A stretch of DNA of 64,000 nucleotides from Pedobacter yonginensis (GTDB lineage Bacteria; Bacteroidota; Bacteroidia; Sphingobacteriales; Sphingobacteriaceae). Under the pieces are notes generated by a model. It was not told the origin of the DNA, searched no databases, and saw nothing but the letters and a program-made list of their open reading frames with translations. Every line of letters begins with the position of its first letter. Position 1 is the stretch's first letter. Location: the NCBI RefSeq assembly GCF_003173595.1, contig NZ_QGNZ01000001.1, positions 1,240,001 to 1,304,000 of the forward strand, written 5' to 3'. Shown piece after piece: positions 1 to 64,000 of this stretch. Position numbers and translations under genes: made by a program.

Positions 1-906
1 GACTTAACAGGCGGTTTCGGGGTCGATTCCTATTACTTCTCTAAAGCAGTAAAACAAGTAATCCATTGTGAAATTAATGCTGAGCTGTCTCAAATTGCCC
101 AACACAACGCCAGCATTTTGAACGCAGAGAATATCGAATTTAAAGCGGTTGATGGCCTCGAACTGCTAAAAACTGATGATTTGGTTTTTGATACCATTTA
201 TATCGACCCTGCAAGACGAGCTGAAAAAGGGAAAGTTTTTATGCTTCAAGATTGCACGCCTGATGTGGTCAGCAACCTTGATCTTTTACTGTCAAAGGCG
301 AAAAGAATCATCATTAAAACGGCCCCGCTCTTAGATTTAACCGCCGGAATAAATGAACTAAAATACGTTAGCGAAATCCATATTGTAAGTGTAAAAAATG
401 AGTGTAAGGAAATTCTGTGGATTTTAGAACGCGAGGCAACATCAGATGTAAAAATTGTTGCCCTAACCTTAAATGATACGGAAAAACAATTTGTGTTCTC
501 AAGATCTGAAGCAGAGGTTTCTATACAATTTACTGATAGGATTAACGTCGGGCAGTATTTATACGAACCAGATGCTGCCTTGTTAAAATCAGGAGCATTT
601 AATTTAATTGGTTCGAGGTTCAATTTACAAAAATTGCATCCACAAACCCAACTGTTTACCTCGGCTGATTTACAACCGAAATTTCCTGGTCGTATTTTTA
701 AGATCCATGAAACCTACTCAACGGGAGATTTAAAGAAGCTGAAAAATTTGAGCGGAAATGTAATTGTGCGCAACTATCCGGCTAAGCCAGAAGAACTGGT
801 AAAAAAATACAAAATCAAGCCACACCAAGAAAAATTTCTCATCTTCAGTAAAGTAGGTAACGATGAAAACTTAATTATATCGGTGGAGATTGTGCAGTAT
901 TACTAA
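1..906 (+). CDS. Class I SAM-dependent methyltransferase with THUMP-like C-terminus (5' partial)
   Basis: The frame is open from base 1, so the start lies outside the window; 301 codons are present. The first visible residues, DLTGGFGVD, are a Rossmann-fold SAM-binding motif I. IYIDPARR follows about 60 residues later and matches the motif IV region of the Bacteroidetes methyltransferases that end in a THUMP-like domain. The C-terminal ~80 residues (FPGRIFKIHETYS onward) would be that domain. An RNA substrate is the usual assumption for this family, but none is shown here. The gene converges on a cold-shock gene across a short hairpin. Confidence 0.75.
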   Translation, partial: DLTGGFGVDSYYFSKAVKQVIHCEINAELSQIAQHNASILNAENIEFKAVDGLELLKTDDLVFDTIYIDPARRAEKGKVFMLQDCTPDVVSNLDLLLSKAKRIIIKTAPLLDLTAGINELKYVSEIHIVSVKNECKEILWILEREATSDVKIVALTLNDTEKQFVFSRSEAEVSIQFTDRINVGQYLYEPDAALLKSGAFNLIGSRFNLQKLHPQTQLFTSADLQPKFPGRIFKIHETYSTGDLKKLKNLSGNVIVRNYPAKPEELVKKYKIKPHQEKFLIFSKVGNDENLIISVEIVQYY

Positions 907-911
907 AAGCA

Positions 912-938
912 AAAAGCCCTTCTATTTGAAAGGCTTTT
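912..938. terminator. Hairpin between convergent genes
   Basis: An imperfect inverted repeat (AAAAGCCCTT and AAAGGCTTTT) lies between the methyltransferase stop and the convergent cold-shock gene. It is A-rich on one side and T-rich on the other, so it could stop transcription from both directions. Confidence 0.5.
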
Positions 939-972
939 AGTTAGAGATGATGTAATTTTTTATAGATATCGC

Positions 973-1170
973 TTAAACTTTCTTCACGTTTACTGCTTGT
1001 AAACCCTTTCTGCCTTCAGCTACTTCAAATTCAACTGCATCGTTTTCTTTTAAGCTTTCGATTCCGCCCAAAACATCTTTAAAATGAACAAAAATGTCTT
1101 TGTTGTCTTCCTGAACAATAAATCCAAAACCTTTTTCAGTGTTAAACCATTTAACTTTTCCGGTTGCCAT
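973..1170 (-). CDS. Cold-shock protein (CspA family)
   Basis: This 65-residue single-domain OB-fold protein has RNP1 (KGFGFI, residues 13-18) and RNP2 (DIFVHF, residues 25-30), the nucleic-acid-binding aromatic patches of cold-shock domains. It is expected to bind single-stranded RNA/DNA and to melt RNA secondary structure in the cytoplasm. Its length is normal for the family. The ~205 bp upstream are AT-rich and gene-free, consistent with a long 5' leader as in other csp genes, but no regulatory fold was worked out. A second true csp lies at 35413-35607 and a divergent relative at 15837-16034. Confidence 0.93.
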   Translation of the reverse strand: MATGKVKWFNTEKGFGFIVQEDNKDIFVHFKDVLGGIESLKENDAVEFEVAEGRKGLQAVNVKKV

Positions 1171-1375
1171 AAAAAATAAAAATTGTATTAAATAAATAAA
1201 CCTTTTATGCTTTGATCAGCATTTCTTTAAACCAATTGGAATTTTTAGGAATTAAACAATCAGAAAAAGCGTTAATATTGAAACAAAACTATCAAATATA
1301 ATAAAACGCCTATAAATTACAATTGATTTAAGCACTTTAAACAGTAAAGTTGAGTGTTTTAATAATTTTGCAGTA

Positions 1376-2011
1376 TTATTTATTGGGTTGCGGGGTTGTA
1401 CGCAGATATGGCTTGATCACTTTGTGTCCTTTAGGGAATTTTTCAGGTATATCTTCGGTTTTTATACTATTTACTACGATTACATCTTCTCCATCTGTCC
1501 AATCGGCTGGTGTGGCCACACTATATTTCGCGGTGAGCTGTAAAGAATCGATTACCCTTAAAACCTCATTAAAATTTCTTCCTGTTGATGCAGGATAGGT
1601 AATGGTTAATTTCACTTTTTTATCTGGGCTAATCACAAATAAAGATCGAACTGTTAGCGTCTCTGATGCATTTGGATGGATCATATCATAGAGGTTGGCT
1701 ACCGTTTTGTCTGGATCGGCAATAATCGGGAACTCAACTGAAGTGTTTTGCGTTTCATTAATATCACTAATCCAACCTTTATGCGATTCGGCAGAATCTA
1801 CACTCAATGCCAAAACCTTTACGTTACGCTTTTCAAATTCGTCTTTTAGTGCAGCAGTTCTACCTAACTCGGTGGTGCAAACGGGTGTATAATCGGCTGG
1901 ATGCGAAAATAAAACACCCCAGCTATCACCCAGATAATCGTAAAAATCTATTTCTCCAATTGATGTATTGGCTTGGAAATTTGGTGCGGTATCGCCTAGT
2001 CTTATACTCAT
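1376..2011 (-). CDS. 1-Cys peroxiredoxin (Prx6 type)
   Basis: A 211-residue peroxiredoxin. The N-terminal thioredoxin-fold half has the peroxidatic cysteine in PVCTTELG (about residue 44). The C-terminal half (VVATPADW, PYLRTTPQP) is typical of Prx6/1-Cys peroxiredoxins. It should reduce hydrogen peroxide and organic hydroperoxides in the cytoplasm. An in-frame start exists at 2041, but a -7 box TAGATTTG covers 2046-2039, so 2041 would lie inside the promoter. The ATG at 2011 is therefore preferred. Confidence 0.9.
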   Translation of the reverse strand: MSIRLGDTAPNFQANTSIGEIDFYDYLGDSWGVLFSHPADYTPVCTTELGRTAALKDEFEKRNVKVLALSVDSAESHKGWISDINETQNTSVEFPIIADPDKTVANLYDMIHPNASETLTVRSLFVISPDKKVKLTITYPASTGRNFNEVLRVIDSLQLTAKYSVATPADWTDGEDVIVVNSIKTEDIPEKFPKGHKVIKPYLRTTPQPNK

Positions 2012-2038
2012 AATTTTAATATTTAAGATTGATTTAAA

Positions 2039-2046
2039 CAAATCTA
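2039..2046 (-). promoter_or_regulatory. -7 box of the peroxiredoxin gene
   Basis: TAGATTTG on the minus strand matches the Bacteroidetes -7 consensus TAnnTTTG. It lies 28 bp upstream of the chosen ATG at 2011 and overlaps the more distal alternative start. Confidence 0.5.
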
Positions 2047-2114
2047 ATCAATACTATACTAAATACATAGACTTCATATTAATTTAAGACACCCAGATTA
2101 TATTTCCATAAAAA

Positions 2115-2141
2115 AACCCTGAAGGATAATCCAACAGGGTT
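2115..2141 (-). terminator. Terminator of the sigma/protease operon
   Basis: Read on the minus strand, stem AACCCTG/CAGGGTT with a 13-nt loop is followed by a run of seven T. It lies 25 bp after the stop codon of the protease gene. Confidence 0.75.
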
Positions 2142-2165
2142 CAATATATTAATTTGTTTGGGGTA

Positions 2166-3263
2166 TTAGTAAACCTTTATCATAAATACATAATCTTGCA
2201 GTTTTTCTATCTGCTTCGTACGCTTTAATCCCGACAATAAACTTTTTTTGTTCGAAACCAATTTCTGACCCAATGAATCTTGCGGAATGGCCCGCATGGC
2301 TTCTAAAATATATTTTGATTTGATGGCGAAGGCTGCACCTTCCGTTTGATCTGGTTTACCGCTAATTACGCCAACCAAATTACCATTATTATCTAAAAGT
2401 GGGCCACCGCTATTTCCTGGATTAACTGAAATGGCTACCTGGTATTGCGTGGTATCTCCCACAAATCCATTCTTCGAACTCACATAGCCTTCGCCCAATA
2501 CAGCATCATCTTTTGGATAACCCAAGGTATAAACGTTTTCGCCTATGCTGCTACTGTTCCTTTTAATGGTATAAGGCAATGAAGAAAGATTAGAAAAGTT
2601 TCTATCGCTGATTTTAAGGATTGCCATATCATACTGACTGTCCGTATAAACAGCCTTAACTTTAAATGATTCTCCTTTACTGTTTTGAACATAAAGTGAA
2701 TCAGCTCCATTAATCACGTGTAAATTGGTTAAGATATAACCATTTGTTGAAATGGCGAAGCCTGTACCACCATAGCGACCCTGATTTGCAGCCTTATTTG
2801 GAAGCGATGAGTTAGCCGTTTTGCGAATGTCTCTAATTAAAGTGTTTTGAGTTTTAATAGCGTTGTTAACTTGGTAACTCAACTGAATCACTTTTTCGGC
2901 TTGTTGGCTATTGTGTTGTATAGAATATATTGATACCAACGAAAGCACAATGAATGAAGCGGCTACCGCAATGGCAGATTTGTGTTTACGCCACAGCTGA
3001 ACGATTTTTGACGGATGAGGTTTTAATGTTGCGGCCAAAGCATCCACGTCAAGTTCCGAATGGATTTTATCCATTTGTTCTCGCAAATGTAATTGTTCGG
3101 CGTATTGTTCCATCTTATGTAAAAACACCTTATGCGAAACCACCTTATGATCAACTGTTGCATCCTTAGTGCGCAATTGTTCAAAAGCCTCAGTTTCCTG
3201 TGGAGTTAACTTACCTAATAGATAATCTTCAATAATTGCATCTAACTCTAAATCGTTCCTCAT
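2166..3263 (-). CDS. Membrane-anchored trypsin-like serine protease with anti-sigma-like N-terminus
   Basis: A 365-residue protein. Residues 1-90 are cytoplasmic, helical and charged. One transmembrane segment lies at about 96-116, then a linker, then a periplasmic S1C/HtrA-like trypsin domain at about 165-330. The catalytic triad is complete: H182 (NLHV), D212 (YDMAIL), S285 (GNSGGP). There is no PDZ domain. The ATG at 3263 is preferred to an upstream in-frame start because it follows the sigma-factor stop by 8 bp instead of overlapping it. By position and topology it is the likely partner/anti-sigma regulator of that sigma factor. The N-terminus has no recognisable zinc motif, so the anti-sigma role is inference. 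Confidence 0.8.
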   Translation of the reverse strand: MRNDLELDAIIEDYLLGKLTPQETEAFEQLRTKDATVDHKVVSHKVFLHKMEQYAEQLHLREQMDKIHSELDVDALAATLKPHPSKIVQLWRKHKSAIAVAASFIVLSLVSIYSIQHNSQQAEKVIQLSYQVNNAIKTQNTLIRDIRKTANSSLPNKAANQGRYGGTGFAISTNGYILTNLHVINGADSLYVQNSKGESFKVKAVYTDSQYDMAILKISDRNFSNLSSLPYTIKRNSSSIGENVYTLGYPKDDAVLGEGYVSSKNGFVGDTTQYQVAISVNPGNSGGPLLDNNGNLVGVISGKPDQTEGAAFAIKSKYILEAMRAIPQDSLGQKLVSNKKSLLSGLKRTKQIEKLQDYVFMIKVY

Positions 3264-3271
3264 TTCAATTA

Positions 3272-3838
3272 TTATGGTTGAAAAAATATTTTCTTTAAAC
3301 GTTGCAGGCATTTATACTTCTGCGTTTTTGCATTATCTGTATTGGTGTAACCAAACTTCTCGCAAATATCCTGCATGGATAAATTGTGGATATAAAAATC
3401 CTGAATAATGGTTTTGCAAGGTTCACCAAGATGTTCGAGTGCGTGTTGCATTTTAACAAATTGAAGATCACGTTCTTCATGGTGCTCAACATCATCCTCA
3501 ACAACAAGTACATCCTCATAATCGGTTATATTGCCAGCCTTTCTGCTATTTTGAGTTAATTTCTTAAGCCAAATCCGTCGACAAACCGAATAAATATAAG
3601 TTTTTAACTTACTGCTGAGTTCAAAATTCCCTTCCTTAATTTTGTTGTATAAAATTATAATGGCTTCCTGATAAACATCTTTTGCATCATCTTCATCGCC
3701 ATTATTATTGAGGATAAATTGCAAAACCATCGCAAAATATGCCTTATATAACTTGTTAAGGGTGTCTTCGGAGTTATTTAGAATACCTAAAATAACCTCT
3801 CTATCTGTTGGAACTGAACTCTTTAAACTGTTATTCAC
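3272..3838 (-). CDS. ECF-type RNA polymerase sigma factor
   Basis: A 188-residue sigma-70-family protein. Region 2 is at about residues 25-95 (DAKDVYQEAIIILY, then LKTYIYSVCRRIWLKKL). Region 4 is at about 130-188 (MQDICEKFGYTNTDNAKTQ, a helix-turn-helix). Regions 1 and 3 are absent, as in ECF sigmas. Translation starts at GTG; an ATG just upstream runs into a stop after one codon. Two copies of the GGGTTACY...GTATTAA motif lie upstream on the same strand. The proximal one would start transcription at or past the GTG, so the distal one (3937-3908) is the more useful promoter. Autoregulation is inferred. Confidence 0.9.
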   Translation of the reverse strand: MNNSLKSSVPTDREVILGILNNSEDTLNKLYKAYFAMVLQFILNNNGDEDDAKDVYQEAIIILYNKIKEGNFELSSKLKTYIYSVCRRIWLKKLTQNSRKAGNITDYEDVLVVEDDVEHHEERDLQFVKMQHALEHLGEPCKTIIQDFYIHNLSMQDICEKFGYTNTDNAKTQKYKCLQRLKKIFFQP

Positions 3839-3841
3839 TAG

Positions 3842-3870
3842 TTAATACATTTTTCGATAAATAGTAACCC
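3842..3870 (-). promoter_or_regulatory. Putative ECF promoter, proximal copy upstream of the sigma gene
   Basis: On the minus strand GGGTTACT (3870-3863), 14 nt, then GTATTAA (3848-3842). It is only 4 bp from the GTG start, so it may act as a binding site or give a leaderless or truncated message rather than the main transcript. Confidence 0.5.
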
Positions 3871-3907
3871 AATATTAGACAAAAATATTTAGAGCTACTA
3901 GAATTGG

Positions 3908-3937
3908 TTAATACCAGTACACTTTAAACGGTAACCC
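3908..3937 (-). promoter_or_regulatory. Putative ECF promoter, distal copy upstream of the sigma gene
   Basis: On the minus strand GGGTTACC (3937-3930), 15 nt, then GTATTAA (3914-3908). It shares both halves with the elements before the three mini-lipoprotein genes, with a spacer one base longer. It would give a sigma mRNA with a leader of roughly 60 nt. Confidence 0.6.
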
Positions 3938-3979
3938 AAAAAAGAAAATTAAAATATTTTTAATTTTTTTGTAAAAAAC

Positions 3980-4008
3980 GGGTTACCTTTTTATCTTTGC
4001 GGCATTAA
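3980..4008 (+). promoter_or_regulatory. Putative ECF promoter of mini-lipoprotein 1
   Basis: GGGTTACC (3980-3987), 14 nt, GCATTAA (4002-4008), 35 bp before the ATG. An overlapping TATCTTTG (3992-3999) also matches the housekeeping -7 box, so dual control is possible for this copy only. Confidence 0.65.
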
Positions 4009-4043
4009 TGACAGAAATTAATTACTAAATAAAAAAATAAAAC

Positions 4044-4262
4044 ATGAAAAATTCATTCAAATTAGGCTTTTTAGCTTTAGCTTTATCTTTATCAGTTGTT
4101 GCTTGTAATTCAGAAAAAAAAGCTGAAGGTGCTGATACATCTGTAACTGATTCTTCAACTATCGTTACTGATACAAACAAAGTTGATACTGTTGTTAAAG
4201 ATTCTACAGTAAAAGATACTTCTGTTAAAGTAACTACAGAAAAAACTGAAGTTAAAAACTAG
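4044..4262 (+). CDS. Mini-lipoprotein 1 (ECF-regulon paralog)
   Basis: A 72-residue protein. It has a signal peptide (KNSFKLGFLALALSLSV) and a lipobox VVAC with the lipidated cysteine at 21. The rest is a low-complexity hydrophilic tail rich in Thr, Asp, Lys and Val (repeating KDST/KDTS units) and is probably disordered in the periplasm or at the outer membrane. No enzymatic domain is visible. It is nearly identical to the next gene and shares its leader with the gene at 5073. The shared GGGTTACC promoter element links it to the neighbouring ECF sigma factor; an envelope-stress role is inferred from that alone. Confidence 0.8.
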   Translation: MKNSFKLGFLALALSLSVVACNSEKKAEGADTSVTDSSTIVTDTNKVDTVVKDSTVKDTSVKVTTEKTEVKN

Positions 4263-4280
4263 TTTTAATTATCTCATACA

Positions 4281-4314
4281 AAAGGCCTTGGAAATATTTT
4301 CAAGGCCTTTTTAT
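4281..4314 (+). terminator. Terminator of mini-lipoprotein 1
   Basis: Perfect stem AAAGGCCTTG/CAAGGCCTTT with a 10-nt loop followed by a T-rich tract, 19 bp after the stop codon. Confidence 0.8.
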
Positions 4315-4331
4315 TTATATTTTATTTTTTT

Positions 4332-4360
4332 GGGTTACCTTTTTATAATTTGGGTATTAA
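4332..4360 (+). promoter_or_regulatory. Putative ECF promoter of mini-lipoprotein 2
   Basis: GGGTTACC (4332-4339), 14 nt, GTATTAA (4354-4360), 38 bp before the ATG at 4399. There is no clean TAnnTTTG box here, so the bipartite element is the better promoter candidate. Confidence 0.65.
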
Positions 4361-4398
4361 CCATTGAAATTAATTAATTACTTAAAAAAAATTCGAAA

Positions 4399-4617
4399 AT
4401 GAAAAATGCATTCAAATTAGGCTTTTTAGCTTTAGCTTTATCTTTATCAGTTGTTGCTTGTAACTCAGAAAAAAAAGCTGATGGCGCTGATACTACTTTA
4501 ACTGATTCTTCAGCTATCGTTACTGATACAAACAAAGTTGATACAATCGTTAAAGATTCTACAGTAAAAGATACTACTGTAAAAGTAACTACAGAAAAAA
4601 CTGAAGTTAAAAACTAA
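4399..4617 (+). CDS. Mini-lipoprotein 2 (ECF-regulon paralog)
   Basis: A 72-residue near-duplicate of the preceding gene. The leader and lipobox (SVVAC) are the same, and the Thr/Asp/Lys tail differs at only a handful of positions. It is a monocistronic unit with its own GGGTTACC element and its own terminator, so the duplication copied the entire transcription unit. The function is unknown. The tail composition suggests an extended, flexible lipid-anchored peptide. Confidence 0.8.
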   Translation: MKNAFKLGFLALALSLSVVACNSEKKADGADTTLTDSSAIVTDTNKVDTIVKDSTVKDTTVKVTTEKTEVKN

Positions 4618-4635
4618 TTTTAGATTAACTTATAT

Positions 4636-4669
4636 AAAAAGGCTTTGGATTTCATCCAAAGCCTTTTTT
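4636..4669 (+). terminator. Terminator of mini-lipoprotein 2
   Basis: A 14-bp stem (AAAAAGGCTTTGGA/TCCAAAGCCTTTTT) with a 5-nt loop and T-run, 18 bp after the stop codon. Confidence 0.8.
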
Positions 4670-5000
4670 GTTTTTATCAACTGCTAATTTTGGAGAATGA
4701 TCCGGTATATCAAAGCGATTAGCACCACAGAGGAAGCAAAAGCATTACTCATTCCATTATTATATTTTCCTCCCAACAGATTTCTGGAAAACATATAACT
4801 CACCTGAGTTCGTTTAAACCATTAAGGGAGTTAATTATCGTTTGCATCAACGAATATCAATTACGATTTTAAAAAATCTTTTTTGCGTGTAAATTTCGCT
4901 CCTTAATTCTTATACATTCCGATTTTTGGGTAGTTAGACCTTAGATTTTAATCCCAGAAATTTATTTTTTCGATAAAAGAACCTTTCTTTCGAAAAACAT
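4670..5000. other. Gene-poor spacer between lipoprotein genes 2 and 3
   Basis: About 330 bp without a convincing gene. A 33-codon open frame (4697-4798, beginning MIRYIKAIS) has gene-like codon use but no recognisable family, and could be the remnant of a displaced gene. The remainder is AT-rich with no repeat or hairpin that I can support. Confidence 0.35.
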
Positions 5001-5029
5001 GGGTTACCTTTTTATATTTTTCGTATAAA
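5001..5029 (+). promoter_or_regulatory. Putative ECF promoter of mini-lipoprotein 3
   Basis: GGGTTACC (5001-5008), 14 nt, GTATAAA (5023-5029), 43 bp before the ATG at 5073. It is the same bipartite element as the other copies. Confidence 0.65.
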
Positions 5030-5072
5030 AGGTTGAATTAATTAATTTCAAACAACAACAAAACAAAAAAAC

Positions 5073-5273
5073 ATGAAAAATGCATTCAAATTAGGCTTTT
5101 TAGCTTTAGCTTTATCTTTATCGGTAGCTGCTTGTAACTCAGAGAAAAAAGATGGTGCGGCAGATTCTACTACAGTTGACACAACTGTTGTTGATACTAC
5201 AGTTAAAGATACCATGATGAAAGACACCATGATGAAAGACACTATGATGAAAGACACAACTTCAAAAATGTAG
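5073..5273 (+). CDS. Mini-lipoprotein 3 with MMKDT repeats
   Basis: A 66-residue protein with the same leader as its two paralogs and lipobox SVAAC (Cys21). Its tail differs: a Thr/Asp/Val stretch, then three tandem MMKDT units encoded by a near-perfect 15-bp repeat at 5211-5255. Methionine-rich tails can bind copper or scavenge oxidants in other proteins, but here that is only a thought. The gene is a single transcription unit bounded by the GGGTTACC element and a terminator. Confidence 0.75.
   Translation: MKNAFKLGFLALALSLSVAACNSEKKDGAADSTTVDTTVVDTTVKDTMMKDTMMKDTMMKDTTSKM
5211..5255 (+). repeat. Three 15-bp in-frame tandem repeats
   Basis: Units ACCATGATGAAAGAC, the same again, and ACTATGATGAAAGAC encode DTMMK repeats inside mini-lipoprotein 3. 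Unit number can change without shifting the frame. Confidence 0.85.
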
Positions 5274-5290
5274 TCTAAATCTACCATTAG

Positions 5291-5322
5291 AAAAAGGCTT
5301 TGGATTTATCCAAGGCCTTTTT
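5291..5322 (+). terminator. Terminator of mini-lipoprotein 3
   Basis: Stem AAAAAGGCTTTGGA/TCCAAGGCCTTTTT with a 4-nt loop and T-run, 17 bp after the stop codon. It resembles the terminator of mini-lipoprotein 2. Confidence 0.8.
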
Positions 5323-5376
5323 TGTTTTCACAGGAATTCTTTACACATCAAAACCCGTTAAATCCATCAATTGTAG

Positions 5377-5384
5377 TAAATTTG
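5377..5384 (+). promoter_or_regulatory. -7 box of purB
   Basis: TAAATTTG matches TAnnTTTG, 21 bp before the chosen purB ATG and downstream of the more distal in-frame start. Confidence 0.45.
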
Positions 5385-5405
5385 CGAAAAAATATATTTC
5401 GCATA

Positions 5406-6752
5406 ATGAATTTAACCTCACTCCAAGCCATTTCTCCAGTTGATGGTCGTTACAGAAAGACTACCGAAAGTTTAGCCGCCTATTTTTCTGAAGAAGCATT
5501 AATAAAATATCGTGTTTTTGTTGAAATTGAATACTTCATCGCACTTTGTGAGATTAATTTACCAGGCCTGGAAAAATTTGATAAAAGTAATTATGCGCAA
5601 CTGCGGAAAATTAACCTGAATTTTTCAGAGGCTGATGCACTCGAAATCAAAGAGACAGAAAAGGTAACCAACCATGATGTTAAGGCGGTTGAATATTTTA
5701 TTAAAAGCAAATTTGATCAGTTAAATCTTCAAGAATTCAAAGAATTTATCCATTTTGGTTTAACTTCTCAAGATATAAACAATACAGCAATCCCTTACAC
5801 CATTAAACTCGCCCTACAAGAAAGCTACTATCCATCTATCGATGCCTTAATCGAAAAAATTAATGCTTTGGCTACAGCATGGAAAGACATTCCGATGCTC
5901 GCTTTTACACACGGGCAACCTGCATCTCCAACCAAACTGGGTAAAGAGTTTTTGGTTTTCGCTGAAAGATTAAGTATTCAGCTGGAAAACTTAAAAGCCA
6001 TCCCAAACAGTGCAAAATTTGGTGGTGCCACCGGAAATTTCAATGCACACCACATTGCCTATCCACAAGTAAATTGGATAGATTTCTCTAACAACTTTGT
6101 AAACACAACCTTAGGCTTAAATAGAGCGCAACACACCACTCAAATTGAACATTACGATCAATTTGCTGCTCAATGTGATGCCTTGAAAAGAATCAATAAC
6201 ATCATAATCGATTTAGACAGAGACATTTGGACCTACATTTCGAAAAACTATTTCAAACAAAAGATTAAGGCAGGTGAGATTGGTTCATCGGCTATGCCTC
6301 ATAAGGTTAACCCAATCGATTTTGAAAATGCAGAGGGAAATGCCGGCATTGCTAACGCATTATTTGAGTTTTTTGCGGCCAAACTTCCGATTTCTCGTTT
6401 ACAAAGAGATTTAACGGATTCGACCGTATTAAGAAATATTGGGGTTCCATTGGCGCATACGCTCATTGCAATTCAATCCACGCTAAGGGGTTTAAATAAA
6501 ATTATCCTAAACGAAGAAGCGTTGCATGCCGATTTAGATGACAATTGGGCCGTTATTGCTGAAGCCGTTCAAACGGTTTTGAGAAGAGAGAATTTCCCTA
6601 ATCCTTATGAAGCCTTAAAGGAGTTAACCCGAACAAACTCAAAAATTAATGCCAGCAGTATTGCTGATTTTATTGAGAGTTTAGCGGTTGCTGAGGAGGT
6701 TAAGGTTCAATTGAGAAGCATCACTCCATTTAATTACACAGGGGTTTTTTAG
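5406..6752 (+). CDS. purB: Adenylosuccinate lyase
   Basis: A 448-residue fumarase/aspartase-superfamily enzyme. PurB acts twice in purine synthesis: SAICAR to AICAR, and adenylosuccinate to AMP, each releasing fumarate. The N-terminus (AISPVDGRY) and the superfamily signature loop SSAMPHKVNP (about residues 295-305) are clear, as are TSQDIN and the HGQPA active-site block. An in-frame start at 5322 exists, but a -7 box at 5377-5384 and family length favour 5406. It is flanked by a terminator and followed by an independent promoter, so it is probably monocistronic. Confidence 0.95.
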   Translation: MNLTSLQAISPVDGRYRKTTESLAAYFSEEALIKYRVFVEIEYFIALCEINLPGLEKFDKSNYAQLRKINLNFSEADALEIKETEKVTNHDVKAVEYFIKSKFDQLNLQEFKEFIHFGLTSQDINNTAIPYTIKLALQESYYPSIDALIEKINALATAWKDIPMLAFTHGQPASPTKLGKEFLVFAERLSIQLENLKAIPNSAKFGGATGNFNAHHIAYPQVNWIDFSNNFVNTTLGLNRAQHTTQIEHYDQFAAQCDALKRINNIIIDLDRDIWTYISKNYFKQKIKAGEIGSSAMPHKVNPIDFENAEGNAGIANALFEFFAAKLPISRLQRDLTDSTVLRNIGVPLAHTLIAIQSTLRGLNKIILNEEALHADLDDNWAVIAEAVQTVLRRENFPNPYEALKELTRTNSKINASSIADFIESLAVAEEVKVQLRSITPFNYTGVF

Positions 6753-6837
6753 CAATTAAATTGACGCTAAACAGACAGCGCAGAAAAGCTTTATTGATGA
6801 GTAATTGTTAATTTTGTTTATTCAAATTGATTAAGAC

Positions 6838-7389
6838 ATGACGATTAACGTATATACAGAACAAACTCCTAATCCAGCCACCATGAAATTCATGGTTAAC
6901 AAGCTGTTAATTAATGGTAGTGAAGATTTTGCCACCAAAGAAAGTGCAGAAGTTTCGCCATTTGCCAAAGAGTTATTCAAGTTTAACTTTGTTGCTGGTG
7001 TGTTTTTTGCCAGTAATTTTGTTACGGTTACCAAAACTGAAGATGCTGAATGGGCTGATATTGAGGCCATTTTAAAAGAATTTGTAAAAGGCGCAGTTGA
7101 ATCTGAATTAAAAATTAAGGAAGCCACTTCAGAAGAGGCACCTAGCTTTGAAGGTACGGAGACTGAAATTAAAATTCAGCAAATTTTGCACGATTATGTT
7201 CGCCCAGCGGTTGAGCAAGATGGTGGTGCAATCAGTTATAAATCTTTTGATGAAGGTGTGGTGACGGTTGAGTTACGTGGTTCTTGCAGTGGTTGCCCAT
7301 CCTCTACTATGACTTTAAAATCTGGTATTCAGAACTTGTTACAAAGAATGGTTCCTGAAGTAACTGATGTTGTTTCGGAAGCACTATAA
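6838..7389 (+). CDS. NifU/Nfu-family iron-sulfur cluster carrier
   Basis: A 183-residue protein. The N-terminal Nfu_N domain (TPNPATMKFMVN, about residues 8-90) is followed by a C-terminal NifU domain (about 105-180) with the cluster-binding CSGCPSS motif. Nfu proteins receive Fe-S clusters from the assembly scaffold and deliver them to client enzymes in the cytoplasm. A -7 box TAATTTTG (6809-6816) lies just upstream. A strong hairpin separates it from the convergent phosphatase gene. Confidence 0.93.
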   Translation: MTINVYTEQTPNPATMKFMVNKLLINGSEDFATKESAEVSPFAKELFKFNFVAGVFFASNFVTVTKTEDAEWADIEAILKEFVKGAVESELKIKEATSEEAPSFEGTETEIKIQQILHDYVRPAVEQDGGAISYKSFDEGVVTVELRGSCSGCPSSTMTLKSGIQNLLQRMVPEVTDVVSEAL

Positions 7390-7409
7390 ATTTTATTTTT
7401 ACTGAAATA

Positions 7410-7444
7410 AATAAGGGCGTAACAAAATTTTGTGCGCCCTTATT
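7410..7444. terminator. Bidirectional terminator between Nfu and phosphatase genes
   Basis: Perfect 10-bp stem AATAAGGGCG/CGCCCTTATT with a 15-nt loop between two convergent stop codons. Flanking A and T tracts allow it to work from both sides. Confidence 0.8.
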
Positions 7445-7457
7445 TGTTTTTAAAGAT

Positions 7458-8249
7458 CTATTTGAAATGTTTTTTTATGGCTGCTAACATTTCGCTTGTA
7501 AGCTTCCCATTAGTTGCAAGGATTTCTCGTTTATTGAAAAAATCATTACCTCCAGAGAAATCAAAAACTTCTCCCCCCGCTTGTTGAACGATAAAGCATC
7601 CAGCGGCAAAATCCCATTGTTGCAAATTATACTCAAAAAAAGCATCAAAGCGGCCGCAGGCGGTGTAAACCAAATCAATCGCTGCAGCTCCAATTCTACG
7701 CACGCCGTGGCTTTTCTGCATCATTTCTTGCAAAAGATTGAGGTATTGACTTTGTTGATCAAATTGATAGTAAGGAAATCCGGTGGCGAGTAAGCTCGAT
7801 TTCAAATCAGGATTAGACGAAACCTGAATAATCTTCTTGTTTAAAAAAGCACTTCCTCCTTTAAAAGAATAAAACATTTCTCCCCTATTGATTTCGTAAA
7901 CCACTCCAAGCACCGCCACGCCATCCTCGTAAAGCGCTACGCTGATTCCATAGGCGGGAATTCCGTGTATAAAATTGGTTGTTCCGTCTAAGGGGTCAAT
8001 AATCCATGTATAAGTTTTTCCTTCTCGGCTTATTGTTTTTTCTTCTGTAATAAAGCCTGCATCTGGGATTAGTTTTTCGAGGTTTTGAACCAACTTTAGC
8101 TCCGCTGTTTTATCAACATATGAAACCATATCGTTTAAACCTTTGTATTCGATTGTGTTGGCATCAAATTTCATCGCTTCTTTACGGATGAAATTTCCCG
8201 TAAGCTTTACAATGGTGATAACCTTATTGCACAGTAATTCGTAATTCAT
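7458..8249 (-). CDS. Inositol monophosphatase family protein
   Basis: A 263-residue Mg-dependent sugar/inositol phosphatase. The metal-binding motifs are present: EEKT (about residue 69), WIIDPLDGTTNF (about residues 85-96) and WDFAAGCFIVQQAGG (about residues 215-230). Relatives hydrolyse inositol-1-phosphate or related sugar phosphates (SuhB type); in Bacteroidetes the true substrate is usually untested. It converges on the Nfu gene. lgt lies immediately upstream on the same strand, 51 bp away, so the two may be co-transcribed. Confidence 0.9.
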   Translation of the reverse strand: MNYELLCNKVITIVKLTGNFIRKEAMKFDANTIEYKGLNDMVSYVDKTAELKLVQNLEKLIPDAGFITEEKTISREGKTYTWIIDPLDGTTNFIHGIPAYGISVALYEDGVAVLGVVYEINRGEMFYSFKGGSAFLNKKIIQVSSNPDLKSSLLATGFPYYQFDQQSQYLNLLQEMMQKSHGVRRIGAAAIDLVYTACGRFDAFFEYNLQQWDFAAGCFIVQQAGGEVFDFSGGNDFFNKREILATNGKLTSEMLAAIKKHFK

Positions 8250-8300
8250 ACTTATTTAACAAAAAGACGCCTCTCTTGTTGGATTTTAATGAATTTGAGG

Positions 8301-9449
8301 CTAAGCAAGCTTATTTTTATTACGCAGTGCATAGGCTGAAAGGATAATGCCACCTAACACTAAAAATATCGAAATCATTTCTGCTTGTGTGAAAGATAGA
8401 CCAAAAACATGGTATTTTGAGTTTACACGATACAATTCGATACAGAAACGTTCGACGCCATTTAAAATCATGTAAATGCCGAACATAAGGCCTGGAGCTT
8501 TTATTTTATCTCTAATTTGCCAAAGGAATGCAAAAAGAATTAAGCAAATGATTACCTCATAGATTGGTGTTGGATATACGCCCTGTGCAAGTTCTGCGCA
8601 AAACTTGCCTGTACAGCCTGGGATTGGAATGCCCTCACCTACAACATTATTTGGGTATTTGTAAGACCATAACCAATCTGGAAGCCACGAAAAGGGCTTT
8701 GGATTACTATTAACAATTCCCCAATCTCCATCTCCAGCCAAATGGCAGCCAATTCTGCCCACTGCATAAGCCAGCATCATACCCGGTCCGCCTACATCAA
8801 GCATGTGTAAAGGCTTAATTCCGTTTCTCTTGGCAATGATAAGCACCGCTGCACCCCCACAAATCAACCCCCCGTAAAATGTTAAGCCACTGAAAGACAA
8901 TAGTCGTTCAATCGGATGTTGAACAAAGTCATCCCAATATTCTAAGTTATCGAAAAACTTAGCTCCCAGAAATCCCCACACCGCAGCCCAAACAATTAAG
9001 TTGCTCATCAACTGATATGGATGCACGGTTACTTCTACATTTTTAACCTTTGCGAGTTTATTTTTTTCTTTTTCTTTATAATCCCAGTATGCAAACAGCC
9101 CTGCAAAAAATAATCCACCAATGATGTTTCCTTTCAATGACATGAGGACAGACTGTGCATCGTTAACGAACAGACTGTAATTAACCAGTGCGTAAACGAG
9201 CTTGTACCCGATTATGAATCCAAACAAACCGTTTAAAATAAGTTCTGATGTTGTTGCAGGCTGACCTACAACCACTGTTTTCTTAAATGGATGTAAAACC
9301 CCAAGTGCTTCTTTACGCTTAAGTTCTTTGGTAAAGGCCCAATAGCCAGCTATAAATGCGAGCGCCACGAAAACGCCAAACGTATTGAACGGTAAGGGAA
9401 GATTAATCCCGAATAGGTATTGTAAAAAGTGCGAAACGGTTGGAAACAT
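8301..9449 (-). CDS. lgt: Prolipoprotein diacylglyceryl transferase
   Basis: A 382-residue multi-spanning inner-membrane enzyme that transfers diacylglycerol from phosphatidylglycerol to the lipobox cysteine of prolipoproteins, the first step of lipoprotein maturation. The Lgt signature is visible as GRIGCHLAGDGDWG (about residues 230-243), with many hydrophobic segments either side. It is longer than the E. coli enzyme because of extra loops (residues 60-75 and 125-140), as is common in Bacteroidetes. A -7 box (9472-9465) sits 15 bp upstream, and a long heptad repeat begins just behind that box. Confidence 0.93.
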   Translation of the reverse strand: MFPTVSHFLQYLFGINLPLPFNTFGVFVALAFIAGYWAFTKELKRKEALGVLHPFKKTVVVGQPATTSELILNGLFGFIIGYKLVYALVNYSLFVNDAQSVLMSLKGNIIGGLFFAGLFAYWDYKEKEKNKLAKVKNVEVTVHPYQLMSNLIVWAAVWGFLGAKFFDNLEYWDDFVQHPIERLLSFSGLTFYGGLICGGAAVLIIAKRNGIKPLHMLDVGGPGMMLAYAVGRIGCHLAGDGDWGIVNSNPKPFSWLPDWLWSYKYPNNVVGEGIPIPGCTGKFCAELAQGVYPTPIYEVIICLILFAFLWQIRDKIKAPGLMFGIYMILNGVERFCIELYRVNSKYHVFGLSFTQAEMISIFLVLGGIILSAYALRNKNKLA

Positions 9450-9464
9450 ACAAAAAGTTTGATG

Positions 9465-9472
9465 CGAAGATA
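9465..9472 (-). promoter_or_regulatory. -7 box of lgt
   Basis: TATCTTCG on the minus strand, one base off TAnnTTTG, 15 bp upstream of the lgt ATG. The heptad array starts 8 bp further upstream, so it occupies the -33 region. Confidence 0.45.
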
Positions 9473-9480
9473 GTAAAGAA

Positions 9481-9781
9481 AGATTGAAGAAGAAAGACTA
9501 AAGACCGAAGACTAAAGACTAAAGGGGAAAGGGGAAAGACTAAAGACCGAAAACTAAAGACCGAAGACTAAAGGGGAAAGACCAAAGACCGGAGACCCGA
9601 GACTAAAGACTAAAGGGGAAAGACTAAAGGCAAAAGACTAAAGACCGAAGACTAAAGACTAAAGACTAAAGGCAAAAGACTAAAGACCGAAGACTAAAGG
9701 GTAAAGACCAAAGACCGGAGACTAAATGGGAAAGACCAGAGACCAAAGGCGAAAGACTAAAGGCGAAAGACGAAAGACCGG
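9481..9781. repeat. Heptanucleotide tandem array, 41 units in perfect 7-bp register
   Basis: From 9495 to 9781 the sequence divides into exactly 41 consecutive 7-mers with no insertion or deletion. The most frequent unit is AGACTAA; variants include AGACCGA, AGACCAA, AGGGGAA and AGGCGAA. Two degenerate units (9481-9494) precede it. Position 1 is A in every unit. The plus strand is strongly purine-biased. No long reading frame spans it. It lies between the lgt promoter and the 3' end of mtaB. Confidence 0.95.
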
Positions 9782-9880
9782 AGTTGAGAACTTTATATTT
9801 CTAGCTGACTAAACCTCAACACTTTTACTAGTGCTGTTCGTTAAAAATTAATAATTATCTAATATGTTGGCATAAAGGCA

Positions 9881-9937
9881 ATTAGCTAATCATCACATCA
9901 ACAAATTAGCTAATGATCACATCAAATAAGCTAATTA
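9881..9937. repeat. Palindrome-containing direct repeats downstream of mtaB
   Basis: Two 20-bp direct repeats at 9881-9900 and 9905-9924 differ by one base. Each starts with the palindrome ATTAGCTAAT. A partial third copy (AAGCTAATTA) follows at 9928-9937. They sit 19-75 bp beyond the mtaB stop codon and could contribute to 3'-end formation. Confidence 0.7.
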
Positions 9938-9955
9938 ACGTTTTTAATTATTTGC

Positions 9956-11278
9956 TTAATGAAGCGCGTAAATTGTTTCCAATTCAGCTACTTCTACTTC
10001 GCCATCGGCAGTAATTTCTAGAAGCTTAACGGCTTTTAGCTCGTTTACCATGATTGGATCGTATTTGGCACGAACCTTTACATAGTTTTTGGTAAAGCCA
10101 TGCATGTACCCTGATTTCTGATCGGCCTCAAAAAGCACCTCTGCATCGCTACCAATTTGAGATTCGTAAAATGCTCTACGTTTTTTATCGGAAAGAATGT
10201 GAAGCATTTTGCTTCTATCGTTTCTTTCGCTACCGGCAACTCTGCCACTCATTTCGGCTGCCAATGTTTGCTCGCGTTCTGAATAGGTAAATACGTGTAG
10301 GTAAGAAATATCGAGCTGATTTAGAAATTGATAAGTATCCAAGAAATCTTCTTTGGTTTCGCCCGGAAAACCCACAATAACATCTACCCCAATACAGCAA
10401 TTGGGCATTACTTCCTTAATTTTTGCTACGCGCTCTACATATAAATCTCGGCGGTAACGACGTTTCATCAAGCCTAAAATCTTATCGGAACCTGATTGTA
10501 ATGGAATATGGAAATGTGGAACAAATCTTTTTGAGGTGGATACAAATTCTATAATTTCATTACTTAAAAGATTGGGTTCAATGGAAGATATGCGGATTCT
10601 TTCAATACCTTCAACTTCATCCAATGCCTTAACTAAGTCGAAAAATTTATCTTCTCTTGATCCGTTTCGGATGCCAAAATCGCCTAAATTTACGCCTGTG
10701 AGTACGATTTCCTTAACTCCGCCCTCTGCAATTAATTTTGCACGGTTAACCACATTTTCGATGGTATCGCTCCTACTGGCTCCACGAGCCAATGGTATGG
10801 TGCAATAGGTGCAGGGATAATCACAGCCATCTTGCACTTTGAGGAACGTGCGGGTTCTATCTCCAATGGAATAGGAGGCAATAAAGTTATGATTAACTTT
10901 TTCTATGCTTTGTTGGTGAACTACCGCTTTTTGATTTTTAGTTAAGTCGGAAATATATTCAACTATTCTGAATTTTTCTGCGGCACCCAATACCATATCA
11001 ACGCCCTCAATTTCAGCAATTTCCTGCGGTTTTAATTGGGCATAACAACCTACGATAGTTACATAAGCATTGGGTGAATACTTCAATGCTTCTTTAACTA
11101 CTTTACGGCATTTTTTATCGGCGTGGTCGGTTACAGAACAGGTATTAATCACATATACATCAGCCTGATCTTGAAACTCTACAACAGAATACCCAGCATC
11201 GGTGAATAATCGACCAATGGAGGATGTTTCGGAGAAGTTTAATTTGCAACCTAATGTGTAAAATGCGACCTTTTTCAT
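9956..11278 (-). CDS. mtaB: tRNA t6A37 methylthiotransferase
   Basis: A 440-residue radical-SAM methylthiotransferase that converts t6A37 of tRNA to ms2t6A. The N-terminal UPF0004 domain with its cluster cysteines (TLGCKLNFSE, NTCSVT, VGCYAQ) is followed by the radical-SAM CDYPCTYC motif (about residue 150) and a C-terminal TRAM region. The CKLNFSE form fits MtaB rather than MiaB or RimO. The start at 11278 is chosen because a -7 box TATCTTTG lies at 11294-11287, 8 bp upstream, whereas a longer in-frame start would precede that promoter. Confidence 0.93.
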   Translation of the reverse strand: MKKVAFYTLGCKLNFSETSSIGRLFTDAGYSVVEFQDQADVYVINTCSVTDHADKKCRKVVKEALKYSPNAYVTIVGCYAQLKPQEIAEIEGVDMVLGAAEKFRIVEYISDLTKNQKAVVHQQSIEKVNHNFIASYSIGDRTRTFLKVQDGCDYPCTYCTIPLARGASRSDTIENVVNRAKLIAEGGVKEIVLTGVNLGDFGIRNGSREDKFFDLVKALDEVEGIERIRISSIEPNLLSNEIIEFVSTSKRFVPHFHIPLQSGSDKILGLMKRRYRRDLYVERVAKIKEVMPNCCIGVDVIVGFPGETKEDFLDTYQFLNQLDISYLHVFTYSEREQTLAAEMSGRVAGSERNDRSKMLHILSDKKRRAFYESQIGSDAEVLFEADQKSGYMHGFTKNYVKVRAKYDPIMVNELKAVKLLEITADGEVEVAELETIYALH

Positions 11279-11286
11279 TGAGTCTG

Positions 11287-11294
11287 CAAAGATA
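11287..11294 (-). promoter_or_regulatory. -7 box of mtaB
   Basis: Perfect TATCTTTG on the minus strand, 8 bp before the ATG. It implies a very short 5' leader and decides the start codon. Confidence 0.6.
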
Positions 11295-11414
11295 AGAAAT
11301 TTGTTTGGAGTTGTTGGTTTGGTGTATTGAGAACTTACAAATTGAAGACGATGCATTTGATATAGTTATGATCAATTCATCAATTAGAAACAAACTCTAG
11401 TATTACTTGGTTAC

Positions 11415-12005
11415 CTAGTTTGAATTATACTCTTTAATGCAAGCTTCTATTGCCTCTAAACTGTAATCATCATTCTTCATAAACTTCTCTAATAACTCAG
11501 GCTTATCACTGATTAATTTATAAAAATTCTCCTTACGTTCGCGACGTGAACCAAAAAAAGAAGTACTTTTTACTTCAAAAAGTTCTCCATTTGATTTACA
11601 AGCATACCACTCTATGATGGACATGCCACTGCCACTAAAACTTCCTGCACCACCTGGGGCTCCAGGATGATATGCTCCACCACCATACGATCCGTATTCA
11701 AAAAGATCGATTTTACCCTTAATAATTCTTTCCAAAAACTCTGGTCTTCTTTTCCATGGGATTTGTCTTACCAAAAAGTTAACTTCTTTTTCAGCTTTGT
11801 AAAACTCTTTGATTTCTTGACGTTTAATTTTAATTGAATTATCGCTTCCTTGCGGTTTGAATCTATAAAAACCAAAGATCTCCTTTTCAATTTCACCTCG
11901 AATGGTATCGTTTGTTGAAGTGACAACAAAATCCTGAGCATGAAGCTGAGTGAAAAAAGTGCATAACAATGTAATACAAAAAATAGAGCGCAAAAGTATT
12001 TTCAT
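11415..12005 (-). CDS. Secreted protein of unknown function
   Basis: A 196-residue protein. A signal peptide (hydrophobic core about residues 5-20, cleavage likely after LHAQ at about 24) is followed by VTSTNDTIRGEIEKEIFG. This opening, in which TNDTI..G is followed by a short beta-rich region, recurs in exported Bacteroidetes proteins without assigned function. The middle is glycine-rich (GGGAYHPGAPGGAGSF). No catalytic motif was found. It lies between ubiX and mtaB on the same strand, with 51 and 136 bp gaps, and no functional link is evident. Confidence 0.7.
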   Translation of the reverse strand: MKILLRSIFCITLLCTFFTQLHAQDFVVTSTNDTIRGEIEKEIFGFYRFKPQGSDNSIKIKRQEIKEFYKAEKEVNFLVRQIPWKRRPEFLERIIKGKIDLFEYGSYGGGAYHPGAPGGAGSFSGSGMSIIEWYACKSNGELFEVKSTSFFGSRRERKENFYKLISDKPELLEKFMKNDDYSLEAIEACIKEYNSN

Positions 12006-12056
12006 GATATTATTAATATTTCGCGCAAAAATATTTAAAACTTTGAAAAATTGAAA

Positions 12057-12620
12057 TTATTCCTGCCAACGGTAACTTTCTTGTTCAAAGCCTGCTAAAT
12101 CTAACACTCGGCTTACAACGGTACCGGCAACCTCTTCAATGGTTTTTGGGAGACTATAATATGAAGGATTGGCTGGACAAATAATCCCACCGGCTTCGGT
12201 AATGGTTTTCATATTGTTGATGTGAATTAAACTAAAAGGTGTGTCCCTTACCACAGCAATCAGTTTTCTACGTTCTTTTAATACAACATCTGCGGCACGA
12301 GAAATTAAATCGTTGGAAATACCATGTGCGATCCTTCCTAAGGTACCCATAGAACAGGGAATGATAATCATGGTATCATATTTTGCGGAACCAGAGGCAA
12401 AGGGCGCATTGAAGTCGCTTTTGTTGTAAAATGTAAAGTTGTAATCGTTATAGTTTTGATTTCCCAGCTCAAAGCGCCAAACTTCTTTGGCGTTATCACT
12501 CATCACCACGCCTACGGCTTCTAGTTGATTGTTAAGCTTAGACAATTGATCGAGCAAAACTTTAGCATAAACAGATCCACTTGCACCGGTAATGGCAACG
12601 ATTATTTTCTTTTTTATCAT
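12057..12620 (-). CDS. ubiX: UbiX-family flavin prenyltransferase
   Basis: A 187-residue flavoprotein that attaches a dimethylallyl group to FMN to make prenylated FMN, the cofactor of UbiD-type decarboxylases. The N-terminus IIVAITGASGSVYAKVLL is the FMN-phosphate loop. IIPCSMGTLGRIAHG and the KTIEEV region follow at the expected spacing. No ubiD is seen nearby. The ATG at 12620 is chosen over an in-frame start at 12629 because a perfect -7 box TAATTTTG (12634-12627) overlaps the latter. The mRNA would be almost leaderless. Confidence 0.9.
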   Translation of the reverse strand: MIKKKIIVAITGASGSVYAKVLLDQLSKLNNQLEAVGVVMSDNAKEVWRFELGNQNYNDYNFTFYNKSDFNAPFASGSAKYDTMIIIPCSMGTLGRIAHGISNDLISRAADVVLKERRKLIAVVRDTPFSLIHINNMKTITEAGGIICPANPSYYSLPKTIEEVAGTVVSRVLDLAGFEQESYRWQE

Positions 12621-12626
12621 AATGAA

Positions 12627-12634
12627 CAAAATTA
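12627..12634 (-). promoter_or_regulatory. -7 box of ubiX
   Basis: TAATTTTG on the minus strand, 6 bp before the ATG. It gives ubiX its own promoter downstream of the small-RNA terminator at 12663-12685. Confidence 0.5.
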
Positions 12635-12655
12635 GGCTTTATTGAAGACTTAATA

Positions 12656-12722
12656 CAAAAAAGGGCCAGAACAAAGTTCTGACCCTACATCTACCTATGA
12701 AAAACATACCCTCGAAAGGGTA
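12656..12722 (-). ncRNA. Candidate small RNA upstream of ubiX
   Basis: On the minus strand a perfect -7 box TATATTTG (12734-12727) is followed by a compact unit of about 65 nt. It has a hairpin ACCCT-TTCG-AGGGT with a UUCG-type loop, a short linker, and then an intrinsic terminator (stem GGGTCAGAAC/GTTCTGGCCC at 12685-12663, loop TTT, then six T). No credible protein gene fits. ubiX has its own promoter, so this looks like an independent sRNA rather than its leader, although an attenuator remains possible. I do not recognise the family. Confidence 0.55.
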
Positions 12723-12734
12723 AGAACAAATATA

Positions 12735-13206
12735 TATATTTTTTTAAAAAAAGATAATCGTTAACCATTAAATCGTTCAATAATGAAAATATTTAAGTTG
12801 ACAAAAATCAATGAACTGAATTTCAATCTATTACAACTGTGAAAATAATTGCAAATTTTAACATTTACTTAATATTGAGGCATTTGTATGAGAAGTTTAC
12901 ATGTATTATGGCAATTTACTAAGACGAGGAGCAGTGAAAAGCTCGATTTTGTCTGATTAATTCAAAGTATAAATACCGAAATCGACGGGAAATATACGGT
13001 TGGATTTGAATATTTTTTGATTTCGGCTTAAAAGTGCGAGGATAAAAGTCACCCTAAATTTTAATTATGGAGGCATACATTGTGGCTATATCAAATATGT
13101 TAATTCTCAGCAAATTGTGTTGGCTTGCCTCGTTTGCAAAGGAAAAGCGTTGATGAAATCGGATTGTTACTTTGAATGAAAGTTTTATAATAATTATTCG
13201 TAAATT
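12735..13206. other. Gene-free region before the kinase gene
   Basis: About 470 bp of AT-rich sequence with no open frame of note on either strand. It separates the divergent small RNA/ubiX and the kinase gene and must hold the kinase promoter, but no clean TAnnTTTG box or hairpin was identified. Confidence 0.4.
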
Positions 13207-13275
13207 GTGATAATTATAATTGTTATCATCCTTACTTCTGACAGTTATTTTAATAAACCAACGCAGTCTCTATCA

Positions 13276-15804
13276 ATGGATTTATTATCTGACGTTTTCT
13301 TGAAAACTTTGCTGGATCATTCAGCAAATCCAACATGTATTCTGCATGTTGCGCAGGAGCCAAAATTGATTAATCAAAACAAAGCGTACATAAATCTTTT
13401 AGAGCGATTATCGCTATTGGTTAGGGCGAAAGAAATTCTTAAACCGGCTGATTTTTTTGATAGAGAAAGTAGGAAATTGTTCTTCGAACGCATATCGGCT
13501 TGCGTTAAGCTCAAAGAAAAAATCACTTTACAATTAAACCCGATTTTTTCCAAATCAGAAGAGAGTATATGGCCTTTGGAACTCATCCCTGTAATGGATG
13601 GCGAATTGCCTGTTGAACATGTTATTGTGATTATTTATGAGCAAAAACTTCGGGTTGAAACTGAAAGTATTGAGGTTTTAATTAGAGAACAAAACTTAAA
13701 TGAAGAACTGGCCACCACCCTTGAGGAAATGGAGGCCACTAATGAAGAGTTAAACCAAGCCCAGCAGGCCCTTCTATTGGTGAATCAAGAACTAGAGCAA
13801 CGGGTTGAAGAGAGAACCAGAGATTTAAAAATAAACGAAGCCAGACTCAAATATATGATTACCGAGGCGCCTGTTGGTATCGCGGTTTTAAAAGGAAAAA
13901 ACCATATTCTGGAGCTGGCTAACACCAAAATGCTCGAACTTATTGATCAATCGGATGCAATTGTAGGATCTCCATTTATCGATTCGCTACCCGAATTAGC
14001 CGATCAAGTTTACCCAAAAATATTGGCGGAAGTTTTTGAAACAGGAAAACCTTATTATGGTGAGGCCTCGAAAGTTTTTTTGAAAAAAAATGGTGAAATT
14101 AAGGAGGGGTATTACAGCTTTGTTAATTTTCCGCTGAAAAATGAAGATGGGATAATTGATAGTATTATGGTTGTTGCATCTGAGGTTACTGAAGAAGTTT
14201 TGAGTAGAGAAAAGGTAGAGAAACTCAACACATCTTTATCCAACATTAACGAACAGCTAAAAATTAGTAATGCAGATCTTATAGAAAGCAATGCATCTTT
14301 AGCCACTGCCCAAAATAGTTTAGAAAAAATTTTAGATGAGCTTTATAAAAGTGAAAACAGATTTAGAGGCTTTTTTGAAAAAGCACCCTTAGGGATGTGT
14401 GTTTTGCAAGGGCCGGAGCTCATCACAGAATTTGCCAACGATAACATTCTGGCCTTTTGGGGAAGAACAAGAGATGAGGTGATTGGCTTACCCCAGGAAA
14501 TTGCCCGACCAGAAGTGGCTCCGCAAAAAGAAGTACTAAATCAGTTAAAAAATATTTTTAAAACCGGAAAACCACTCTACATCAATGCTTTAAAAGTTTC
14601 TACTTTGGTTATGGAGGGCTATTATGACACCATATACCAACCTTTAAAAAATGAGCAGAACGAGGTGGTTAGTATTTTGGTTATCATTAAAGATGTTACC
14701 CAACAGGTTAATTATAGAAAGGAGCTTGAAAAAGCCAAAGATATTTTGAAACTGGCTATGGATGCCTCTAGCATGGGTTCTTGGAATATTGATTTGGTTT
14801 CTAAAAAACTGATTCTTTCAGAACGTGCTCAAAGAATTCATGGCTTAAACACGGGTAGGCTAGATTTGGATTTGGCAAAATCGTTGGTTGCGGATGAACA
14901 TCTTGAATATCTCACAGGAAGTATTAGGAAGGCCTTGCATAATCGTGTGGCATTTAACATCGAGTACAAAATTAATTCAATTGGGGGTAGCCAATTCAAA
15001 TGGCTCCGATCTACAGGGAAAGCTTATTACGATTTAGAAGGAAAGGCTCAATATATTGCTGGGGCAGTTTTAGACATTACGCAACAAAAAGAAGATGAGG
15101 TTCGTAAGAATGATTTCATCGGCATGGTGAGCCATGAACTCAGAACACCACTCACATCGCTCAGCGCCTATGTACAGTTACTTCAATACAAACTTAGCCC
15201 GCACCGAGATACTTTTACCGATGAAACACTAACCAAAGTAAGCATACAGTTGAAAAGAATGTCTGGGATGATTGATGGATTCTTAAATGTTTCTGTTTTG
15301 GAAACTGGAAACATCACAATCAATAAAAGTAACTTCGATTTGATCGCATTGATAAAATCTGTCGCTGAAGAATGCCGAATTTTGATGCCAAGCCATTTTA
15401 TACAGGTTATTGATGAAGAAAGGATTAACGTTTTTGCTGATCAACAGAAAATAGGGACTGTGGTGAATAATTTAATTAACAATGCCGCCAAATATTCAAG
15501 AAAAGATTCACTGATTGCCATCAGATGTGAAATTATCGGGAATTTCGTGCAAGTAAGCATTGAAGATGAGGGCATTGGGATCCACAAAGAAGACCAGGCT
15601 AAACTTTTCAATCGCTTTTTTAGGGTTGACCAGCCGAACACAAAAACGATTGCGGGTTTCGGTGTAGGCTTATATATCTGTGAAGAAATTATTAAAAAAC
15701 ATTCGGGAAAAATTTGGATGGAGAGCGAAGTGGGAAAAGGCTCTACATTTTATTTTATTATTCCTTTAATTGGAGCAACTGCTACGAAGAATGAAATGAA
15801 CTAA
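13276..15804 (+). CDS. Soluble multi-PAS sensor histidine kinase
   Basis: An 842-residue cytoplasmic kinase with no transmembrane segment. A PAS-like N-terminus is followed by a coiled coil (about 130-185, with EEMEATNEELNQ). Further PAS domains lie at about 190-310, 360-470 and 475-590, then HisKA with the phospho-accepting His near 620 (FIGMVSHELRTPL) and HATPase_c (N box NLINNAAKY near 730, G1 DEGIGI, G2 GFGVGLYI). A GTG start 69 bp upstream is possible but would add a hydrophobic stretch unlike this family, so the ATG is preferred. No response regulator is fused. A lone receiver lies 430 bp downstream but is not translationally coupled. Confidence 0.9.
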   Translation: MDLLSDVFLKTLLDHSANPTCILHVAQEPKLINQNKAYINLLERLSLLVRAKEILKPADFFDRESRKLFFERISACVKLKEKITLQLNPIFSKSEESIWPLELIPVMDGELPVEHVIVIIYEQKLRVETESIEVLIREQNLNEELATTLEEMEATNEELNQAQQALLLVNQELEQRVEERTRDLKINEARLKYMITEAPVGIAVLKGKNHILELANTKMLELIDQSDAIVGSPFIDSLPELADQVYPKILAEVFETGKPYYGEASKVFLKKNGEIKEGYYSFVNFPLKNEDGIIDSIMVVASEVTEEVLSREKVEKLNTSLSNINEQLKISNADLIESNASLATAQNSLEKILDELYKSENRFRGFFEKAPLGMCVLQGPELITEFANDNILAFWGRTRDEVIGLPQEIARPEVAPQKEVLNQLKNIFKTGKPLYINALKVSTLVMEGYYDTIYQPLKNEQNEVVSILVIIKDVTQQVNYRKELEKAKDILKLAMDASSMGSWNIDLVSKKLILSERAQRIHGLNTGRLDLDLAKSLVADEHLEYLTGSIRKALHNRVAFNIEYKINSIGGSQFKWLRSTGKAYYDLEGKAQYIAGAVLDITQQKEDEVRKNDFIGMVSHELRTPLTSLSAYVQLLQYKLSPHRDTFTDETLTKVSIQLKRMSGMIDGFLNVSVLETGNITINKSNFDLIALIKSVAEECRILMPSHFIQVIDEERINVFADQQKIGTVVNNLINNAAKYSRKDSLIAIRCEIIGNFVQVSIEDEGIGIHKEDQAKLFNRFFRVDQPNTKTIAGFGVGLYICEEIIKKHSGKIWMESEVGKGSTFYFIIPLIGATATKNEMN

Positions 15805-15836
15805 ATACAATTTAGATTCCCCTTCCAAATTTTGTG

Positions 15837-16034
15837 CTAAGAAACCGCTATCTCTACGGCCCTCAATCCCTTTTGACTAAGTTCTATTTGAAAGACTACT
15901 TCCGCATTAATGGCGATATCTGTTAAGCGATCATTTAGCTCAAACGGAATATCCTGACCGTTCTCATCTATTATGGTTCCAAGACTGGAATTAAAATCCA
16001 AGTCAACAATTTGCCCTTTTCTGAAACTATTCAT
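15837..16034 (-). CDS. Divergent cold-shock-domain-like protein
   Basis: A 65-residue protein the size of a Csp, with a matching start (KGQIVDLDFNSSLGTII) and end (QKGLRAVEIAV, compare KGLQAVNV in the Csp at 973). The RNP1 aromatic KGFGFI is replaced by SSLGTII and RNP2 by IPFELN, so canonical nucleic-acid stacking residues are missing. It probably keeps an OB fold, but RNA binding should not be assumed. It is convergent with the kinase gene, 32 bp away. Confidence 0.6.
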   Translation of the reverse strand: MNSFRKGQIVDLDFNSSLGTIIDENGQDIPFELNDRLTDIAINAEVVFQIELSQKGLRAVEIAVS

Positions 16035-16237
16035 TTGCCGATAGTAAATTACGTGGCAATAATAGTAAATTTTGTAGAATTACTTCGTATAAGTAATCCT
16101 ACTATTCTCATTTTTTTTAAATTAAGCCCTATTTCTATTCGATGTGTATCTCGCTATTTGTTGATTCATAACCAGATAGGTGAAATGTGATTTGGCAAAG
16201 GTTTTGTTTATCTAGGCGTCAACTTAAGCTATAGAAT

Positions 16238-16600
16238 ATGCAAGATACCGTACTAATTATAGAAACTGACACAACGATCTTGGAGGCCATGCAAATGATT
16301 ATTGAAGCTGGCGGATACTATGTGATAAATGCAAGTAACGGGGAGATATTACTACAGTTTGAGAAAGAATTTCCCCGATTGCTAATTATCGAAGAATTCT
16401 TGCCATTTGAAAGCGGAAGTGAAATTTGCAGAAGAATCAAATCAAATCCGAACACGGCTCATGTTCCTGTATTATTGTTATCGGGATATGAAAAGATTGG
16501 AGAAATTGCAAGAGCTTGCGGTGCAGATGGTTTTATCGAAAAACCTTTCGATTTGATTAATTTCATTGATATAGTAGATCAATATTTGCAAGCATCCTAA
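16238..16600 (+). CDS. Stand-alone receiver domain with Glu at the phosphorylation position
   Basis: A 120-residue CheY-like domain with no output domain. The fold is recognisable (VLIIET, LLIIEEFLPFESGSEICRRIK, VLLLSG, GFIEKPFD), and the conserved Lys is K102. The phosphoacceptor position that is Asp in DIMLP-type loops is Glu here (E52). The N-terminal acidic pair is reduced to E9-T10, with D11. It is therefore likely either phosphorylation-independent or locked in an active-like state. Compare the canonical receiver at 29870, which keeps D53. The partner kinase is unknown. Confidence 0.8.
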   Translation: MQDTVLIIETDTTILEAMQMIIEAGGYYVINASNGEILLQFEKEFPRLLIIEEFLPFESGSEICRRIKSNPNTAHVPVLLLSGYEKIGEIARACGADGFIEKPFDLINFIDIVDQYLQAS

Positions 16601-16666
16601 TCGTTTTTACGATTTGTGCGCGGAATTGAATCTTCTCGATCGTTTCCATTTTTACCGTTTTTTTTA

Positions 16667-16674
16667 TACTTTCG
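16667..16674 (+). promoter_or_regulatory. -7 box of the Hsp70-like gene
   Basis: TACTTTCG, one base off TAnnTTTG, 41 bp before the ATG at 16716. Confidence 0.3.
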
Positions 16675-16715
16675 TCGCCCCAATATTTTAGACTCTACCT
16701 AGCCCTTTTTTTGCG

Positions 16716-17987
16716 ATGAAAAACTTTTTGTATGGAATTGATTTTGGCACAACCAATTCAGCCCTAGCCATTTACGACGAAGATAAAAAGGAAATCGTGA
16801 ATACGATTATCATTCCATCCTTAATTTATTTTCCAGAAAATGTGGAGCTGTCTAACCAAAAGAGGTATGTAATTGGCGAATCGGCCATTTCAGCCTACCT
16901 AAATGATGGTATGAAAGGTCGTTTCATAAAATCCATAAAACAAATCCTCTCCCGAAGCAGCTTTATTGAAACCAGAATACAAAATAAACGTTATAATGCT
17001 TCCGATTTGGTTTCGCTTATTTTAATCGAGCTTAAAGAAAGGGCCGATCAGATTATTGGTCAGGATTGTAAAAAAGCAGTTATTGGCAGGCCGGTTTTCT
17101 TTGATGATGATGATACTCAAAAGGATACGCTCGCCCAAACACGTTTAAGTAGGGCTGCACAGCTGGCCGGTTTTACGGAAGTTAAGTTTCAATTTGAACC
17201 AATTGGGGCTGCTTTTGCTTACGAAAAAACATTGCAGAGAAAAGAGAATGTGCTTGTAGCCGATTTAGGTGGTGGAACTACAGACTTTACTTATTTGGTT
17301 TTAGATCCTGAGAAAGTGGGAAGCCAAAATAGAAAGGACGATATGATGGCAACTGGCGGGATTTACATTGGTGGCGATAGTTTCGATTCTGCATTTATGT
17401 GGGAGCGCGGGACACCCCATTTTGGTAAAAATACCCTTTACGAGGCTACTCCGGGAAAAGTCCTCAATGTACCAAAATCCTTATTTGCCAACATATGCTC
17501 TTGGGATAAGATGAACTTTTTTAATGGTTTGAGAATTAAAAAAGATATGGAAGATTATTATTATTATTCTAACAACGATAAAAAGTTTAGGAACCTCATT
17601 ACGCTGGTGGATCATAATCTTGGGTACTCGGTATTTCAAGCGATAGAAAAAACAAAAATAACCTTATCCAGCCTTGATTCTGCTTCTTTTCAATATTCAA
17701 ACATGGAAATTGAGATTGATGAACAGGTAAGTGGAATGGAGTATCAGCAAATTATTGAAAAGGACATTCAAAGAATTAGCGATTATCTGGATCACTTTAT
17801 GTTAAAAAACAACATCGATAGCAAAGCTATTGATAGTCTTTTTTTAACCGGTGGCACATCGATGGTGGTTGCCGTCCAAAATATCTTCAAAAGCAAGTTC
17901 CCACATTTAACTTTAAATGCGGGAGATAACTTTAAAAGTGTTGCTAAGGGTTTGGCTTACAGCGGTTACCTCTTTGAAAATAATTAG
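16716..17987 (+). CDS. Hsp70-like ATPase without a substrate-binding domain (YegD type)
   Basis: A 423-residue actin-fold ATPase. Phosphate-1 motif GIDFGTTNS (residues 7-15), phosphate-2 VADLGGGTTDF (about 180-190) and the adenosine motif LTGGTSMV (about 375-382) are intact. The protein ends after the nucleotide-binding domain, as in YegD, instead of continuing into the ~200-residue peptide-binding domain of DnaK. General chaperone activity is therefore doubtful and the client is unknown. It has an apparently independent promoter. Confidence 0.88.
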   Translation: MKNFLYGIDFGTTNSALAIYDEDKKEIVNTIIIPSLIYFPENVELSNQKRYVIGESAISAYLNDGMKGRFIKSIKQILSRSSFIETRIQNKRYNASDLVSLILIELKERADQIIGQDCKKAVIGRPVFFDDDDTQKDTLAQTRLSRAAQLAGFTEVKFQFEPIGAAFAYEKTLQRKENVLVADLGGGTTDFTYLVLDPEKVGSQNRKDDMMATGGIYIGGDSFDSAFMWERGTPHFGKNTLYEATPGKVLNVPKSLFANICSWDKMNFFNGLRIKKDMEDYYYYSNNDKKFRNLITLVDHNLGYSVFQAIEKTKITLSSLDSASFQYSNMEIEIDEQVSGMEYQQIIEKDIQRISDYLDHFMLKNNIDSKAIDSLFLTGGTSMVVAVQNIFKSKFPHLTLNAGDNFKSVAKGLAYSGYLFENN

Positions 17988-18040
17988 CAAGGCTGTGATA
18001 ATAATTAAATTAGTTTTACTATTTTCCTGAAATTACTAAC

Positions 18041-20572
18041 TCATAGATTTCTAACTTTTACATCATCAAATGTTGCTTGTGCATTGTAGGTTCTAAGTCC
18101 GACGCAGCCAGTGGCATACTCGCTATCGGTAGCTGAAAGAATAGGTTGTTTTGCCCCATCAATAAAAACATCAAATTGATTGCCCTTCGCGACTATTTTT
18201 AAGGTGTAATTGCTATTTACTTTAACGGGATATTTTACAGAACGGATAACAATCCATTTTTGATTACTGGACTTACCCAATTCTATATTCCCTGTTGTTG
18301 GGTTTAAACCTAGGTAATATCCTTGGTAAGCATCAGCACCAATGGCAGGATTGCTCACCCTAAACATTAATCCAGCATCTCCAGCGGTATTAACATTTAC
18401 TTTGGCTTGATAGGTAAAATCAGCAAAATTGGTTCCCGTTGCAACTATTTTTGACCCATGTATGCCATAGCCGCCCGAACTTGAGTTGGAAGCCGAATGT
18501 ATGGCCCCTTCTTTCCAATACCAACCGCCACCGTAGAACACCCAGTTTGTAGGCATCGCTTGGCTAAAATCTTCATCCAGACTTTTAATGGCCTTTTTTG
18601 GTTCTCCAATTACTGGAAAGCAGGTTAATCTAATGCTTTCTGCTCCGTAAGGTATAAGTGTAATGTCTTCTTCCTTTTCTGTTGATGAAACTGGGCTAAA
18701 AGGTACATCGAAGGCTGAAACCTTGTTGTAGGCTAATCCCCAGGCTGGAATTTGCTTTGCCCTTAACTTTAACTTTATTGGTGTATTGGTTCCATCGAAA
18801 GGATTTTCTGGCATTACCCCCTGCTCTACCTTGATGTTATCTATTTTGCCTTTACCCAAAATCAAACCATAATTCCACGCTGAGGTGGGTATGATTTCAT
18901 AATCGGAGAAGCCTAACACTTTATGATTTTTTATCGTTTTTTTTGAAGATTGCATTTCTAAGGCATAAACTATTGGGCCACGGGTTATACTCACAGAATT
19001 ATTTACTGCTGTTTGTGTTTCAACTTCCATTGGAAAGTTTAGTTCAATTTGATCGCCATTGTTCCAATTTCTTTGAATTTTATACATTTGACCAGCTTTG
19101 ACACCATTTAGATTAATGCCATTTAATTTAACCTGTGGCTTGGTGCACCAAGATGGAATGCGCAGGGAAAGTGGGAAATTCGTTCCATCTTCTACGGCGA
19201 TGCCTAGCTTAATTTGCTCATTGAATGGGTAATTGGTGTTTTCCGATATTTTAATCTTTTGTTCATTGGCTACCAATGCTTCCACATCCATAGGGCCATA
19301 GCTCACCACAGCCAAACCACCATCTGGGGTGGCCACCCAACTATTTTTAACATAATATGGCCAACCCATGTGCATGTTGTATCGGCAGCAACCAAAACCT
19401 GAATACGGACTGGAAATAATGCCGGTGCTATAATCTTGGTTAAAGCCTTGCGCTCCATCAACGCTATGCACCTGATTGGGAAGTGTGTAATAGGAATGGT
19501 TTTTAAAATCGCGGCTAAATTGTGCGGGCAAGGCATTAAAAGCCACCTTTTCCAATTGATCGCCAATAGAGGCATCAGAAAGAATCCGCGCTGCAGTTTC
19601 CAAACTCTGCATCCACTCTACAACGGTACAAGTTTCTACCCCCTGCGTTGAACTCCTCCCTGCCAAGAACTCTGTTCCAGACCCTAAACCTTCTGGCTGA
19701 CCATGATCGTGCATAATGTGTTCAATTCCCTTCGCCATGGCATTGCGGTAAATGGGTAAGGCATTGGCTTGTGCATAAACGGCTGGAAGCTTGAGTGCCT
19801 GCGCTACGTTAACCATGTGCTTGGGTTGGAAATCGTCTCCGTAAAAGAAGAACTGGTTGTTTGTGTAAATATCGGTCCAAGGGTAAGCTTGGTTCTTTAA
19901 TTTCTCTACCAAAGCCAAGAGGGCTTGATCTCCAGTTTTATTGTACAGCCAAATGGCAATTTCCATATTGTCGCCTGCTCTGGCTTTCCCCCACTCTCTT
20001 AAAGGATCGGAATCGAGATTGGCCAGTTCATATTTAAAGTATTTTGTTAGAAACGGGATTACCCGTTTATCATTTGTGGCTTCATAATAACTTTGCAATG
20101 CATACATCATAGGCATGCGCGGCCACCAATCTTTCATTTTTGGTGGGCCAAATAATCCGCTTGGTTGCTGGTTGTTTAAGGTCCAGTCGATATATTTTTG
20201 CGCCTTGTTCTTTAAGCCCAAATCATCTATTGTATAGGCCAGTGCCACCAAACCTTTTACATAATAGGGTACGCGTTCCCAACCAGATCCTTTTCCACCG
20301 AGCCAGTCTGAATTTTTCCCTAAGTTATCATCCTCTGGGTAGAGTTCTTCTGCCATGCCCGTTGCCCCTTCCTTTTGCAATTCTAATTGCTTTAGCAACC
20401 AACCTTTGGCTTTTATGCTGCCTAAGGGTAATTGTACAGACACATTTTGATCTAGAGGCTTTTTGTTGAAAGTGTAGTTTGTACTTTGCGCGTAAACAGC
20501 AGTTGTGCAGGTTATTCCAAAAAAGGACAAAGCAACCATTTTGCTGGTGAAATAACTATAAAAATTAGGCAT
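18041..20572 (-). CDS. Secreted GH127 beta-L-arabinofuranosidase-like glycosidase
   Basis: An 843-residue exported enzyme: signal peptide to about residue 29 (AVYAQ), a GH127 (alpha/alpha)6 barrel at about 45-450, beta domains to about 640, and a C-terminal laminin-G/DUF1080-like sandwich at about 660-843. The cysteine-dependent catalytic site of GH127 is visible: VETCTVVEW near residue 312 (Glu and Cys zinc ligands) and GFGCCRYNM near 394 (tandem Cys with the nucleophile). Relatives release beta-L-arabinofuranose from plant hydroxyproline-rich glycoproteins or pectin. No SusC/SusD pair is adjacent. Confidence 0.88.
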   Translation of the reverse strand: MPNFYSYFTSKMVALSFFGITCTTAVYAQSTNYTFNKKPLDQNVSVQLPLGSIKAKGWLLKQLELQKEGATGMAEELYPEDDNLGKNSDWLGGKGSGWERVPYYVKGLVALAYTIDDLGLKNKAQKYIDWTLNNQQPSGLFGPPKMKDWWPRMPMMYALQSYYEATNDKRVIPFLTKYFKYELANLDSDPLREWGKARAGDNMEIAIWLYNKTGDQALLALVEKLKNQAYPWTDIYTNNQFFFYGDDFQPKHMVNVAQALKLPAVYAQANALPIYRNAMAKGIEHIMHDHGQPEGLGSGTEFLAGRSSTQGVETCTVVEWMQSLETAARILSDASIGDQLEKVAFNALPAQFSRDFKNHSYYTLPNQVHSVDGAQGFNQDYSTGIISSPYSGFGCCRYNMHMGWPYYVKNSWVATPDGGLAVVSYGPMDVEALVANEQKIKISENTNYPFNEQIKLGIAVEDGTNFPLSLRIPSWCTKPQVKLNGINLNGVKAGQMYKIQRNWNNGDQIELNFPMEVETQTAVNNSVSITRGPIVYALEMQSSKKTIKNHKVLGFSDYEIIPTSAWNYGLILGKGKIDNIKVEQGVMPENPFDGTNTPIKLKLRAKQIPAWGLAYNKVSAFDVPFSPVSSTEKEEDITLIPYGAESIRLTCFPVIGEPKKAIKSLDEDFSQAMPTNWVFYGGGWYWKEGAIHSASNSSSGGYGIHGSKIVATGTNFADFTYQAKVNVNTAGDAGLMFRVSNPAIGADAYQGYYLGLNPTTGNIELGKSSNQKWIVIRSVKYPVKVNSNYTLKIVAKGNQFDVFIDGAKQPILSATDSEYATGCVGLRTYNAQATFDDVKVRNL

Positions 20573-20675
20573 AAAATATTTGGTTTCGATTGGTGTATTA
20601 AGTGCTAAAATAATATTTATAATTCAAATTAAATCGATTTACTTGATTCAAAACAGAGGATATACGATGTGTTGG

Positions 20676-20890
20676 AAAATTGATCCACCTAAGGAAGCTC
20701 AGAAACGTGAGACAAAAATCTAAAAAGAGAAAAGTATGTGCAAGAGTTGGTACGCTAAATTGAAAATTGACCCACTAAGAAACCTCAGATACCTAAGACA
20801 AAATCCAAAAAAAGAAAATTAGCTAAATTTAAAAATTGAACCACCTAATGAACCTAAGACTAAAATCCGAGAAGAGAAAAAATAAAAGTG
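20676..20890. repeat. Three degenerate ~70-87 bp repeats in an intergenic region
   Basis: Copies begin at 20676, 20763 and 20832. Each opens with AAAATTGAnCCAC, continues with a CTAAG...GAAnCT segment, and ends in an AAAATCnnAnAAnAGAAAA block. They are too diverged to be recent and contain no shared open frame. They occupy most of the 440-bp gap between the azoreductase and GH127 genes. Confidence 0.65.
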
Positions 20891-20974
20891 ATTTTGGTTG
20901 GCAATAGCCTATTAAGCAATAGAAATGCCTCACTTCGACAATGGCAATGCCATAAATTTGGGTTAAAATTAAAG

Positions 20975-21007
20975 AACTTGCAAGGCAAGCTTTCTGCCTT
21001 GCAAGTT
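20975..21007 (-). terminator. Terminator of azoR
   Basis: A 13-bp perfect stem (AACTTGCAAGGCA/TGCCTTGCAAGTT) with a 7-nt loop, 7 bp after the azoR stop codon. A broken T-rich tract follows on the minus strand. Confidence 0.7.
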
Positions 21008-21013
21008 ATTGTA

Positions 21014-21610
21014 TTAGAGAACGATGCTCTCAATAGCTTTATCGAGTGCAACTTCTTTTAGGTCGGGGAAATTAACGCCTTCAGCTCTAAAGACGGTGAT
21101 ATCTGTGATACCCATAAAGCCTAACACTGCTCTTAGATAAGATTCTGTGAAATCATATGCTTTCATTGGTCCTTCAGAATAGATGCCGCCTGAAGTAATT
21201 GCCAAATACACTTTTTTTCCTTTGATTAATCCCTCTGGTCCGTTTGCAGAATAGTTGAAGGTTTTGCCTGCGCGGGCAATATGATCAATCCATGCTTTTA
21301 GGGTTGAGGGAATGCTAAAATTGTACATTCCAACACCAATTACGATTGTATCTGCCGCTAAAAGTTCGGCAATGGCTTGATCGGAATGCTTGATGGCTTC
21401 AGTCATTTCTGCACTGTGTTGTTCTGCGGGAGTGTAAAATGAATTCAAATGCACCTCTTCTAAGTGAGGAAAGGGCTTATTGGTCAAATCATGTACTTTT
21501 AATGTTGAAGATGGATTGGCCTGTTGTAACTTTTCTATAACGGCATTGCCAAGTTTAATACTGAATGAAGCGCCACCACGTGGGCTTGAGATGATGTGTA
21601 ATATGTTCAT
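21014..21610 (-). CDS. azoR: FMN-dependent NADH-azoreductase
   Basis: A 198-residue flavodoxin-fold quinone/azo reductase. ISSPRGGASFS (residues 6-16) is the FMN-phosphate loop. GVGMYNFSIPSTLKAWID (about residues 90-107) and TSGGIYSEGP are family hallmarks. It catalyses two-electron reduction of quinones and azo compounds with NAD(P)H. An in-frame start 48 bp upstream is possible, but the family begins at MNILHIISSPRG, so 21610 is chosen. A Crp-type regulator gene lies nearby and could control it, without direct evidence. Confidence 0.92.
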   Translation of the reverse strand: MNILHIISSPRGGASFSIKLGNAVIEKLQQANPSSTLKVHDLTNKPFPHLEEVHLNSFYTPAEQHSAEMTEAIKHSDQAIAELLAADTIVIGVGMYNFSIPSTLKAWIDHIARAGKTFNYSANGPEGLIKGKKVYLAITSGGIYSEGPMKAYDFTESYLRAVLGFMGITDITVFRAEGVNFPDLKEVALDKAIESIVL

Positions 21611-21736
21611 ATAAATAATTTTATTTTGAGCTGTAAAATTATCCATAGCAAAGATCAAAAAGATACTACTATACCAAAGGATAGCGCTATCGTTTAGGAT
21701 AGTGATGGCAAGTGACGGATACCGGTTGAGTTAGGG

Positions 21737-22045
21737 TTAAGCTTTTTTGTTCAAGCAGTAGGCAACCAAGAAAATTCTTTCTTTGGATGGATTGGATTGG
21801 ACTAAATCACTTTCTGGCGTTTTGTTTAGTAATGAGGAAACCAAGTTCGAAAATGCCGGTAGCGATTCAAAACCAGATTGGACAAAGAGCACCGGATAAA
21901 ATTCCTTTTCGATTGTTGCTTTTTGAGCGCTGGTACATTCTGTTATAGACCATGAATCTTCACTACTGAAACTGTATTCATAACGGGCGTTATTTAATTC
22001 TGACAGGAAAGATTTTGCCTGCGCATGTTGTTCTTTGCTTAACAT
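21737..22045 (-). CDS. Small cytoplasmic protein of unknown function
   Basis: A 102-residue, mostly helical acidic protein (SKEQHAQAKSFLSELN; EKEFYPVLFVQSGFESLPAF). No signal peptide, membrane segment or known motif was seen. It is divergent from the Crp-type gene across 157 bp and upstream of azoR on the same strand, with a 126-bp gap, so it may share regulation with one of them. Confidence 0.6.
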   Translation of the reverse strand: MLSKEQHAQAKSFLSELNNARYEYSFSSEDSWSITECTSAQKATIEKEFYPVLFVQSGFESLPAFSNLVSSLLNKTPESDLVQSNPSKERIFLVAYCLNKKA

Positions 22046-22202
22046 TTTCTGGTGGGATTAGAAAAATGGGATTTCCATTTTTAGAGGTGTTTTTAAATTT
22101 AAGCAATTTTGATGGATTTTTAACCATACTTGACACATTAAACATTTATGGATAAATTCATGCAGTTTGAAAAACCATTCCAATAAGTTTTATCGTACAT
22201 AG

Positions 22203-22835
22203 ATGCAAAACCAAACAACAATGCCATCCCCACAAGCTCTACCACAGATAGAATTGATACGCTATTTCAATGCTATACAGCCCATTACACAAAGTTTTAT
22301 TGATACGCTGATTGCCGAAACTTTTACCATACAGGTTAAAAAGAATAAATTCCTGCTCTCTCCATTGGAGCCAAACAACTATCTATTTTTTGTAAATAGT
22401 GGCATGGTGAGGGGATTTATCAAGGAAGATGGTAAAGATATCAGCACTTGGTTTAGCTTCGGGAAAGAAATTATTGGCGCCTTTCGCGATCCTAGCCAGA
22501 CGGTTAAGCCATCCATAGAATATTTACAGGCCTTGGACGATTGTGAATTGTTGGCCATTCCTTACGAACTTATCGATAAATTATACTTGCAATTTCCGGA
22601 AACGAACATTTTGAGTAGAATTATCTTTGCTATGAAATACCATCAAGCTTCAGAGCGATCCATATTGGCGAGAATTCCTTCTGCTCAAAAACGATATGAA
22701 AGATTTGTGGAAATGAGTCCGCAAGGGATAACACAAATTCCGCTCAAATATATTGCGAGCTATTTGGGCATGCGTATGGAAACCTTAAGCAGAATCAGAA
22801 ATAAAATGGTACGGTCGAAAACAGACGCGGCTTGA
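22203..22835 (+). CDS. Crp/Fnr-family transcriptional regulator
   Basis: A 210-residue regulator. The N-terminal cyclic-nucleotide-binding-like beta barrel (about residues 25-140; LEPNNYLFFVNSGMVRGFI) is followed by a C-terminal winged helix (about 160-205; IPLKYIASYLGMRMETLSRIRNK). The cNMP phosphate-binding residues are not conserved and there is no N-terminal Cys cluster, so neither cAMP nor Fe-S sensing is supported; many Bacteroidetes members are like this. The divergent small gene and azoR are the plausible nearby targets. Confidence 0.85.
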   Translation: MQNQTTMPSPQALPQIELIRYFNAIQPITQSFIDTLIAETFTIQVKKNKFLLSPLEPNNYLFFVNSGMVRGFIKEDGKDISTWFSFGKEIIGAFRDPSQTVKPSIEYLQALDDCELLAIPYELIDKLYLQFPETNILSRIIFAMKYHQASERSILARIPSAQKRYERFVEMSPQGITQIPLKYIASYLGMRMETLSRIRNKMVRSKTDAA

Positions 22836-22908
22836 CCCAATTTGATATGGTGTTTGAGGGAAGGAAGTGATTGCGCATTCTTCCCTCCTCTTTAAAGCTG
22901 GAGTAAGA

Positions 22909-25383
22909 TTAATTAATAGGGATTGTAAAATAAAAAGTAGATCCCTTATCCAATTCGCTTTCTACCCAAATTTTACCGTTATGCCTATAAATAATTTCGG
23001 CACTTAAATATAAGCCTATACCGAAACCGGAAATGGTATGATTTCCTTTTACTCGGTAGTATCGTTCAAAAAGCTTATTGGCGTCATCAGTATTAATGCC
23101 AATGCCCTCATCTTTAATTGCTACGATTACTTCTCCATTTTTAATTGCACAACTCACATCAATACGGCTTCCGTTTGCAGAATATTTGTGCGCGTTGCTA
23201 ATAAGATTGGAAATCACATTCCCAATTTTATCTCTATCTGCAAAAACTTCTACATCGCAATTGTTGGCTAAGTTTACCAAATGAGTGGATTGAGAGATGT
23301 AAGTTTCATCGATTGCTTCTTTTAACAATTCATCCAATTTGAATGTGCTTTTTTCGATGAGTATTTTTCCTGATTCTAATCTGGATACATTTAAAAATCC
23401 ATTAATCATGGTTGTCATTTTCCTTACCTGATTAGCGGCTTTATCGAGTGCATTTGCGGCATAGGCATCATCTGCCAGCTTCGCTTTGCGTTGCAATACT
23501 TGTACGAAACCGTTGATGGCGGTTAATGGGGTTTTCAATTCATGGCTTACCATGCCGATGAAGTCGTTTTTACGCAATTCGTCGAGTTTACGCTCTGTAA
23601 TGTCCATGAATAAACCAGAGTATTCTAAAGGATTCCCTTCCTTATCTAAAAACACCCTTCCTGTTGCCCTAACCCATTTTTCCTCACCCGTAATGAGGTT
23701 GTTAATTAGATATTCGTTCTCACTTGGCGTGTAATTTTCCAAAGCATTGGTTAAAGCTTCGGTAAGCATTCCACGATATTTTGGATTGACGGCTTCCATA
23801 ACTTTTTCCATCGTTGCGGGCTCATCTATTGCTATGCCGAGTGTTTCTTTGACAAATGGAGAGGCGGTAATTTCGATGGTTACCGGATTAATGCTCCAGG
23901 TACCCATCTTGCCCGTATCAATCGCTTGCCTTAGCTTTTCATCACTCTCTGATAGTTTATTAATGTATTGAATCAGGTCATCATGCGTTTGCGCAAGTTC
24001 TTCGTTAGTGGTTGCCAATTCTTCGTTTGAAAGGGCAAGGTCTTCATTTATGGCTTGTAATTCTTCTTGGTATAGCTTTCTTTCCGTAATATCGGAACTT
24101 ACGGTTGCAAGCGCAATTACTTCGTTACTAAGTGCGTCTTTAATGAAAAAACCATTCCAATCAATCCAAAATGGAATTTCGGTTTGCTCATTCCAAAAGC
24201 GAATTTCATAACTTACGTTACCCTTGCTAATCAATTCTTCAAAAATATTTTCGGCTTGGGTTCTGTCTTCGGGATAGACACAATCCATCATGGTCCGATT
24301 GTTATAGGTTGCCCATCCAAGTTTGGACATGGCACTGGGATTCAAGTATTCGATATTGCCTTTCAAATCGGAAAGCCCGATAAATTCGGCACTGGCTTCT
24401 ATAAGTGAGTTTAGGTTCTGGCGTTCTAGCTCGTATAATTTACGATCGGTAATATCTATGCACGAGCTGATGTAGCCAAGAAATGCCCCATCTGCCCTAA
24501 AGCGTGGCGAGCCTTTGGCCAATAGCCAATGGTAGTTGCCATCTTTAGCTAAAATTCTAAATTCTCCTGTAAATTCTTTTTGAGATTCTAATGCCGATAA
24601 ATAGATGTTGATATAATTTTGGCGATCATCTGGATGCAACAAATCTGCCCAGCCGAAAGCCAATAAATCTTGCATTGATCTTGCGGTAAGCTCCGTCCAA
24701 GTGGAGTTGAAATAAGTGCCATTCCCCTGTTCATCGCCAACGGCAATAAAAATATCAGTGGCTTCTGCCATATTTTTAAAGCGCTCTTCACTTTCCATCA
24801 GTTCTTTTACCCTTGTTTCTACACGGTCTTCTAGTTCGCTATTTAAAACGGAAAGGGCTTCTTGGGTTTCTTGTAACTCTTCATTGGTTGCTACCAACTC
24901 TTCATTAGTTGCAGCAAGTTCTTCGTTAAGCGCCTGCTCTCTTTGCAGGGCGAGCGCTTTTTCTTGAGCCATTTCTATGGCTTCTTGCTTTAAGAAGCGT
25001 TCTGTCACATCTACTGCGGTATGTAATATGCAAATGGTTTCACCCGCATCATTTTTTATGGCTCGATATTCGAAATCGAAATAAAAAGTTTGAACTTTTC
25101 CGGCTATTTCTAAATCGGCGGCAGTATCTTTTCCGGAGATGATAAGTCCTTCATTCCACACCCGCCTGAACATTTCGACAAAAGGCTGGCCTTTTAGTTC
25201 TGGAAGGGCTTCCTCTAAAGATTTCCCAATCACGCTTTTATCTTTGCCCCATATTTCAAGCATTGCATTGTTAGCATTTTGAATAACCGCAGTTTCACCA
25301 ACGTGTATTGCAGTAGCTGTAGGTGTTAAGTTAAAAACTTCGATTAGTTGTTCGTTACTTAGCAGATGGGGTGACTTACTCAT
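22909..25383 (-). CDS. Soluble multi-PAS sensor histidine kinase
   Basis: An 824-residue cytoplasmic kinase. PAS at about 12-130; a heptad coiled coil at about 140-190 built from NEEL(A/V)ATNEEL repeats; PAS at about 195-320 and 325-440; a second NEEL coiled coil at about 445-490; PAS at about 490-605; HisKA with His near 612 (FIGMVSHELKTPL); HATPase_c (NLISNAHKYS near 726, DEGIGI, GFGIGLYL). It has no transmembrane segment and no fused receiver. Its architecture and kinase core closely parallel the kinase at 13276, suggesting an expanded family. No partner regulator is adjacent. Confidence 0.9.
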   Translation of the reverse strand: MSKSPHLLSNEQLIEVFNLTPTATAIHVGETAVIQNANNAMLEIWGKDKSVIGKSLEEALPELKGQPFVEMFRRVWNEGLIISGKDTAADLEIAGKVQTFYFDFEYRAIKNDAGETICILHTAVDVTERFLKQEAIEMAQEKALALQREQALNEELAATNEELVATNEELQETQEALSVLNSELEDRVETRVKELMESEERFKNMAEATDIFIAVGDEQGNGTYFNSTWTELTARSMQDLLAFGWADLLHPDDRQNYINIYLSALESQKEFTGEFRILAKDGNYHWLLAKGSPRFRADGAFLGYISSCIDITDRKLYELERQNLNSLIEASAEFIGLSDLKGNIEYLNPSAMSKLGWATYNNRTMMDCVYPEDRTQAENIFEELISKGNVSYEIRFWNEQTEIPFWIDWNGFFIKDALSNEVIALATVSSDITERKLYQEELQAINEDLALSNEELATTNEELAQTHDDLIQYINKLSESDEKLRQAIDTGKMGTWSINPVTIEITASPFVKETLGIAIDEPATMEKVMEAVNPKYRGMLTEALTNALENYTPSENEYLINNLITGEEKWVRATGRVFLDKEGNPLEYSGLFMDITERKLDELRKNDFIGMVSHELKTPLTAINGFVQVLQRKAKLADDAYAANALDKAANQVRKMTTMINGFLNVSRLESGKILIEKSTFKLDELLKEAIDETYISQSTHLVNLANNCDVEVFADRDKIGNVISNLISNAHKYSANGSRIDVSCAIKNGEVIVAIKDEGIGINTDDANKLFERYYRVKGNHTISGFGIGLYLSAEIIYRHNGKIWVESELDKGSTFYFTIPIN

Positions 25384-25638
25384 TGAAACTAAATGGGATG
25401 TAAAACGTAAAGGTAAAAAATACTAAACCCACAACAAAAAAAGTTGCAATAGGTTTGCCTTTTGATTTAAGAATGACAGAAATTTGAAACGGATGAGATT
25501 TGATCTTAAGTACGCCGTTGATGGCCATAACTGAAGTATTTGCGATCAAAATGCTCGTTAAGAAATACTTGTAGATTGATTGAAAGTAACCAATACGGGG
25601 AAATTGTTGACGACTTTAAGTAAGCTTTTTTGAGAATA

Positions 25639-26238
25639 TTAACTCAAAATTCCTTTTACCAATAAATTCCATTGCACTACTGAGAAGCCTAAAAAACTAC
25701 CTGTTGCAACCGCTAAGTTTCTTGCTTTATCGATAAGATGATCGGCTTCTGTATTTGGAAGTTCGTTACGGCCATGCACTTCTGCTGAAACGGTTAACCC
25801 GTGCTTACGTACTATAAAATTAGATGTGGCTTCTGATTTGAAAAAATGGGTCGTTTCGTGTGCATTAGTTGCTGGTGCTGTATCGGGACGAGCACGCATA
25901 GTAAAAATATGGTCGGCGTTTTCTTGGTGGTTTTCCATGTGCTCTATCTTAACCCAATCGAAGCCTTTTCCGGCCTTAGTTCCAGGCCCGGGAACATCAA
26001 TTCTTATAAAATCGCCTATTTGAGGGCCTCTTTGCACCTTGCTATTTGTTGCATCTACCAAACAAAAAGCACTTGCCTCTATTTTGCTGATGACATGCCA
26101 ATTCGATACATCCAATAATCGGGCCTTGGCTAGATCAAAGCATTGTTGTGCCTCTTCATTTGTTGGAAACGTTCTAGATTCTTCTATATCAGATTGTTTT
26201 CCAACCTTTTGTTCAGGCAACAACGCTTTTACATTCAT
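25639..26238 (-). CDS. Conserved-looking protein of unknown function
   Basis: A 199-residue soluble protein. It has no signal peptide. The central block GDFIRIDVPGPGTKAGKGFDWVKIE suggests a beta-rich domain, followed by HIFTMRARPDTAP and a C-terminal hydrophobic segment (VATGSFLGFSVVQWNLLVKG) that could be a membrane-associated helix. I do not recognise a named family. It lies 20 bp downstream of the DUF4142 gene on the same strand, so the two are probably co-transcribed. Confidence 0.65.
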   Translation of the reverse strand: MNVKALLPEQKVGKQSDIEESRTFPTNEEAQQCFDLAKARLLDVSNWHVISKIEASAFCLVDATNSKVQRGPQIGDFIRIDVPGPGTKAGKGFDWVKIEHMENHQENADHIFTMRARPDTAPATNAHETTHFFKSEATSNFIVRKHGLTVSAEVHGRNELPNTEADHLIDKARNLAVATGSFLGFSVVQWNLLVKGILS

Positions 26239-26258
26239 GGTATGTGATTTATTTCAAC

Positions 26259-26942
26259 CTATTTGATTTGACTAATTTCTGCCAATTGTTTTTTTATAGC
26301 GGGTAATGATTTGCTTGAAAAGCTGCGAATTGATTTATCTTTTGATTTTGCACCTGCTTCGTAGAGCGCGATTAGGCCTTTATAGTTTCGAGTGGTGGCA
26401 TTTATGTAAGCTTCGTCAAAGGCTTTGTCTGTGCGTTTATTGAGTGACTCTACTGATTGAGTTAAATCGCTGTCAGTCAGCACCATTTCGGTGTTGGCGC
26501 TGCTTTTGCTTATGGTTCCTGAATTGCCTGCCTCCCCTTGGTTTTGATTTCTCGATGTATCACGAAGATTTTCTGGGGCTGAATCTACCCGTCCATCTGG
26601 TCGTTGCCCTCCTTGTGGCTTAGTCATAGGCAAAGCAATGTTTTTAGTTTTGGCTAGTGCAATCAGTTCTTGATTTGACTTGCTGTACTGATCAATCATC
26701 ATTTCCCCAATGGCTTTAAGTTTTGGGTTTGTAGCTTTTTTTGAGGCTAAGCCACCCATCTGAATGGCTTTCATTCCGTAAAGCACAGCCTGGTTAATGA
26801 ATACATCCGGGGCGATGTTATCTTGATAGACAGGGTTAATTGAATACGCCTGAATGCTATTTTCGGTTGACTTAGCTCTTGCTGGTATTGTGCTGTACAA
26901 TACGAATACAAAGAACACCGCTCGTGAGAAATAATTTTTCAT
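26259..26942 (-). CDS. Periplasmic DUF4142 protein
   Basis: A 227-residue exported protein. The signal peptide ends at about residue 23 (STIPARAK). A DUF4142-type four-helix bundle is split by a low-complexity linker (about residues 110-150, QGGQRPDGRVDSAPEN). The family helix NQAVLYGMKAIQMGGLASKK and the KAFDEAYINATTRNY...LYEAGAKS block are clear. DUF4142 proteins are ferritin-like helical bundles without an established reaction. It probably heads a two-gene operon with the gene at 25639. Confidence 0.8.
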   Translation of the reverse strand: MKNYFSRAVFFVFVLYSTIPARAKSTENSIQAYSINPVYQDNIAPDVFINQAVLYGMKAIQMGGLASKKATNPKLKAIGEMMIDQYSKSNQELIALAKTKNIALPMTKPQGGQRPDGRVDSAPENLRDTSRNQNQGEAGNSGTISKSSANTEMVLTDSDLTQSVESLNKRTDKAFDEAYINATTRNYKGLIALYEAGAKSKDKSIRSFSSKSLPAIKKQLAEISQIK

Positions 26943-27122
26943 AGGAAATCTATTAAATACTTATAGACAACCCGATTAAGCAAAGAAAGGTTTCGAGAAA
27001 TTGAGCGAATTGGAAGTGATGGGGTTTTGGATCGTTTTTTATTTAATGAAAAGGTAAAGGAATTGACAAACCTTTAAGCATTTGTCTGTTTTGGAGATTA
27101 AATGCTTTCTAGGTTTGTTTTT

Positions 27123-27893
27123 TTAGTCAATCTCAATCCAAACTGGTGCATGGTCGCTTGTTTTCTCCCAGCCGCGAACGTCTAAATTTACTCCTGCAGA
27201 CTTTAGTCGCTTATCTAGATGCGGACTCAACAAAAAATGGTCAATTCTCAATCCAGCATTCCGGCCATAAGCATTACGGAAATAATCAAAAAACGTATAA
27301 ATCACTTCAGTTGGGTATAGTTTCCGAATGGCATCTGTCCAACCCTGATCTACCAAGGTTTTAAAGGCTTGCCTAACTTCTGGTCTAAACAAGGCATCAT
27401 CTACCCAGCGTTCGGGTTTGTACACGTCTAGTTCTGTTGGCATTACGTTATAATCACCACAAATCACGGTCGGTAAATCGTAGCTCAATAATTTTGCAGC
27501 GTGTAATTGTAAGCGTTCGAACCAGCGCAGTTTGTACTCTAGTTTTGGGCCTGGGGCAGGGTTGCCATTAGGCAGGTACAAACAGCCTACCACAATTCCT
27601 TCTATCATGGCTTCGATGTATCGGCTGTGTTCATCATCTGGGTCGCCTGGCAATCCTCTCCTTAATTCTTTTATTTCCAGTCCACGTGCTAAAATAGCGA
27701 CACCATTCCAGCTTTTCTGCCCAAGCCAAATGGCATTGTAGCCTGCATCTTTAATGGCCTGTTCCGGAAATTTTTCTTGCGGCGCTTTCAGCTCCTGCAA
27801 GCAAACCACATCGGGCTGGGCTTCTTCTAGCCAGCGCAAAAGCACAGGCAATCTTCCATTAACACCATTTACATTGTAAGTTGCTATTCTCAT
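27123..27893 (-). CDS. xth: Exodeoxyribonuclease III
   Basis: A 256-residue endonuclease/exonuclease/phosphatase-fold enzyme. Catalytic blocks are visible: ATYNVNGVNGR (residues 3-13), CLQELKAP (metal-binding Glu), GDYNVMP (about residues 145-151), RIDHFLLSP and the terminal SDHAPVWIEI (catalytic Asp-His). It acts as an AP endonuclease and 3'-5' exonuclease in base excision repair. Length is normal. It is monocistronic by spacing. Confidence 0.93.
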   Translation of the reverse strand: MRIATYNVNGVNGRLPVLLRWLEEAQPDVVCLQELKAPQEKFPEQAIKDAGYNAIWLGQKSWNGVAILARGLEIKELRRGLPGDPDDEHSRYIEAMIEGIVVGCLYLPNGNPAPGPKLEYKLRWFERLQLHAAKLLSYDLPTVICGDYNVMPTELDVYKPERWVDDALFRPEVRQAFKTLVDQGWTDAIRKLYPTEVIYTFFDYFRNAYGRNAGLRIDHFLLSPHLDKRLKSAGVNLDVRGWEKTSDHAPVWIEID

Positions 27894-28026
27894 AATCTTT
27901 CCTATCCTTCAAATATCTAAATAAAATTTTTGCTTTGTTGTAAATCTTAACAAGTAACGGATTTATTTTGCTTGGAAATTTGCATTTCTATTGATGAAGA
28001 ATACAGGAGAAAAATCCTAATTTTGA

Positions 28027-28917
28027 TTGATGCAAATCCCTACCGCCACCCATAACTTTCCCATTTATCATTTAGAACCCGATGAAACTGGAAATCAACA
28101 TTTTAGGGTTTATAACTTTACAGGCACGTTACCTCAGCAAACGGAATTGCTCATCCCTCATCGAAAAGATCATTTTTTAATTGTTTTGGTTCGGAAAGCA
28201 GGCACTCGCCAATGGATAGATCTCGAACCCTTCATCCTAAAAGACAATACCGTTTATTTTTCAGGACCAGAAAATATAATTGTTAAAGAAGAATTTAAGG
28301 AACTTTGGAGCACTGGCTTGGCTTTTACCAGTTCATTTGTCTCTTTACATGGTGGTGAAGCGCTGCTCAGTCTTCCACTTATTCAAAATGTTCAAAATGG
28401 TCATGAGCTTTTGCTTAGTGAGAAAGATTTGGGTTTTATCGAAGATTTATTGCTCAAAATTAATGCAGAATACCAGCAACCCAATGAATGGCAACAGCGT
28501 ATGCTGATGGCCTACCTAAGCCTATTACTAACGTATTTGAGTAAACTCTATACCGAACAGTTCAAAGTTAGTGATTGTGTCGGTGATCAGATTATACTTA
28601 AAAAATTTCACGCAAAAATAGATGAGTGTTTTCAGCAATGCCATGAGGTGGGCGATTATGCTTCTATGTTAAATATTTCGGCAGGCCATTTAAGCGAGTT
28701 GGTTAAAACACAAAGTGGAAAACCGGCCATAAAGCACATTCACGACCGATTGGTATTGGAAGCTCGGCGTTTGTTGTTTCACACTGCAAAATCATCAAAA
28801 GAAATCGCTTATGATCTTGGCTTTTCAGATGCTTCTTATTTCAATCGCTTTTTTAAACGCGAAACCTCCACAACGCCCGCTGGATATCGAAACCAAATCC
28901 GTGAAATGTACCATTAA
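28027..28917 (+). CDS. AraC-family transcriptional regulator
   Basis: A 296-residue regulator with an N-terminal cupin-like sensing region (about residues 15-170) and a C-terminal double helix-turn-helix (about 200-293). The AraC signature SSKEIAYDLGFSDASYFNRFFKRETSTTPAGYR is recognisable in its two halves (KEIAYDLGFSDASYFNRFFK; TTPAGYR). The SDR oxidoreductase follows 64 bp downstream on the same strand with its own -7 box. In such pairs the regulator often controls the enzyme, which is inference here. Confidence 0.92.
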   Translation: MMQIPTATHNFPIYHLEPDETGNQHFRVYNFTGTLPQQTELLIPHRKDHFLIVLVRKAGTRQWIDLEPFILKDNTVYFSGPENIIVKEEFKELWSTGLAFTSSFVSLHGGEALLSLPLIQNVQNGHELLLSEKDLGFIEDLLLKINAEYQQPNEWQQRMLMAYLSLLLTYLSKLYTEQFKVSDCVGDQIILKKFHAKIDECFQQCHEVGDYASMLNISAGHLSELVKTQSGKPAIKHIHDRLVLEARRLLFHTAKSSKEIAYDLGFSDASYFNRFFKRETSTTPAGYRNQIREMYH

Positions 28918-28956
28918 AACAGTTGGATGTGTTACCGCCAATAAAAATTGTGCAGG

Positions 28957-28964
28957 TAGCTTTG
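28957..28964 (+). promoter_or_regulatory. -7 box of the SDR gene
   Basis: TAGCTTTG matches TAnnTTTG, 17 bp before the SDR ATG. Confidence 0.45.
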
Positions 28965-28981
28965 TATTATAAAAAAAAGAC

Positions 28982-29719
28982 ATGAAAACAGTATTAATAA
29001 CAGGTGCTAACAAAAGCATTGGCTTTGAAACAGCCAGACAATTATTGGAAAAGGGATATTATGTGTATTTAGGTTGCCGCGATCTTAAAAAAGGAGAGGA
29101 TGCGATTAAGCAGCTCCATGCCGAAGGTTTAACGCAGGTTGAAGCTATACAAATTGATGTGGATGATTTGGAATCAATTAAAAACGCCCGCAAAGTTTTG
29201 GGAGCAAAAATAAAGATTTTGGATGTGTTGATTAACAATGCAGGCATTGGAGGGGCGATGCCTCAAAATGCCTTAGAAACTGATATGAAGGTATTTACGG
29301 ATGTCTTTCAAACCAATTTCTTTGGCGTAATAGCGGTAACGCAGGCGTTTTTCGATTTAATGAATGCCTCATTAGCACCAAGAATTGTGAATGTGACTTC
29401 GGGATTGGGTTCACTGGCCTTACATAATGACCCATCTTGGAAACATTTTGCAGTAAAGCCAACAGCTTATGTTGCATCAAAAGCTGCTCTAAATGCTTAT
29501 ACCATTGTTTTGGCCAATAATTTAAAGGATACCGCTTTCAAAGTGAATGCCGTTGATCCAGGCTATACCGCTACCGATTTCAATAACCATTCTGGCCCAG
29601 GTACCGTGCCAGATGCCGCAGCGCGGGTAGTTAAGGCCGCCCTTCTACCAGACGATGGGCCCAGTGGTCAATTCTATAGTGACGACAATGCGCCTGATAC
29701 AGGAATAAGCCCTTGGTAA
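28982..29719 (+). CDS. Short-chain dehydrogenase/reductase
   Basis: A 245-residue Rossmann enzyme. The cofactor motif TGANKSIGFE (residues 7-16), NNAGIGG (about 85-91), the catalytic Ser in NVTSGLGSL and the catalytic YVASK (about 163-167) are all present. The TGxxxxIG spacing and an Arg/Lys after the second strand (GCRDLKKG) suggest NADPH preference. The substrate is unknown. A hairpin follows the stop codon. Confidence 0.92.
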   Translation: MKTVLITGANKSIGFETARQLLEKGYYVYLGCRDLKKGEDAIKQLHAEGLTQVEAIQIDVDDLESIKNARKVLGAKIKILDVLINNAGIGGAMPQNALETDMKVFTDVFQTNFFGVIAVTQAFFDLMNASLAPRIVNVTSGLGSLALHNDPSWKHFAVKPTAYVASKAALNAYTIVLANNLKDTAFKVNAVDPGYTATDFNNHSGPGTVPDAAARVVKAALLPDDGPSGQFYSDDNAPDTGISPW

Positions 29720-29730
29720 ACGCGTATAAA

Positions 29731-29762
29731 AACCAATTCTAGCTTATTTCCTAGGATTGGTT
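29731..29762 (+). terminator. Hairpin after the SDR gene
   Basis: Stem AACCAATTCTAG/CTAGGATTGGTT with one mismatch and an 8-nt loop, 11 bp after the stop. The following T-tract is short (TTT), so it is a weak intrinsic terminator at best. Confidence 0.5.
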
Positions 29763-29869
29763 TCCCATCTATATCTGAGCAAAGTTAACAACTCCGCAAT
29801 TGTTAACAATTAAGCTAAACTTCTAGCCATCAATTGGGTTATATTATCAGAACATCAAAATAGAAGCTT

Positions 29870-30232
29870 ATGAAAAAGTGCATCTATGTAGTTGAGGATA
29901 ACCCAAGCATTCGGGAAATTATAGAGTTTTTGCTTACGGAAGAACTTTACGATGTGAGGACTTGCGTTGGCACCAAAGACTTTTGGCAAAAAATGCAGGA
30001 GCATATGCCCGATTTGGTGATCCTAGATATCATGCTGGGCGATGGCAATGGATTGGACATTTGCAACCAATTGAAGCACAGCATTAAAACCTATCAAATT
30101 CCGGTTATGATGATGTCTGCCAACAATCATTTGAATGATGTAAAATCCAAATGCGATGCAGAAGACTTCATCAACAAGCCTTTTGATTTGAATGATTTTG
30201 CCAATCGGGTGGAAAAATACGTATCAAATTAG
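29870..30232 (+). CDS. Stand-alone response-regulator receiver domain
   Basis: A 120-residue CheY-like protein. All canonical residues are present: acidic pair E9-D10, phospho-Asp D53 (LVILDIML), Thr/Ser-position MMSA, and Lys in INKPFD (about residue 107). There is no output domain. It could be a phosphate sink or partner for one of the orphan PAS kinases in this window (13276 or 22909). No genetic linkage proves this. Confidence 0.88.
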   Translation: MKKCIYVVEDNPSIREIIEFLLTEELYDVRTCVGTKDFWQKMQEHMPDLVILDIMLGDGNGLDICNQLKHSIKTYQIPVMMMSANNHLNDVKSKCDAEDFINKPFDLNDFANRVEKYVSN

Positions 30233-30280
30233 ATTCTTGTAACATTATCACAACTTAACCCAAACAAAATAGCAGATGAT

Positions 30281-30288
30281 TATCTTCG
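30281..30288 (+). promoter_or_regulatory. -7 box of the S1/P1 nuclease gene
   Basis: TATCTTCG, 4 bp before the ATG at 30293. Transcription would begin at or next to the start codon, implying a leaderless mRNA. Confidence 0.45.
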
Positions 30289-30292
30289 CGGC

Positions 30293-31096
30293 ATGAAGAA
30301 ATACCTAAGCATTTTTGCTTTATTAATAGTTTCAATTATAATAATTTCTTGGGGTTTTAAAGGGCATAAAACCGTTGCTAGCATTGCGGATAGGCACTTG
30401 AGTGGGGAAGCAAAAGCTGCAGTTAAAGAATTGCTTGGCAACGAATCAATTCAAGATGCAAGTACTTGGGCAGATGAAATCCGAAATCAGCCAGAATATA
30501 AAAACACAGGGAATTGGCATTTCATCAACTTACCTCTTGGTTTAAACAAAGGGCAGCTTAAAGATTCGGTTGAACATCTTCAGGTGGAAAATTTGTTTCA
30601 GGCATACAATCTAAATCTTTCGCTATTGCAAAATCCCAATGAATCGAAGGCAAAGAAAATTGAGGCTTTGAAATTTATCATTCACTTGGTTGGTGATGTC
30701 CATCAACCGATGCACATTAGCCGGGCAGAAGATAAAGGCGGCAATACCATACAAGTACAGTTTATGGGTAAGGGTACAAATTTACACTCGCTTTGGGATA
30801 GTAAATTAATTGACTATCAAAACTTAAGCATTGAGCAAATGGCTGAAAACGACTCGGTTTCTCGCCGCCAAATTAGAAAATGGCAACGTGCAAAACCGAT
30901 GGACTGGATTTTTGAAAGTTATCAAATTAGCAGTCAGATTTATGCTTCCACCCCATCGGGTAGTATTTTAACTGAAGACTATTATAAAGCCAATATCGGC
31001 ATTGCAAACCAACGCATGGAAATGGCGGGTATTCGCTTGGCTGGTGTTTTAAACAAATTGTTTAAGCATGGCATATCATATTCTGAAAAAAATTAA
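30293..31096 (+). CDS. Secreted S1/P1-family nuclease
   Basis: A 267-residue exported phosphodiesterase. After a hydrophobic signal (LSIFALLIVSIIIIS) the mature protein starts WGFKGHKTVASIA, supplying the N-terminal Trp and first His that bind zinc in this family. Further ligands follow: ASTWADEIR, GNWHFINLP, FIIHLVGDVHQPMH and GTNLHSLWDSKLI. It should cleave single-stranded DNA/RNA and 3'-nucleotides outside the cytoplasm using three zinc ions. The -7 box sits 4 bp before the ATG. Confidence 0.92.
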   Translation: MKKYLSIFALLIVSIIIISWGFKGHKTVASIADRHLSGEAKAAVKELLGNESIQDASTWADEIRNQPEYKNTGNWHFINLPLGLNKGQLKDSVEHLQVENLFQAYNLNLSLLQNPNESKAKKIEALKFIIHLVGDVHQPMHISRAEDKGGNTIQVQFMGKGTNLHSLWDSKLIDYQNLSIEQMAENDSVSRRQIRKWQRAKPMDWIFESYQISSQIYASTPSGSILTEDYYKANIGIANQRMEMAGIRLAGVLNKLFKHGISYSEKN

Positions 31097-31178
31097 ATCC
31101 TGTTGAAAGGGGTGCATGGGTTAAATATAATGTGATGGAAAGATGCATTATTGAAATCACCAGCCCTCAAAATTCCCT

Positions 31179-31186
31179 ATCTTTGC
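31179..31186 (+). promoter_or_regulatory. -7 box deciding the start of the DUF6965 gene
   Basis: Perfect TATCTTTG followed by CAGC and then the ATG at 31190. An in-frame start at 31151 would lie upstream of this promoter and is rejected. Confidence 0.55.
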
Positions 31187-31189
31187 AGC

Positions 31190-31408
31190 ATGAGCATCCC
31201 CGACATACAAAAACTTGAAGAATTCTTTGCGAAGGCCGAAAAACCCGAAATCCCATTGATGCTGAATCCGGCCACGCAGATTAATGATTATGAACACTTT
31301 TTGGAAAGTCATTTTACACCGCTTAAGCACAACCCCACGAGTAAGGTAAACCAACCATTGTTATGGAGGTTAAAGGCACTAAAACTTTTGATAGAATCTA
31401 ACGCGTAA
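31190..31408 (+). CDS. Small DUF6965-like protein
   Basis: A 72-residue soluble protein. The pattern (I..LEEFF..AE.P, then LNPATQINDYEHFLESHFTPLKHN, then a helical end PLLWRLKALK) resembles the DUF6965 family of small Bacteroidetes proteins of unknown function. It starts 4 bp after a perfect -7 box, so the transcript is probably leaderless. No operon partner is evident. Confidence 0.65.
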   Translation: MSIPDIQKLEEFFAKAEKPEIPLMLNPATQINDYEHFLESHFTPLKHNPTSKVNQPLLWRLKALKLLIESNA

Positions 31409-31617
31409 TTTTCCGTTTCGGATTCTTTCCCTCGAAGCTCATAAGAAATGTAAGGCACGAAGTTCATGTTCGAAATGGCGCTCGTAACATCGTTTTTAGG
31501 CTGCAAAATGTTATTTGGCATTCTAAAAATCGACTATGGTTAAGACTTCAATTTGTTATCCACAATATCTGGGAATCAAACACCAAGGTTTGATGATTAA
31601 AGTGTTCAATGTTAATT

Positions 31618-33192
31618 TTATTCAAAAATGATGGTTGATATTGAACGTGCAGGAAGCAACAATTGACTGTTTAACGCGTCGATTTTTTCTGGTTGCAAAT
31701 TCACCTGCTCATCGGATGTGGTAAGATAGCGTGTGCCTTTTTTATAGGCATGTAAGGTATTCATCCTCTCAATTTTTACTTGTTGTGCAACATAGCCATA
31801 GTTGATTGCAACAGTGACTAACTTTCCTGCCCCATCAACAAATGCAGCGGTTAGCAGATTTTTATCCTTTGATCTTGTTTTCGAATCCGTTTTGTTTTCT
31901 GTTGAGAGTCTTGTCATGCCCGGTTTAACAAAACGGCTAAAATGACCAAGAATCCAAAGGTTTTTTGTGGGTGTAAAATTTCCATTCTTAAAATCGGGAT
32001 CTGGTTGCAAGGCGATGAGGTAATAGCGTGTATTCATGGTGGCACTACCAGGTTCGTAGGCATTCCAGAACTGCCAAGCCGTGGCATTGCCTACTGTTAA
32101 ATCGGTATGAATAACTTTGGAAAGGAATAAGGCACAATCCATTGCCGTGCGATCGGTTTTTTGCCCTTCTTTAAAACCGTCTGCTAACATCGAATATTCT
32201 GATTGCCAGAAATGAATGTTATACTTTTTAACGGTATCGGCCAGGTGTTGGCGTGTGCTTAATAATTCGTCGTTATTGCCTTCGGTAAAGTAACTGTGCC
32301 CTGCAATGGTTTTTGAAACATGTTTTAAATTGCCTATATAAAATTGGCTTTTCTGACCAAAAAACTGCTGGATTTGGTTGGATGCCTTGCCAGAACCGTT
32401 GTACAAATAGTTTAACATTCCAGCTTCTGGAATGATAATTTTGCTCTTCAGCTTTGCTGTTTCAAACTGATCGTTTAATGCTTTGGTTATTTTGAAAATC
32501 TCGTCGTTTGTCCAAGGGCTTCCTTCCTGATCTGCCTCCATATACTTGCGCGACCAATCCCACTGAGGCTCATTAACCGGGCTTACATAATCGAAATGAA
32601 AACCCACTTCGTCGAAATGTTTGGTTACATTTGTTAAAAACCTGGCATAATCGATATATGAATCGGCTTTAAGATTCGATTGATAATCCTTTTCGGTTTT
32701 AAAACCAAGTCCGTTTTTGGTGTATTGTACTGGAGGTGAGTTCGAAAATGCAATTAGCGTTTCTACGCCGTAATCTTTGGCTTTTTGCAGAAAAAAGCGA
32801 TAGCCTTCTTGTTTTGTCCAATCGTAAGTACCATCTGAGTTTAAAAATGAATCGGATCTTTTTCGGAAATCTTTGATTCCGCTTTTATCGCCTTGTTCTA
32901 ATGTACCAGCGCCAATGTTAAATCTCCAAGCAGAGAGTGCGATGCCTAAAGGCTGCCCATTTTCATCGCTTTGCTTGCTGAAGAGCAGTTCTGCAATGCG
33001 TTCCTTTTTTTCAGTGGGCCAATATTTTCCGATACCTTCAGAAAACCAACAGCCTGATGAACCAATATTTTCGATTACCTGCATTTTCTTTTTGAAATCG
33101 ACCTTGATGTAGATTACAGAATCTGGCTGCTGAGCTAAACCATTGAATGTTTGAATTATACATACAAAGAATAGGACGATTGATGTTTTCAT
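31618..33192 (-). CDS. Secreted GH30-family glycoside hydrolase
   Basis: A 524-residue exported enzyme. The signal peptide ends at about residue 20 (FNGLAQQ). A (beta/alpha)8 barrel is followed by a C-terminal beta domain (from about residue 430, ending LLPARSISTIIF). The acid/base Glu is in VSPVNEPQWDW (about residue 208) and the nucleophile in HFWQSEYSML (about 330). The IENIGSSGCWFSEGIG opening and the overall length fit GH30 members related to endo-beta-1,6-galactanases. The substrate, a beta-1,6-galactan such as plant arabinogalactan, is inferred from the family. Confidence 0.85.
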   Translation of the reverse strand: MKTSIVLFFVCIIQTFNGLAQQPDSVIYIKVDFKKKMQVIENIGSSGCWFSEGIGKYWPTEKKERIAELLFSKQSDENGQPLGIALSAWRFNIGAGTLEQGDKSGIKDFRKRSDSFLNSDGTYDWTKQEGYRFFLQKAKDYGVETLIAFSNSPPVQYTKNGLGFKTEKDYQSNLKADSYIDYARFLTNVTKHFDEVGFHFDYVSPVNEPQWDWSRKYMEADQEGSPWTNDEIFKITKALNDQFETAKLKSKIIIPEAGMLNYLYNGSGKASNQIQQFFGQKSQFYIGNLKHVSKTIAGHSYFTEGNNDELLSTRQHLADTVKKYNIHFWQSEYSMLADGFKEGQKTDRTAMDCALFLSKVIHTDLTVGNATAWQFWNAYEPGSATMNTRYYLIALQPDPDFKNGNFTPTKNLWILGHFSRFVKPGMTRLSTENKTDSKTRSKDKNLLTAAFVDGAGKLVTVAINYGYVAQQVKIERMNTLHAYKKGTRYLTTSDEQVNLQPEKIDALNSQLLLPARSISTIIFE

Positions 33193-33695
33193 TTAAGGGA
33201 GGAGATTTGATTTTAGAATCTTCTGTGGACAGAAAATTTTACCTTAAAAAATGCAGGGTGCATAAGCACCCTGCAACATTCTTTGGGATTTGAAGTACCA
33301 TCTAGATTGGACACCAGGTGTTAGTCTTTTTTGCTTATAAAATCATAGCTTAATGTTACCTCTCACCGCAACTTTAAAATAGCAAACCAGACCCAAATCA
33401 GGAGATATATCGTCACCAGGGTTAAATATAATTCAAAAAATGCGATCCGATATTATTTTCGCCAAATATTTTTTGTAAAGAATTTATGCATACCAAAACC
33501 GAATCTTTTCCAAACCAATTCTCATCTTTTTTACAGAAAATACGTGCTGTAAACCAATGCATTATAATTACAAACCTAAAATTTGTAAATAACCTGTTCA
33601 TTCAAGAAACAATTATTAAAAAATGAACAAAATGATTTTTTTCAAAAAAAACTATTCCAGTATATTTAACATCGAAAACCCCAAATCAAATCCTT
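33193..33695. other. 500-bp gap with an orphan terminator
   Basis: No supported coding frame on either strand. It holds the hairpin at 33252-33275 and, further right, AT-rich sequence that must include the promoter of the receiver gene at 33696. A short palindrome ACACC-A-GGTGT lies at 33311-33321. Confidence 0.5.
33252..33275 (-). terminator. Strong orphan intrinsic terminator upstream of GH30
   Basis: Perfect 10-bp stem TGCAGGGTGC/GCACCCTGCA with a 4-nt loop followed by six T on the minus strand. The GH30 gene begins 59 bp further on, and nothing coding is seen upstream on that strand. It terminates either an unrecognised small RNA or a GH30 leader. Confidence 0.65.
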
Positions 33696-34106
33696 ATGAA
33701 TGGCTCAAAAAGAGCAGCTTACAGTTGTGTGATTATTGATGATGACAAAGCAATGGTGCATATTTTAGAGCACTATGTTTCTTTAACGGAAAAGTTAGCG
33801 CTTAAATGTAGCTTTACTGACCCACTGGATGCCACGGCTGCTTTCTGGAAATTTGAGAAAGTAGATTTTCTTCTAATTGATATTGAAATGGGCGTTTCGG
33901 GTATTGATATTGCCAGAATGCTAAGGGAGAAGGTTGCCTACGTAATTTTTATAACTGCACATCGCAATTACGCTATGGATGCTTTTGCGGAGGGCGATCG
34001 CTTTTTGGTTAAGCCACTTAATTTCGATCAATTTTTAGAAACCATTAACAGCATTATAGCAAGAGATCGAAGCAAAAATTTATTGGGTAAAAAAAAACAT
34101 TCATGA
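33696..34106 (+). CDS. LytTR-type receiver domain lacking its DNA-binding domain
   Basis: A 136-residue receiver: acidic residues IIDDD (14-17), phospho-Asp D62 (LLIDIEM), ITAH and the conserved Lys in FLVKPL. The DIEM..SGIDIAR and AMDAFAEG patterns are those of Bacteroidetes LytR/AlgR-type regulators. The protein ends (KNLLGKKKHS) just where the LytTR DNA-binding domain normally starts. It acts by protein contact or is a truncated derivative; no LytTR fragment was seen downstream. Confidence 0.8.
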   Translation: MNGSKRAAYSCVIIDDDKAMVHILEHYVSLTEKLALKCSFTDPLDATAAFWKFEKVDFLLIDIEMGVSGIDIARMLREKVAYVIFITAHRNYAMDAFAEGDRFLVKPLNFDQFLETINSIIARDRSKNLLGKKKHS

Positions 34107-34171
34107 ATCAAAAAAAGCAGTTTCATTAAACCTTCCGAGTTAATTCTTGTTTCTTTATAAATCCCTTAGTT

Positions 34172-34414
34172 ATGGCAAATCAAGAAAACAAGAATACAGG
34201 CCTAGAAAATGGCAACGAAAGAAAAGATCAGGAACAACTTAATCAAAAAGCTTTAGGGAACGACGACATCCAGCCAAAGCCTGAAAACAACAACGATTTG
34301 CTCAATACGCCTAAAACTACAGGAACAGGATCGAACCCTGCTGGTGCAAGGCCCGATTCTCTCATTGTGCATGAAGATGAGGAAGGAGACAAACGCTACG
34401 AAAAGGGTGAATAG
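34172..34414 (+). CDS. Small hydrophilic protein of unknown function
   Basis: An 80-residue protein very rich in Asn, Glu, Asp, Lys and Gly (NKNTGLENGNERKDQEQLNQ), probably disordered. It has no signal, membrane segment or motif. Its composition resembles small stress-related hydrophilic proteins, but no function can be assigned. It converges tail-to-tail on the next gene, with 1 bp between the stop codons. Confidence 0.6.
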   Translation: MANQENKNTGLENGNERKDQEQLNQKALGNDDIQPKPENNNDLLNTPKTTGTGSNPAGARPDSLIVHEDEEGDKRYEKGE

Positions 34415-34415
34415 A

Positions 34416-34655
34416 TTATAAAACGATATCGCTTATCGGGGCATCCTGACTCGAATCGTGCCCATATTGGGTATGTTCGTTATATGATGCCTTTAAATTT
34501 TCCAAATATTCTTTAAGGTTATCGATTTTGTCGTTAACCATTTCAACTTCATTTGCATTATGGTCTGCCGCGCCATCCATACTGTTCATTACTTCTAACG
34601 AATAGTCCATAAAGTCTTTAAGATTTTCGGATAGGAGTTGTTTTTTTTCAATCAT
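34416..34655 (-). CDS. Small helical protein of unknown function
   Basis: A 79-residue acidic protein predicted to be largely helical with coiled-coil character (EVEMVNDKIDNLKEYLENLK). No known motif. Its stop codon is 1 bp from that of the convergent small gene at 34172. Confidence 0.6.
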   Translation of the reverse strand: MIEKKQLLSENLKDFMDYSLEVMNSMDGAADHNANEVEMVNDKIDNLKEYLENLKASYNEHTQYGHDSSQDAPISDIVL

Positions 34656-34752
34656 CGCTTAATTTTTAGGAAGAACAATGTTGGGCTTAAATAGTTGAGA
34701 GAAAATTCAAATTTGTTTTTGTTTAGTTGAATCCGAACTGCGTAATTTATTT

Positions 34753-34760
34753 TATTTTCG
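34753..34760 (+). promoter_or_regulatory. -7 box of the GNAT gene
   Basis: TATTTTCG, one base off TAnnTTTG, 19 bp upstream of the ATG at 34780. Confidence 0.35.
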
Positions 34761-34779
34761 CTCCTTAAAACAAAATACA

Positions 34780-35298
34780 ATGTCGATTAGCAAAGCGAAT
34801 GATAAAGATATACCACAATTACAAAAACTGATTAACAGCGCTTATCGTGGTGATGAATCAAAAAAAGGCTGGACGACCGAAGCTGAAATTTTGGGGGGCA
34901 TTCGCATTGATGAGCAAACGCTTGAGGGCTATTTAGACCATGAAAAGGTATGCATCCTAAAGTATTGCGATGCAGATGGGGCAATTTTAGGAAGTGTTTA
35001 TTTAGAAATTAAGCAACCAGAACTTTACCTAGGTTTGTTTGCAGTTTCGCCAAGCCATCAGGCGAAAGGTATTGGAAAGGCTTTATTGAAAGAAGCCGAG
35101 GCATTTGCTTTGGCTAATGGATGTAACCGGATTGCCATCACCGTAATTAGCAGTAGAACAGAACTGATCGCTTGGTACGAAAGACATGGATATATTGCAA
35201 CTGGTAAATCGATTGCGTTTGAAGATATTGAAGGGCGTTTCGGCGAACCGAAACAGGAGCATATTGTGCTTATCGGAATGGAAAAACGCTTAGCTTAA
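34780..35298 (+). CDS. GNAT-family N-acetyltransferase
   Basis: A 172-residue acetyltransferase. The acetyl-CoA-binding motif A is LGLFAVSPSHQAKGIGKALLKEAE (key residues Q/R-x-x-G-I-G at about 99-105), followed by ITVISSRTELIAWYERHGY typical of the C-terminal half. The N-terminal motif (ISKANDKDIPQLQKLINSAYRG) begins the fold. The acceptor substrate cannot be read from the sequence. It is flanked by a hairpin shared with the convergent csp gene. Confidence 0.88.
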   Translation: MSISKANDKDIPQLQKLINSAYRGDESKKGWTTEAEILGGIRIDEQTLEGYLDHEKVCILKYCDADGAILGSVYLEIKQPELYLGLFAVSPSHQAKGIGKALLKEAEAFALANGCNRIAITVISSRTELIAWYERHGYIATGKSIAFEDIEGRFGEPKQEHIVLIGMEKRLA

Positions 35299-35360
35299 TT
35301 GAATTTGCTGATTTATCAGAACAATTCAAGTCTCTCTCCGCCCTTATCCATTAGGCAAAA

Positions 35361-35393
35361 AAAATGCAGCAAGAGATAATCTAACTGCATTTT
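35361..35393. terminator. Bidirectional terminator between GNAT and csp genes
   Basis: Stem AAAATGCAG/CTGCATTTT with a 15-nt loop between convergent stop codons; A/T tracts on both arms. Confidence 0.7.
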
Positions 35394-35412
35394 GCTTTTG
35401 GAGCTTTTTGAT

Positions 35413-35607
35413 TTATACTAGCGCGATTCTAACATCAACTGCGTTTACACCTTTTTTGCCATCTTGCAGCTCAAAAGTTACCTCATCGCCTTCTTTAATG
35501 TTGTGTACCAATCCTGAAGCATGTACAAAAACTTCTTCTCCTGTACTGCTTTTTATGAAACCAAAGCCCTTGGTTTCGTTGAAAAATTTTACTGTTCCGG
35601 TTTGCAT
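35413..35607 (-). CDS. Cold-shock protein (CspA family)
   Basis: A 64-residue Csp with intact RNP1 (KGFGFI, residues 13-18) and RNP2 (EVFVHA, residues 25-30). It is more typical of bacterial Csps than the one at 973 (HASGL, GDEVTFELQDGKKG). A perfect -7 box TATATTTG lies at 35631-35624, 16 bp upstream of the ATG. It acts as a single-stranded nucleic-acid binder or RNA chaperone. Confidence 0.93.
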   Translation of the reverse strand: MQTGTVKFFNETKGFGFIKSSTGEEVFVHASGLVHNIKEGDEVTFELQDGKKGVNAVDVRIALV

Positions 35608-35623
35608 TATCTTTTATTTTTCT

Positions 35624-35631
35624 CAAATATA
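35624..35631 (-). promoter_or_regulatory. -7 box of the csp gene
   Basis: TATATTTG on the minus strand, 16 bp upstream of the ATG at 35607. Confidence 0.5.
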
Positions 35632-35708
35632 TAAAATGTGTTGCAACTCTAATCATATGGCATTGGAGAAGTACATTTAAAAACGCCATTAACAAATTTT
35701 TTACATCA

Positions 35709-36896
35709 TCAAAAAGTATTTTGTAACCTTTCGAGATCGTCTGCTCGGTTGGATTTTGCAAAGCGAATGTCGTAACATTGGTTAAATGTGGCGAATGCCT
35801 TTAATGCAGTACTAAATTTTTCTATTAACTGTTTGTTGATTGGAACTTCTTCAAAATGAATGTTATGCACCATTAGCATCTTCTTTTTACGATCGGCTTT
35901 GGCATCCATCCTTGCAATGAAGGTATCGCCCGCTAAAATGGGCAAGGAAAAATATCCATATTTTCGTTTTGCTGCCGGAACAAAACACTCAATTTGATAA
36001 TCAAAATCGAAAAATTCCCTCAGGCGATGGCGAAAAACATTCAGAATATCGAATGGAGAAAGTATAAATACTTCATTGGATATTTGCACGTCGGTCTTTT
36101 GCTCTCGAAGCATGTAATGTGGGCCTTTAAGGGCTTCTATCTGTACCTTTAAAACAGCGCCTTCTTCTACCATTTTTTGCAACTCGGTTTTTACCAAATT
36201 TCCTTTTATTCTTCTAGCCCGCCAAGCCATTTCTTTCACGGTGGCAATGCCCAATGCGCCCAAAGTTCTTTTGATGATAAAACGGGCAAACTCTATGTTG
36301 GTTGGCAGGGTCATGTCGGTATCTAAAGGCACCAGATTTAGTGGAACATCGTACCTTTTGTGGAACTTACTGTCGCGACTAATCATCAGCCTACCGTCGA
36401 AATATAATCGCTCTAAGGCAACTTTTGCGGGGCGCCAGTCCCACCATCCGGTACTTGCCTCTACCCTATCGTTTTCAAAATCGCCCACCCGTACGGCACC
36501 ATCTCTTTCTACTTGATCCATTATCTGCTCCATCAAAAGGATTTCGGGCTTGCTAATTTCTTTCCGCTGGGTTTTAAATGCTTGTTTTATCGGCAATGAA
36601 AAGCGGAAATCTTCCATCGGCAAATAGCCAGCATCCGAGCTGAAATATTCAAATACATTCCCCTCTTCACATAGCGCTGACAACCAGCCAATTTCATAAT
36701 CTGGAACTCTGGTATATAGCACATGATGATGGGCCCGCTCAACCACGTAATTGGTATCGAGCTGCACAAATCCCAAATGCTGGATCACCTTATTAACCGC
36801 TTCTATTCCATAACCAAACTGAGCCGGACTTGCCAAGCCTGCTGCATCTAAAATAATTTTTCTGGCCTGCGCCAGCGTTAGAGTAATCGCTTGCAT
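35709..36896 (-). CDS. YcaQ-like winged-helix protein (DNA crosslink glycosylase family)
   Basis: A 395-residue member of the HTH_42/YcaQ family, tandem winged helices that in E. coli YcaQ and Streptomyces AlkZ unhook DNA interstrand crosslinks. Family features: LTLAQARKIILDAAGL at the N-terminus, LGFVQLDTNYVVERAHHHVLYTR with the QLD motif and basic residues near 45-65, and the C-terminal LPILAGDTFIARMDAK. The start at 36896 is preferred to one 48 bp upstream because the family begins at this point. It borders the left end of the RHS orphan array, with no apparent functional link. Confidence 0.82.
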   Translation of the reverse strand: MQAITLTLAQARKIILDAAGLASPAQFGYGIEAVNKVIQHLGFVQLDTNYVVERAHHHVLYTRVPDYEIGWLSALCEEGNVFEYFSSDAGYLPMEDFRFSLPIKQAFKTQRKEISKPEILLMEQIMDQVERDGAVRVGDFENDRVEASTGWWDWRPAKVALERLYFDGRLMISRDSKFHKRYDVPLNLVPLDTDMTLPTNIEFARFIIKRTLGALGIATVKEMAWRARRIKGNLVKTELQKMVEEGAVLKVQIEALKGPHYMLREQKTDVQISNEVFILSPFDILNVFRHRLREFFDFDYQIECFVPAAKRKYGYFSLPILAGDTFIARMDAKADRKKKMLMVHNIHFEEVPINKQLIEKFSTALKAFATFNQCYDIRFAKSNRADDLERLQNTF

Positions 36897-37047
36897 TAAG
36901 CTAAAATATAAAATGCTTGTTAAAGTAATTGTAGCTTGAATCAAAATTTTTAAGCGACATGTGCTGGTAAATTGCTTGTGTAGAATCGCTAATCGTACGT
37001 AGAAGCTTCGGTGTGGATTGAAACACTAAAACCGATTAACTTAGACT

Positions 37048-37130
37048 AAAAAAGCCCAACGATCTTTTACATCGTTGGGCTTGTGGTAATTTTATTTACT
37101 TCGCACACGCGACAGGCGTGCGCCAGCTGG
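37048..37130 (-). repeat. Array-delimiting repeat, copy R7 (leftmost)
   Basis: On the minus strand: palindrome GCGCACGCC-TGT-CGCGTGTGC, spacer, then terminator stem AAGCCCAACGAT/ATCGTTGGGCTT followed by T-rich sequence. It starts 6 bp after the stop of the immunity-like gene at 37136. It marks the left boundary of the RHS array. Confidence 0.9.
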
Positions 37131-37135
37131 GGAAA

Positions 37136-37573
37136 TTACCTAAATCTTGTATTTTCTCTGACATAAACTATATTCCGTTCATCATTAGTAATGTAAATGC
37201 CGAATCTCGTTAAAAGACTATCATTTTGATAAAACTTAACCGATTTTTGATTCGAATCTAGAATTATGGTTTGTCCAACCTTTATTTCTGGCGGAATGTA
37301 ACCATATAATTCTGCATAGTTTTTTTTTACCCTATAAGGAAATAAAAAATCGGATTTTGAAAAGTCAATGTTTTCTACATTTGATTTCCCAACTTTAACC
37401 CTTACAATTCCAAAAGAATGATTAGTAGATTTATCGTAAGACACTACAGTCCCTGTAAGATAAACATGATTAATTAAAAGCTTATCAAGAGGCGCATTTT
37501 TCTTTGAGTCCATTTTAAACTTGATACAGATAAATAGACATATCATAATTACCAAGATAAGTATCTTTTTCAT
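37136..37573 (-). CDS. Immunity-like membrane-anchored protein, orphan unit 6
   Basis: A 145-residue protein with an N-terminal membrane anchor or uncleaved signal (ILILVIMICLFICIKF) and a beta-rich extracytoplasmic part (HVYLTGTVVSYDKSTNHSFGIVRVKVGK). No named family was recognised. It occupies the immunity slot: directly after a toxin-tail relic (stop at 37582, 9 bp before its ATG) and directly before repeat R7. Its frame is intact although the cognate toxin is gone, as expected if retained immunity still protects against siblings carrying the toxin. Confidence 0.6.
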   Translation of the reverse strand: MKKILILVIMICLFICIKFKMDSKKNAPLDKLLINHVYLTGTVVSYDKSTNHSFGIVRVKVGKSNVENIDFSKSDFLFPYRVKKNYAELYGYIPPEIKVGQTIILDSNQKSVKFYQNDSLLTRFGIYITNDERNIVYVRENTRFR

Positions 37574-37581
37574 TTTTATGT

Positions 37582-37722
37582 TTACTTTAGTCCATTACCC
37601 ACATAGTTCGCAATCGAAGATTCAATTGGCATCATCTTGTTCAGAATTCGACCAAAAACGCCTCTTTCTAAAGTCTGTTTGACATCATCTAAAGGTACGA
37701 ATTCGGACGCCTGAAAACCTAT
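37582..37722 (-). pseudogene. C-terminal relic of an RHS toxin tip, unit 6
   Basis: An open frame of 46 codons ends in TAA at 37582. It reads ...FQASEFVPLDDVKQTLERG and continues GRILNKMMPIES to GNGLK, with coding character but no start. Upstream (37723-37850) only a scrap of core remains (RLKKD equivalent near 37830), broken by stops. It is interpreted as the 3' end of a former toxin whose immunity gene follows. Confidence 0.55.
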
Positions 37723-37863
37723 TCACTCTGGATTCATGGACTCTAGCTGCAACACTTATACCTAAAGATATTCGTATTTCATTCTAAGCCTATTCTTATG
37801 TCCTTTTTGAGCCTTTATTTAACTTTATCCGAAAATAATAAACCCTTTGGACTTCGATTAAAC

Positions 37864-37945
37864 AAAGCCCAACAATTTTTACATTGCTGGGCTTATGGTA
37901 ATTCTATTCATTTCTCACCCGAGATACGCTTGAGACAGCTTAGGG
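37864..37945 (-). repeat. Array-delimiting repeat, copy R6
   Basis: Most diverged copy: terminator stem AAGCCCAACAAT/ATTGCTGGGCTT with a wobble pair, and a decayed second palindrome. The stop codon of the immunity gene at 37940 lies inside its first bases (CTAAGCTG), so the cassette border coincides with the end of the immunity gene. Confidence 0.85.
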
Positions 37946-38266
37946 AACGCTAGGAAATCTTCTTAAGGGAGAAAAGTCTCCCTTAAAAATGTCCAATTCA
38001 TAAAAATTCTTATCGGCATCTAAGATTATAGATACAATTAAGAGCATTCCATCTTCGTCATAGAAGTCCTTATCCACGAGGACACCACCTGTGCGCCTAT
38101 TATCTTCTCCATCTACCACAACTCTAAGGCTTCCCATTCCCCCATCATTCATTTCTTCGACGAAGATTTCTGGTAACTTAGAAACAATCCGTTTGCCTTC
38201 TTCTGTAATTTCGATCATATAGCTAATCAAATCAATTTCTTGTTGTTTAAGCTTTCTTTTAATCAT
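37940..38266 (-). CDS. DUF6984-like immunity protein, orphan unit 5
   Basis: A 108-residue soluble protein. The block EEMNDGGMGSLRVV and the ending FYELDIFKGDFSPL resemble the DUF6984 family, small proteins often found beside polymorphic toxins. Its ATG overlaps a TGA (ATGA at 38266-38263) that ends a coding frame continuing the disrupted toxin upstream, the usual translational coupling of toxin and immunity. Cytoplasmic immunity would imply a toxin acting in the cytoplasm. Confidence 0.65.
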   Translation of the reverse strand: MIKRKLKQQEIDLISYMIEITEEGKRIVSKLPEIFVEEMNDGGMGSLRVVVDGEDNRRTGGVLVDKDFYDEDGMLLIVSIILDADKNFYELDIFKGDFSPLRRFPSVP

Positions 38267-39660
38267 TTTCTTGGTGGTTGCATTGTCCCAATATTTATTC
38301 TACCATTCGGAAGCTTTATGCCGCTATATTTTATAGTCACCCCATCGACCTTGACTACACCTTGAATTCTGACACTTGTTTTATACCTAGATGCTGGCTT
38401 CAGATCGTTCATTATCGCTGTTTTTACTTTTTTCAATATTTAACCCCGATTCGACCAAATATCTTGTTGCATGATTTAAATTGTTTCCAACTTCAGGAAA
38501 TCCGAAATGAGGTTCAGCTTTAGGAAATGGCATGTTCACAAAGGCATGTAACCCTCTAACAATATTAGTCGTTACAACAACTGGGTCGCCCCACCTATCA
38601 GCTAATACCACTTTCGCAGCAGCATATGAATCAGCTACACTATGTGTTATTATAGATTTTACTAATGCGGCTTTAGTAGCCTCTCGTCTGTATGTATTGA
38701 TACCCGCCCTATCAATTTGAGCCTCAGTAAGAACTTGGCTAAATTCACTTCGCCAGTAATTGTTCCAACCTTGTGAATCTGACTGACCAGTATTTGGCAA
38801 ACTTGACCAATATGCATTTTGCCGAAATTCATTAAGACGATTCCAAGGTACCATAAAAAAATCATTCCTACCATCATCTGTATTGATTATAGTATTGCCG
38901 TGAGGGTCAACATACCTCGTAGAAAAGGCGTATGGCGATCTACCATCAGGATCAATAATTGATACAGGTTCATTTGTAGCATAATTAAATGGAGACCAAT
39001 GCTGATACTTCTCCGCCAAGGGATCCACCACATTCCATCTGCCGATAATCGGATCATAAAACCTTGCTCCGTAATCATAATCCCCTAACTCCTCCTGAAT
39101 CTCTTTCCCATTGTAAAGATATTTATTATTTCCAAAAACGGCAGATTTTCTAAGCCCAAAGCATAATAATTGTCTCGCTGTAAAACTTCTAATAACTGTG
39201 TGTTCGGATTTTTGTAAATCGATGCCCTCACATTGCCCAGATGGTCGCTCAGGTTGTATTCGTAGGTGTAGTTGCCGTTGCTGTTTCTTGCAATGCCCTC
39301 TTCAGTTTGTACAAAGTCTATAATGTTTCCGGTCTTGTACTGGATGCCATCCACATAATCAACCGTTCCAGCAGCGGACACCTTTTTGAGCTTCTTTCCC
39401 GTAGCATCGTAAGTATAGGATATACTCTGGCTTCCGGTAACTTGGCTTGGAAGATTGAGGTAATTATACTGTAAAGTGATTCCTTTCTGGCTGTCTGTTT
39501 TGAGGTTTCCGTTTACATCATAGGTGTACAAGCTGTTGGTAAAGCCCTTTATTCCCTTAAGCTTGTTCCCCTCATAGCCTGTATAATTGTTTGTGCTAAA
39601 GCCTTCGCGGGTCAGCTGGCGGCCTATACCTTTTTTGAGCTTGATATTTGACTTAACTCG
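38263..39660 (-). pseudogene. Orphan RHS core plus toxin tip with two frameshifts, unit 5
   Basis: Three pieces in different frames form one former gene. Piece 1 is core from about 39660 to 39160 ([26 protein letters not shown]). Piece 2 follows loss of one A in a run (39158-39160, three A where unit 3 has four): [11 protein letters not shown] to a tip with [13 protein letters not shown]. Piece 3, after a second slip in the T runs at 38421-38433, reads [15 protein letters not shown] to GTMQPPRK and stops overlapping the immunity ATG. The tip is not assigned to a toxin family. No start codon or promoter is visible. Confidence 0.75.
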
Positions 39661-39691
39661 AAAATACTAAATACATTAAACTTGGATTAAT

Positions 39692-39771
39692 AAAGCCCAA
39701 CGATCTGTAACATCGTTGGGCTTGTGGTAATTCTATTCATTTCGCTCACGAGACATGCGTGCGCCAGCTGA
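39692..39771 (-). repeat. Array-delimiting repeat, copy R5
   Basis: Stem AAGCCCAACGAT/ATCGTTGGGCTT with loop CTGTAAC, spacer ATTCTATTCATTTCGC, then the GCGCACGCATGT...GTGAGC palindrome. It lies between the DUF4279 immunity gene and orphan unit 5. Confidence 0.9.
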
Positions 39772-39788
39772 GTGGCTACCTGAGGATT

Positions 39789-40211
39789 TTACGGGATTCT
39801 ATATAAATCTAAGTCGAAATGAACATTGTTTTCGCCAAAAACCTCATTATAATCATCCCCAAGGTGAACCCATGGAGTGCTATCTTCACTTCCTTCAGAT
39901 AAAAATATAGCACACGAAAATTCACAATGGTATTTTTCAAATAACATATTAAAGAACTTGTACTTGAACTTTACTAACGTGATAAAGGAATCCATTTGGG
40001 ATGAAAAGTCATCGTATTTTTGAAACCCAGGTGGTTCTATGATCCAGCCATTTTCTTTTGCTAGCTTAGACTCTGGAAGTTTACTATTTACCTTCTGTCC
40101 TTTAAAATATTGCTTGATTGGAATCACACCAATCTCCTTGGTTATTTCGTCGTGAGAAATATCTTCAAAATCCCATATTCCCAGTGTCAATATTATTTCA
40201 TGCTTCTTCAT
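39789..40211 (-). CDS. DUF4279-like immunity protein, orphan unit 4
   Basis: A 140-residue soluble protein. EIILTLGIWDFEDISHDEIT, GVIPIKQYFKGQ and NGWIIEP follow the DUF4279 pattern, a family common next to polymorphic toxins. It starts 9 bp after the toxin stop at 40221 and ends 17 bp before repeat R5. The ATG at 40211 is preferred over a TTG two codons earlier. Its position argues that it neutralises the Ntox33-like tip. Confidence 0.7.
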   Translation of the reverse strand: MKKHEIILTLGIWDFEDISHDEITKEIGVIPIKQYFKGQKVNSKLPESKLAKENGWIIEPPGFQKYDDFSSQMDSFITLVKFKYKFFNMLFEKYHCEFSCAIFLSEGSEDSTPWVHLGDDYNEVFGENNVHFDLDLYRIP

Positions 40212-40220
40212 ATACAAAAT

Positions 40221-41365
40221 TTACCAAAAAAAGAATTCAGGGAGTACTACTCTTGGGACAACTGGCATTTCCATTGGCGTAAAGGTAGGCAAGGGAGCAA
40301 TAATCGGAGTAGGAAGTATAGCAGGTGCTAATGGACCTGTAAATCTATATTTTGTATTCCAAAATCCATTTAATGATAAGCTCATTTGATCCAAATGTTT
40401 CAAGTTAATTCCTATCGGCTCGCCTGATCCTTTTCCACCCTTGCGCATCTCATAGACATTACCATTTTTGTCTTTGTAGAGATCAAGTTTACCTCCTCCT
40501 TTACCTTTATCGCTATGATCCCATAAGCCGCTCTTTATCAATTGTTCAATCTCACCTTTTGATAGTTGCTTATACTGTTTTGGATCCTTTGGGTTTTGTA
40601 CCCCAACCCCATCAATGTCTTTATCAGATAAATCTCCGGCAATATAATTTCGCTCATTTTCCTGCTCCGGATAGAGATTACTATTATCCTGATTGGTTGT
40701 TTCAAAACCATATACGCCCGCTAAAAAATTCTGCCATTCAATCTTAAAATCATTTACAAAATTCTGCCCTTCAATCGCCCTTTGGGAATCAGCTTGGGCT
40801 TGTTCTTCGAGTGTCAGAGTATGACTTTTATCTTCAGGGAGCATTCCATCTGGATCTACAAACCTTATCGGATTGTTAAAACTATAATTGTATGGACTAA
40901 ATCTCCTTGATGCTTCCGCAAGCGGATCCACCACATTCCATCTACCAATAACCGGGTCATAAAACCTTGCTCCGTAATCGTATTGTTCGCCCAATTCTTC
41001 CTGTACCTCTTTGCCGTTGTACAGATATTTGTTGTCCAAGCCAACTGGCGATACCGACTTTCTCTTTCCAAAGGCATAATAATCATCTGCCTGAAGCTTT
41101 CTTACCGCTCCGTTGTAAATATCGAAAGTATATCGCACATTTCCAAGGTGGTCTGCAAGGTTGTAGTGGTAGCCATAGTTTCCGGCATTGTTTTGCGCTA
41201 CGCCTTCCTCGGTGTGGATGATGTCGATCGTGTTGCCGTTGTACTCAATCCCATCTACATACTGCCTTATTGTGCCATTGCTGTTCTTGGTGAGTTTTTT
41301 GCCAGAAGCATCGTAGGTATAGGCTACCGATACGCCCGCCTTGTTGGCCGTTCTGGGGCATATAT
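40221..41365 (-). CDS. Orphan RHS core fragment with Ntox33-like toxin tip, unit 4
   Basis: A continuous frame of about 380 codons without a proper start (earliest usable codon is a GTG at 41138). It begins inside the RHS core with the same core type as the full gene ([36 protein letters not shown]), runs through [11 protein letters not shown] and FVDPDGM, then a unique tip. The end of the tip ([41 protein letters not shown]) resembles polymorphic toxin type 33. It appears to be a silent donor cassette: no signal peptide, no promoter, upstream terminator in R4. Confidence 0.7.
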
Positions 41366-41427
41366 CGTTTTCGAGCTTGATATCTGACTTAACTCGAAAA
41401 TACTAAACACATTATACTTAACTTAAA

Positions 41428-41508
41428 AAAGCCCAACGATTTTTTACATCGTTGGGCTTGTGATAATTCTATTCATTTCGCATACGCGACAGGCGTGCGC
41501 CAGCTGAG
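41428..41508 (-). repeat. Array-delimiting repeat, copy R4
   Basis: Terminator stem AAGCCCAACGAT/ATCGTTGGGCTT with six T following on the minus strand, spacer, palindrome around CGCATACGCGAC. It separates units 3 and 4. Confidence 0.9.
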
Positions 41509-41518
41509 ATTAAGTTAT

Positions 41519-41884
41519 CTAATAATAAAAGATGTCAATAAAAAAAAGAATGATCCCAACTGTTAAATACACAATAAAAAAAGGATAATATCTTACAAAT
41601 CTCTTTGATTTATTACGCTCAATTATACCCGTAATCTTTGTATGAAAAAATGCAAAAATTAAAAGATTATAACAACCAGTAAAAAAAACAGCTGCTTTCC
41701 AATTAAATGGAATTTGATTATTTATAAAATATATCCATCCGAAATTTACAATTAACAAAACAGTTAAACTAGATCCAATTTTATACTCTTTAGAATGATT
41801 CCCATCTGTTAACCAAAAAGATTCAACAAAATAATAAGAGTATACATTGAAAGAAATAATAAAGTCCTTAATTGTATTGATCAT
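41519..41884 (-). CDS. Small polytopic membrane protein, second immunity-like gene of unit 3
   Basis: A 121-residue protein with three to four predicted membrane segments (LTVLLIVNFGWIYFI, AAVFFTGCYNLLIFAFF, YPFFIVYLTVGIILFFI). It overlaps the upstream lipoprotein gene by 17 bp, so it is translationally coupled. It matches the gene at 43709 in length, topology and position just before a delimiting repeat, suggesting a recurrent membrane immunity or accessory protein. The reaction or target is unknown. Confidence 0.65.
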   Translation of the reverse strand: MINTIKDFIISFNVYSYYFVESFWLTDGNHSKEYKIGSSLTVLLIVNFGWIYFINNQIPFNWKAAVFFTGCYNLLIFAFFHTKITGIIERNKSKRFVRYYPFFIVYLTVGIILFFIDIFYY

Positions 41885-42248
41885 AAGTTTCTTTCATTTT
41901 TTTTGCTGTTACAATCATCGCTTTAGATTCCTCAACTTTATACCCTAATGAAATTGCTAGTTCAAAGTTAGATACCGCTTCTTTATGATGTCCTAACATT
42001 AAGCAGCTAAAACCTTTCTGAAGATAATAATATCCTTTTTGATTCAAAGGCTTTGAAAGTATAACACTATCTATTTTGGCATTTGCTAAAATAAATTTTT
42101 GTTGTTTGATAAGGGTATCAACCAATAAACTATCTTTATTCTCTTCGATACTGCTGATCGAACTCGATACTTTCTTATTGTTGTTCTCACTTTGGGAGCA
42201 CGATACCATAAAAGCTAATAAAAGCGTCATAAATCCTATTTTTTTCAT
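41868..42248 (-). CDS. Lipoprotein immunity candidate, unit 3
   Basis: A 126-residue lipoprotein: signal peptide with lipobox FMVSC (Cys17), Ser/Asn-rich linker, then a short TPR-like helical segment (YYYLQKGFSCLMLGHHKEAVSNFELAISLG). Its ATG overlaps the toxin stop (ATGA at 42248-42245). A lipid-anchored location suggests that the cognate toxin acts at the periplasm or membrane. It is followed by an overlapping membrane-protein gene. Confidence 0.7.
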   Translation of the reverse strand: MKKIGFMTLLLAFMVSCSQSENNNKKVSSSISSIEENKDSLLVDTLIKQQKFILANAKIDSVILSKPLNQKGYYYLQKGFSCLMLGHHKEAVSNFELAISLGYKVEESKAMIVTAKKMKETYDQYN

Positions 42249-43580
42249 CGTTTGTCCTGATTCATTATCTCTCTCATCTTATTTAAATATTCATACATTC
42301 GCTTATTAGCTTGGCTTTCTCTTTTTATATAAACTTCGTCACCGCTTACCCTATACATATTTCTATTAAACAACATTTCTTTATTTTCCGCATTAGCCAT
42401 TTCGCTTAGCCCTCTTAAAGTATTATTGTAGTAATAATGAACTCCTTGTAACGCAGTAAAACCAGTTCCAGAACCTACAAGTTTAGCACCTATTTGTTCT
42501 ATTGCAAAACTTAAGACTTTTTCTTGTGCCTCTTTTCCATTTCTTGAATTCATCAGATCGACGACTTTTAAGGCTCCACCTGAGTATGGTGCAAATTTAC
42601 ACATCTTAGGATTAACTTCATTTATCAAATCAAAAGCTGTTTGAGCTTGACTAGCTGCATTTAAAGTAGGATTCGATTGTCCTGGGGCCAATATCGCATT
42701 ATTTGGAGCTAAAGGTAATATATTATTTCTTGTATTATCTTGAGAAGTTGTAACAGGCCTTACCACTACGACACTAATATCATCCAACTGAATTACGTCT
42801 ACATTAGGGTTGAATGGAGTAACTCCAGGAGCGGGTGGCACTAGTTGATTGGTTTTAACTGTATCTAAACCAAAGGGGTCCATATACGCAATAGGATTAT
42901 CTAAAACATAATTATATGGATTACTATTGAAATGGAATTCTGCCAACGGATCCACCACGTTCCATCTACCGATAACCGGGTCATAGAATCTTGCTCCGTA
43001 ATCATACTCCCCTAACTCCTCCTGAATCTCTTTCCCATTGTAAAGATATTTATTATTTCCAAAAACGGCAGATTTTCTAAGCCCAAAAGCATAATAATTG
43101 TCTCGCTGTAAAACTTCTAATAACTGTGTGTTCGGGTTTTTGTAAAATGATGCCCTCACATTGCCTAGATGGTCGCTCAGGTTGTATTCGTAAGTGTAGT
43201 TCCCGTTGCTGTTTCTGGCAATGCCCTCTTCAGTCTGTACACAGTCTATAATGTTTCCGGTCTTGTACTGGATGCCATCCACATAATCAACCGTTCCAGC
43301 AGCGGACACCTTTTTGAGCTTCTTTCCCGTAGCATCGTAGGTGTAGGATATGCTCTGGCTTCCGGTAACTTGGCTTGGAAGGTTGAGATAATTATATTGT
43401 AAAGTGTTTCCTTTCTGGCTGTCTGTTTTGAGGTTTCCGTTTACATCATAGGTGTACAAGCTGTTGGTAAAGCCCTTTATTTCCTTAAGCTTGTTCCCCT
43501 CATAGCCAGTATAATTGTTTGTGCCAAAGCCTTCGCGGGTCAACTGGCGGCTTATGCCTTTTTTGAGCCTTTTATTTGAC
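42245..43580 (-). CDS. Orphan RHS core fragment with unknown toxin tip, unit 3
   Basis: A continuous frame of about 445 codons. It starts inside an RHS core (RLKKGISRQLTREGFG; first possible start is a TTG at 43543) and carries the diagnostic core blocks [33 protein letters not shown] and [11 protein letters not shown], closing at DPFGLD. The tip of about 210 residues is Pro/Val-rich, then helical (TAFDLINEVNPKMCKFAPYS; SGTGFTALQGVHYYYNN). No toxin family is recognised. The frame is intact and followed by coupled immunity genes, so it is a ready donor cassette, but without its own promoter or signal peptide. Confidence 0.7.
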
Positions 43581-43618
43581 TTAACTCGACAATACTAAAC
43601 ACATTAGACTTGGATTAA

Positions 43619-43700
43619 AAAAGCCCAACAATTTTTACATTGCTGGGCTTATGGTAATTCTATTCATTTCGCACACGCCACACGCGTGCGCAAGCTTAGG
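43619..43700 (-). repeat. Array-delimiting repeat, copy R3
   Basis: Terminator stem AAGCCCAACAAT/ATTGCTGGGCTT (a wobble variant shared with R6), spacer, palindrome GCACACGCC-ACA-CGCGTGCGC. It starts 9 bp after the stop of the membrane protein gene at 43709. Confidence 0.9.
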
Positions 43701-43708
43701 AGATAAAA

Positions 43709-44074
43709 TCAGAAAAAAAGCAATACCACAACTGTTGAGATTACTGAATAAATAAAATATATCCAAAAGGCAGTTCGTCCAAATCGATACCAAAAATCAC
43801 TTCTATTTTCAATCCTAGCAAAATAAATTTGTCGTCTCTTATACAAATAAAAAAAATCAAAAGCTAAAAGGCTAAGATAACAAACAATAGAAACTGGGAC
43901 TACTTCTGACGCAATTGCCAATTTCTTGCCACCTGGATTAAAGAAAAGCCTTAGTATGACAATAATATTCCAGACTTGAAAAAAAGAAATCATCATCAAG
44001 GCTGAAAAGGATGGATCAGATTCGTTTCTGGTTTTTCGTATAAAATCGTTCATCCAATAATATATAGTTCTCAT
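43709..44074 (-). CDS. Small polytopic membrane protein, immunity-like, unit 2
   Basis: A 121-residue protein with about four hydrophobic segments (MMISFFQVWNIIVILRLFF, VVPVSIVCYLSLLAFDFFYL, FWIYFIYSVISTVVVLLFF). It follows a toxin-tail relic by 10 bp and precedes repeat R3, the immunity slot of its unit. Length and topology parallel the gene at 41519, with little obvious sequence identity. Its frame is intact although the toxin is destroyed. Confidence 0.65.
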   Translation of the reverse strand: MRTIYYWMNDFIRKTRNESDPSFSALMMISFFQVWNIIVILRLFFNPGGKKLAIASEVVPVSIVCYLSLLAFDFFYLYKRRQIYFARIENRSDFWYRFGRTAFWIYFIYSVISTVVVLLFF

Positions 44075-44084
44075 GAATTTTAAT

Positions 44085-44223
44085 TTATCTTTGAGTATTA
44101 ACCGCGGTATTGTCAGTCACCATTTTTGAAGGGTCGCGATAATTTTGTCCCGTGTAATGTGAATCATCAAAAGCAGTTTCCCCTAAAAACATTGCTCCAT
44201 CAACAAGTAAATTTGTCCTTCCT
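44085..44223 (-). pseudogene. C-terminal relic of an RHS toxin tip, unit 2
   Basis: An open frame of about 45 codons without a start reads DLGRTNLLVDGAMFLGETAF, continues DDSHYTGQNYRDPSKMV and stops at 44085, 10 bp before the membrane-protein ATG. It is in a different frame from the core remnant to its right. It is the end of a lost toxin, not enough to assign a family. Confidence 0.55.
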
Positions 44224-44239
44224 AGATCCCCTTTTCGTT

Positions 44240-44575
44240 GTAAAGATATTCATTATTTCCAAGAACGGTAGATCTTCCCATTCAGAAAACAGACACCTTT
44301 TTGAGCTTCTTTCCCGTAGCATCGTAAGTATACGATATGCTTTGGCTTCCGGTAACTTGGCTTGGAAGGTTGAGGTAATTATACTGTAAAGTGATTCCTT
44401 TCTGGCTGTCTGTTTTGAGGTTTCCGTTTACATCATACGTGTACAGACTGTTGGTAAAGCCCTTTATTTCCTTAAGCTTGTTCCCCTCATAGCAAGTATA
44501 ATTGTTTGTGCCAAAGCCTTCGCGGGTCAGCTGGGGGGCCTACCGTTTTTGAGACTAGTATTTGACTTATTTCGA
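44240..44575 (-). pseudogene. RHS core remnant, unit 2
   Basis: About 330 bp that match the core of units 3 and 5 (REGFGTNNYT, GNKLKEIKGFTNSLYTYD, SYTYDATGKKLKKVS). The match breaks near 44290, skipping the middle of the core and resuming at a piece equivalent to FGNNEYLYNEKG with a stop. The internal deletion removes the whole DHLGNVR block, so it is non-functional. Confidence 0.75.
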
Positions 44576-44606
44576 AAATACTAAAACACCTTAAACTTGG
44601 ACTAAA

Positions 44607-44688
44607 AAGGCCCAACGATTTTTTACATCGTTGGGCTTGTGGTAATGCTATTCATTGCGCACACGCGACACGCGTGCGCCAGCTGAGG
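44607..44688 (-). repeat. Array-delimiting repeat, copy R2
   Basis: Terminator stem GCCCAACGAT/ATCGTTGGGC, spacer ATGCTATTCATT, palindrome GCACACGCG-ACA-CGCGTGCGC, end CAGCTGAGG. Only 67 bp separate it from R1: a unit reduced to a scrap. Confidence 0.9.
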
Positions 44689-44755
44689 TGTTCCTGGTAA
44701 TTGACGCACTTATAAGAGATTTTAAAGCCAAAAAAGCTTATGCATCATAAAACAG
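44689..44755 (-). other. Vestigial array unit 1
   Basis: About 65 bp between repeats R1 and R2 with no meaningful open frame. By position it is the remnant of a toxin/immunity unit eliminated by deletion. Confidence 0.4.
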
Positions 44756-44838
44756 CAAAGCCCAACGATTTTTTACATCGTTGGGCTTGTAGTAATTCTA
44801 TTCATTTCCCACACGCGACACGCGTGCGCCGGCGAGGG
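44756..44838 (-). repeat. Array-delimiting repeat, copy R1 (after the active toxin/immunity pair)
   Basis: Terminator stem AAGCCCAACGAT/ATCGTTGGGCTT, spacer, GC-rich palindrome CACACGCG-ACA-CGCGTGCGCC. It begins 18 bp after the immunity stop at 44857, so it is the natural terminator of the expressed RHS operon. Confidence 0.9.
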
Positions 44839-44856
44839 GCCAGTACCGTATATAAA

Positions 44857-45309
44857 TTACTTCTGACTCAAAGCCAATTCCTTATGTAATTTTTCTATAA
44901 AATTCGCTTCAAAATAAATTAATAGATCCTTTTTTTCAGCGTTGGTTAATTTATCAGTTTCACTTGTGCCTCCATAGTTATTATGGTAGGCATAGCAAAT
45001 AAAAATCGCAGAGGAGCGTTCGCTATTCCAGTCTTTTTCATCGCCGTAATACCTTACTACATATTCATTATTTATACCACTACTTGCAATCTTTATAGTG
45101 AAGTAGGTAGTTCCATCGTTGTAGTTATCAAGGGTTTTCAAGCTATCCCTCATAATATTTGGATTATTTTCAATTAAGGCATTTACAGCTTTTTCTAAAA
45201 TTGTCTTTGAGACTTTGAAATCATACTGCTTAAATGATCCATGGGTTCCAGCACTAATATTGCAAGAAGCTAAAATTGATGCTGTTAAAAAAAGAAAAAT
45301 ATATTTCAT
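44857..45309 (-). CDS. Lipoprotein immunity protein of the active RHS toxin
   Basis: A 150-residue lipoprotein: signal peptide with lipobox ILASC (Cys16), then a mixed alpha/beta region (YDFKVSKTILEKAVNALIEN; YNDGTTYFTIKIAS; YVVRYYGDEKDW) and a helical end. Its ATG overlaps the toxin stop (TAATG at 45311-45307). Lipoprotein immunity proteins commonly protect against periplasmic phospholipase effectors, which agrees with the PLA2-like signature of the upstream tip. The family is not recognised by name. The local base composition is very AT-rich. Confidence 0.75.
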   Translation of the reverse strand: MKYIFLFLTASILASCNISAGTHGSFKQYDFKVSKTILEKAVNALIENNPNIMRDSLKTLDNYNDGTTYFTIKIASSGINNEYVVRYYGDEKDWNSERSSAIFICYAYHNNYGGTSETDKLTNAEKKDLLIYFEANFIEKLHKELALSQK

Positions 45310-48300
45310 TATTTATTTTTATAAATTATTTTCAATGGAAGAAACACCTGCGTTTTAGGCAAGGCTATTATTCCAAGCCCAGCTCCCAAAATTAAAGCTT
45401 GAGCTCTTTGCTTAACACTTAACATCGGGTGTGCCGCTAAAAACAATTCTTGTCCTACAAAGGTCCAATCAGCGTTAATCACCTTTGGACTTGTTGCTAA
45501 ACCTTTGATTCCGTTTATTCCAGCCTTATCATAATTGAGATCATGCCAAATTCCGGGGTATTCAACAATGTTAGTTGGTTGGTAAGAGTAATCATATTTT
45601 CCATTGTATTTCTTTGGATTGTCCCCGCCCGGGTAAGAAAGATCGCCAAGTAGTCCATACCACTGCTGATTCAAGGTCCTTGGGTCCAACGCTTCTGGGG
45701 TTAAATCTCCTTGTATGCGATGCCAAAACTTATTATAGGATTTGTGGTCAGTTACCCAATTATTGCCGCCATAAAAATCTTTTTGGCTGCTTATATTGAA
45801 CCCTTCCATTAGTTTTCCTCCGTTACTTAATATTCCAGACCCTTCCGTTTTCATCTCCGCATCAAGAAAGCTTGATATTTGGGACATATTTGGCTTATTG
45901 TTCAGTGCAGATTCGGTTTGCATCATGGAAAGAAATCGTTCTATATCTTCTTTCTTATCTGTACTATAACCATTGGCGGTTCTTTCCCACAGTCCAAAAG
46001 GATCTGTATAATTAACTGGATTATTGAAACAATATCTGAATGGAGTTAGGTTTGGTGCCATTTCAGCAAGCATATCCGGAACATTCCATCTACCAATAAT
46101 AGGATCATAAAACCTTGCTCCGTAATCATAATGTTCACCTAACTCATCCTGTACCTCTTTTCCGTTGTACAGGTATTTGTTGTCCAATCCAACTGGCGAT
46201 ACCGACCTTCTCTTTCCAAAGGCATAGTAATCATCTGCCTGAAGCCTTCTTACCGCTCCGTTGTAAATATCGAAAGTATATCGCACATTTCCAAGGTGAT
46301 CTGTAAGGTTGTAGTGGTAACTGTAGTTTCCGCTATTGTTTTGCGCTACGCCTTCTTCGGTGTGGATAATGTCGATCGTGTTTCCATTGTACTCAATCCC
46401 ATCTACATACTGCCTTATTGCGCCATTGCTGTTCTTGGTGAGTTTTTTACCAGAAGCATCGTAGGTATAGGCTACCAATACGCCCGCTTTGTTGGCCGTT
46501 GCGGGCAAGTTCAGGTAGTTGTAGGTGAGTGCCATCCCGTTCCGGCCATCCAAGGTGGCGTTCCCGTTGGCATCGTATTGGTAGTTCTGTGCCGTTACGC
46601 CAGCTACCGAGTTCAGCCTGTTACCTGTATAGCTATATTGGTTGGCACCTGTGTTGTCTCGGTTGAGGGTGTTGATGTTGCCCATCACATCGTAGGTGAG
46701 TTCCTCGCTCATTACAATGCCTGTGCTTATGCCCTTTTTGAGCCTGTTCAATCCATCATAGGTATAGGTATAAGTGTTTGGTAGTACTGCCCCTAGGCCC
46801 CATTTCTGGTCGACAATGTTACCATTGTACTGGGGCAGGGTGCCATTTGCATACCTCAGTTCCATCGAGAATTCCTTGCTCGTACTGCCCTTCATCCAGC
46901 CCCGCTCGTTGTAGGCAAAGCCCGTGTTCTGCATAAAGGTTGTCCCGTCGGTACCGTGCAGGTTCTTGCCCTTCAATTGGCCAAGCTCGTTGTAGTCCAG
47001 CTTGCTCAGGGTAACCTCATCCTGCCCGTTAATGCTTTCCATGGTGGCCAGTTTCCTGCCCGCATGGTCGTACTCGTAGCGGTTGGCTATCTTCGTCTCC
47101 GCTCCGTTCAAGGTCTGGGTGTGGGTCCTCAGGCTTGCCGTCAGTTCGCCTGCAAAGTTGTAGGTATTGTCGGTGATGTCCCTTCCGCCAAGGTGGTTCT
47201 CCGCGCGGGTCTGCACCGTTCTCCCTTCTTCATCGTAGTAGAACGTAGTGAGGAGCATGGTCCCCGTGCCGAGCGTAGTGATCTTGGTACCCGTCGGCAG
47301 TCCCTTTATCCTTGCCCCGTCCATCTGCCCGGCAGCTGCACCGCCCAGCGTATTGCCCGGAAAGGCATAATCGTCATAGTAGCTGATGGTTTGGTTGCTT
47401 GTGGCGGTCTGAGGAAAGGCGCTGTTGGTGTAGCCTATTGTGGTACCGTTGTCCCTGCTTTCCCAGAGCACACCCTGCCCGTTTACCGATGTCTGTAGGT
47501 TGTTTCTCGTATCGGGGCTGTTGTAGATTCCCGAATAAACCGTTCTGCCCAGTGCATCGTACTTGGTGAACAGCCACTGACCCTTTGTTTGCTGGTTGGC
47601 ATCCTGGGTCAGCACTACCTGATCGAGCTTGTTGTACACCATGTATTCCCAGCCCTTGCCCGGGATCTTCTTTTCGATCAGCCGCTTTCTGCCATCGTAA
47701 TGGTAACCATAGATATAGCGCAGGAAGGCCTCATCTGTCTCGATGAAGGAAGCCAGATTGGCATAGCCCGCGATCCCGTTCTCGTTTACCGCTGGCGGAA
47801 GTACATAATCCAAATTTCCGAGGTCATCGTAAACATAGTAGGTGCTTAGGCTTTTGGTGCCGGTTTCCCAGGTCCTCTTCAGCACGACCCTCCCCTCAAA
47901 GTCCTTGAACTCCTCGGTGGTTCCGGCCTTTCCGTCGGCAGTTTTCCAGTTTTCATCCTTGCTAACTGTTTTGTAGAGCTTCCCGGGTTGGTAAAAGGCG
48001 TTAAGGGAGGAAGCGCCGTTGGTTCCCACCGTCCAGAGCCTGACCTCGCCCGTGGCATTGGTTCCGTAGTCGGTCCTCACCACATGGCCCGTATCCACTC
48101 CTACCGATGGCTGCCAGATGATGCCCGGGGCACCCTGCTGCAGCACTCGATTGAGCGGACTGGCCTCGAACACCGTTTCGGAGAATGGCTTCGGCGTTTT
48201 TACCGCATCGCCCGTGCTGGTGTAAAAGGCTGGCTGGCCGATGCTCAACGCGTCTGCACGGTAGGCGCCGTTGTTGCCCGCCTCGGTGTAGGGCAGGTAC

Positions 48301-48746
48301 TTGAAGCGCTCCCGACCGAGGGCATCGTAGGCCATGGGCTGGATGATGTCCTTGCCCGTTGGGCTGGCCTGTACCGAGATCGTCTGGATTGGACGTCCCA
48401 AGCCATCGAAATAGGCTATGGTCCGCATCTCCTCGCAGGCGCTCCTGGCATTGTCTATATTGCCACTGTTTACGCCTGCGGTCTTGAACACCCGGCTCAT
48501 AATGTAGTTCTGGTTCGCACTGGGCGCAGCGCTCAAGGGGAAGCAGTTTACATAGCTTGTCCCGGTAAAGATGCGCAGCGTATTCCCCTCTGGAACGTAG
48601 AACCCATCCTTGAGGGTTACGCTCTTGCCTGCGGTAATCGTGCGCTGGCCCGAATAGGTGTTTAAAACAAGGTTCTGTGCACGTGCCGTGCCGAGCTGGA
48701 CAGCCAGTGCCAGCGATATGGATAAAAATTTTGTGTATCTGTTCAT
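45309..48746 (-). CDS. DUF6443/RHS polymorphic toxin with phospholipase-like C-terminus
   Basis: A 1,145-residue exported protein. The signal peptide ends at about residue 24 (LGTARAQN). A DUF6443 region follows (NYIMSRVFK; TIAYFDGLGRPIQTIS, about residues 75-135), then many YD/RHS repeats forming the expected beta-cocoon. The RHS-associated core is at about 780-915 ([40 protein letters not shown]), closing at DPFGLW. The unique tip of about 230 residues contains YPGIWHDLNYDKAGI, an H-D-x-x-Y arrangement like phospholipase A2, then a hydrophobic helix (ALILGAGLGIIALP). An upstream in-frame start overlaps the previous gene; the ATG at 48746 lies 10 bp after its stop. The core is markedly GC-richer than the tip. 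Confidence 0.88.
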   Translation of the reverse strand: MNRYTKFLSISLALAVQLGTARAQNLVLNTYSGQRTITAGKSVTLKDGFYVPEGNTLRIFTGTSYVNCFPLSAAPSANQNYIMSRVFKTAGVNSGNIDNARSACEEMRTIAYFDGLGRPIQTISVQASPTGKDIIQPMAYDALGRERFKYLPYTEAGNNGAYRADALSIGQPAFYTSTGDAVKTPKPFSETVFEASPLNRVLQQGAPGIIWQPSVGVDTGHVVRTDYGTNATGEVRLWTVGTNGASSLNAFYQPGKLYKTVSKDENWKTADGKAGTTEEFKDFEGRVVLKRTWETGTKSLSTYYVYDDLGNLDYVLPPAVNENGIAGYANLASFIETDEAFLRYIYGYHYDGRKRLIEKKIPGKGWEYMVYNKLDQVVLTQDANQQTKGQWLFTKYDALGRTVYSGIYNSPDTRNNLQTSVNGQGVLWESRDNGTTIGYTNSAFPQTATSNQTISYYDDYAFPGNTLGGAAAGQMDGARIKGLPTGTKITTLGTGTMLLTTFYYDEEGRTVQTRAENHLGGRDITDNTYNFAGELTASLRTHTQTLNGAETKIANRYEYDHAGRKLATMESINGQDEVTLSKLDYNELGQLKGKNLHGTDGTTFMQNTGFAYNERGWMKGSTSKEFSMELRYANGTLPQYNGNIVDQKWGLGAVLPNTYTYTYDGLNRLKKGISTGIVMSEELTYDVMGNINTLNRDNTGANQYSYTGNRLNSVAGVTAQNYQYDANGNATLDGRNGMALTYNYLNLPATANKAGVLVAYTYDASGKKLTKNSNGAIRQYVDGIEYNGNTIDIIHTEEGVAQNNSGNYSYHYNLTDHLGNVRYTFDIYNGAVRRLQADDYYAFGKRRSVSPVGLDNKYLYNGKEVQDELGEHYDYGARFYDPIIGRWNVPDMLAEMAPNLTPFRYCFNNPVNYTDPFGLWERTANGYSTDKKEDIERFLSMMQTESALNNKPNMSQISSFLDAEMKTEGSGILSNGGKLMEGFNISSQKDFYGGNNWVTDHKSYNKFWHRIQGDLTPEALDPRTLNQQWYGLLGDLSYPGGDNPKKYNGKYDYSYQPTNIVEYPGIWHDLNYDKAGINGIKGLATSPKVINADWTFVGQELFLAAHPMLSVKQRAQALILGAGLGIIALPKTQVFLPLKIIYKNK

Positions 48747-48756
48747 GATCGAGCGC

Positions 48757-49983
48757 TTAGTTCTTATAATGGTAATCATTGCTTTTTACGATGTTGCCGT
48801 TTTGGTCCTTCACATACTTTAACCTTCCGAAGGCATCGTACTCGTAATAGGTGGTCATGCCCTTGGCATCGGTTTGGGAGGTCATCCCAACCAATGGCTT
48901 GTAGGTGTAGGTGCTGATTTGGGCATTGGGAAGGTTGATGTAAAGTTTTTTCAACTCCTCTCGCAACTGGGCATCACTGGCTGGGTTACTTAAAATAGCT
49001 TGATTTACGAACTGTTTTGCCGTATTGTAATCACTATTGGAAATTTTAGCTACTGGATATTTTTGGTTATATCCCCATAAGTAAACATCCTTTGGCTGGC
49101 CGTCTTTGTTCTGTTCTACAATTCTGCCATTAAAGCTATTGTAGAAGTAATCTGGAGTATAGCGACTATCTTTTGTGATTGTACTGTTTGAGTTGCCTGA
49201 AGGCTGAAAACTTGCTGATAAAGGTATCGTTAACTTGATGCTATTGATTGAATTTAAAAAAACGTTTGGAATTATGCTCCAACCAAGAGACTCCACTCTT
49301 GGCTGAATGCTAAAAGAGTTGAAATTTGCACTGGCCAACTTACCATTTACCCAAGAAGTTGTTTCAATGGGTGCATTGATAAATTGATCTTGCATCTCTA
49401 AAATTGGCTTAAATGCTGCATCAGCATTATTTTTTGCACTCAGGTGCGCATTTGCATAGACGTTAGACGGATCCATAAAATTAGTCCTCCTATAATCAAC
49501 GTAATTTTTTCGTGCGTTAAGCAAGCAAATTCTTCTCTTAAACCAAGCTAATTTCTTACCTCCAGTTGTAATTCCTGATGTAGAAATTCTTTGTGAATAG
49601 ATGGCATCACATGATTTACAGCTACTCTGATATGTATCCCAGCCATCCGACATAGATGTTGCAAAGGTTGGTATAAAGTCGAATACATATTTGAAATTCG
49701 TAGCTAAGTTGCTACCAGTGCTCTTTGTAGATGCTTTTCTGGTAACCGATCTGTGATAAGGACTAGTGTAAAACAAAGTATCGCTAGTGCTTAATTCTTT
49801 GAAGGTGTTTTTATCTATCAGCGTTTCGTTGGTAATGCTGTACTTTTTCCAATAGCCTCTCAGCTTATATTCTGTCATAGAGGTGATTAATCCACCTTGA
49901 TTAGGCGCAATATTTCTTATAATTAATCCTGGGGTAAATACTTTAGTACTATCATAATCAAATTTATAATTCACACTTCGCAA
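48757..49983 (-). CDS. RHS/YD-repeat surface protein, 3' part after an in-frame stop
   Basis: A 408-codon frame in exactly the same register as the 813-codon frame at 50011-52452, separated by one TAA and nine sense codons (THFDAKGQL). The sequence continues smoothly (LRSVNYKFDYDSTKV) and ends in YD repeats (TDAKGMTTYYEYDAFGRLKY). The only local starts are TTG/GTG without a promoter, so independent translation is doubtful. It should be read as the C-terminal third of the upstream gene. The downstream DUF6443 gene starts 10 bp later. Confidence 0.65.
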   Translation of the reverse strand: MRSVNYKFDYDSTKVFTPGLIIRNIAPNQGGLITSMTEYKLRGYWKKYSITNETLIDKNTFKELSTSDTLFYTSPYHRSVTRKASTKSTGSNLATNFKYVFDFIPTFATSMSDGWDTYQSSCKSCDAIYSQRISTSGITTGGKKLAWFKRRICLLNARKNYVDYRRTNFMDPSNVYANAHLSAKNNADAAFKPILEMQDQFINAPIETTSWVNGKLASANFNSFSIQPRVESLGWSIIPNVFLNSINSIKLTIPLSASFQPSGNSNSTITKDSRYTPDYFYNSFNGRIVEQNKDGQPKDVYLWGYNQKYPVAKISNSDYNTAKQFVNQAILSNPASDAQLREELKKLYINLPNAQISTYTYKPLVGMTSQTDAKGMTTYYEYDAFGRLKYVKDQNGNIVKSNDYHYKN

Positions 49984-50010
49984 GAGTTGCCCTTTGGCAT
50001 CAAAATGTGT

Positions 50011-52452
50011 TTAAGCTTGTAGCTCACCCCTTTCAAAATTATATGGCAATGGCGCAGCGGGATAATTCGGTATTTTTGGATCGCAATAAGAAGATGAGGA
50101 TAAATTACGGTACGCTACATCCTCAACATTGTTTTCGAATAGGCTTGAGCCAAAATAGCGATAAACGCTAGAACCGTTCAGATCTTGACTTACAGTTACC
50201 GTTTTATAACCGATATGGTTTCCTTGCACATTCTGCATCGGCAATGAACTTACCGGTGAAATGATGGCTGTAACTGGAGGTTGTGTCATACCAACTGGAG
50301 CGATATTTAAGCAACCGCCTATATACCGATTTGGACTATTGTCGGTTTCACTAGGTGTTACGGTTCCTAGGAGGCCAAGTAGGGTATTTCTAATTGCTGA
50401 GATATAATAAGGTCTGTCGTATAAAATACCTGATGATCTATTGGCATCATCATAACTGTAACGCTCTGTTATTGGTTGCTGTAATTCATTAGCAGGATTT
50501 TTGGTAATGGTTTTAATGCGTAAGCCCCCGACAATTGGATCTAAAACGGAATAGGGTTTAAATTTGCTGATTGTCAATGTCGCACCTTTTGTGGTGATGC
50601 TGTTATCTCTAAACATTTTGATGGTGTATGTGCCAGGAGGAATGTTTTTAACCATTGTGCTTGTTTTATTTGGATCAGCACCGCCAGATGCCACAACATT
50701 ACCTTTTGAATCAATAATGCGATAACTGGCCAAACATAGGTTTGTATTGAAGCCACAATCCGTATTTGAAAACATCAATTCGTAGGCTTCATCGCCTGTA
50801 AAAGTCACATTAGGCCAGTCTAAAATATAACTTCCATTATAACCTACCCAATAACTATTAACATATTCTAAATTGTATCTCAAAGCATTAACTTTCGCTT
50901 GATTTGCCTCAAATTCAAAATTTGTGAAACCACCTGTAGGGTAGGTAACTTTTGTTAACGCTCCATTTTGCATGGCCGGCCAAGCCGAATCTCGATTTGC
51001 CCCATCTTTATTTATAATGGTGTAGGTATCTTTAGATAAAATAGGTAAAACATTGGTGTTTCTTGCTGCATTATAGAATCCCCAGTGATCAATCGCAAAG
51101 GATAGGCGTCTTGGTAGTACATTACTGAAATAATCAAATCTATAAGGCGGCAAAGCCTGTCCGTCGCTACCAACTTCAACAACGGACTCTAGCTTCAGCC
51201 TTTTTTTATCGGTTCCAATCTTAAGCCCATTAGTTAACAAAGTAGTTGGAAGTGGAACTGCGTTGGCTTCGTCTTCATTAAAATAACTGGTATTGAATTG
51301 CATTTTCTTTATAACCTGCTTATTAGCAGATACTACGATTTCTTTTAATGCCTTAGCCTCGGTGTTGGGTAATTCGATTTCTGGATTTGCACCTTCAAAA
51401 TTGCCATTGGCCAAGTCTTGTCTGGCTTGCTCTGATGCGGTGAAAACAACATTCCCTTGAGAAGAAACGATTTCTGCTAATCTCACGCCTTTAACGTACA
51501 TTCTAGAAAGCGAATACGGCCTTATACCGGAAGCATTGATGTTAGCAATATCATTCGTTACGGGAGGGAAATATGACCAAGAAAAAGTGCTAAAAGATTC
51601 AGCTTCATAAAACAGTTTAACTACATCTGATTGATCTGCTGATTCTATTTTATAGAGGTACCAGCTGGAATAAATTCTATCTAACGCTACTGATGTACCA
51701 AGCTCTGTTTGTACAGTAGGAAAAGACATTTCTATTGGCGGAACACCCTTTTCTATGCTACCAGTGGAGGGTTTGCCAAAAAAATACTTTGTGCCATCAT
51801 TGGTTGTGATTGTGAAGCCCTGTATGTTTACGCTTTCACTTGTACCGACAGCGGTTCTTTGCCATACATAATCTATTTTCAAATCTTCATTTCCAGATAC
51901 CAAAATTGGGCTTCTATCATCATTAAAATAGAACTGCCCAGTGTGTCCATTGAAGTTAAAAAAGAACAAATCCGGTTCAGCGTCTTCAGTCCCTTTGTAA
52001 ACGGCATTATCATGTTCTCGGAAAGGATCGATATTACCATTAGGGTAGTTGTTATACAGACCGTAGTTGGCAAAATAACCATGTGCTCCATTTGCGGAGT
52101 TTGCGCCTTCATCGGCTATGCCCCTTATGGTTCTTGTAATTACCCCACCAGCATTTAAGGCCCAGCCTGTACCAACCCAGCTGGCTGTTTCTGCAACTTT
52201 AATTCCACCTGCATGGTAGCTCAAAGAAATGGGTAATTCAATTGAGCCCTCTTTTAGTGTGTATATGGGGATATTGATCTGTGGTATTCCGGTATGATAG
52301 TTAACAGGTACATCAACAAATTTACCCAAGGCCGCAGCATTGGGTGAGGCGATGCTAACTTTAGAATAATCGGTTTGGGCATTTATTTTTGTTGTAATGC
52401 CCAAAAATCCGATTACAAAGACTAGCAAAACATTAATCCTTATTTTTATCAT
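50011..52452 (-). CDS. RHS/YD-repeat surface protein, 5' part ending at an in-frame TAA
   Basis: 813 codons: signal peptide (VLLVFVIGFLGITTKINAQ), then a beta-rich domain typical of the first partner in Bacteroidetes RHS gene pairs (GIPQINIPIYTLKEGSIELP; SLSYHAGGIKVAETASWVGT). It ends at YNFERGELQA followed by TAA, after which the same frame goes on for 417 more codons. Full length would be 1,231 codons plus stop. This is either a nonsense mutant or a suppressed/read-through gene. Its usual role beside a DUF6443-RHS protein is unknown; a scaffold or delivery partner is inferred. Confidence 0.75.
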   Translation of the reverse strand: MIKIRINVLLVFVIGFLGITTKINAQTDYSKVSIASPNAAALGKFVDVPVNYHTGIPQINIPIYTLKEGSIELPISLSYHAGGIKVAETASWVGTGWALNAGGVITRTIRGIADEGANSANGAHGYFANYGLYNNYPNGNIDPFREHDNAVYKGTEDAEPDLFFFNFNGHTGQFYFNDDRSPILVSGNEDLKIDYVWQRTAVGTSESVNIQGFTITTNDGTKYFFGKPSTGSIEKGVPPIEMSFPTVQTELGTSVALDRIYSSWYLYKIESADQSDVVKLFYEAESFSTFSWSYFPPVTNDIANINASGIRPYSLSRMYVKGVRLAEIVSSQGNVVFTASEQARQDLANGNFEGANPEIELPNTEAKALKEIVVSANKQVIKKMQFNTSYFNEDEANAVPLPTTLLTNGLKIGTDKKRLKLESVVEVGSDGQALPPYRFDYFSNVLPRRLSFAIDHWGFYNAARNTNVLPILSKDTYTIINKDGANRDSAWPAMQNGALTKVTYPTGGFTNFEFEANQAKVNALRYNLEYVNSYWVGYNGSYILDWPNVTFTGDEAYELMFSNTDCGFNTNLCLASYRIIDSKGNVVASGGADPNKTSTMVKNIPPGTYTIKMFRDNSITTKGATLTISKFKPYSVLDPIVGGLRIKTITKNPANELQQPITERYSYDDANRSSGILYDRPYYISAIRNTLLGLLGTVTPSETDNSPNRYIGGCLNIAPVGMTQPPVTAIISPVSSLPMQNVQGNHIGYKTVTVSQDLNGSSVYRYFGSSLFENNVEDVAYRNLSSSSYCDPKIPNYPAAPLPYNFERGELQA

Positions 52453-52509
52453 ATTTAATTTTTTAAGTATTTTTTCTGTTTTAGAATAATAGCGTCTCTT
52501 GGCGATAGG

Positions 52510-53469
52510 TTATTTTTTGGTCCTTTCTACAGCTTCAACTCTTTTTTTAAGTTGTTCATTCTCCTTTTTCATTTCAATCATATAAAGCGTAAGCTCCTCT
52601 ACTTTTTGTAAGAGTTTCTTATTCATCTCGCCCAAATCAATGCCGTCTTTTTCAGCTTCTTTTGCCGACGGCATTTCTGGCAAGTGTTTATTGGTTTTAA
52701 TGTAAGTTTCTAGTTGTTGGAGGGTGCTAACTTTATAGCCCTCTTCAAAAACATAGTCTGGCCAGTTAGCGGTTTCTACCTTAACTTCCTTTGCACGAAT
52801 GTTGCCGTTTACAGCGAGTTTTTCTTTTGGTGTAGTGGTACCAATGCCAACGTTGCCCATTACATAATGATTTCCAGTTCCTTCAATTTTTAGATTGCCG
52901 GAGGTAGTCAAATCCATATCTGGAATTGTTGGAGCTGTGAAATCTTCTATCGCCGTTCCAATAGGTGATAAATTGATTTTGATTTGATTATGGCCAGTCA
53001 AATTATCTACACGGTCTTGCAGATAACTGATTTTCACCACGTACTGACTGTAATAAAAACAATCCACATAGATCGATCTCGAATAGTTAGGATAGCCGGC
53101 AAATTCAGTTCCTAAAGATATTGGATCCCCCAAAATCACTCTTGCAAGGTGTTTAATACCTTTACTTTCTACCAATGTGACCTTTGGTGAACCACTATTG
53201 GCGCCTTGCTGAAAGCCATTTTCAATAATATATTTTTGATAATCCGTTGAATAAGACTTCTGAAAAAGTTCTACAACGATAATTCCACCATTCTGCCAGT
53301 GATGTGAATTATAGGCTAGGTTGGCCACTTCATAACGTAACGCTGAAGGGCCATTTGCCCAAATTAAATTAATTGTACTGGTTTTTAAGAGGTTTTTGTC
53401 ATCGTGAAACTGAGCAAAAGCTGAGTTTATTGAGAAGTAAAGACTGAGTAAAAAGAATAATTTCTTCAT
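52510..53469 (-). CDS. Fibre-like exported protein with coiled-coil C-terminus
   Basis: A 319-residue exported protein: signal peptide to about residue 19 (SINSAFAQ), a variable beta-rich head (about 20-200), and a C-terminal module starting GNVGIGTTTPKEKLAVNG. That module has the PDYVFEEGYKVS...LQQLETYI block, a HLPEMPSAKEAEKDG turn and a terminal coiled coil (KKENEQLKKRVEAVER). The module is almost identical to that of the next gene upstream and looks like a trimeric phage-fibre or chaperone-type tail. It lies 57 bp upstream of the RHS pair. Confidence 0.7.
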   Translation of the reverse strand: MKKLFFLLSLYFSINSAFAQFHDDKNLLKTSTINLIWANGPSALRYEVANLAYNSHHWQNGGIIVVELFQKSYSTDYQKYIIENGFQQGANSGSPKVTLVESKGIKHLARVILGDPISLGTEFAGYPNYSRSIYVDCFYYSQYVVKISYLQDRVDNLTGHNQIKINLSPIGTAIEDFTAPTIPDMDLTTSGNLKIEGTGNHYVMGNVGIGTTTPKEKLAVNGNIRAKEVKVETANWPDYVFEEGYKVSTLQQLETYIKTNKHLPEMPSAKEAEKDGIDLGEMNKKLLQKVEELTLYMIEMKKENEQLKKRVEAVERTKK

Positions 53470-53492
53470 TTTTCTTGCGTTTTAATTTGAAT

Positions 53493-54500
53493 TTATTTAT
53501 TTCTTAGTTTGGCGTTTATGGCATCTAATTGAGCCTGATTAGCTTCTTTTTCTTTTAAGAATTGATTTTTTAATTCCACCATTTCTTTATCCTTCTGAAT
53601 TAAATAAAGCGTCAACTCCTCTACTTTTTGTAAGAGTTTCTTATTCATTTCTCCCACATCAATGCCGTTCGTTTCAGCTTCTTTTGCCGATGGAATTTCT
53701 GGCAAGTGTTTGTTGGTTTTGATGTAAGTTTCTAGTTGTTGGAGGGAGCTAACTTTATAGCCATCTTCAAAAACATAGTCTGGCCAGTTAGCGGTTTCTA
53801 CCTTAACTTCCTTTGCACGAATGTTGCCGTTTACGGAGAGTTTTTCTTTTGGTGTAGTGGTACCAATGCCCACATTGCCTGTGTAATCAATGGTCATCTT
53901 TATTTCTGGTGCTCCAGTGTTTGCCGTTGCGAAATACATATTACCAGATGCATTAGTAACAGAATTTAGGGCATTGCAAACGGCTATGTAAGCTAAGCCT
54001 TGATTTTGCGCAGACCCCTTTGAAATCCAAGTCAAAGTACCCGCAGAAGAACCTTGCAAAGTAGAATTTGTACTCAATACAAGATGTGCTTGGCTATGCA
54101 TTCCGCTATTCGCGTTTAAAACTTCCAAGACTTTGTTATTACCTCCATGAAAGTAAGATGATGGTGCCGATGTTCCTATGCCAGAACTGCCATTCAACTC
54201 GGTTAAAACTTTAGACCAAGGCTGTGTAGCTGAATCGTTAGTCTTCCTGAAGTACAAATTCTGATCAAAAAAACTCCCAGCAAACTGCATGGCATAGTTG
54301 TTATCGTTGTTGGTATGTCTTACATCCAACAAATGCCACCAACCCGTTGCTCCACTAGGGTAATTTACAGGACTAAATGTTTGGAAAAAGCCAGATGTTG
54401 CTCCCGCGTTGCCCATTAAACCGGCATTGTCTCTCATTCCAGTTTGACAAAATGCTAATGTTGGAAAGGTTGCAAGAAATAGTAATGCTTTAATTTTCAT
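53493..54500 (-). CDS. Fibre-like exported protein with pyocin-knob-like head
   Basis: A 335-residue exported protein: signal peptide to about residue 18 (FLATFPTLAFCQ), a head with WWHLLDVRHTNNDNNYAMQF and LYFRKTNDSATQPWSKV resembling pyocin-knob domains of phage and tailocin fibres, a beta-rich middle, and the same C-terminal module as its neighbour (GNVGIGTTTPKEKLSVNG; coiled coil to the end). The two genes are 23 bp apart, so they form a tandem of head-swapped paralogs. Presumably surface-exposed and receptor- or matrix-binding, which is inference. Confidence 0.7.
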   Translation of the reverse strand: MKIKALLFLATFPTLAFCQTGMRDNAGLMGNAGATSGFFQTFSPVNYPSGATGWWHLLDVRHTNNDNNYAMQFAGSFFDQNLYFRKTNDSATQPWSKVLTELNGSSGIGTSAPSSYFHGGNNKVLEVLNANSGMHSQAHLVLSTNSTLQGSSAGTLTWISKGSAQNQGLAYIAVCNALNSVTNASGNMYFATANTGAPEIKMTIDYTGNVGIGTTTPKEKLSVNGNIRAKEVKVETANWPDYVFEDGYKVSSLQQLETYIKTNKHLPEIPSAKEAETNGIDVGEMNKKLLQKVEELTLYLIQKDKEMVELKNQFLKEKEANQAQLDAINAKLRNK

Positions 54501-54557
54501 GTTTTGATTATTTGATTATATGAGGGTTTCTAAATTTCATTTAAATGAGTTGGTGAA

Positions 54558-55106
54558 CTAGAATTCTATTCCTGTCATCTCTAGTTGAAGGGTGAGGTCT
54601 TTCTGCTTTTCTTCCGCTCCATTTTCAATTTTAGAGGCAAGCTTTAAACTGGAAATCTGACCTATGTTCTTTGTTTTGTGTAAAGCATCCACCGTGGCTA
54701 AGAGCTCGAAATAGCCGCCCTTTAAAGTGAACTTTTGCTTAAAAATATGGAGCTTTATGGCCGTAGTATCGGTTTCTGCTTGGGGTTCTGCACTGTAGCT
54801 TAGCTTTACCCCTTTAGCTACCGTAATGCCAGATAGAGCCTGCCAAATTTGTGTCTCCCGATCTTCTTTCTTTACCTCATAGCGCTTTAGGGCCGTTTCG
54901 TAAAATTCATTTTCCCGCAGCGTTTGCGGCAATGTACTGTCCGTATCATCTACACTTTGCTGTTCATTTTGCAACTGATTGTGTAAACGAATGCTCTCCA
55001 GGGTGTTACTGAATGAGCATGTATAAGCGATATAAACTAGCGCCAGCATAGCCAGCCACAATAGGATATTCCTTTTTTTATCGTCGAGTTTTTGTATGAG
55101 CATCAA
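54558..55106 (-). CDS. GspM/PilO-like inner-membrane protein
   Basis: A 182-residue bitopic protein: short cytoplasmic tail, one transmembrane helix (ILLWLAMLALVYIAYTCS, about 14-31), a periplasmic coiled coil (about 35-95) and a ferredoxin-like end (FKQKFTLKGGYFELLATVDAL). This is the GspM/PilO layout. It overlaps the upstream GspL/PilM-like gene by 4 bp. It would help to assemble the inner-membrane platform of the secretion or pilus machine. Sequence similarity within this family is always weak; the call rests on topology and gene order. Confidence 0.65.
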   Translation of the reverse strand: MMLIQKLDDKKRNILLWLAMLALVYIAYTCSFSNTLESIRLHNQLQNEQQSVDDTDSTLPQTLRENEFYETALKRYEVKKEDRETQIWQALSGITVAKGVKLSYSAEPQAETDTTAIKLHIFKQKFTLKGGYFELLATVDALHKTKNIGQISSLKLASKIENGAEEKQKDLTLQLEMTGIEF

Positions 55107-56287
55107 TATTCGATTCTAAGCGTAAAGCGGAAGGTCTCGCGTTCTTGATCTTCCTCATATTTCAAGAGACTAACTTTTTTGACCCATTTTTTTTCTTTGA
55201 GGATATAAATCCAATTGTTTACCGCCATTAAATTGTCTGAGGATCCCAAAATGTCGATCAAGGTAGATTTGGACTGCTTTTCAAGCTTAGTTGGATTCCC
55301 ATTAAATGAAAGTTCTGTCAATGCAAGCTGTTTAGGCATACTCCTACCAATTTCGTCTGCTAGGAAACTGTAGCTGTAGCCGCCATTCCAACCTAAGGCC
55401 TTCAACACAAGCTGATTTTCAGCCGTATTCTTTTTCAAAAGCTCGGTCTGGTTACCGCTAGAGGTTATGCGGCCCACTTTTAAAGCCAGTTCGGCATTGA
55501 TAGAATTGAAATGGGTAAACAATAAAAAGCTGATGAGTAAGGAAATAAAAAGCGTAGCAAGAAAATACATAGCTCTTTTTTTGATGGCATTAGTAGCTGC
55601 AAATGATGCCCTCCGATTGTTCACAGCTCCTACATCGGCCAAAATCGGTTCGACATTGTCCAGCATCATCAATTGAAAGGCAACCGCATAGGATAGTACG
55701 CTCCGCTCGTCAATACGATTTCCAGCAAGATTTATTTTTTTGAATTCAGATTGAATAGCTTGAGCGGTATCACTTTTTATCCCTCTATTGGAAATGTTTA
55801 CCAAATGGCCATCAAATGCAACTTCTCCTTCCTCCTTTTCAAACTGCGTAATCACGTGGCTTATCACCATTCCACCAAGGCTAAGGGCAAGTACATTTAA
55901 ACCTGCAAGCTCCAAGCTTGTCAATAAAGCGTCTATACTTTCTTTACGTGTAATACTGATGGTTAACTCTTCCGCATGCGGGTAATGCTGGGCATAAAAT
56001 TCAGCGCTTTCAATTGTTGGAAAGGCCATTTTAAAAGGTTCCGCAATATCTTGCTCAACGCTTAACGTTTTATGTATAATGCCTCTGCCCGTGAGTACCA
56101 GCGCAACAGGGTAATTTCTGGGCAACTTTTCTAGCACCTGCGCCAAAGATCCCTCCGCTATTTTTCCAACCTCAATATCAACAGTATTTCCATTTCGCTT
56201 AAGCAAACAAGACCTACAGCTGTATGCATTTTCACTTAAAAAGCGAATTTCAATCCCCAATATGGTATTTAATTGATTTCCAAGCAT
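55103..56287 (-). CDS. GspL/PilM-PilN-like platform protein
   Basis: A 394-residue protein: a cytoplasmic part resembling the actin-like fold of PilM/GspL (about residues 1-235), one transmembrane helix at about 242-262 (MYFLATLFISLLISFLLF), a coiled coil, and a periplasmic ferredoxin-like domain in the PilN/GspL style (LTELSFNG, DILGSSDNLMAVNNWIYILKE). It thus combines PilM and PilN in one chain, as GspL does. It is 6 bp after the secretin gene and overlaps the GspM-like gene, consistent with a stoichiometric complex. Confidence 0.7.
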   Translation of the reverse strand: MLGNQLNTILGIEIRFLSENAYSCRSCLLKRNGNTVDIEVGKIAEGSLAQVLEKLPRNYPVALVLTGRGIIHKTLSVEQDIAEPFKMAFPTIESAEFYAQHYPHAEELTISITRKESIDALLTSLELAGLNVLALSLGGMVISHVITQFEKEEGEVAFDGHLVNISNRGIKSDTAQAIQSEFKKINLAGNRIDERSVLSYAVAFQLMMLDNVEPILADVGAVNNRRASFAATNAIKKRAMYFLATLFISLLISFLLFTHFNSINAELALKVGRITSSGNQTELLKKNTAENQLVLKALGWNGGYSYSFLADEIGRSMPKQLALTELSFNGNPTKLEKQSKSTLIDILGSSDNLMAVNNWIYILKEKKWVKKVSLLKYEEDQERETFRFTLRIEY

Positions 56288-56293
56288 AAAAAA

Positions 56294-58246
56294 TCAATAT
56301 AGAATGGTCGGCTTGATGAAAACCACCGTTACTACTTTGTTGTTAGACTTTTCTTTACTGCTGAATAGCCATTTCAAAATCGGAATTCGAGAAAGCAGGG
56401 GAACGCCTGAACCACTCTCACTGGTTTCCGTGCGCTCCAGCCCGCCCAAAACAATCATATCTTCATTTTTAGCCCGGATAATGGAACTGAATTTACTGGT
56501 TGATTTTGGTGGTGGCGCGTTTAGTGGCGGATTGCCAATAAAATCTGAAATGTTCACATTGATGTTCAAGGTTACTTGATCGTCGCCAGACACGACCGGA
56601 CGAATGTCAATTTCTAAATTGGCATTTACCTCAGTAAATTGCTCGGTAACCACGGTTTGTGCGTTTAATGATGGAATTACATTTTGGGTTTTTTGACTGT
56701 AGTAACGCGAGCTTCCGATGCTCAAACTGGCAGAGTGCCCATTTAAGGTAGAAAGTTTTGGTACCGACCTTATCTCCACATTGCTATTGGTTTCTAAGGC
56801 GCTAAGTTTAACATAGAAATTTGGGGTTACCCTGCCCAAATTAACGGCCCCATTTCTACCAATTTTGGAGAGCAAGCTATTTATGGAATTTGCCCCAAAG
56901 GTATAATCTATGCCGGGTAAGATCGTACCTCCTGTTTTTACACTATCAGAAACACCTGCCGTTATCCCTGTCTTTACCACTTTTCCTTTTCTAACATCAA
57001 CAAGGGTAACCTCAATCAATACCATCGGCACTACGCGGTCTATTTGTTTAATAAAGGCTTCAATTTCATTAATCTGCGGGGCAGATCCAGATATCAAAAG
57101 GGTATTCTGCTCTCTAAATTCTCTAATTTCTACGTTGCGTTTCCATTCTTGAGGAATCATATTTTGTACCGTATCAAGAGATCGATGTTGCAATTGAATG
57201 ATTCGGTTACTTCTCAAGCCCTCCAATTTCCGTTCTCCGATGAGATAAATCCCTGCCTCCCTTTTAAATGTATAATCGGTACCCTGAAGCAAGGCCGTAA
57301 GAAAACTTTCGTAATCGATATTGTTAAGCTTGGTGGTTACATTCCCCCTGATATCGGAATAAATAAAATAGTTTGCGCCAATTTCTGTAGAGGCAGATTT
57401 AATCAAATCAAGTATCGAGCTGTTAACGGCATCAATGCTTAGCAAACGTTCTCCCTTCCCATCTTTTTTACCAGAAAGATTAAAGTTTCCACTTCCACCT
57501 GATGATTGCCCAAAATTTCGATTGCTCTTTTTAACCGCGGTTGCATTGTCGCCATTCAAATAAAGTTCCTCATCTTCAGCAAGCGCTTCAAAAAGAAAAA
57601 CACCATCATTGGTTTTCTTTAGCTTTAGGTTATTGGCATAAGCCATTTTCTCTAATGCGGTTTCAAACGGTGCAGATGCAATGTAAGCAGTTACCTGTTT
57701 AGCAATTAATGCGATTGGCACCACCACATTTTTTTGAGACAATTGGCTAATTTTTTTTGCTACCTGCCCCAAACTATCGTTATTCAATTCAAAGCCCAGA
57801 TAATCGTTTGCTCCAGTATAAGTTACCCGAATTTGCTTTGAAGGCATAATTTGCGGTGCTACAGGCACTTTGGTGACCGATAATATTGAACCAATAAAAT
57901 TGATGTCTAAATCATTCTCTTTTGCGATGAACAAGAGTACATTGAGCGCCGTTTCATTTCTAAAGTTGTTGTACACTTTAAAACTTAGCGAAGGATCGAT
58001 GTTGATGTTTAGATTGGCTGCCTGTGCTAATGCCCTCAAAAATTCTTGTGCTGAAGCTCCAGACATAGAAAGCTGAACTTTCTGATTAAGACTAGGCACT
58101 GTAACGGCTAGGTTGTGTAGCCTTTCATCAATGGCATTAATCCTGTCGTTTAAGGTGCTTGTAGTTTGCCCAGAAACGCTCATAGAAAAGCTGATGAGCA
58201 GAAAAGCTACATAAAGTAGTTTGATTATTGCTTTATTTTTTTTCAT
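56294..58246 (-). CDS. gspD: Type II/IV secretin
   Basis: A 650-residue outer-membrane secretin: signal peptide to about residue 26 (SMSVSGQ), STN-like short N-terminal domains (about 60-220), N-domain repeats (RIIQLQHRSLDTVQNMIP; FREQNTLLISGSAPQINEI), then the C-terminal secretin gate (VPMVLIEVTLVDVRKG; IRSVPKLSTLNGHSASLSIG; LGGLERTETSESGSGVPLLS; VVTVVFIKP). It would form the outer-membrane channel of the machine. STN modules place it nearer PilQ-type secretins; no pilotin gene is seen. Confidence 0.88.
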   Translation of the reverse strand: MKKNKAIIKLLYVAFLLISFSMSVSGQTTSTLNDRINAIDERLHNLAVTVPSLNQKVQLSMSGASAQEFLRALAQAANLNINIDPSLSFKVYNNFRNETALNVLLFIAKENDLDINFIGSILSVTKVPVAPQIMPSKQIRVTYTGANDYLGFELNNDSLGQVAKKISQLSQKNVVVPIALIAKQVTAYIASAPFETALEKMAYANNLKLKKTNDGVFLFEALAEDEELYLNGDNATAVKKSNRNFGQSSGGSGNFNLSGKKDGKGERLLSIDAVNSSILDLIKSASTEIGANYFIYSDIRGNVTTKLNNIDYESFLTALLQGTDYTFKREAGIYLIGERKLEGLRSNRIIQLQHRSLDTVQNMIPQEWKRNVEIREFREQNTLLISGSAPQINEIEAFIKQIDRVVPMVLIEVTLVDVRKGKVVKTGITAGVSDSVKTGGTILPGIDYTFGANSINSLLSKIGRNGAVNLGRVTPNFYVKLSALETNSNVEIRSVPKLSTLNGHSASLSIGSSRYYSQKTQNVIPSLNAQTVVTEQFTEVNANLEIDIRPVVSGDDQVTLNINVNISDFIGNPPLNAPPPKSTSKFSSIIRAKNEDMIVLGGLERTETSESGSGVPLLSRIPILKWLFSSKEKSNNKVVTVVFIKPTILY

Positions 58247-59665
58247 TTAAATGGATAAGAGTAGTGGGTAAATTTCTTCGAGCGCTGTTTCTCCAGTAGC
58301 AAAAAGCTCAAAGGCATTATCAGTTAACATGCTGATTTGTTTATGTTTAAGAAGCTCATTGATTGACATATTCTCGGATTTGATTTCTGTTGAGAGTTCA
58401 GCATCTATCCCAATCACTTCGTAAACTGCTTTTCTTCCGGTATAGCCTGTGTAATAACATGCTTCGCAGCCTTTTGCAGTAAAGTGGCTAGGGATTGCTC
58501 TTGGCGCTACAAATTGTCTTGGATATAGCGAGGTTTGAAATGGCTGTTCTTGCTTGCAGCGTGGGCAAAGCAAACGTACCAAACGCTGGGCTACAGAAGT
58601 GTTCAGCGTACTGGCCACCAAAAAGCTCGGAATGCCCATGTCAATTAACCGACTCACCGTTCCCCAAGCTGAATTGGTGTGGATGGTAGAAAGCACCAGG
58701 TGACCGGTAAGCGCGGCCCTAATGGCCATGTTGGCCGTTTCAGGGTCTCTAATTTCTCCCACCATAATTACATCCGGATCCTGTCTTAGAAAAGTGCGAA
58801 GTGCAGATGCAAAACCAAGCCCAATGCTCTCTTTAAGTTGAACTTGGTTTACACCCTCCAACGTGTATTCAATTGGATCTTCTATGGTGAGGATGTTTCT
58901 GGTCGATTTATTTAAAAGTTTGAGCGTTGCATATAGCGTGGTGGTTTTACCCGAGCCTGTAGGCCCGCTTATGAGAATAATTCCATTTGGGCGTTGCACC
59001 CCTTCCATATACCGTTCCATATCGGATGGGGAAAGACCTAGCGTGGTCAAATCGATATTGGTGCTGTTGCTGCTCAGCAACCTCAACACAATCTTCTCTC
59101 CATGAAGGGTTGGAAGTACGGAAACCCTGATATCGAAGGCACTGTGCTTTGCAGAGCGGTATTGAATTCGACCGTCCTGTGGAAGCCTTTTCTCTGCGAT
59201 ATCCAAGTTGGCCATAATCTTGATTTTGTTCACCAAAGAGAGATAATCTGCACGAGCCACGCGGTAACGTTCAATCATCATCCCATCAATTCGGATACGA
59301 ACTCTAGAGTTTTCCTCAAAGGCTTCGATATGAATATCGCTACTCTTTAACCTTCTGGCTTCGTCAATTAAAGTCGCTAAGAAATCGTCTCCCGCACTTA
59401 GTGATGATATTTTCTCTTGCCCAGCCCCTCCAGATGATTCGCTTAAATAATGGGTAGAGAGTAACCTTGTAATTTCCGCTTTAGAAACTGGCTTTAAAAT
59501 GATGTTCCTGTTTAAAACTACACTTAGCTCATCTTCAAGCAGCTTCGCATCCAAATCTGTGTCGCACAAAAGCTCCAATAAGCCATCTTGTAACCTTGAT
59601 GGAACAATTCTGTATTGGAGTGCGGTATCCTTTGAAATCTCGTGAAAAATATTTTGTTCTTCCAT
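58247..59665 (-). CDS. gspE: GspE/PilB-family secretion ATPase
   Basis: A 472-residue hexameric motor ATPase. Walker A is GPTGSGKTTT (about residue 232), the Asp box and Walker B region RQDPDVIMVGEIRDPETA follows at about 290-307, with HTNSA in between, and a C-terminal tetracysteine zinc motif CPRC...CEAC (about 370-410) precedes YTGRKAVYEV. This combination marks extension/secretion ATPases rather than the retraction ATPase PilT. The ATG at 59665 is preferred to a TTG that overlaps the upstream stop. It energises assembly of the pseudopilus. Confidence 0.92.
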   Translation of the reverse strand: MEEQNIFHEISKDTALQYRIVPSRLQDGLLELLCDTDLDAKLLEDELSVVLNRNIILKPVSKAEITRLLSTHYLSESSGGAGQEKISSLSAGDDFLATLIDEARRLKSSDIHIEAFEENSRVRIRIDGMMIERYRVARADYLSLVNKIKIMANLDIAEKRLPQDGRIQYRSAKHSAFDIRVSVLPTLHGEKIVLRLLSSNSTNIDLTTLGLSPSDMERYMEGVQRPNGIILISGPTGSGKTTTLYATLKLLNKSTRNILTIEDPIEYTLEGVNQVQLKESIGLGFASALRTFLRQDPDVIMVGEIRDPETANMAIRAALTGHLVLSTIHTNSAWGTVSRLIDMGIPSFLVASTLNTSVAQRLVRLLCPRCKQEQPFQTSLYPRQFVAPRAIPSHFTAKGCEACYYTGYTGRKAVYEVIGIDAELSTEIKSENMSINELLKHKQISMLTDNAFELFATGETALEEIYPLLLSI

Positions 59666-59670
59666 CCTTA

Positions 59671-60192
59671 TCAAAGCTTTAGATATTTAAAAAACAGATA
59701 TTCTGCTGATAAATTTGCTTTACCTAATGCATATTGAATGCAAGCGAAGACGATAAAGAAAATGGCTTGATAGCCAGCCAAGGGTATTTTTGCGTCAGGC
59801 CTTTTAAAAAATATCCTCAAAAAAACAACGATGAGGATTACCAAGAAAATGCTGACGATGTAGAAAAGCAAATAGCCCCAAAAAGAAAAGTAACTGGTGA
59901 TGCACAGCAGAAATAAGAGATCTCCTAAGCCAAAATAGCCATCAAAAATATTCAACCATCTTTTATTCTTGATGGAAAAATAGAGCGAAATAGCCAACAT
60001 CTGAAAAATGACAAATGTCGAATTTACCAATACACTTTCCATTAGCCCATACATGCCCGTTTCGCGATATTTAATTGCAGAAAGCGCTAATAAAAGCATA
60101 GGAAAGAGCCACCAATATACTGCGCGATACTTAAAGTCTTGATAGCTGATTCCGAAAAGTGAGAGAGTCGAAATAATCCAGAAAAAAATCAT
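59671..60192 (-). CDS. Prepilin peptidase-like membrane protein (A24 family)
   Basis: A 173-residue polytopic protein with about five membrane segments. The two aspartates of A24 type IV prepilin peptidases are present in their usual contexts: YQDFKYR (about residue 18) and FGLGDLLFLL (about residue 92; family motif GxGD). There is no N-methyltransferase domain, so it resembles the short TadV/CpaA-type enzymes. It should cleave the leader of the pseudopilin encoded just upstream, with which it shares an ATGA overlap. The two essential Asp support activity. Confidence 0.78.
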   Translation of the reverse strand: MIFFWIISTLSLFGISYQDFKYRAVYWWLFPMLLLALSAIKYRETGMYGLMESVLVNSTFVIFQMLAISLYFSIKNKRWLNIFDGYFGLGDLLFLLCITSYFSFWGYLLFYIVSIFLVILIVVFLRIFFKRPDAKIPLAGYQAIFFIVFACIQYALGKANLSAEYLFFKYLKL

Positions 60193-60623
60193 CAGTCTGC
60201 GGTAATTTCCTTGAGGTTTTTATCCTGATCAATCTGCCAAACATTGTAGGTTCCATCTCCGTCAAAATCGGCTACTGCAACGGCCTTTGCGGTAAACGTA
60301 TTGTTGCTAGAAGCACTCACCGTAACCTTGTAGTTTGCTTTACCGTCTTTTCCGTCTGTAGATAGTTTTTCCTGTATAAAGCCAAGTTCAGCTAAGTCGC
60401 TAGTGTATTTGGAATGCTCATAGAAATAACCTTGTTCCAACTTAGCCAAATGTTCCAGCTGAAGTTTGGCTTCAGTGGTTTTTGCCTTTGTAATGAGCGG
60501 CATTAAATTAGGTAGGGCTAAAAGCACCAATATGCCTATGATAACCAGTACAATTAATATTTCGGTTAAGGTATAGGCGTTTATCTTTCCTTTTATGTTC
60601 GCTTTCATCTTTTCTGTAGTCAT
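60192..60623 (-). CDS. gspG: GspG-like major pseudopilin
   Basis: A 143-residue type IV pilin-like protein. A basic leader (KANIKGKINA) precedes the class III cleavage site and the hydrophobic helix YTLTEILIVLVIIGILVLLA, with the conserved Glu at +5. The -1 residue is Ala rather than the usual Gly. The C-terminal globular part ends DFDGDGTYNVWQIDQDKN, an Asp-rich loop like the calcium site of GspG pseudopilins. It heads the six-gene cluster and is expected to form the pseudopilus or pilus fibre. Confidence 0.85.
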   Translation of the reverse strand: MTTEKMKANIKGKINAYTLTEILIVLVIIGILVLLALPNLMPLITKAKTTEAKLQLEHLAKLEQGYFYEHSKYTSDLAELGFIQEKLSTDGKDGKANYKVTVSASSNNTFTAKAVAVADFDGDGTYNVWQIDQDKNLKEITAD

Positions 60624-61078
60624 TTAATTTTATCCACGGCCCAATAAGGGCACATTTGCGCGAAACTGCACAGAAAAAAAAAGAATATAGAATATGTTTG
60701 ACGAACGCTCGATTTTGCTTGACAACAGCATGTTTTTGCATGACGAAATAAAATCGACCTATCAAAAAAACACGAAAATTCAGAAATATTGTACCCTTAA
60801 TCAGACAGACTGCTACTGTTCAAATTAATTATTTTTGGCTATTGATGTGTGGTATTGACCAGCAAAGCATTACAATTATTCATTTCGCACACGCGACACG
60901 CATGCGCCAGCTGAGAAGTTGCGATATTCGTAGTTAATCTTAAAAGAATCCTCAAATTCTAAAGCGGGATTATCATTGCCACAAAATAACCTATAAAAAA
61001 CCATAAAATACCAGAATTCGGCGAGAAATCTCAATAGATTGGGCCCCGTAAAAATATAAGAATACTCAAAAAACAAAA
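60624..61078. other. Region upstream of the secretion cluster, with a decayed repeat
   Basis: About 455 bp without a supported gene. It must contain the promoter of the secretion/RHS cluster, but no exact TAnnTTTG box was identified. A partial copy of the array repeat lies at 60870-60915. A 66-codon open frame running into that repeat (60876-61076) may be an immunity-gene relic. Confidence 0.4.
60870..60915 (-). repeat. Solitary partial copy (R8) of the array-delimiting repeat
   Basis: ATTATTCATTTCGCACACGC and GACACGCATGCGCCAGCTGAG match the palindromic half of the repeats at 37-45 kb, but the terminator hairpin is missing. It lies 16 kb from the array, just upstream of the secretion cluster on the same strand. 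Confidence 0.75.
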
Positions 61079-61112
61079 AGCGGATGGAGATCTTATAACC
61101 TACCCATCCGCT
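61079..61112 (-). terminator. Terminator after the CheB-like remnant
   Basis: Perfect stem AGCGGATGG/CCATCCGCT with a 16-nt loop, followed on the minus strand by a T-rich tract (CTTTTTGTTTTTTG). Confidence 0.75.
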
Positions 61113-61146
61113 AATCTTTTAATAGACCATTTTTAAGTCTACTTTT

Positions 61147-61470
61147 TCAGTGCCCTCTGATAAGATGCGGACTTTTTGTTTTCTCCTTATCTCTCAAATA
61201 TAAATGACCTTTTTGAATTGTCATAAATTTGTCATGCGGAATCAGATATACTCGGTTTGTTTCTACTAAAACGCCTTCGGTTGCCTCCTGTACACATAGC
61301 TTGCTGTGTTTGGCCAACACTTCTGCCATCCTGCTCTTAAAATCGGCGGAAAGATGTTGCACCACAATATATGAAACCCCATCCAACGGTGTATGGTCGA
61401 AAAAGGTATTGATTTCCTCCAGACCGCCGGCTGATGCACCAATGGCTATAATGTACTCAGGGTCTTTCAT
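61147..61470 (-). pseudogene. Truncated CheB-type methylesterase domain
   Basis: 107 residues match only the N-terminal half of a CheB methylesterase domain: the nucleophile loop GASAGGLEEI (residues 11-20) and VVQHLSADFKSRM (about residues 36-48) with the catalytic His. The frame stops at HLIRGH before the region supplying the catalytic Asp; a full domain is about 180 residues. Bacteroidetes usually carry this domain at the front of large CheB-CheR-PAS hybrid kinases, so this is probably the stump of such a gene. No downstream CheR or PAS remnant was seen. Confidence 0.65.
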
Positions 61471-61600
61471 TTTTATGTACGGTAATGGTTATGGCAAAAT
61501 CAATCGTAGAAATTGATTCATACAGCACAATTATGCTGCTTAAAAGAAGTGGTAAAGGGATAATAATTAATTAAAGGTAGGTATTAATACCCGGTATGTA

Positions 61601-62374
61601 TTATTTATACAAGTTAACATCCTTTGCACTGATTAACAAGCCTTTACCTTTACTTCGGGCTCTAAAATTAGAATAATACCTTTTCATATTTATGCGGAAT
61701 ACATCATACAGCAGCGTAAAGCCGAGCAGAGATGCAGGTATTAAAAACGACCTAAAACTGATGAAGGTAAAGAGATATGCACCGGATAGTGCACCAGCCA
61801 TAAAGAACAGGATGATAGAAATCCGCAACTTAATTCTGGAAATCAGTTCGCCTTGTGCGGCATAATTGTCTGTTCTGAGTTGGGCCAACTCTATACCCAA
61901 ATCGGTAAAAGTTCCGGTAAGGTGTGTGGTACGGACCACTGAGCCTGAAATTACGGAAACCAATGCATTCTGCATGCCCATAGCAAAGAGCAGGGTGCCT
62001 GCAAAAAAATTGGAAGAGAAATTTAAATAAGTTATCGATGCTGAAAATGCAGAAAATAGCAGGATTAGGGTTTCGAGTACAATGGGAATGGCAAAGGAGA
62101 ACCTTGCATTATGCCCAATCTTGGTTACAATTATACTGCTTGAAAATGCTCCCGCTAAAAAAAGCATCATCCAGATGGCTACAGTTCGTGCTATAGCCCA
62201 GTCTTGTCTGGCTATGCCTTCTGCAAATAAAGCAGCATGCCCGGTAACATTAGTAGTTAGGGCCGAAAAACCCAAAAACCCTGCCGCATTTACAAAACCT
62301 GCAGTAAGGCTTAGTAACACAGCCAGTTTCAGGTTGTGCGCATAAGTTCTCTTCACTCCAAAATGTCTCAGCAT
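61601..62374 (-). CDS. DUF1275 (YoaK-family) membrane protein
   Basis: A 257-residue inner-membrane protein with about six hydrophobic segments. Family hallmarks are LSLTAGFVNAAGFLGFSALTTNVTGH near the N-terminus and FAMGMQNALVSVISGSVVRTTHLTGTFTDLG in the middle, both with the conserved Asn/Thr-Gly pattern of DUF1275. Function is unestablished; transport has been suggested for the family. It stands alone between the CheB remnant and the Sdh genes. Confidence 0.85.
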   Translation of the reverse strand: MLRHFGVKRTYAHNLKLAVLLSLTAGFVNAAGFLGFSALTTNVTGHAALFAEGIARQDWAIARTVAIWMMLFLAGAFSSSIIVTKIGHNARFSFAIPIVLETLILLFSAFSASITYLNFSSNFFAGTLLFAMGMQNALVSVISGSVVRTTHLTGTFTDLGIELAQLRTDNYAAQGELISRIKLRISIILFFMAGALSGAYLFTFISFRSFLIPASLLGFTLLYDVFRINMKRYYSNFRARSKGKGLLISAKDVNLYK

Positions 62375-62441
62375 GGTTTAAATTTCCTTTGTAGTTTATT
62401 GGGTAAGGTGGGGCGATTCGTTATGTACCAATAGCCATTTC

Positions 62442-63188
62442 TTACTTCCTAAATACCAGCGCTTTACTGTATTCGTAATTCATTCGTCCGATGTGGAGTA
62501 CCGATATTTGCTGTGGGCATTCTACTTCGCAGGCTTCTGTATTAGAGCAATGCCCAAAACCTTCAGCATCCATTTGTGCAACCATATTAATTACACGGTC
62601 GGCAGATTCTAATTTACCCTGTGGTAACAGCACTAAATGCGATATTTTAGCCGAAGTAAACAGTGCGGCACTTGAGTTTTTACAGGTGGCCACACATGCA
62701 CCGCAACCGATGCATGCCGCAGCATCAAAGGCTGCTTCCGTTACTTCGTGGGCTATGGGAATACTGTTTGATTCGGGTGCTTGGCCTGTTGATGCGGATA
62801 TGTAACCGCCAGATTGGATAATGTGATCGAAAGCGGAGCGATCTATTTTTAAATCTCTCAAAACGGGAAAAGCAGCGGCTCGGAAAGGCTCAATGTAAAC
62901 CGTTTCCCCATCTTTAAAGCTCCTCATGTGTAGCTGGCAAGTGGTTGTTCCGGTTAGTGGGCCATGTGCCCGTCCATTAATCATCATGCCGCAGGCACCA
63001 CAAATGCCTTCCCTACAATCGTGATCGAATTCAATAACCCGCTCCCCTTTGCCAATTAGTCGCTCATTCAATAAATCAAGCATTTCTAAAAAAGACATAT
63101 GTTCAGAAATCCCATCAACTTCATAGCTAACCAAATCTCCTTTGGCTTCCCTATCTTCCTGACGCCAGACCTTTAAATATAATTTCAT
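62442..63188 (-). CDS. sdhB: Succinate dehydrogenase/fumarate reductase iron-sulfur subunit
   Basis: A 248-residue subunit. The N-terminal plant-type ferredoxin domain has the 2Fe-2S cysteines ([12 protein letters not shown] ... TTC, about residues 58-84). The C-terminal domain has [13 protein letters not shown] (about residues 148-160) and [13 protein letters not shown] (about residues 205-217) for the 4Fe-4S and 3Fe-4S centres. It passes electrons between the flavoprotein and the membrane cytochrome b. The flavoprotein gene lies 38 bp upstream on the same strand. The length and insertions fit the Bacteroidetes Sdh/Frd type. Confidence 0.93.
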
Positions 63189-63226
63189 TTTATTGTATTT
63201 TTATTAATGTTCAATAAGCCTTTCAA

Positions 63227-64000
63227 CTATTTATAACTTCTAACGGTGAGCTGTACAGTCTCAAAAACCAAGGGTTCTTTATGGAGTTCGGGTGCTGTGC
63301 CTTTGCCTTTCCATTCCCAAGCCGAAACGAAACAGAAATCTTGGTCGTTGCGCACGGCTTCTCCATCGGATGTTTGATATTCTTCTCTAAAATGCGCACC
63401 GCATGATTCATCCCGTTGAAGGGCATCATGACACATCAGCTCACCCAGTTCCAGAAAATCAGAAACCCGTCCCGCCTTTTCAAGCTCCGCATTGATCTGC
63501 TCATCTCCTGTAATGTTGAGATCAGTATCGAATGATTTTTTAAGTGCCTTGATTTCAATAATCGCCGCCTCTAAACTTTCTTTGGTTCTGGAAAGTCCGC
63601 ATTTATCGTAAAGCAATTTGCCCAATGTTTTATGAAAGTAATCTGCTGAAAGATGCCCTTTCCGATTTAAAAACTGATTTAATTCTGCTCTAACGTTATT
63701 TTCTGCAATGGCAAAGGCAACATGCTCGGTAGTTATCTTTTCTGTTTTCAACTCTCCCGACAAATAATTCGGAATGGTGTATGGTGCAATGAAATAGCCA
63801 TCTACACAGGATTGAAGCAGCGAATTGGCGCCTAATCTATTGGCTCCATGATCTGAAAAATTAGCCTCACCCAAGGCAAAAAGTCCGGGGATGGTGGTCA
63901 TTAAATCATAATTAACCCAGAGGCCACCCATGGTAAAGTGTGCCGCAGGCGAAATTAGCATGGGTTCTTTATAAGCATCTACACCATTAATTTTATCATA
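63227..64000 (-). CDS. sdhA: Succinate dehydrogenase/fumarate reductase flavoprotein subunit (5' partial)
   Basis: The C-terminal 257 codons of the flavoprotein; the frame remains open to base 64000, so the FAD-binding N-terminus lies outside. PAAHFTMGGLWVNYDLMTTIPGLFALGEAN contains the active-site His and the FAD-contacting GLFALGEAN block. DHGANRLGANSLL and the C-terminal CGAHFREEYQTSDGEA region follow. With SdhB downstream it forms the soluble part of complex II; the cytochrome subunit would be expected further upstream. Confidence 0.93.
   Translation of the reverse strand, partial: YDKINGVDAYKEPMLISPAAHFTMGGLWVNYDLMTTIPGLFALGEANFSDHGANRLGANSLLQSCVDGYFIAPYTIPNYLSGELKTEKITTEHVAFAIAENNVRAELNQFLNRKGHLSADYFHKTLGKLLYDKCGLSRTKESLEAAIIEIKALKKSFDTDLNITGDEQINAELEKAGRVSDFLELGELMCHDALQRDESCGAHFREEYQTSDGEAVRNDQDFCFVSAWEWKGKGTAPELHKEPLVFETVQLTVRSYK

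Follow-up and report, generated by a model that had tools for sequence, protein, structure and literature searches.

A conserved ECF-type promoter motif associates a sigma factor operon with small lipoprotein genes in Pedobacter yonginensis

Pedobacter is a soil bacterium, and in the genome of P. yonginensis the gene for an ECF sigma factor is accompanied by repeated copies of one bipartite sequence. Are these copies promoters read by that sigma factor, and which genes would it then control? In the 64 kb stretch of DNA that we analysed (hereafter the window), the pattern GGGTTACY-N14/15-GYATWAA has exactly five matches, against none expected from 100 shuffles, and all of them lie at the positions and on the strands reported in an initial annotation of this DNA. 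The spacer of 14 or 15 nt given there was counted after the additional Y, and therefore equals 15 or 16 nt between GGGTTAC and GYATWAA, the longer spacer occurring only at 3908–3937. The distances of 35–43 bp to the lipoprotein ATG codons were likewise recovered when measured from the −10 box (table 1).

We consider it highly probable that the product of the sigma gene at 3272–3838 recognises the five sites as promoters, and that this sigma factor autoregulates its own operon, drives the mini-lipoprotein genes together with a gene for a DUF4349 lipoprotein, has an RseA/DegS-like partner and is expressed from a leaderless P2 transcript. The sequence evidence for the promoters and the regulon is strong, and it is presented below.

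Table 1. Positions of the genes, candidate promoters and terminators of the sigma factor locus within the window
Feature	Position	Strand	Details
Probable anti-sigma factor fused to DegS-like serine protease	2166–3311	−	Pfam Trypsin_2 1e-24; NF052375 anti-sigma 5e-4. Protein layout: anti-sigma-like cytoplasmic helices about 20–95; TM about 111–129; periplasmic helix; HtrA/trypsin 178–345; conserved C-terminal tail
ECF sigma-70 factor, 188 aa, GTG start	3272–3838	−	TIGR02937 2.3e-21; Pfam Sigma70_r2 2.8e-8
P2, candidate sigma-proximal promoter, GGGTTAC-N15-GTATTAA	3842–3870	−	3 nt from −10 end to GTG
P1, candidate second sigma promoter, GGGTTAC-N16-GTATTAA	3908–3937	−	69 nt upstream of GTG
Candidate promoter of mini-lipoprotein A, GGGTTAC-N15-GCATTAA	3980–4008	+	35 nt upstream of ATG
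Mini-lipoprotein A, 72 aa, lipobox SVVAC, mature part T/D/K/V-rich	4044–4262	+	NF050142 PG1828_fam_lipo 43.6 bits
Intrinsic terminator 3' of lipoprotein A	4280–4311	+	
Candidate promoter of mini-lipoprotein B, GGGTTAC-N15-GTATTAA	4332–4360	+	38 nt upstream of ATG
Mini-lipoprotein B, 72 aa, close paralogue of A	4399–4617	+	NF050142 44.5 bits
Intrinsic terminator 3' of lipoprotein B	4636–4668	+	
Candidate promoter of mini-lipoprotein C, GGGTTAC-N15-GTATAAA	5001–5029	+	43 nt upstream of ATG
Mini-lipoprotein C, 66 aa, KDTMM repeats	5073–5273	+	NF050142 45.8 bits

The scan of the whole genome (4.37 Mb) proposed in the initial annotation was made by pattern searches, with the reversed pattern as control, and GGGTTACN{15,16}GNATNAA gave nine matches against three for the control. 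These nine consist of the five window sites, one site before the gene for a DUF4349 lipoprotein (contig C11) and three matches within coding sequence, in genes for an EamA-like transporter, a POT-like peptide transporter and a TonB-receptor-like protein, which we rejected as promoters. A search that allowed two mismatches returned only noise, with 35 matches against 52 in its control. Across 61 Pedobacter genomes there were 348 matches versus 66 in the control, and at least two in every genome.

The strict form of the motif (GGGTTAC-N15/16-GTAT[T/A]A) was found directly upstream of the ECF sigma gene in all 111 distinct upstream regions, which come from 19 genera. When each genus was represented by one genome, the −35 box was invariant (2.0 bits per base) and the −10 box reached 1.95 bits, compared with 0.78 bits for the upstream flank. 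Of the 201 genomes in the family, 186 have an orthologue of the sigma factor at E ≤ 1e-25, almost without exception as a single copy, and the motif also precedes most of the more distant orthologues (43–56% identity) of other families. Still more distant homologues (L128–L136) have neither the motif at the sigma gene nor the protease fusion, and so fall outside the group. Within the family, the strict motif occurred in 14 of 14 sigma-positive genomes and in two of 15 sigma-negative ones (P about 2e-6), a comparison in which the genomes are related, so that the counts are not independent events, and in which the sigma-negative set takes in small or incomplete genomes. Both of the sigma-negative genomes with a match are incomplete assemblies, and one of the two matches lies within a coding gene. 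Matches located within ftsW in several genomes (L191, L193 and L194) reflect coding conservation and were discarded as promoters.

This conservation across genera and families supports the ECF-type promoter geometry proposed at the outset. Together with the co-occurrence of motif and sigma gene, it also backs the association between the two, the autoregulation and the small-lipoprotein output, and from both we infer that transcription from these sites depends on this sigma factor.

The sigma factor itself scored 76 bits against the TIGR02937 sigma70-ECF model (cut-off 42.9), and of the Pfam profiles that for region 2 was above its cut-off and that for region 4 below. With regions 2 and 4 only and about 190 aa, it has the layout of the ECF class, and the autoregulated bipartite promoter with near-fixed spacer, another feature of the class, is seen at the sequence level in every one of the 111 regions. 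Its nearest named orthologue is that of P. fastidiosus, with 97% identity.

The initial annotation had read both minus-strand sites as promoters of the sigma gene. Both sites are indeed there, but P2 does not have the position of an ordinary promoter with a leader, as it ends 3 nt before GTG 3838. The gap of 3–4 nt between −10 box and start codon is found in nearly all loci, and the GTG is almost invariant. An earlier start of the protein is impossible, because a TAA within the P2 −10 box is in frame with the GTG, directly upstream. ECF promoters start transcription some 5–8 nt past the −10 box, and with the gap observed the 5' end would therefore fall at the start codon. Judging from this spacing, the sigma mRNA made from P2 probably begins at the GTG or one to two bases from it, and is leaderless. 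P1 was found by a positional scan in 46 of 79 named Pedobacter loci and in none of the other genera examined. P2 is the ancestral site and, since P1 is seen only in Pedobacter, the two are not equivalent. At one locus the gap between −10 box and GTG is exceptionally long (18 nt), which corresponds to a short leader. In another, from genus g5, TAG replaces the usual GTG, so the sigma start must differ there; its sister genome has GTG.

Could the conserved sequence be something other than promoters of this sigma factor? GGGTTACC is nearly palindromic (GGTWACC) and might be the operator of a separate DNA-binding regulator, in which case the second box would be coincidental or a housekeeping element. 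The near-palindrome GGTTACC/GGTAACC is consistent with such an operator, and so is the C that follows GGGTTAC at nearly all lipoprotein sites. At the conserved site of the sigma gene, however, this position is free (T, A or C), indicating that the palindrome is not what is being kept. In addition, GTAT[T/A]A, the second box, is conserved to the same degree and lies at a near-fixed distance of 15–16 nt, which is the geometry of a promoter, and no other regulator gene was found to be constant at the locus. An operator is thus highly improbable, and we dropped the idea on account of the variable outer C. That the motif merely reflects relatedness, or a recent duplication of the lipoprotein cassette, is scarcely credible: the three lipoprotein genes of the window are closely related paralogues whose upstream DNA is similar, but over the 19 genera and in other families the spacers and flanks diverge whereas both boxes stay fixed, and the boxes are common to genes as unrelated as those for the sigma factor and the DUF4349 lipoprotein. 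The motif might also be an ECF promoter read mainly by another ECF sigma factor, with the local sigma gene as just one target, given that ECF specificities can overlap and that the P. yonginensis genome has further ECF sigma genes, two of them at 28–31% identity to the local one. We regard this as very unlikely, because the motif follows the orthologues of the local sigma factor across families, stands directly before the sigma gene in all of the distinct regions analysed and is nearly absent where the gene is missing, with no match in a one-contig genome of 4.3 Mb that lacks it.

A narrower doubt concerns P2, which might be non-productive, its transcripts starting within the gene and being non-coding, so that the protein would be made only from P1 or from a housekeeping promoter. 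The 3–4 nt before the start codon leave no room for a leader, and P1 does exist in Pedobacter. Nevertheless, P1 is missing from 33 of the 79 named Pedobacter loci and unseen outside the genus, whereas P2 is retained, as is its distance to the GTG. Gaps of 10–13 nt are frequent in other families; they amount to a very short leader and indicate that P2 can be productive. Bacteroidota, moreover, lack Shine-Dalgarno sequences, and 5.5% of the mRNAs examined in Flavobacterium psychrophilum are leaderless (PMC9723704). An inactive P2 is therefore rather unlikely, and we favour P2 as the source of a leaderless, translated sigma mRNA.

The gene order downstream of the sigma gene is conserved, and the product of the next gene (table 1) has a helical N-terminus and a single, strongly hydrophobic TM helix. 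Its listed ORF overlaps the 3' end of the sigma gene, and comparison with orthologues makes Met17 (MRNDLEL...) the likelier true start. The catalytic triad H198/D228/S301 is present in 56 of 56 orthologues. In the AlphaFold model (mean pLDDT 83.9) a helical N-terminal domain, a long helix containing the membrane segment and a protease domain are predicted. The periplasmic part takes the form of an HtrA protease domain in this model, and among solved structures the best Foldseek matches of that domain were to DegS delta-PDZ (E about 1e-12). For a PDZ domain, no Pfam family matched at E ≤ 0.01, and the matches to HtrA-family profiles end at the protease domain. The N-terminal part is probably an anti-sigma domain, as suggested by anti-sigma and zf-HC2 profile matches, which are weak and limited to a minority of the orthologues, by gene order and by the predicted helices and topology. 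As a whole, the protein resembles a fusion of E. coli RseA with a DegS that lacks its PDZ domain. Its C-terminal tail (YVFMVKVY-like) forms a strand in the model. Beyond the end of the operon, likewise on the minus strand, lie genes for a cold-shock protein (973–1170) and a 1-Cys-type peroxiredoxin (1376–2041), and no copy of the motif was found before either of them.

These components suggest how the circuit may work. The sigma factor would positively autoregulate the operon that encodes it and the membrane-bound anti-sigma/protease, whose cytoplasmic part would hold the sigma factor. The protease would be activated by an envelope signal perceived in the periplasm, and would then cut the anti-sigma part of its own chain or of a neighbouring one, thereby releasing the sigma factor. 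Once free, it would act on its own operon, giving positive feedback together with fresh anti-sigma for the reset, and on the genes for the mini-lipoproteins and at least one distal DUF4349-domain lipoprotein, with a presumed role in envelope homeostasis.

This arrangement resembles the sigma-E (RpoE)/RseA/DegS system of Escherichia coli, which also combines an ECF sigma factor, an autoregulated promoter, a membrane anti-sigma factor, a periplasmic protease of the DegS family and an output directed to the envelope (PMC8103513). In Pedobacter, however, the putative anti-sigma factor and the DegS-like protease are a single protein, the promoter reads GGGTTAC/GTATTAA, the output found consists of small lipoproteins, and no equivalent of RseB was seen adjoining the operon. 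The DegS-family protease domain and its triad are shared, whereas a separate DegS whose PDZ domain senses the C-termini of outer-membrane proteins is absent, and for this reason we classify the locus as a variant and not as a member of the sigma-E pathway. The Das/Dma system of Bacteroides thetaiotaomicron, in which an ECF21 sigma factor and a dual membrane-spanning anti-sigma factor control OMVs, likewise combines an ECF sigma factor of the Bacteroidota with an anti-sigma factor that faces the envelope, and governs the behaviour of the outer membrane, but the Dma domains span from the outer membrane to the cytosol, while the Pedobacter protein has an HtrA protease domain (PMC13088901). The SM6 promoters of Flavobacterium are also an ECF class of Bacteroidota with the sigma/anti-sigma operon among its own targets, but they have a CGT −10 box and T9SS targets (PMC9723704).

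We found no description of the motif, of this sigma factor in Pedobacter or of trypsin-fused anti-sigma factors in the literature, mostly openly readable papers, and within that literature the locus is new in working like the sigma-E pathway yet differing in its defining features. The promoter classes of Bacteroidota ECF sigma factors are poorly known, and anti-sigma partners have been recognised for few of these factors, class I anti-sigma domains being associated with only 6% of them (PMC7406223). The present locus offers a promoter code that is conserved and unusually sharp, a regulon that is small and defined, and a candidate for an anti-sigma factor and protease in one chain; with these, an envelope-response pathway of Pedobacter and its relatives can be tested directly. 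It is also a clean case in which to study how leaderless GUG messages are translated, and it may encode a regulator of PG1828-type lipoproteins. The envelope-response circuit seems to be common to a whole branch of the Bacteroidota, with one invariant promoter sequence. More tentatively, it might be a clade-wide regulon in which the anti-sigma factor is its own site-1 protease without PDZ sensing, the sigma factor is made from a leaderless GUG mRNA transcribed from its own promoter, and the main output, the PG1828-like mini-lipoproteins, may signal the state of lipoprotein traffic back to the protease.

Where a divergent motif copy is followed by an ORF within 80 nt (179 cases), the ORF always encodes a mini-lipoprotein. 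The three lipoproteins of the window resemble the PG1828 family (NCBIfam NF050142) in size, signal peptide and type of lipobox, but they score 43.6–45.8 bits, under the curated cut-off of 50, a value exceeded by two of the seven motif-bearing lipoproteins compared from other genera or families (53.2 and 65.5 bits). The KDTMM repeats of lipoprotein C are in tandem, and similar short repeats (TVKDT, VDSAAAK) differ between genera. At the three lipoprotein promoters GGGTTAC is followed by an additional CTTTT, which is absent at the sigma promoter and may tune their strength.

The initial annotation described the regulon as local. Sites are indeed present at the locus, but a purely local regulon is contradicted by the DUF4349 lipoprotein gene in trans and by lipoprotein genes located elsewhere in other genera; the predicted regulon is small, and not purely local. 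At five loci, from one other genus (g16) and from other families, lipoprotein genes distant from the sigma locus still carry the motif, a natural test indicating that the motif belongs to the gene and not to the place. Of 25 distinct loci with a gene for the DUF4349 lipoprotein (PF14257), 13 have the motif no more than 400 nt away, among them all five that were sampled in Pedobacter, and about half of these genes show no obvious site. In three Pedobacter genomes (at 731–760 in locus L195, and in L092 and L104) the motif lies about 20 nt before a DUF2459 gene (PF09601), a possible subclade-specific member of the regulon. In two genomes of another family it stands just before a small AMPK1_CBM/CBM48-like gene, which suggests a different extra target there.
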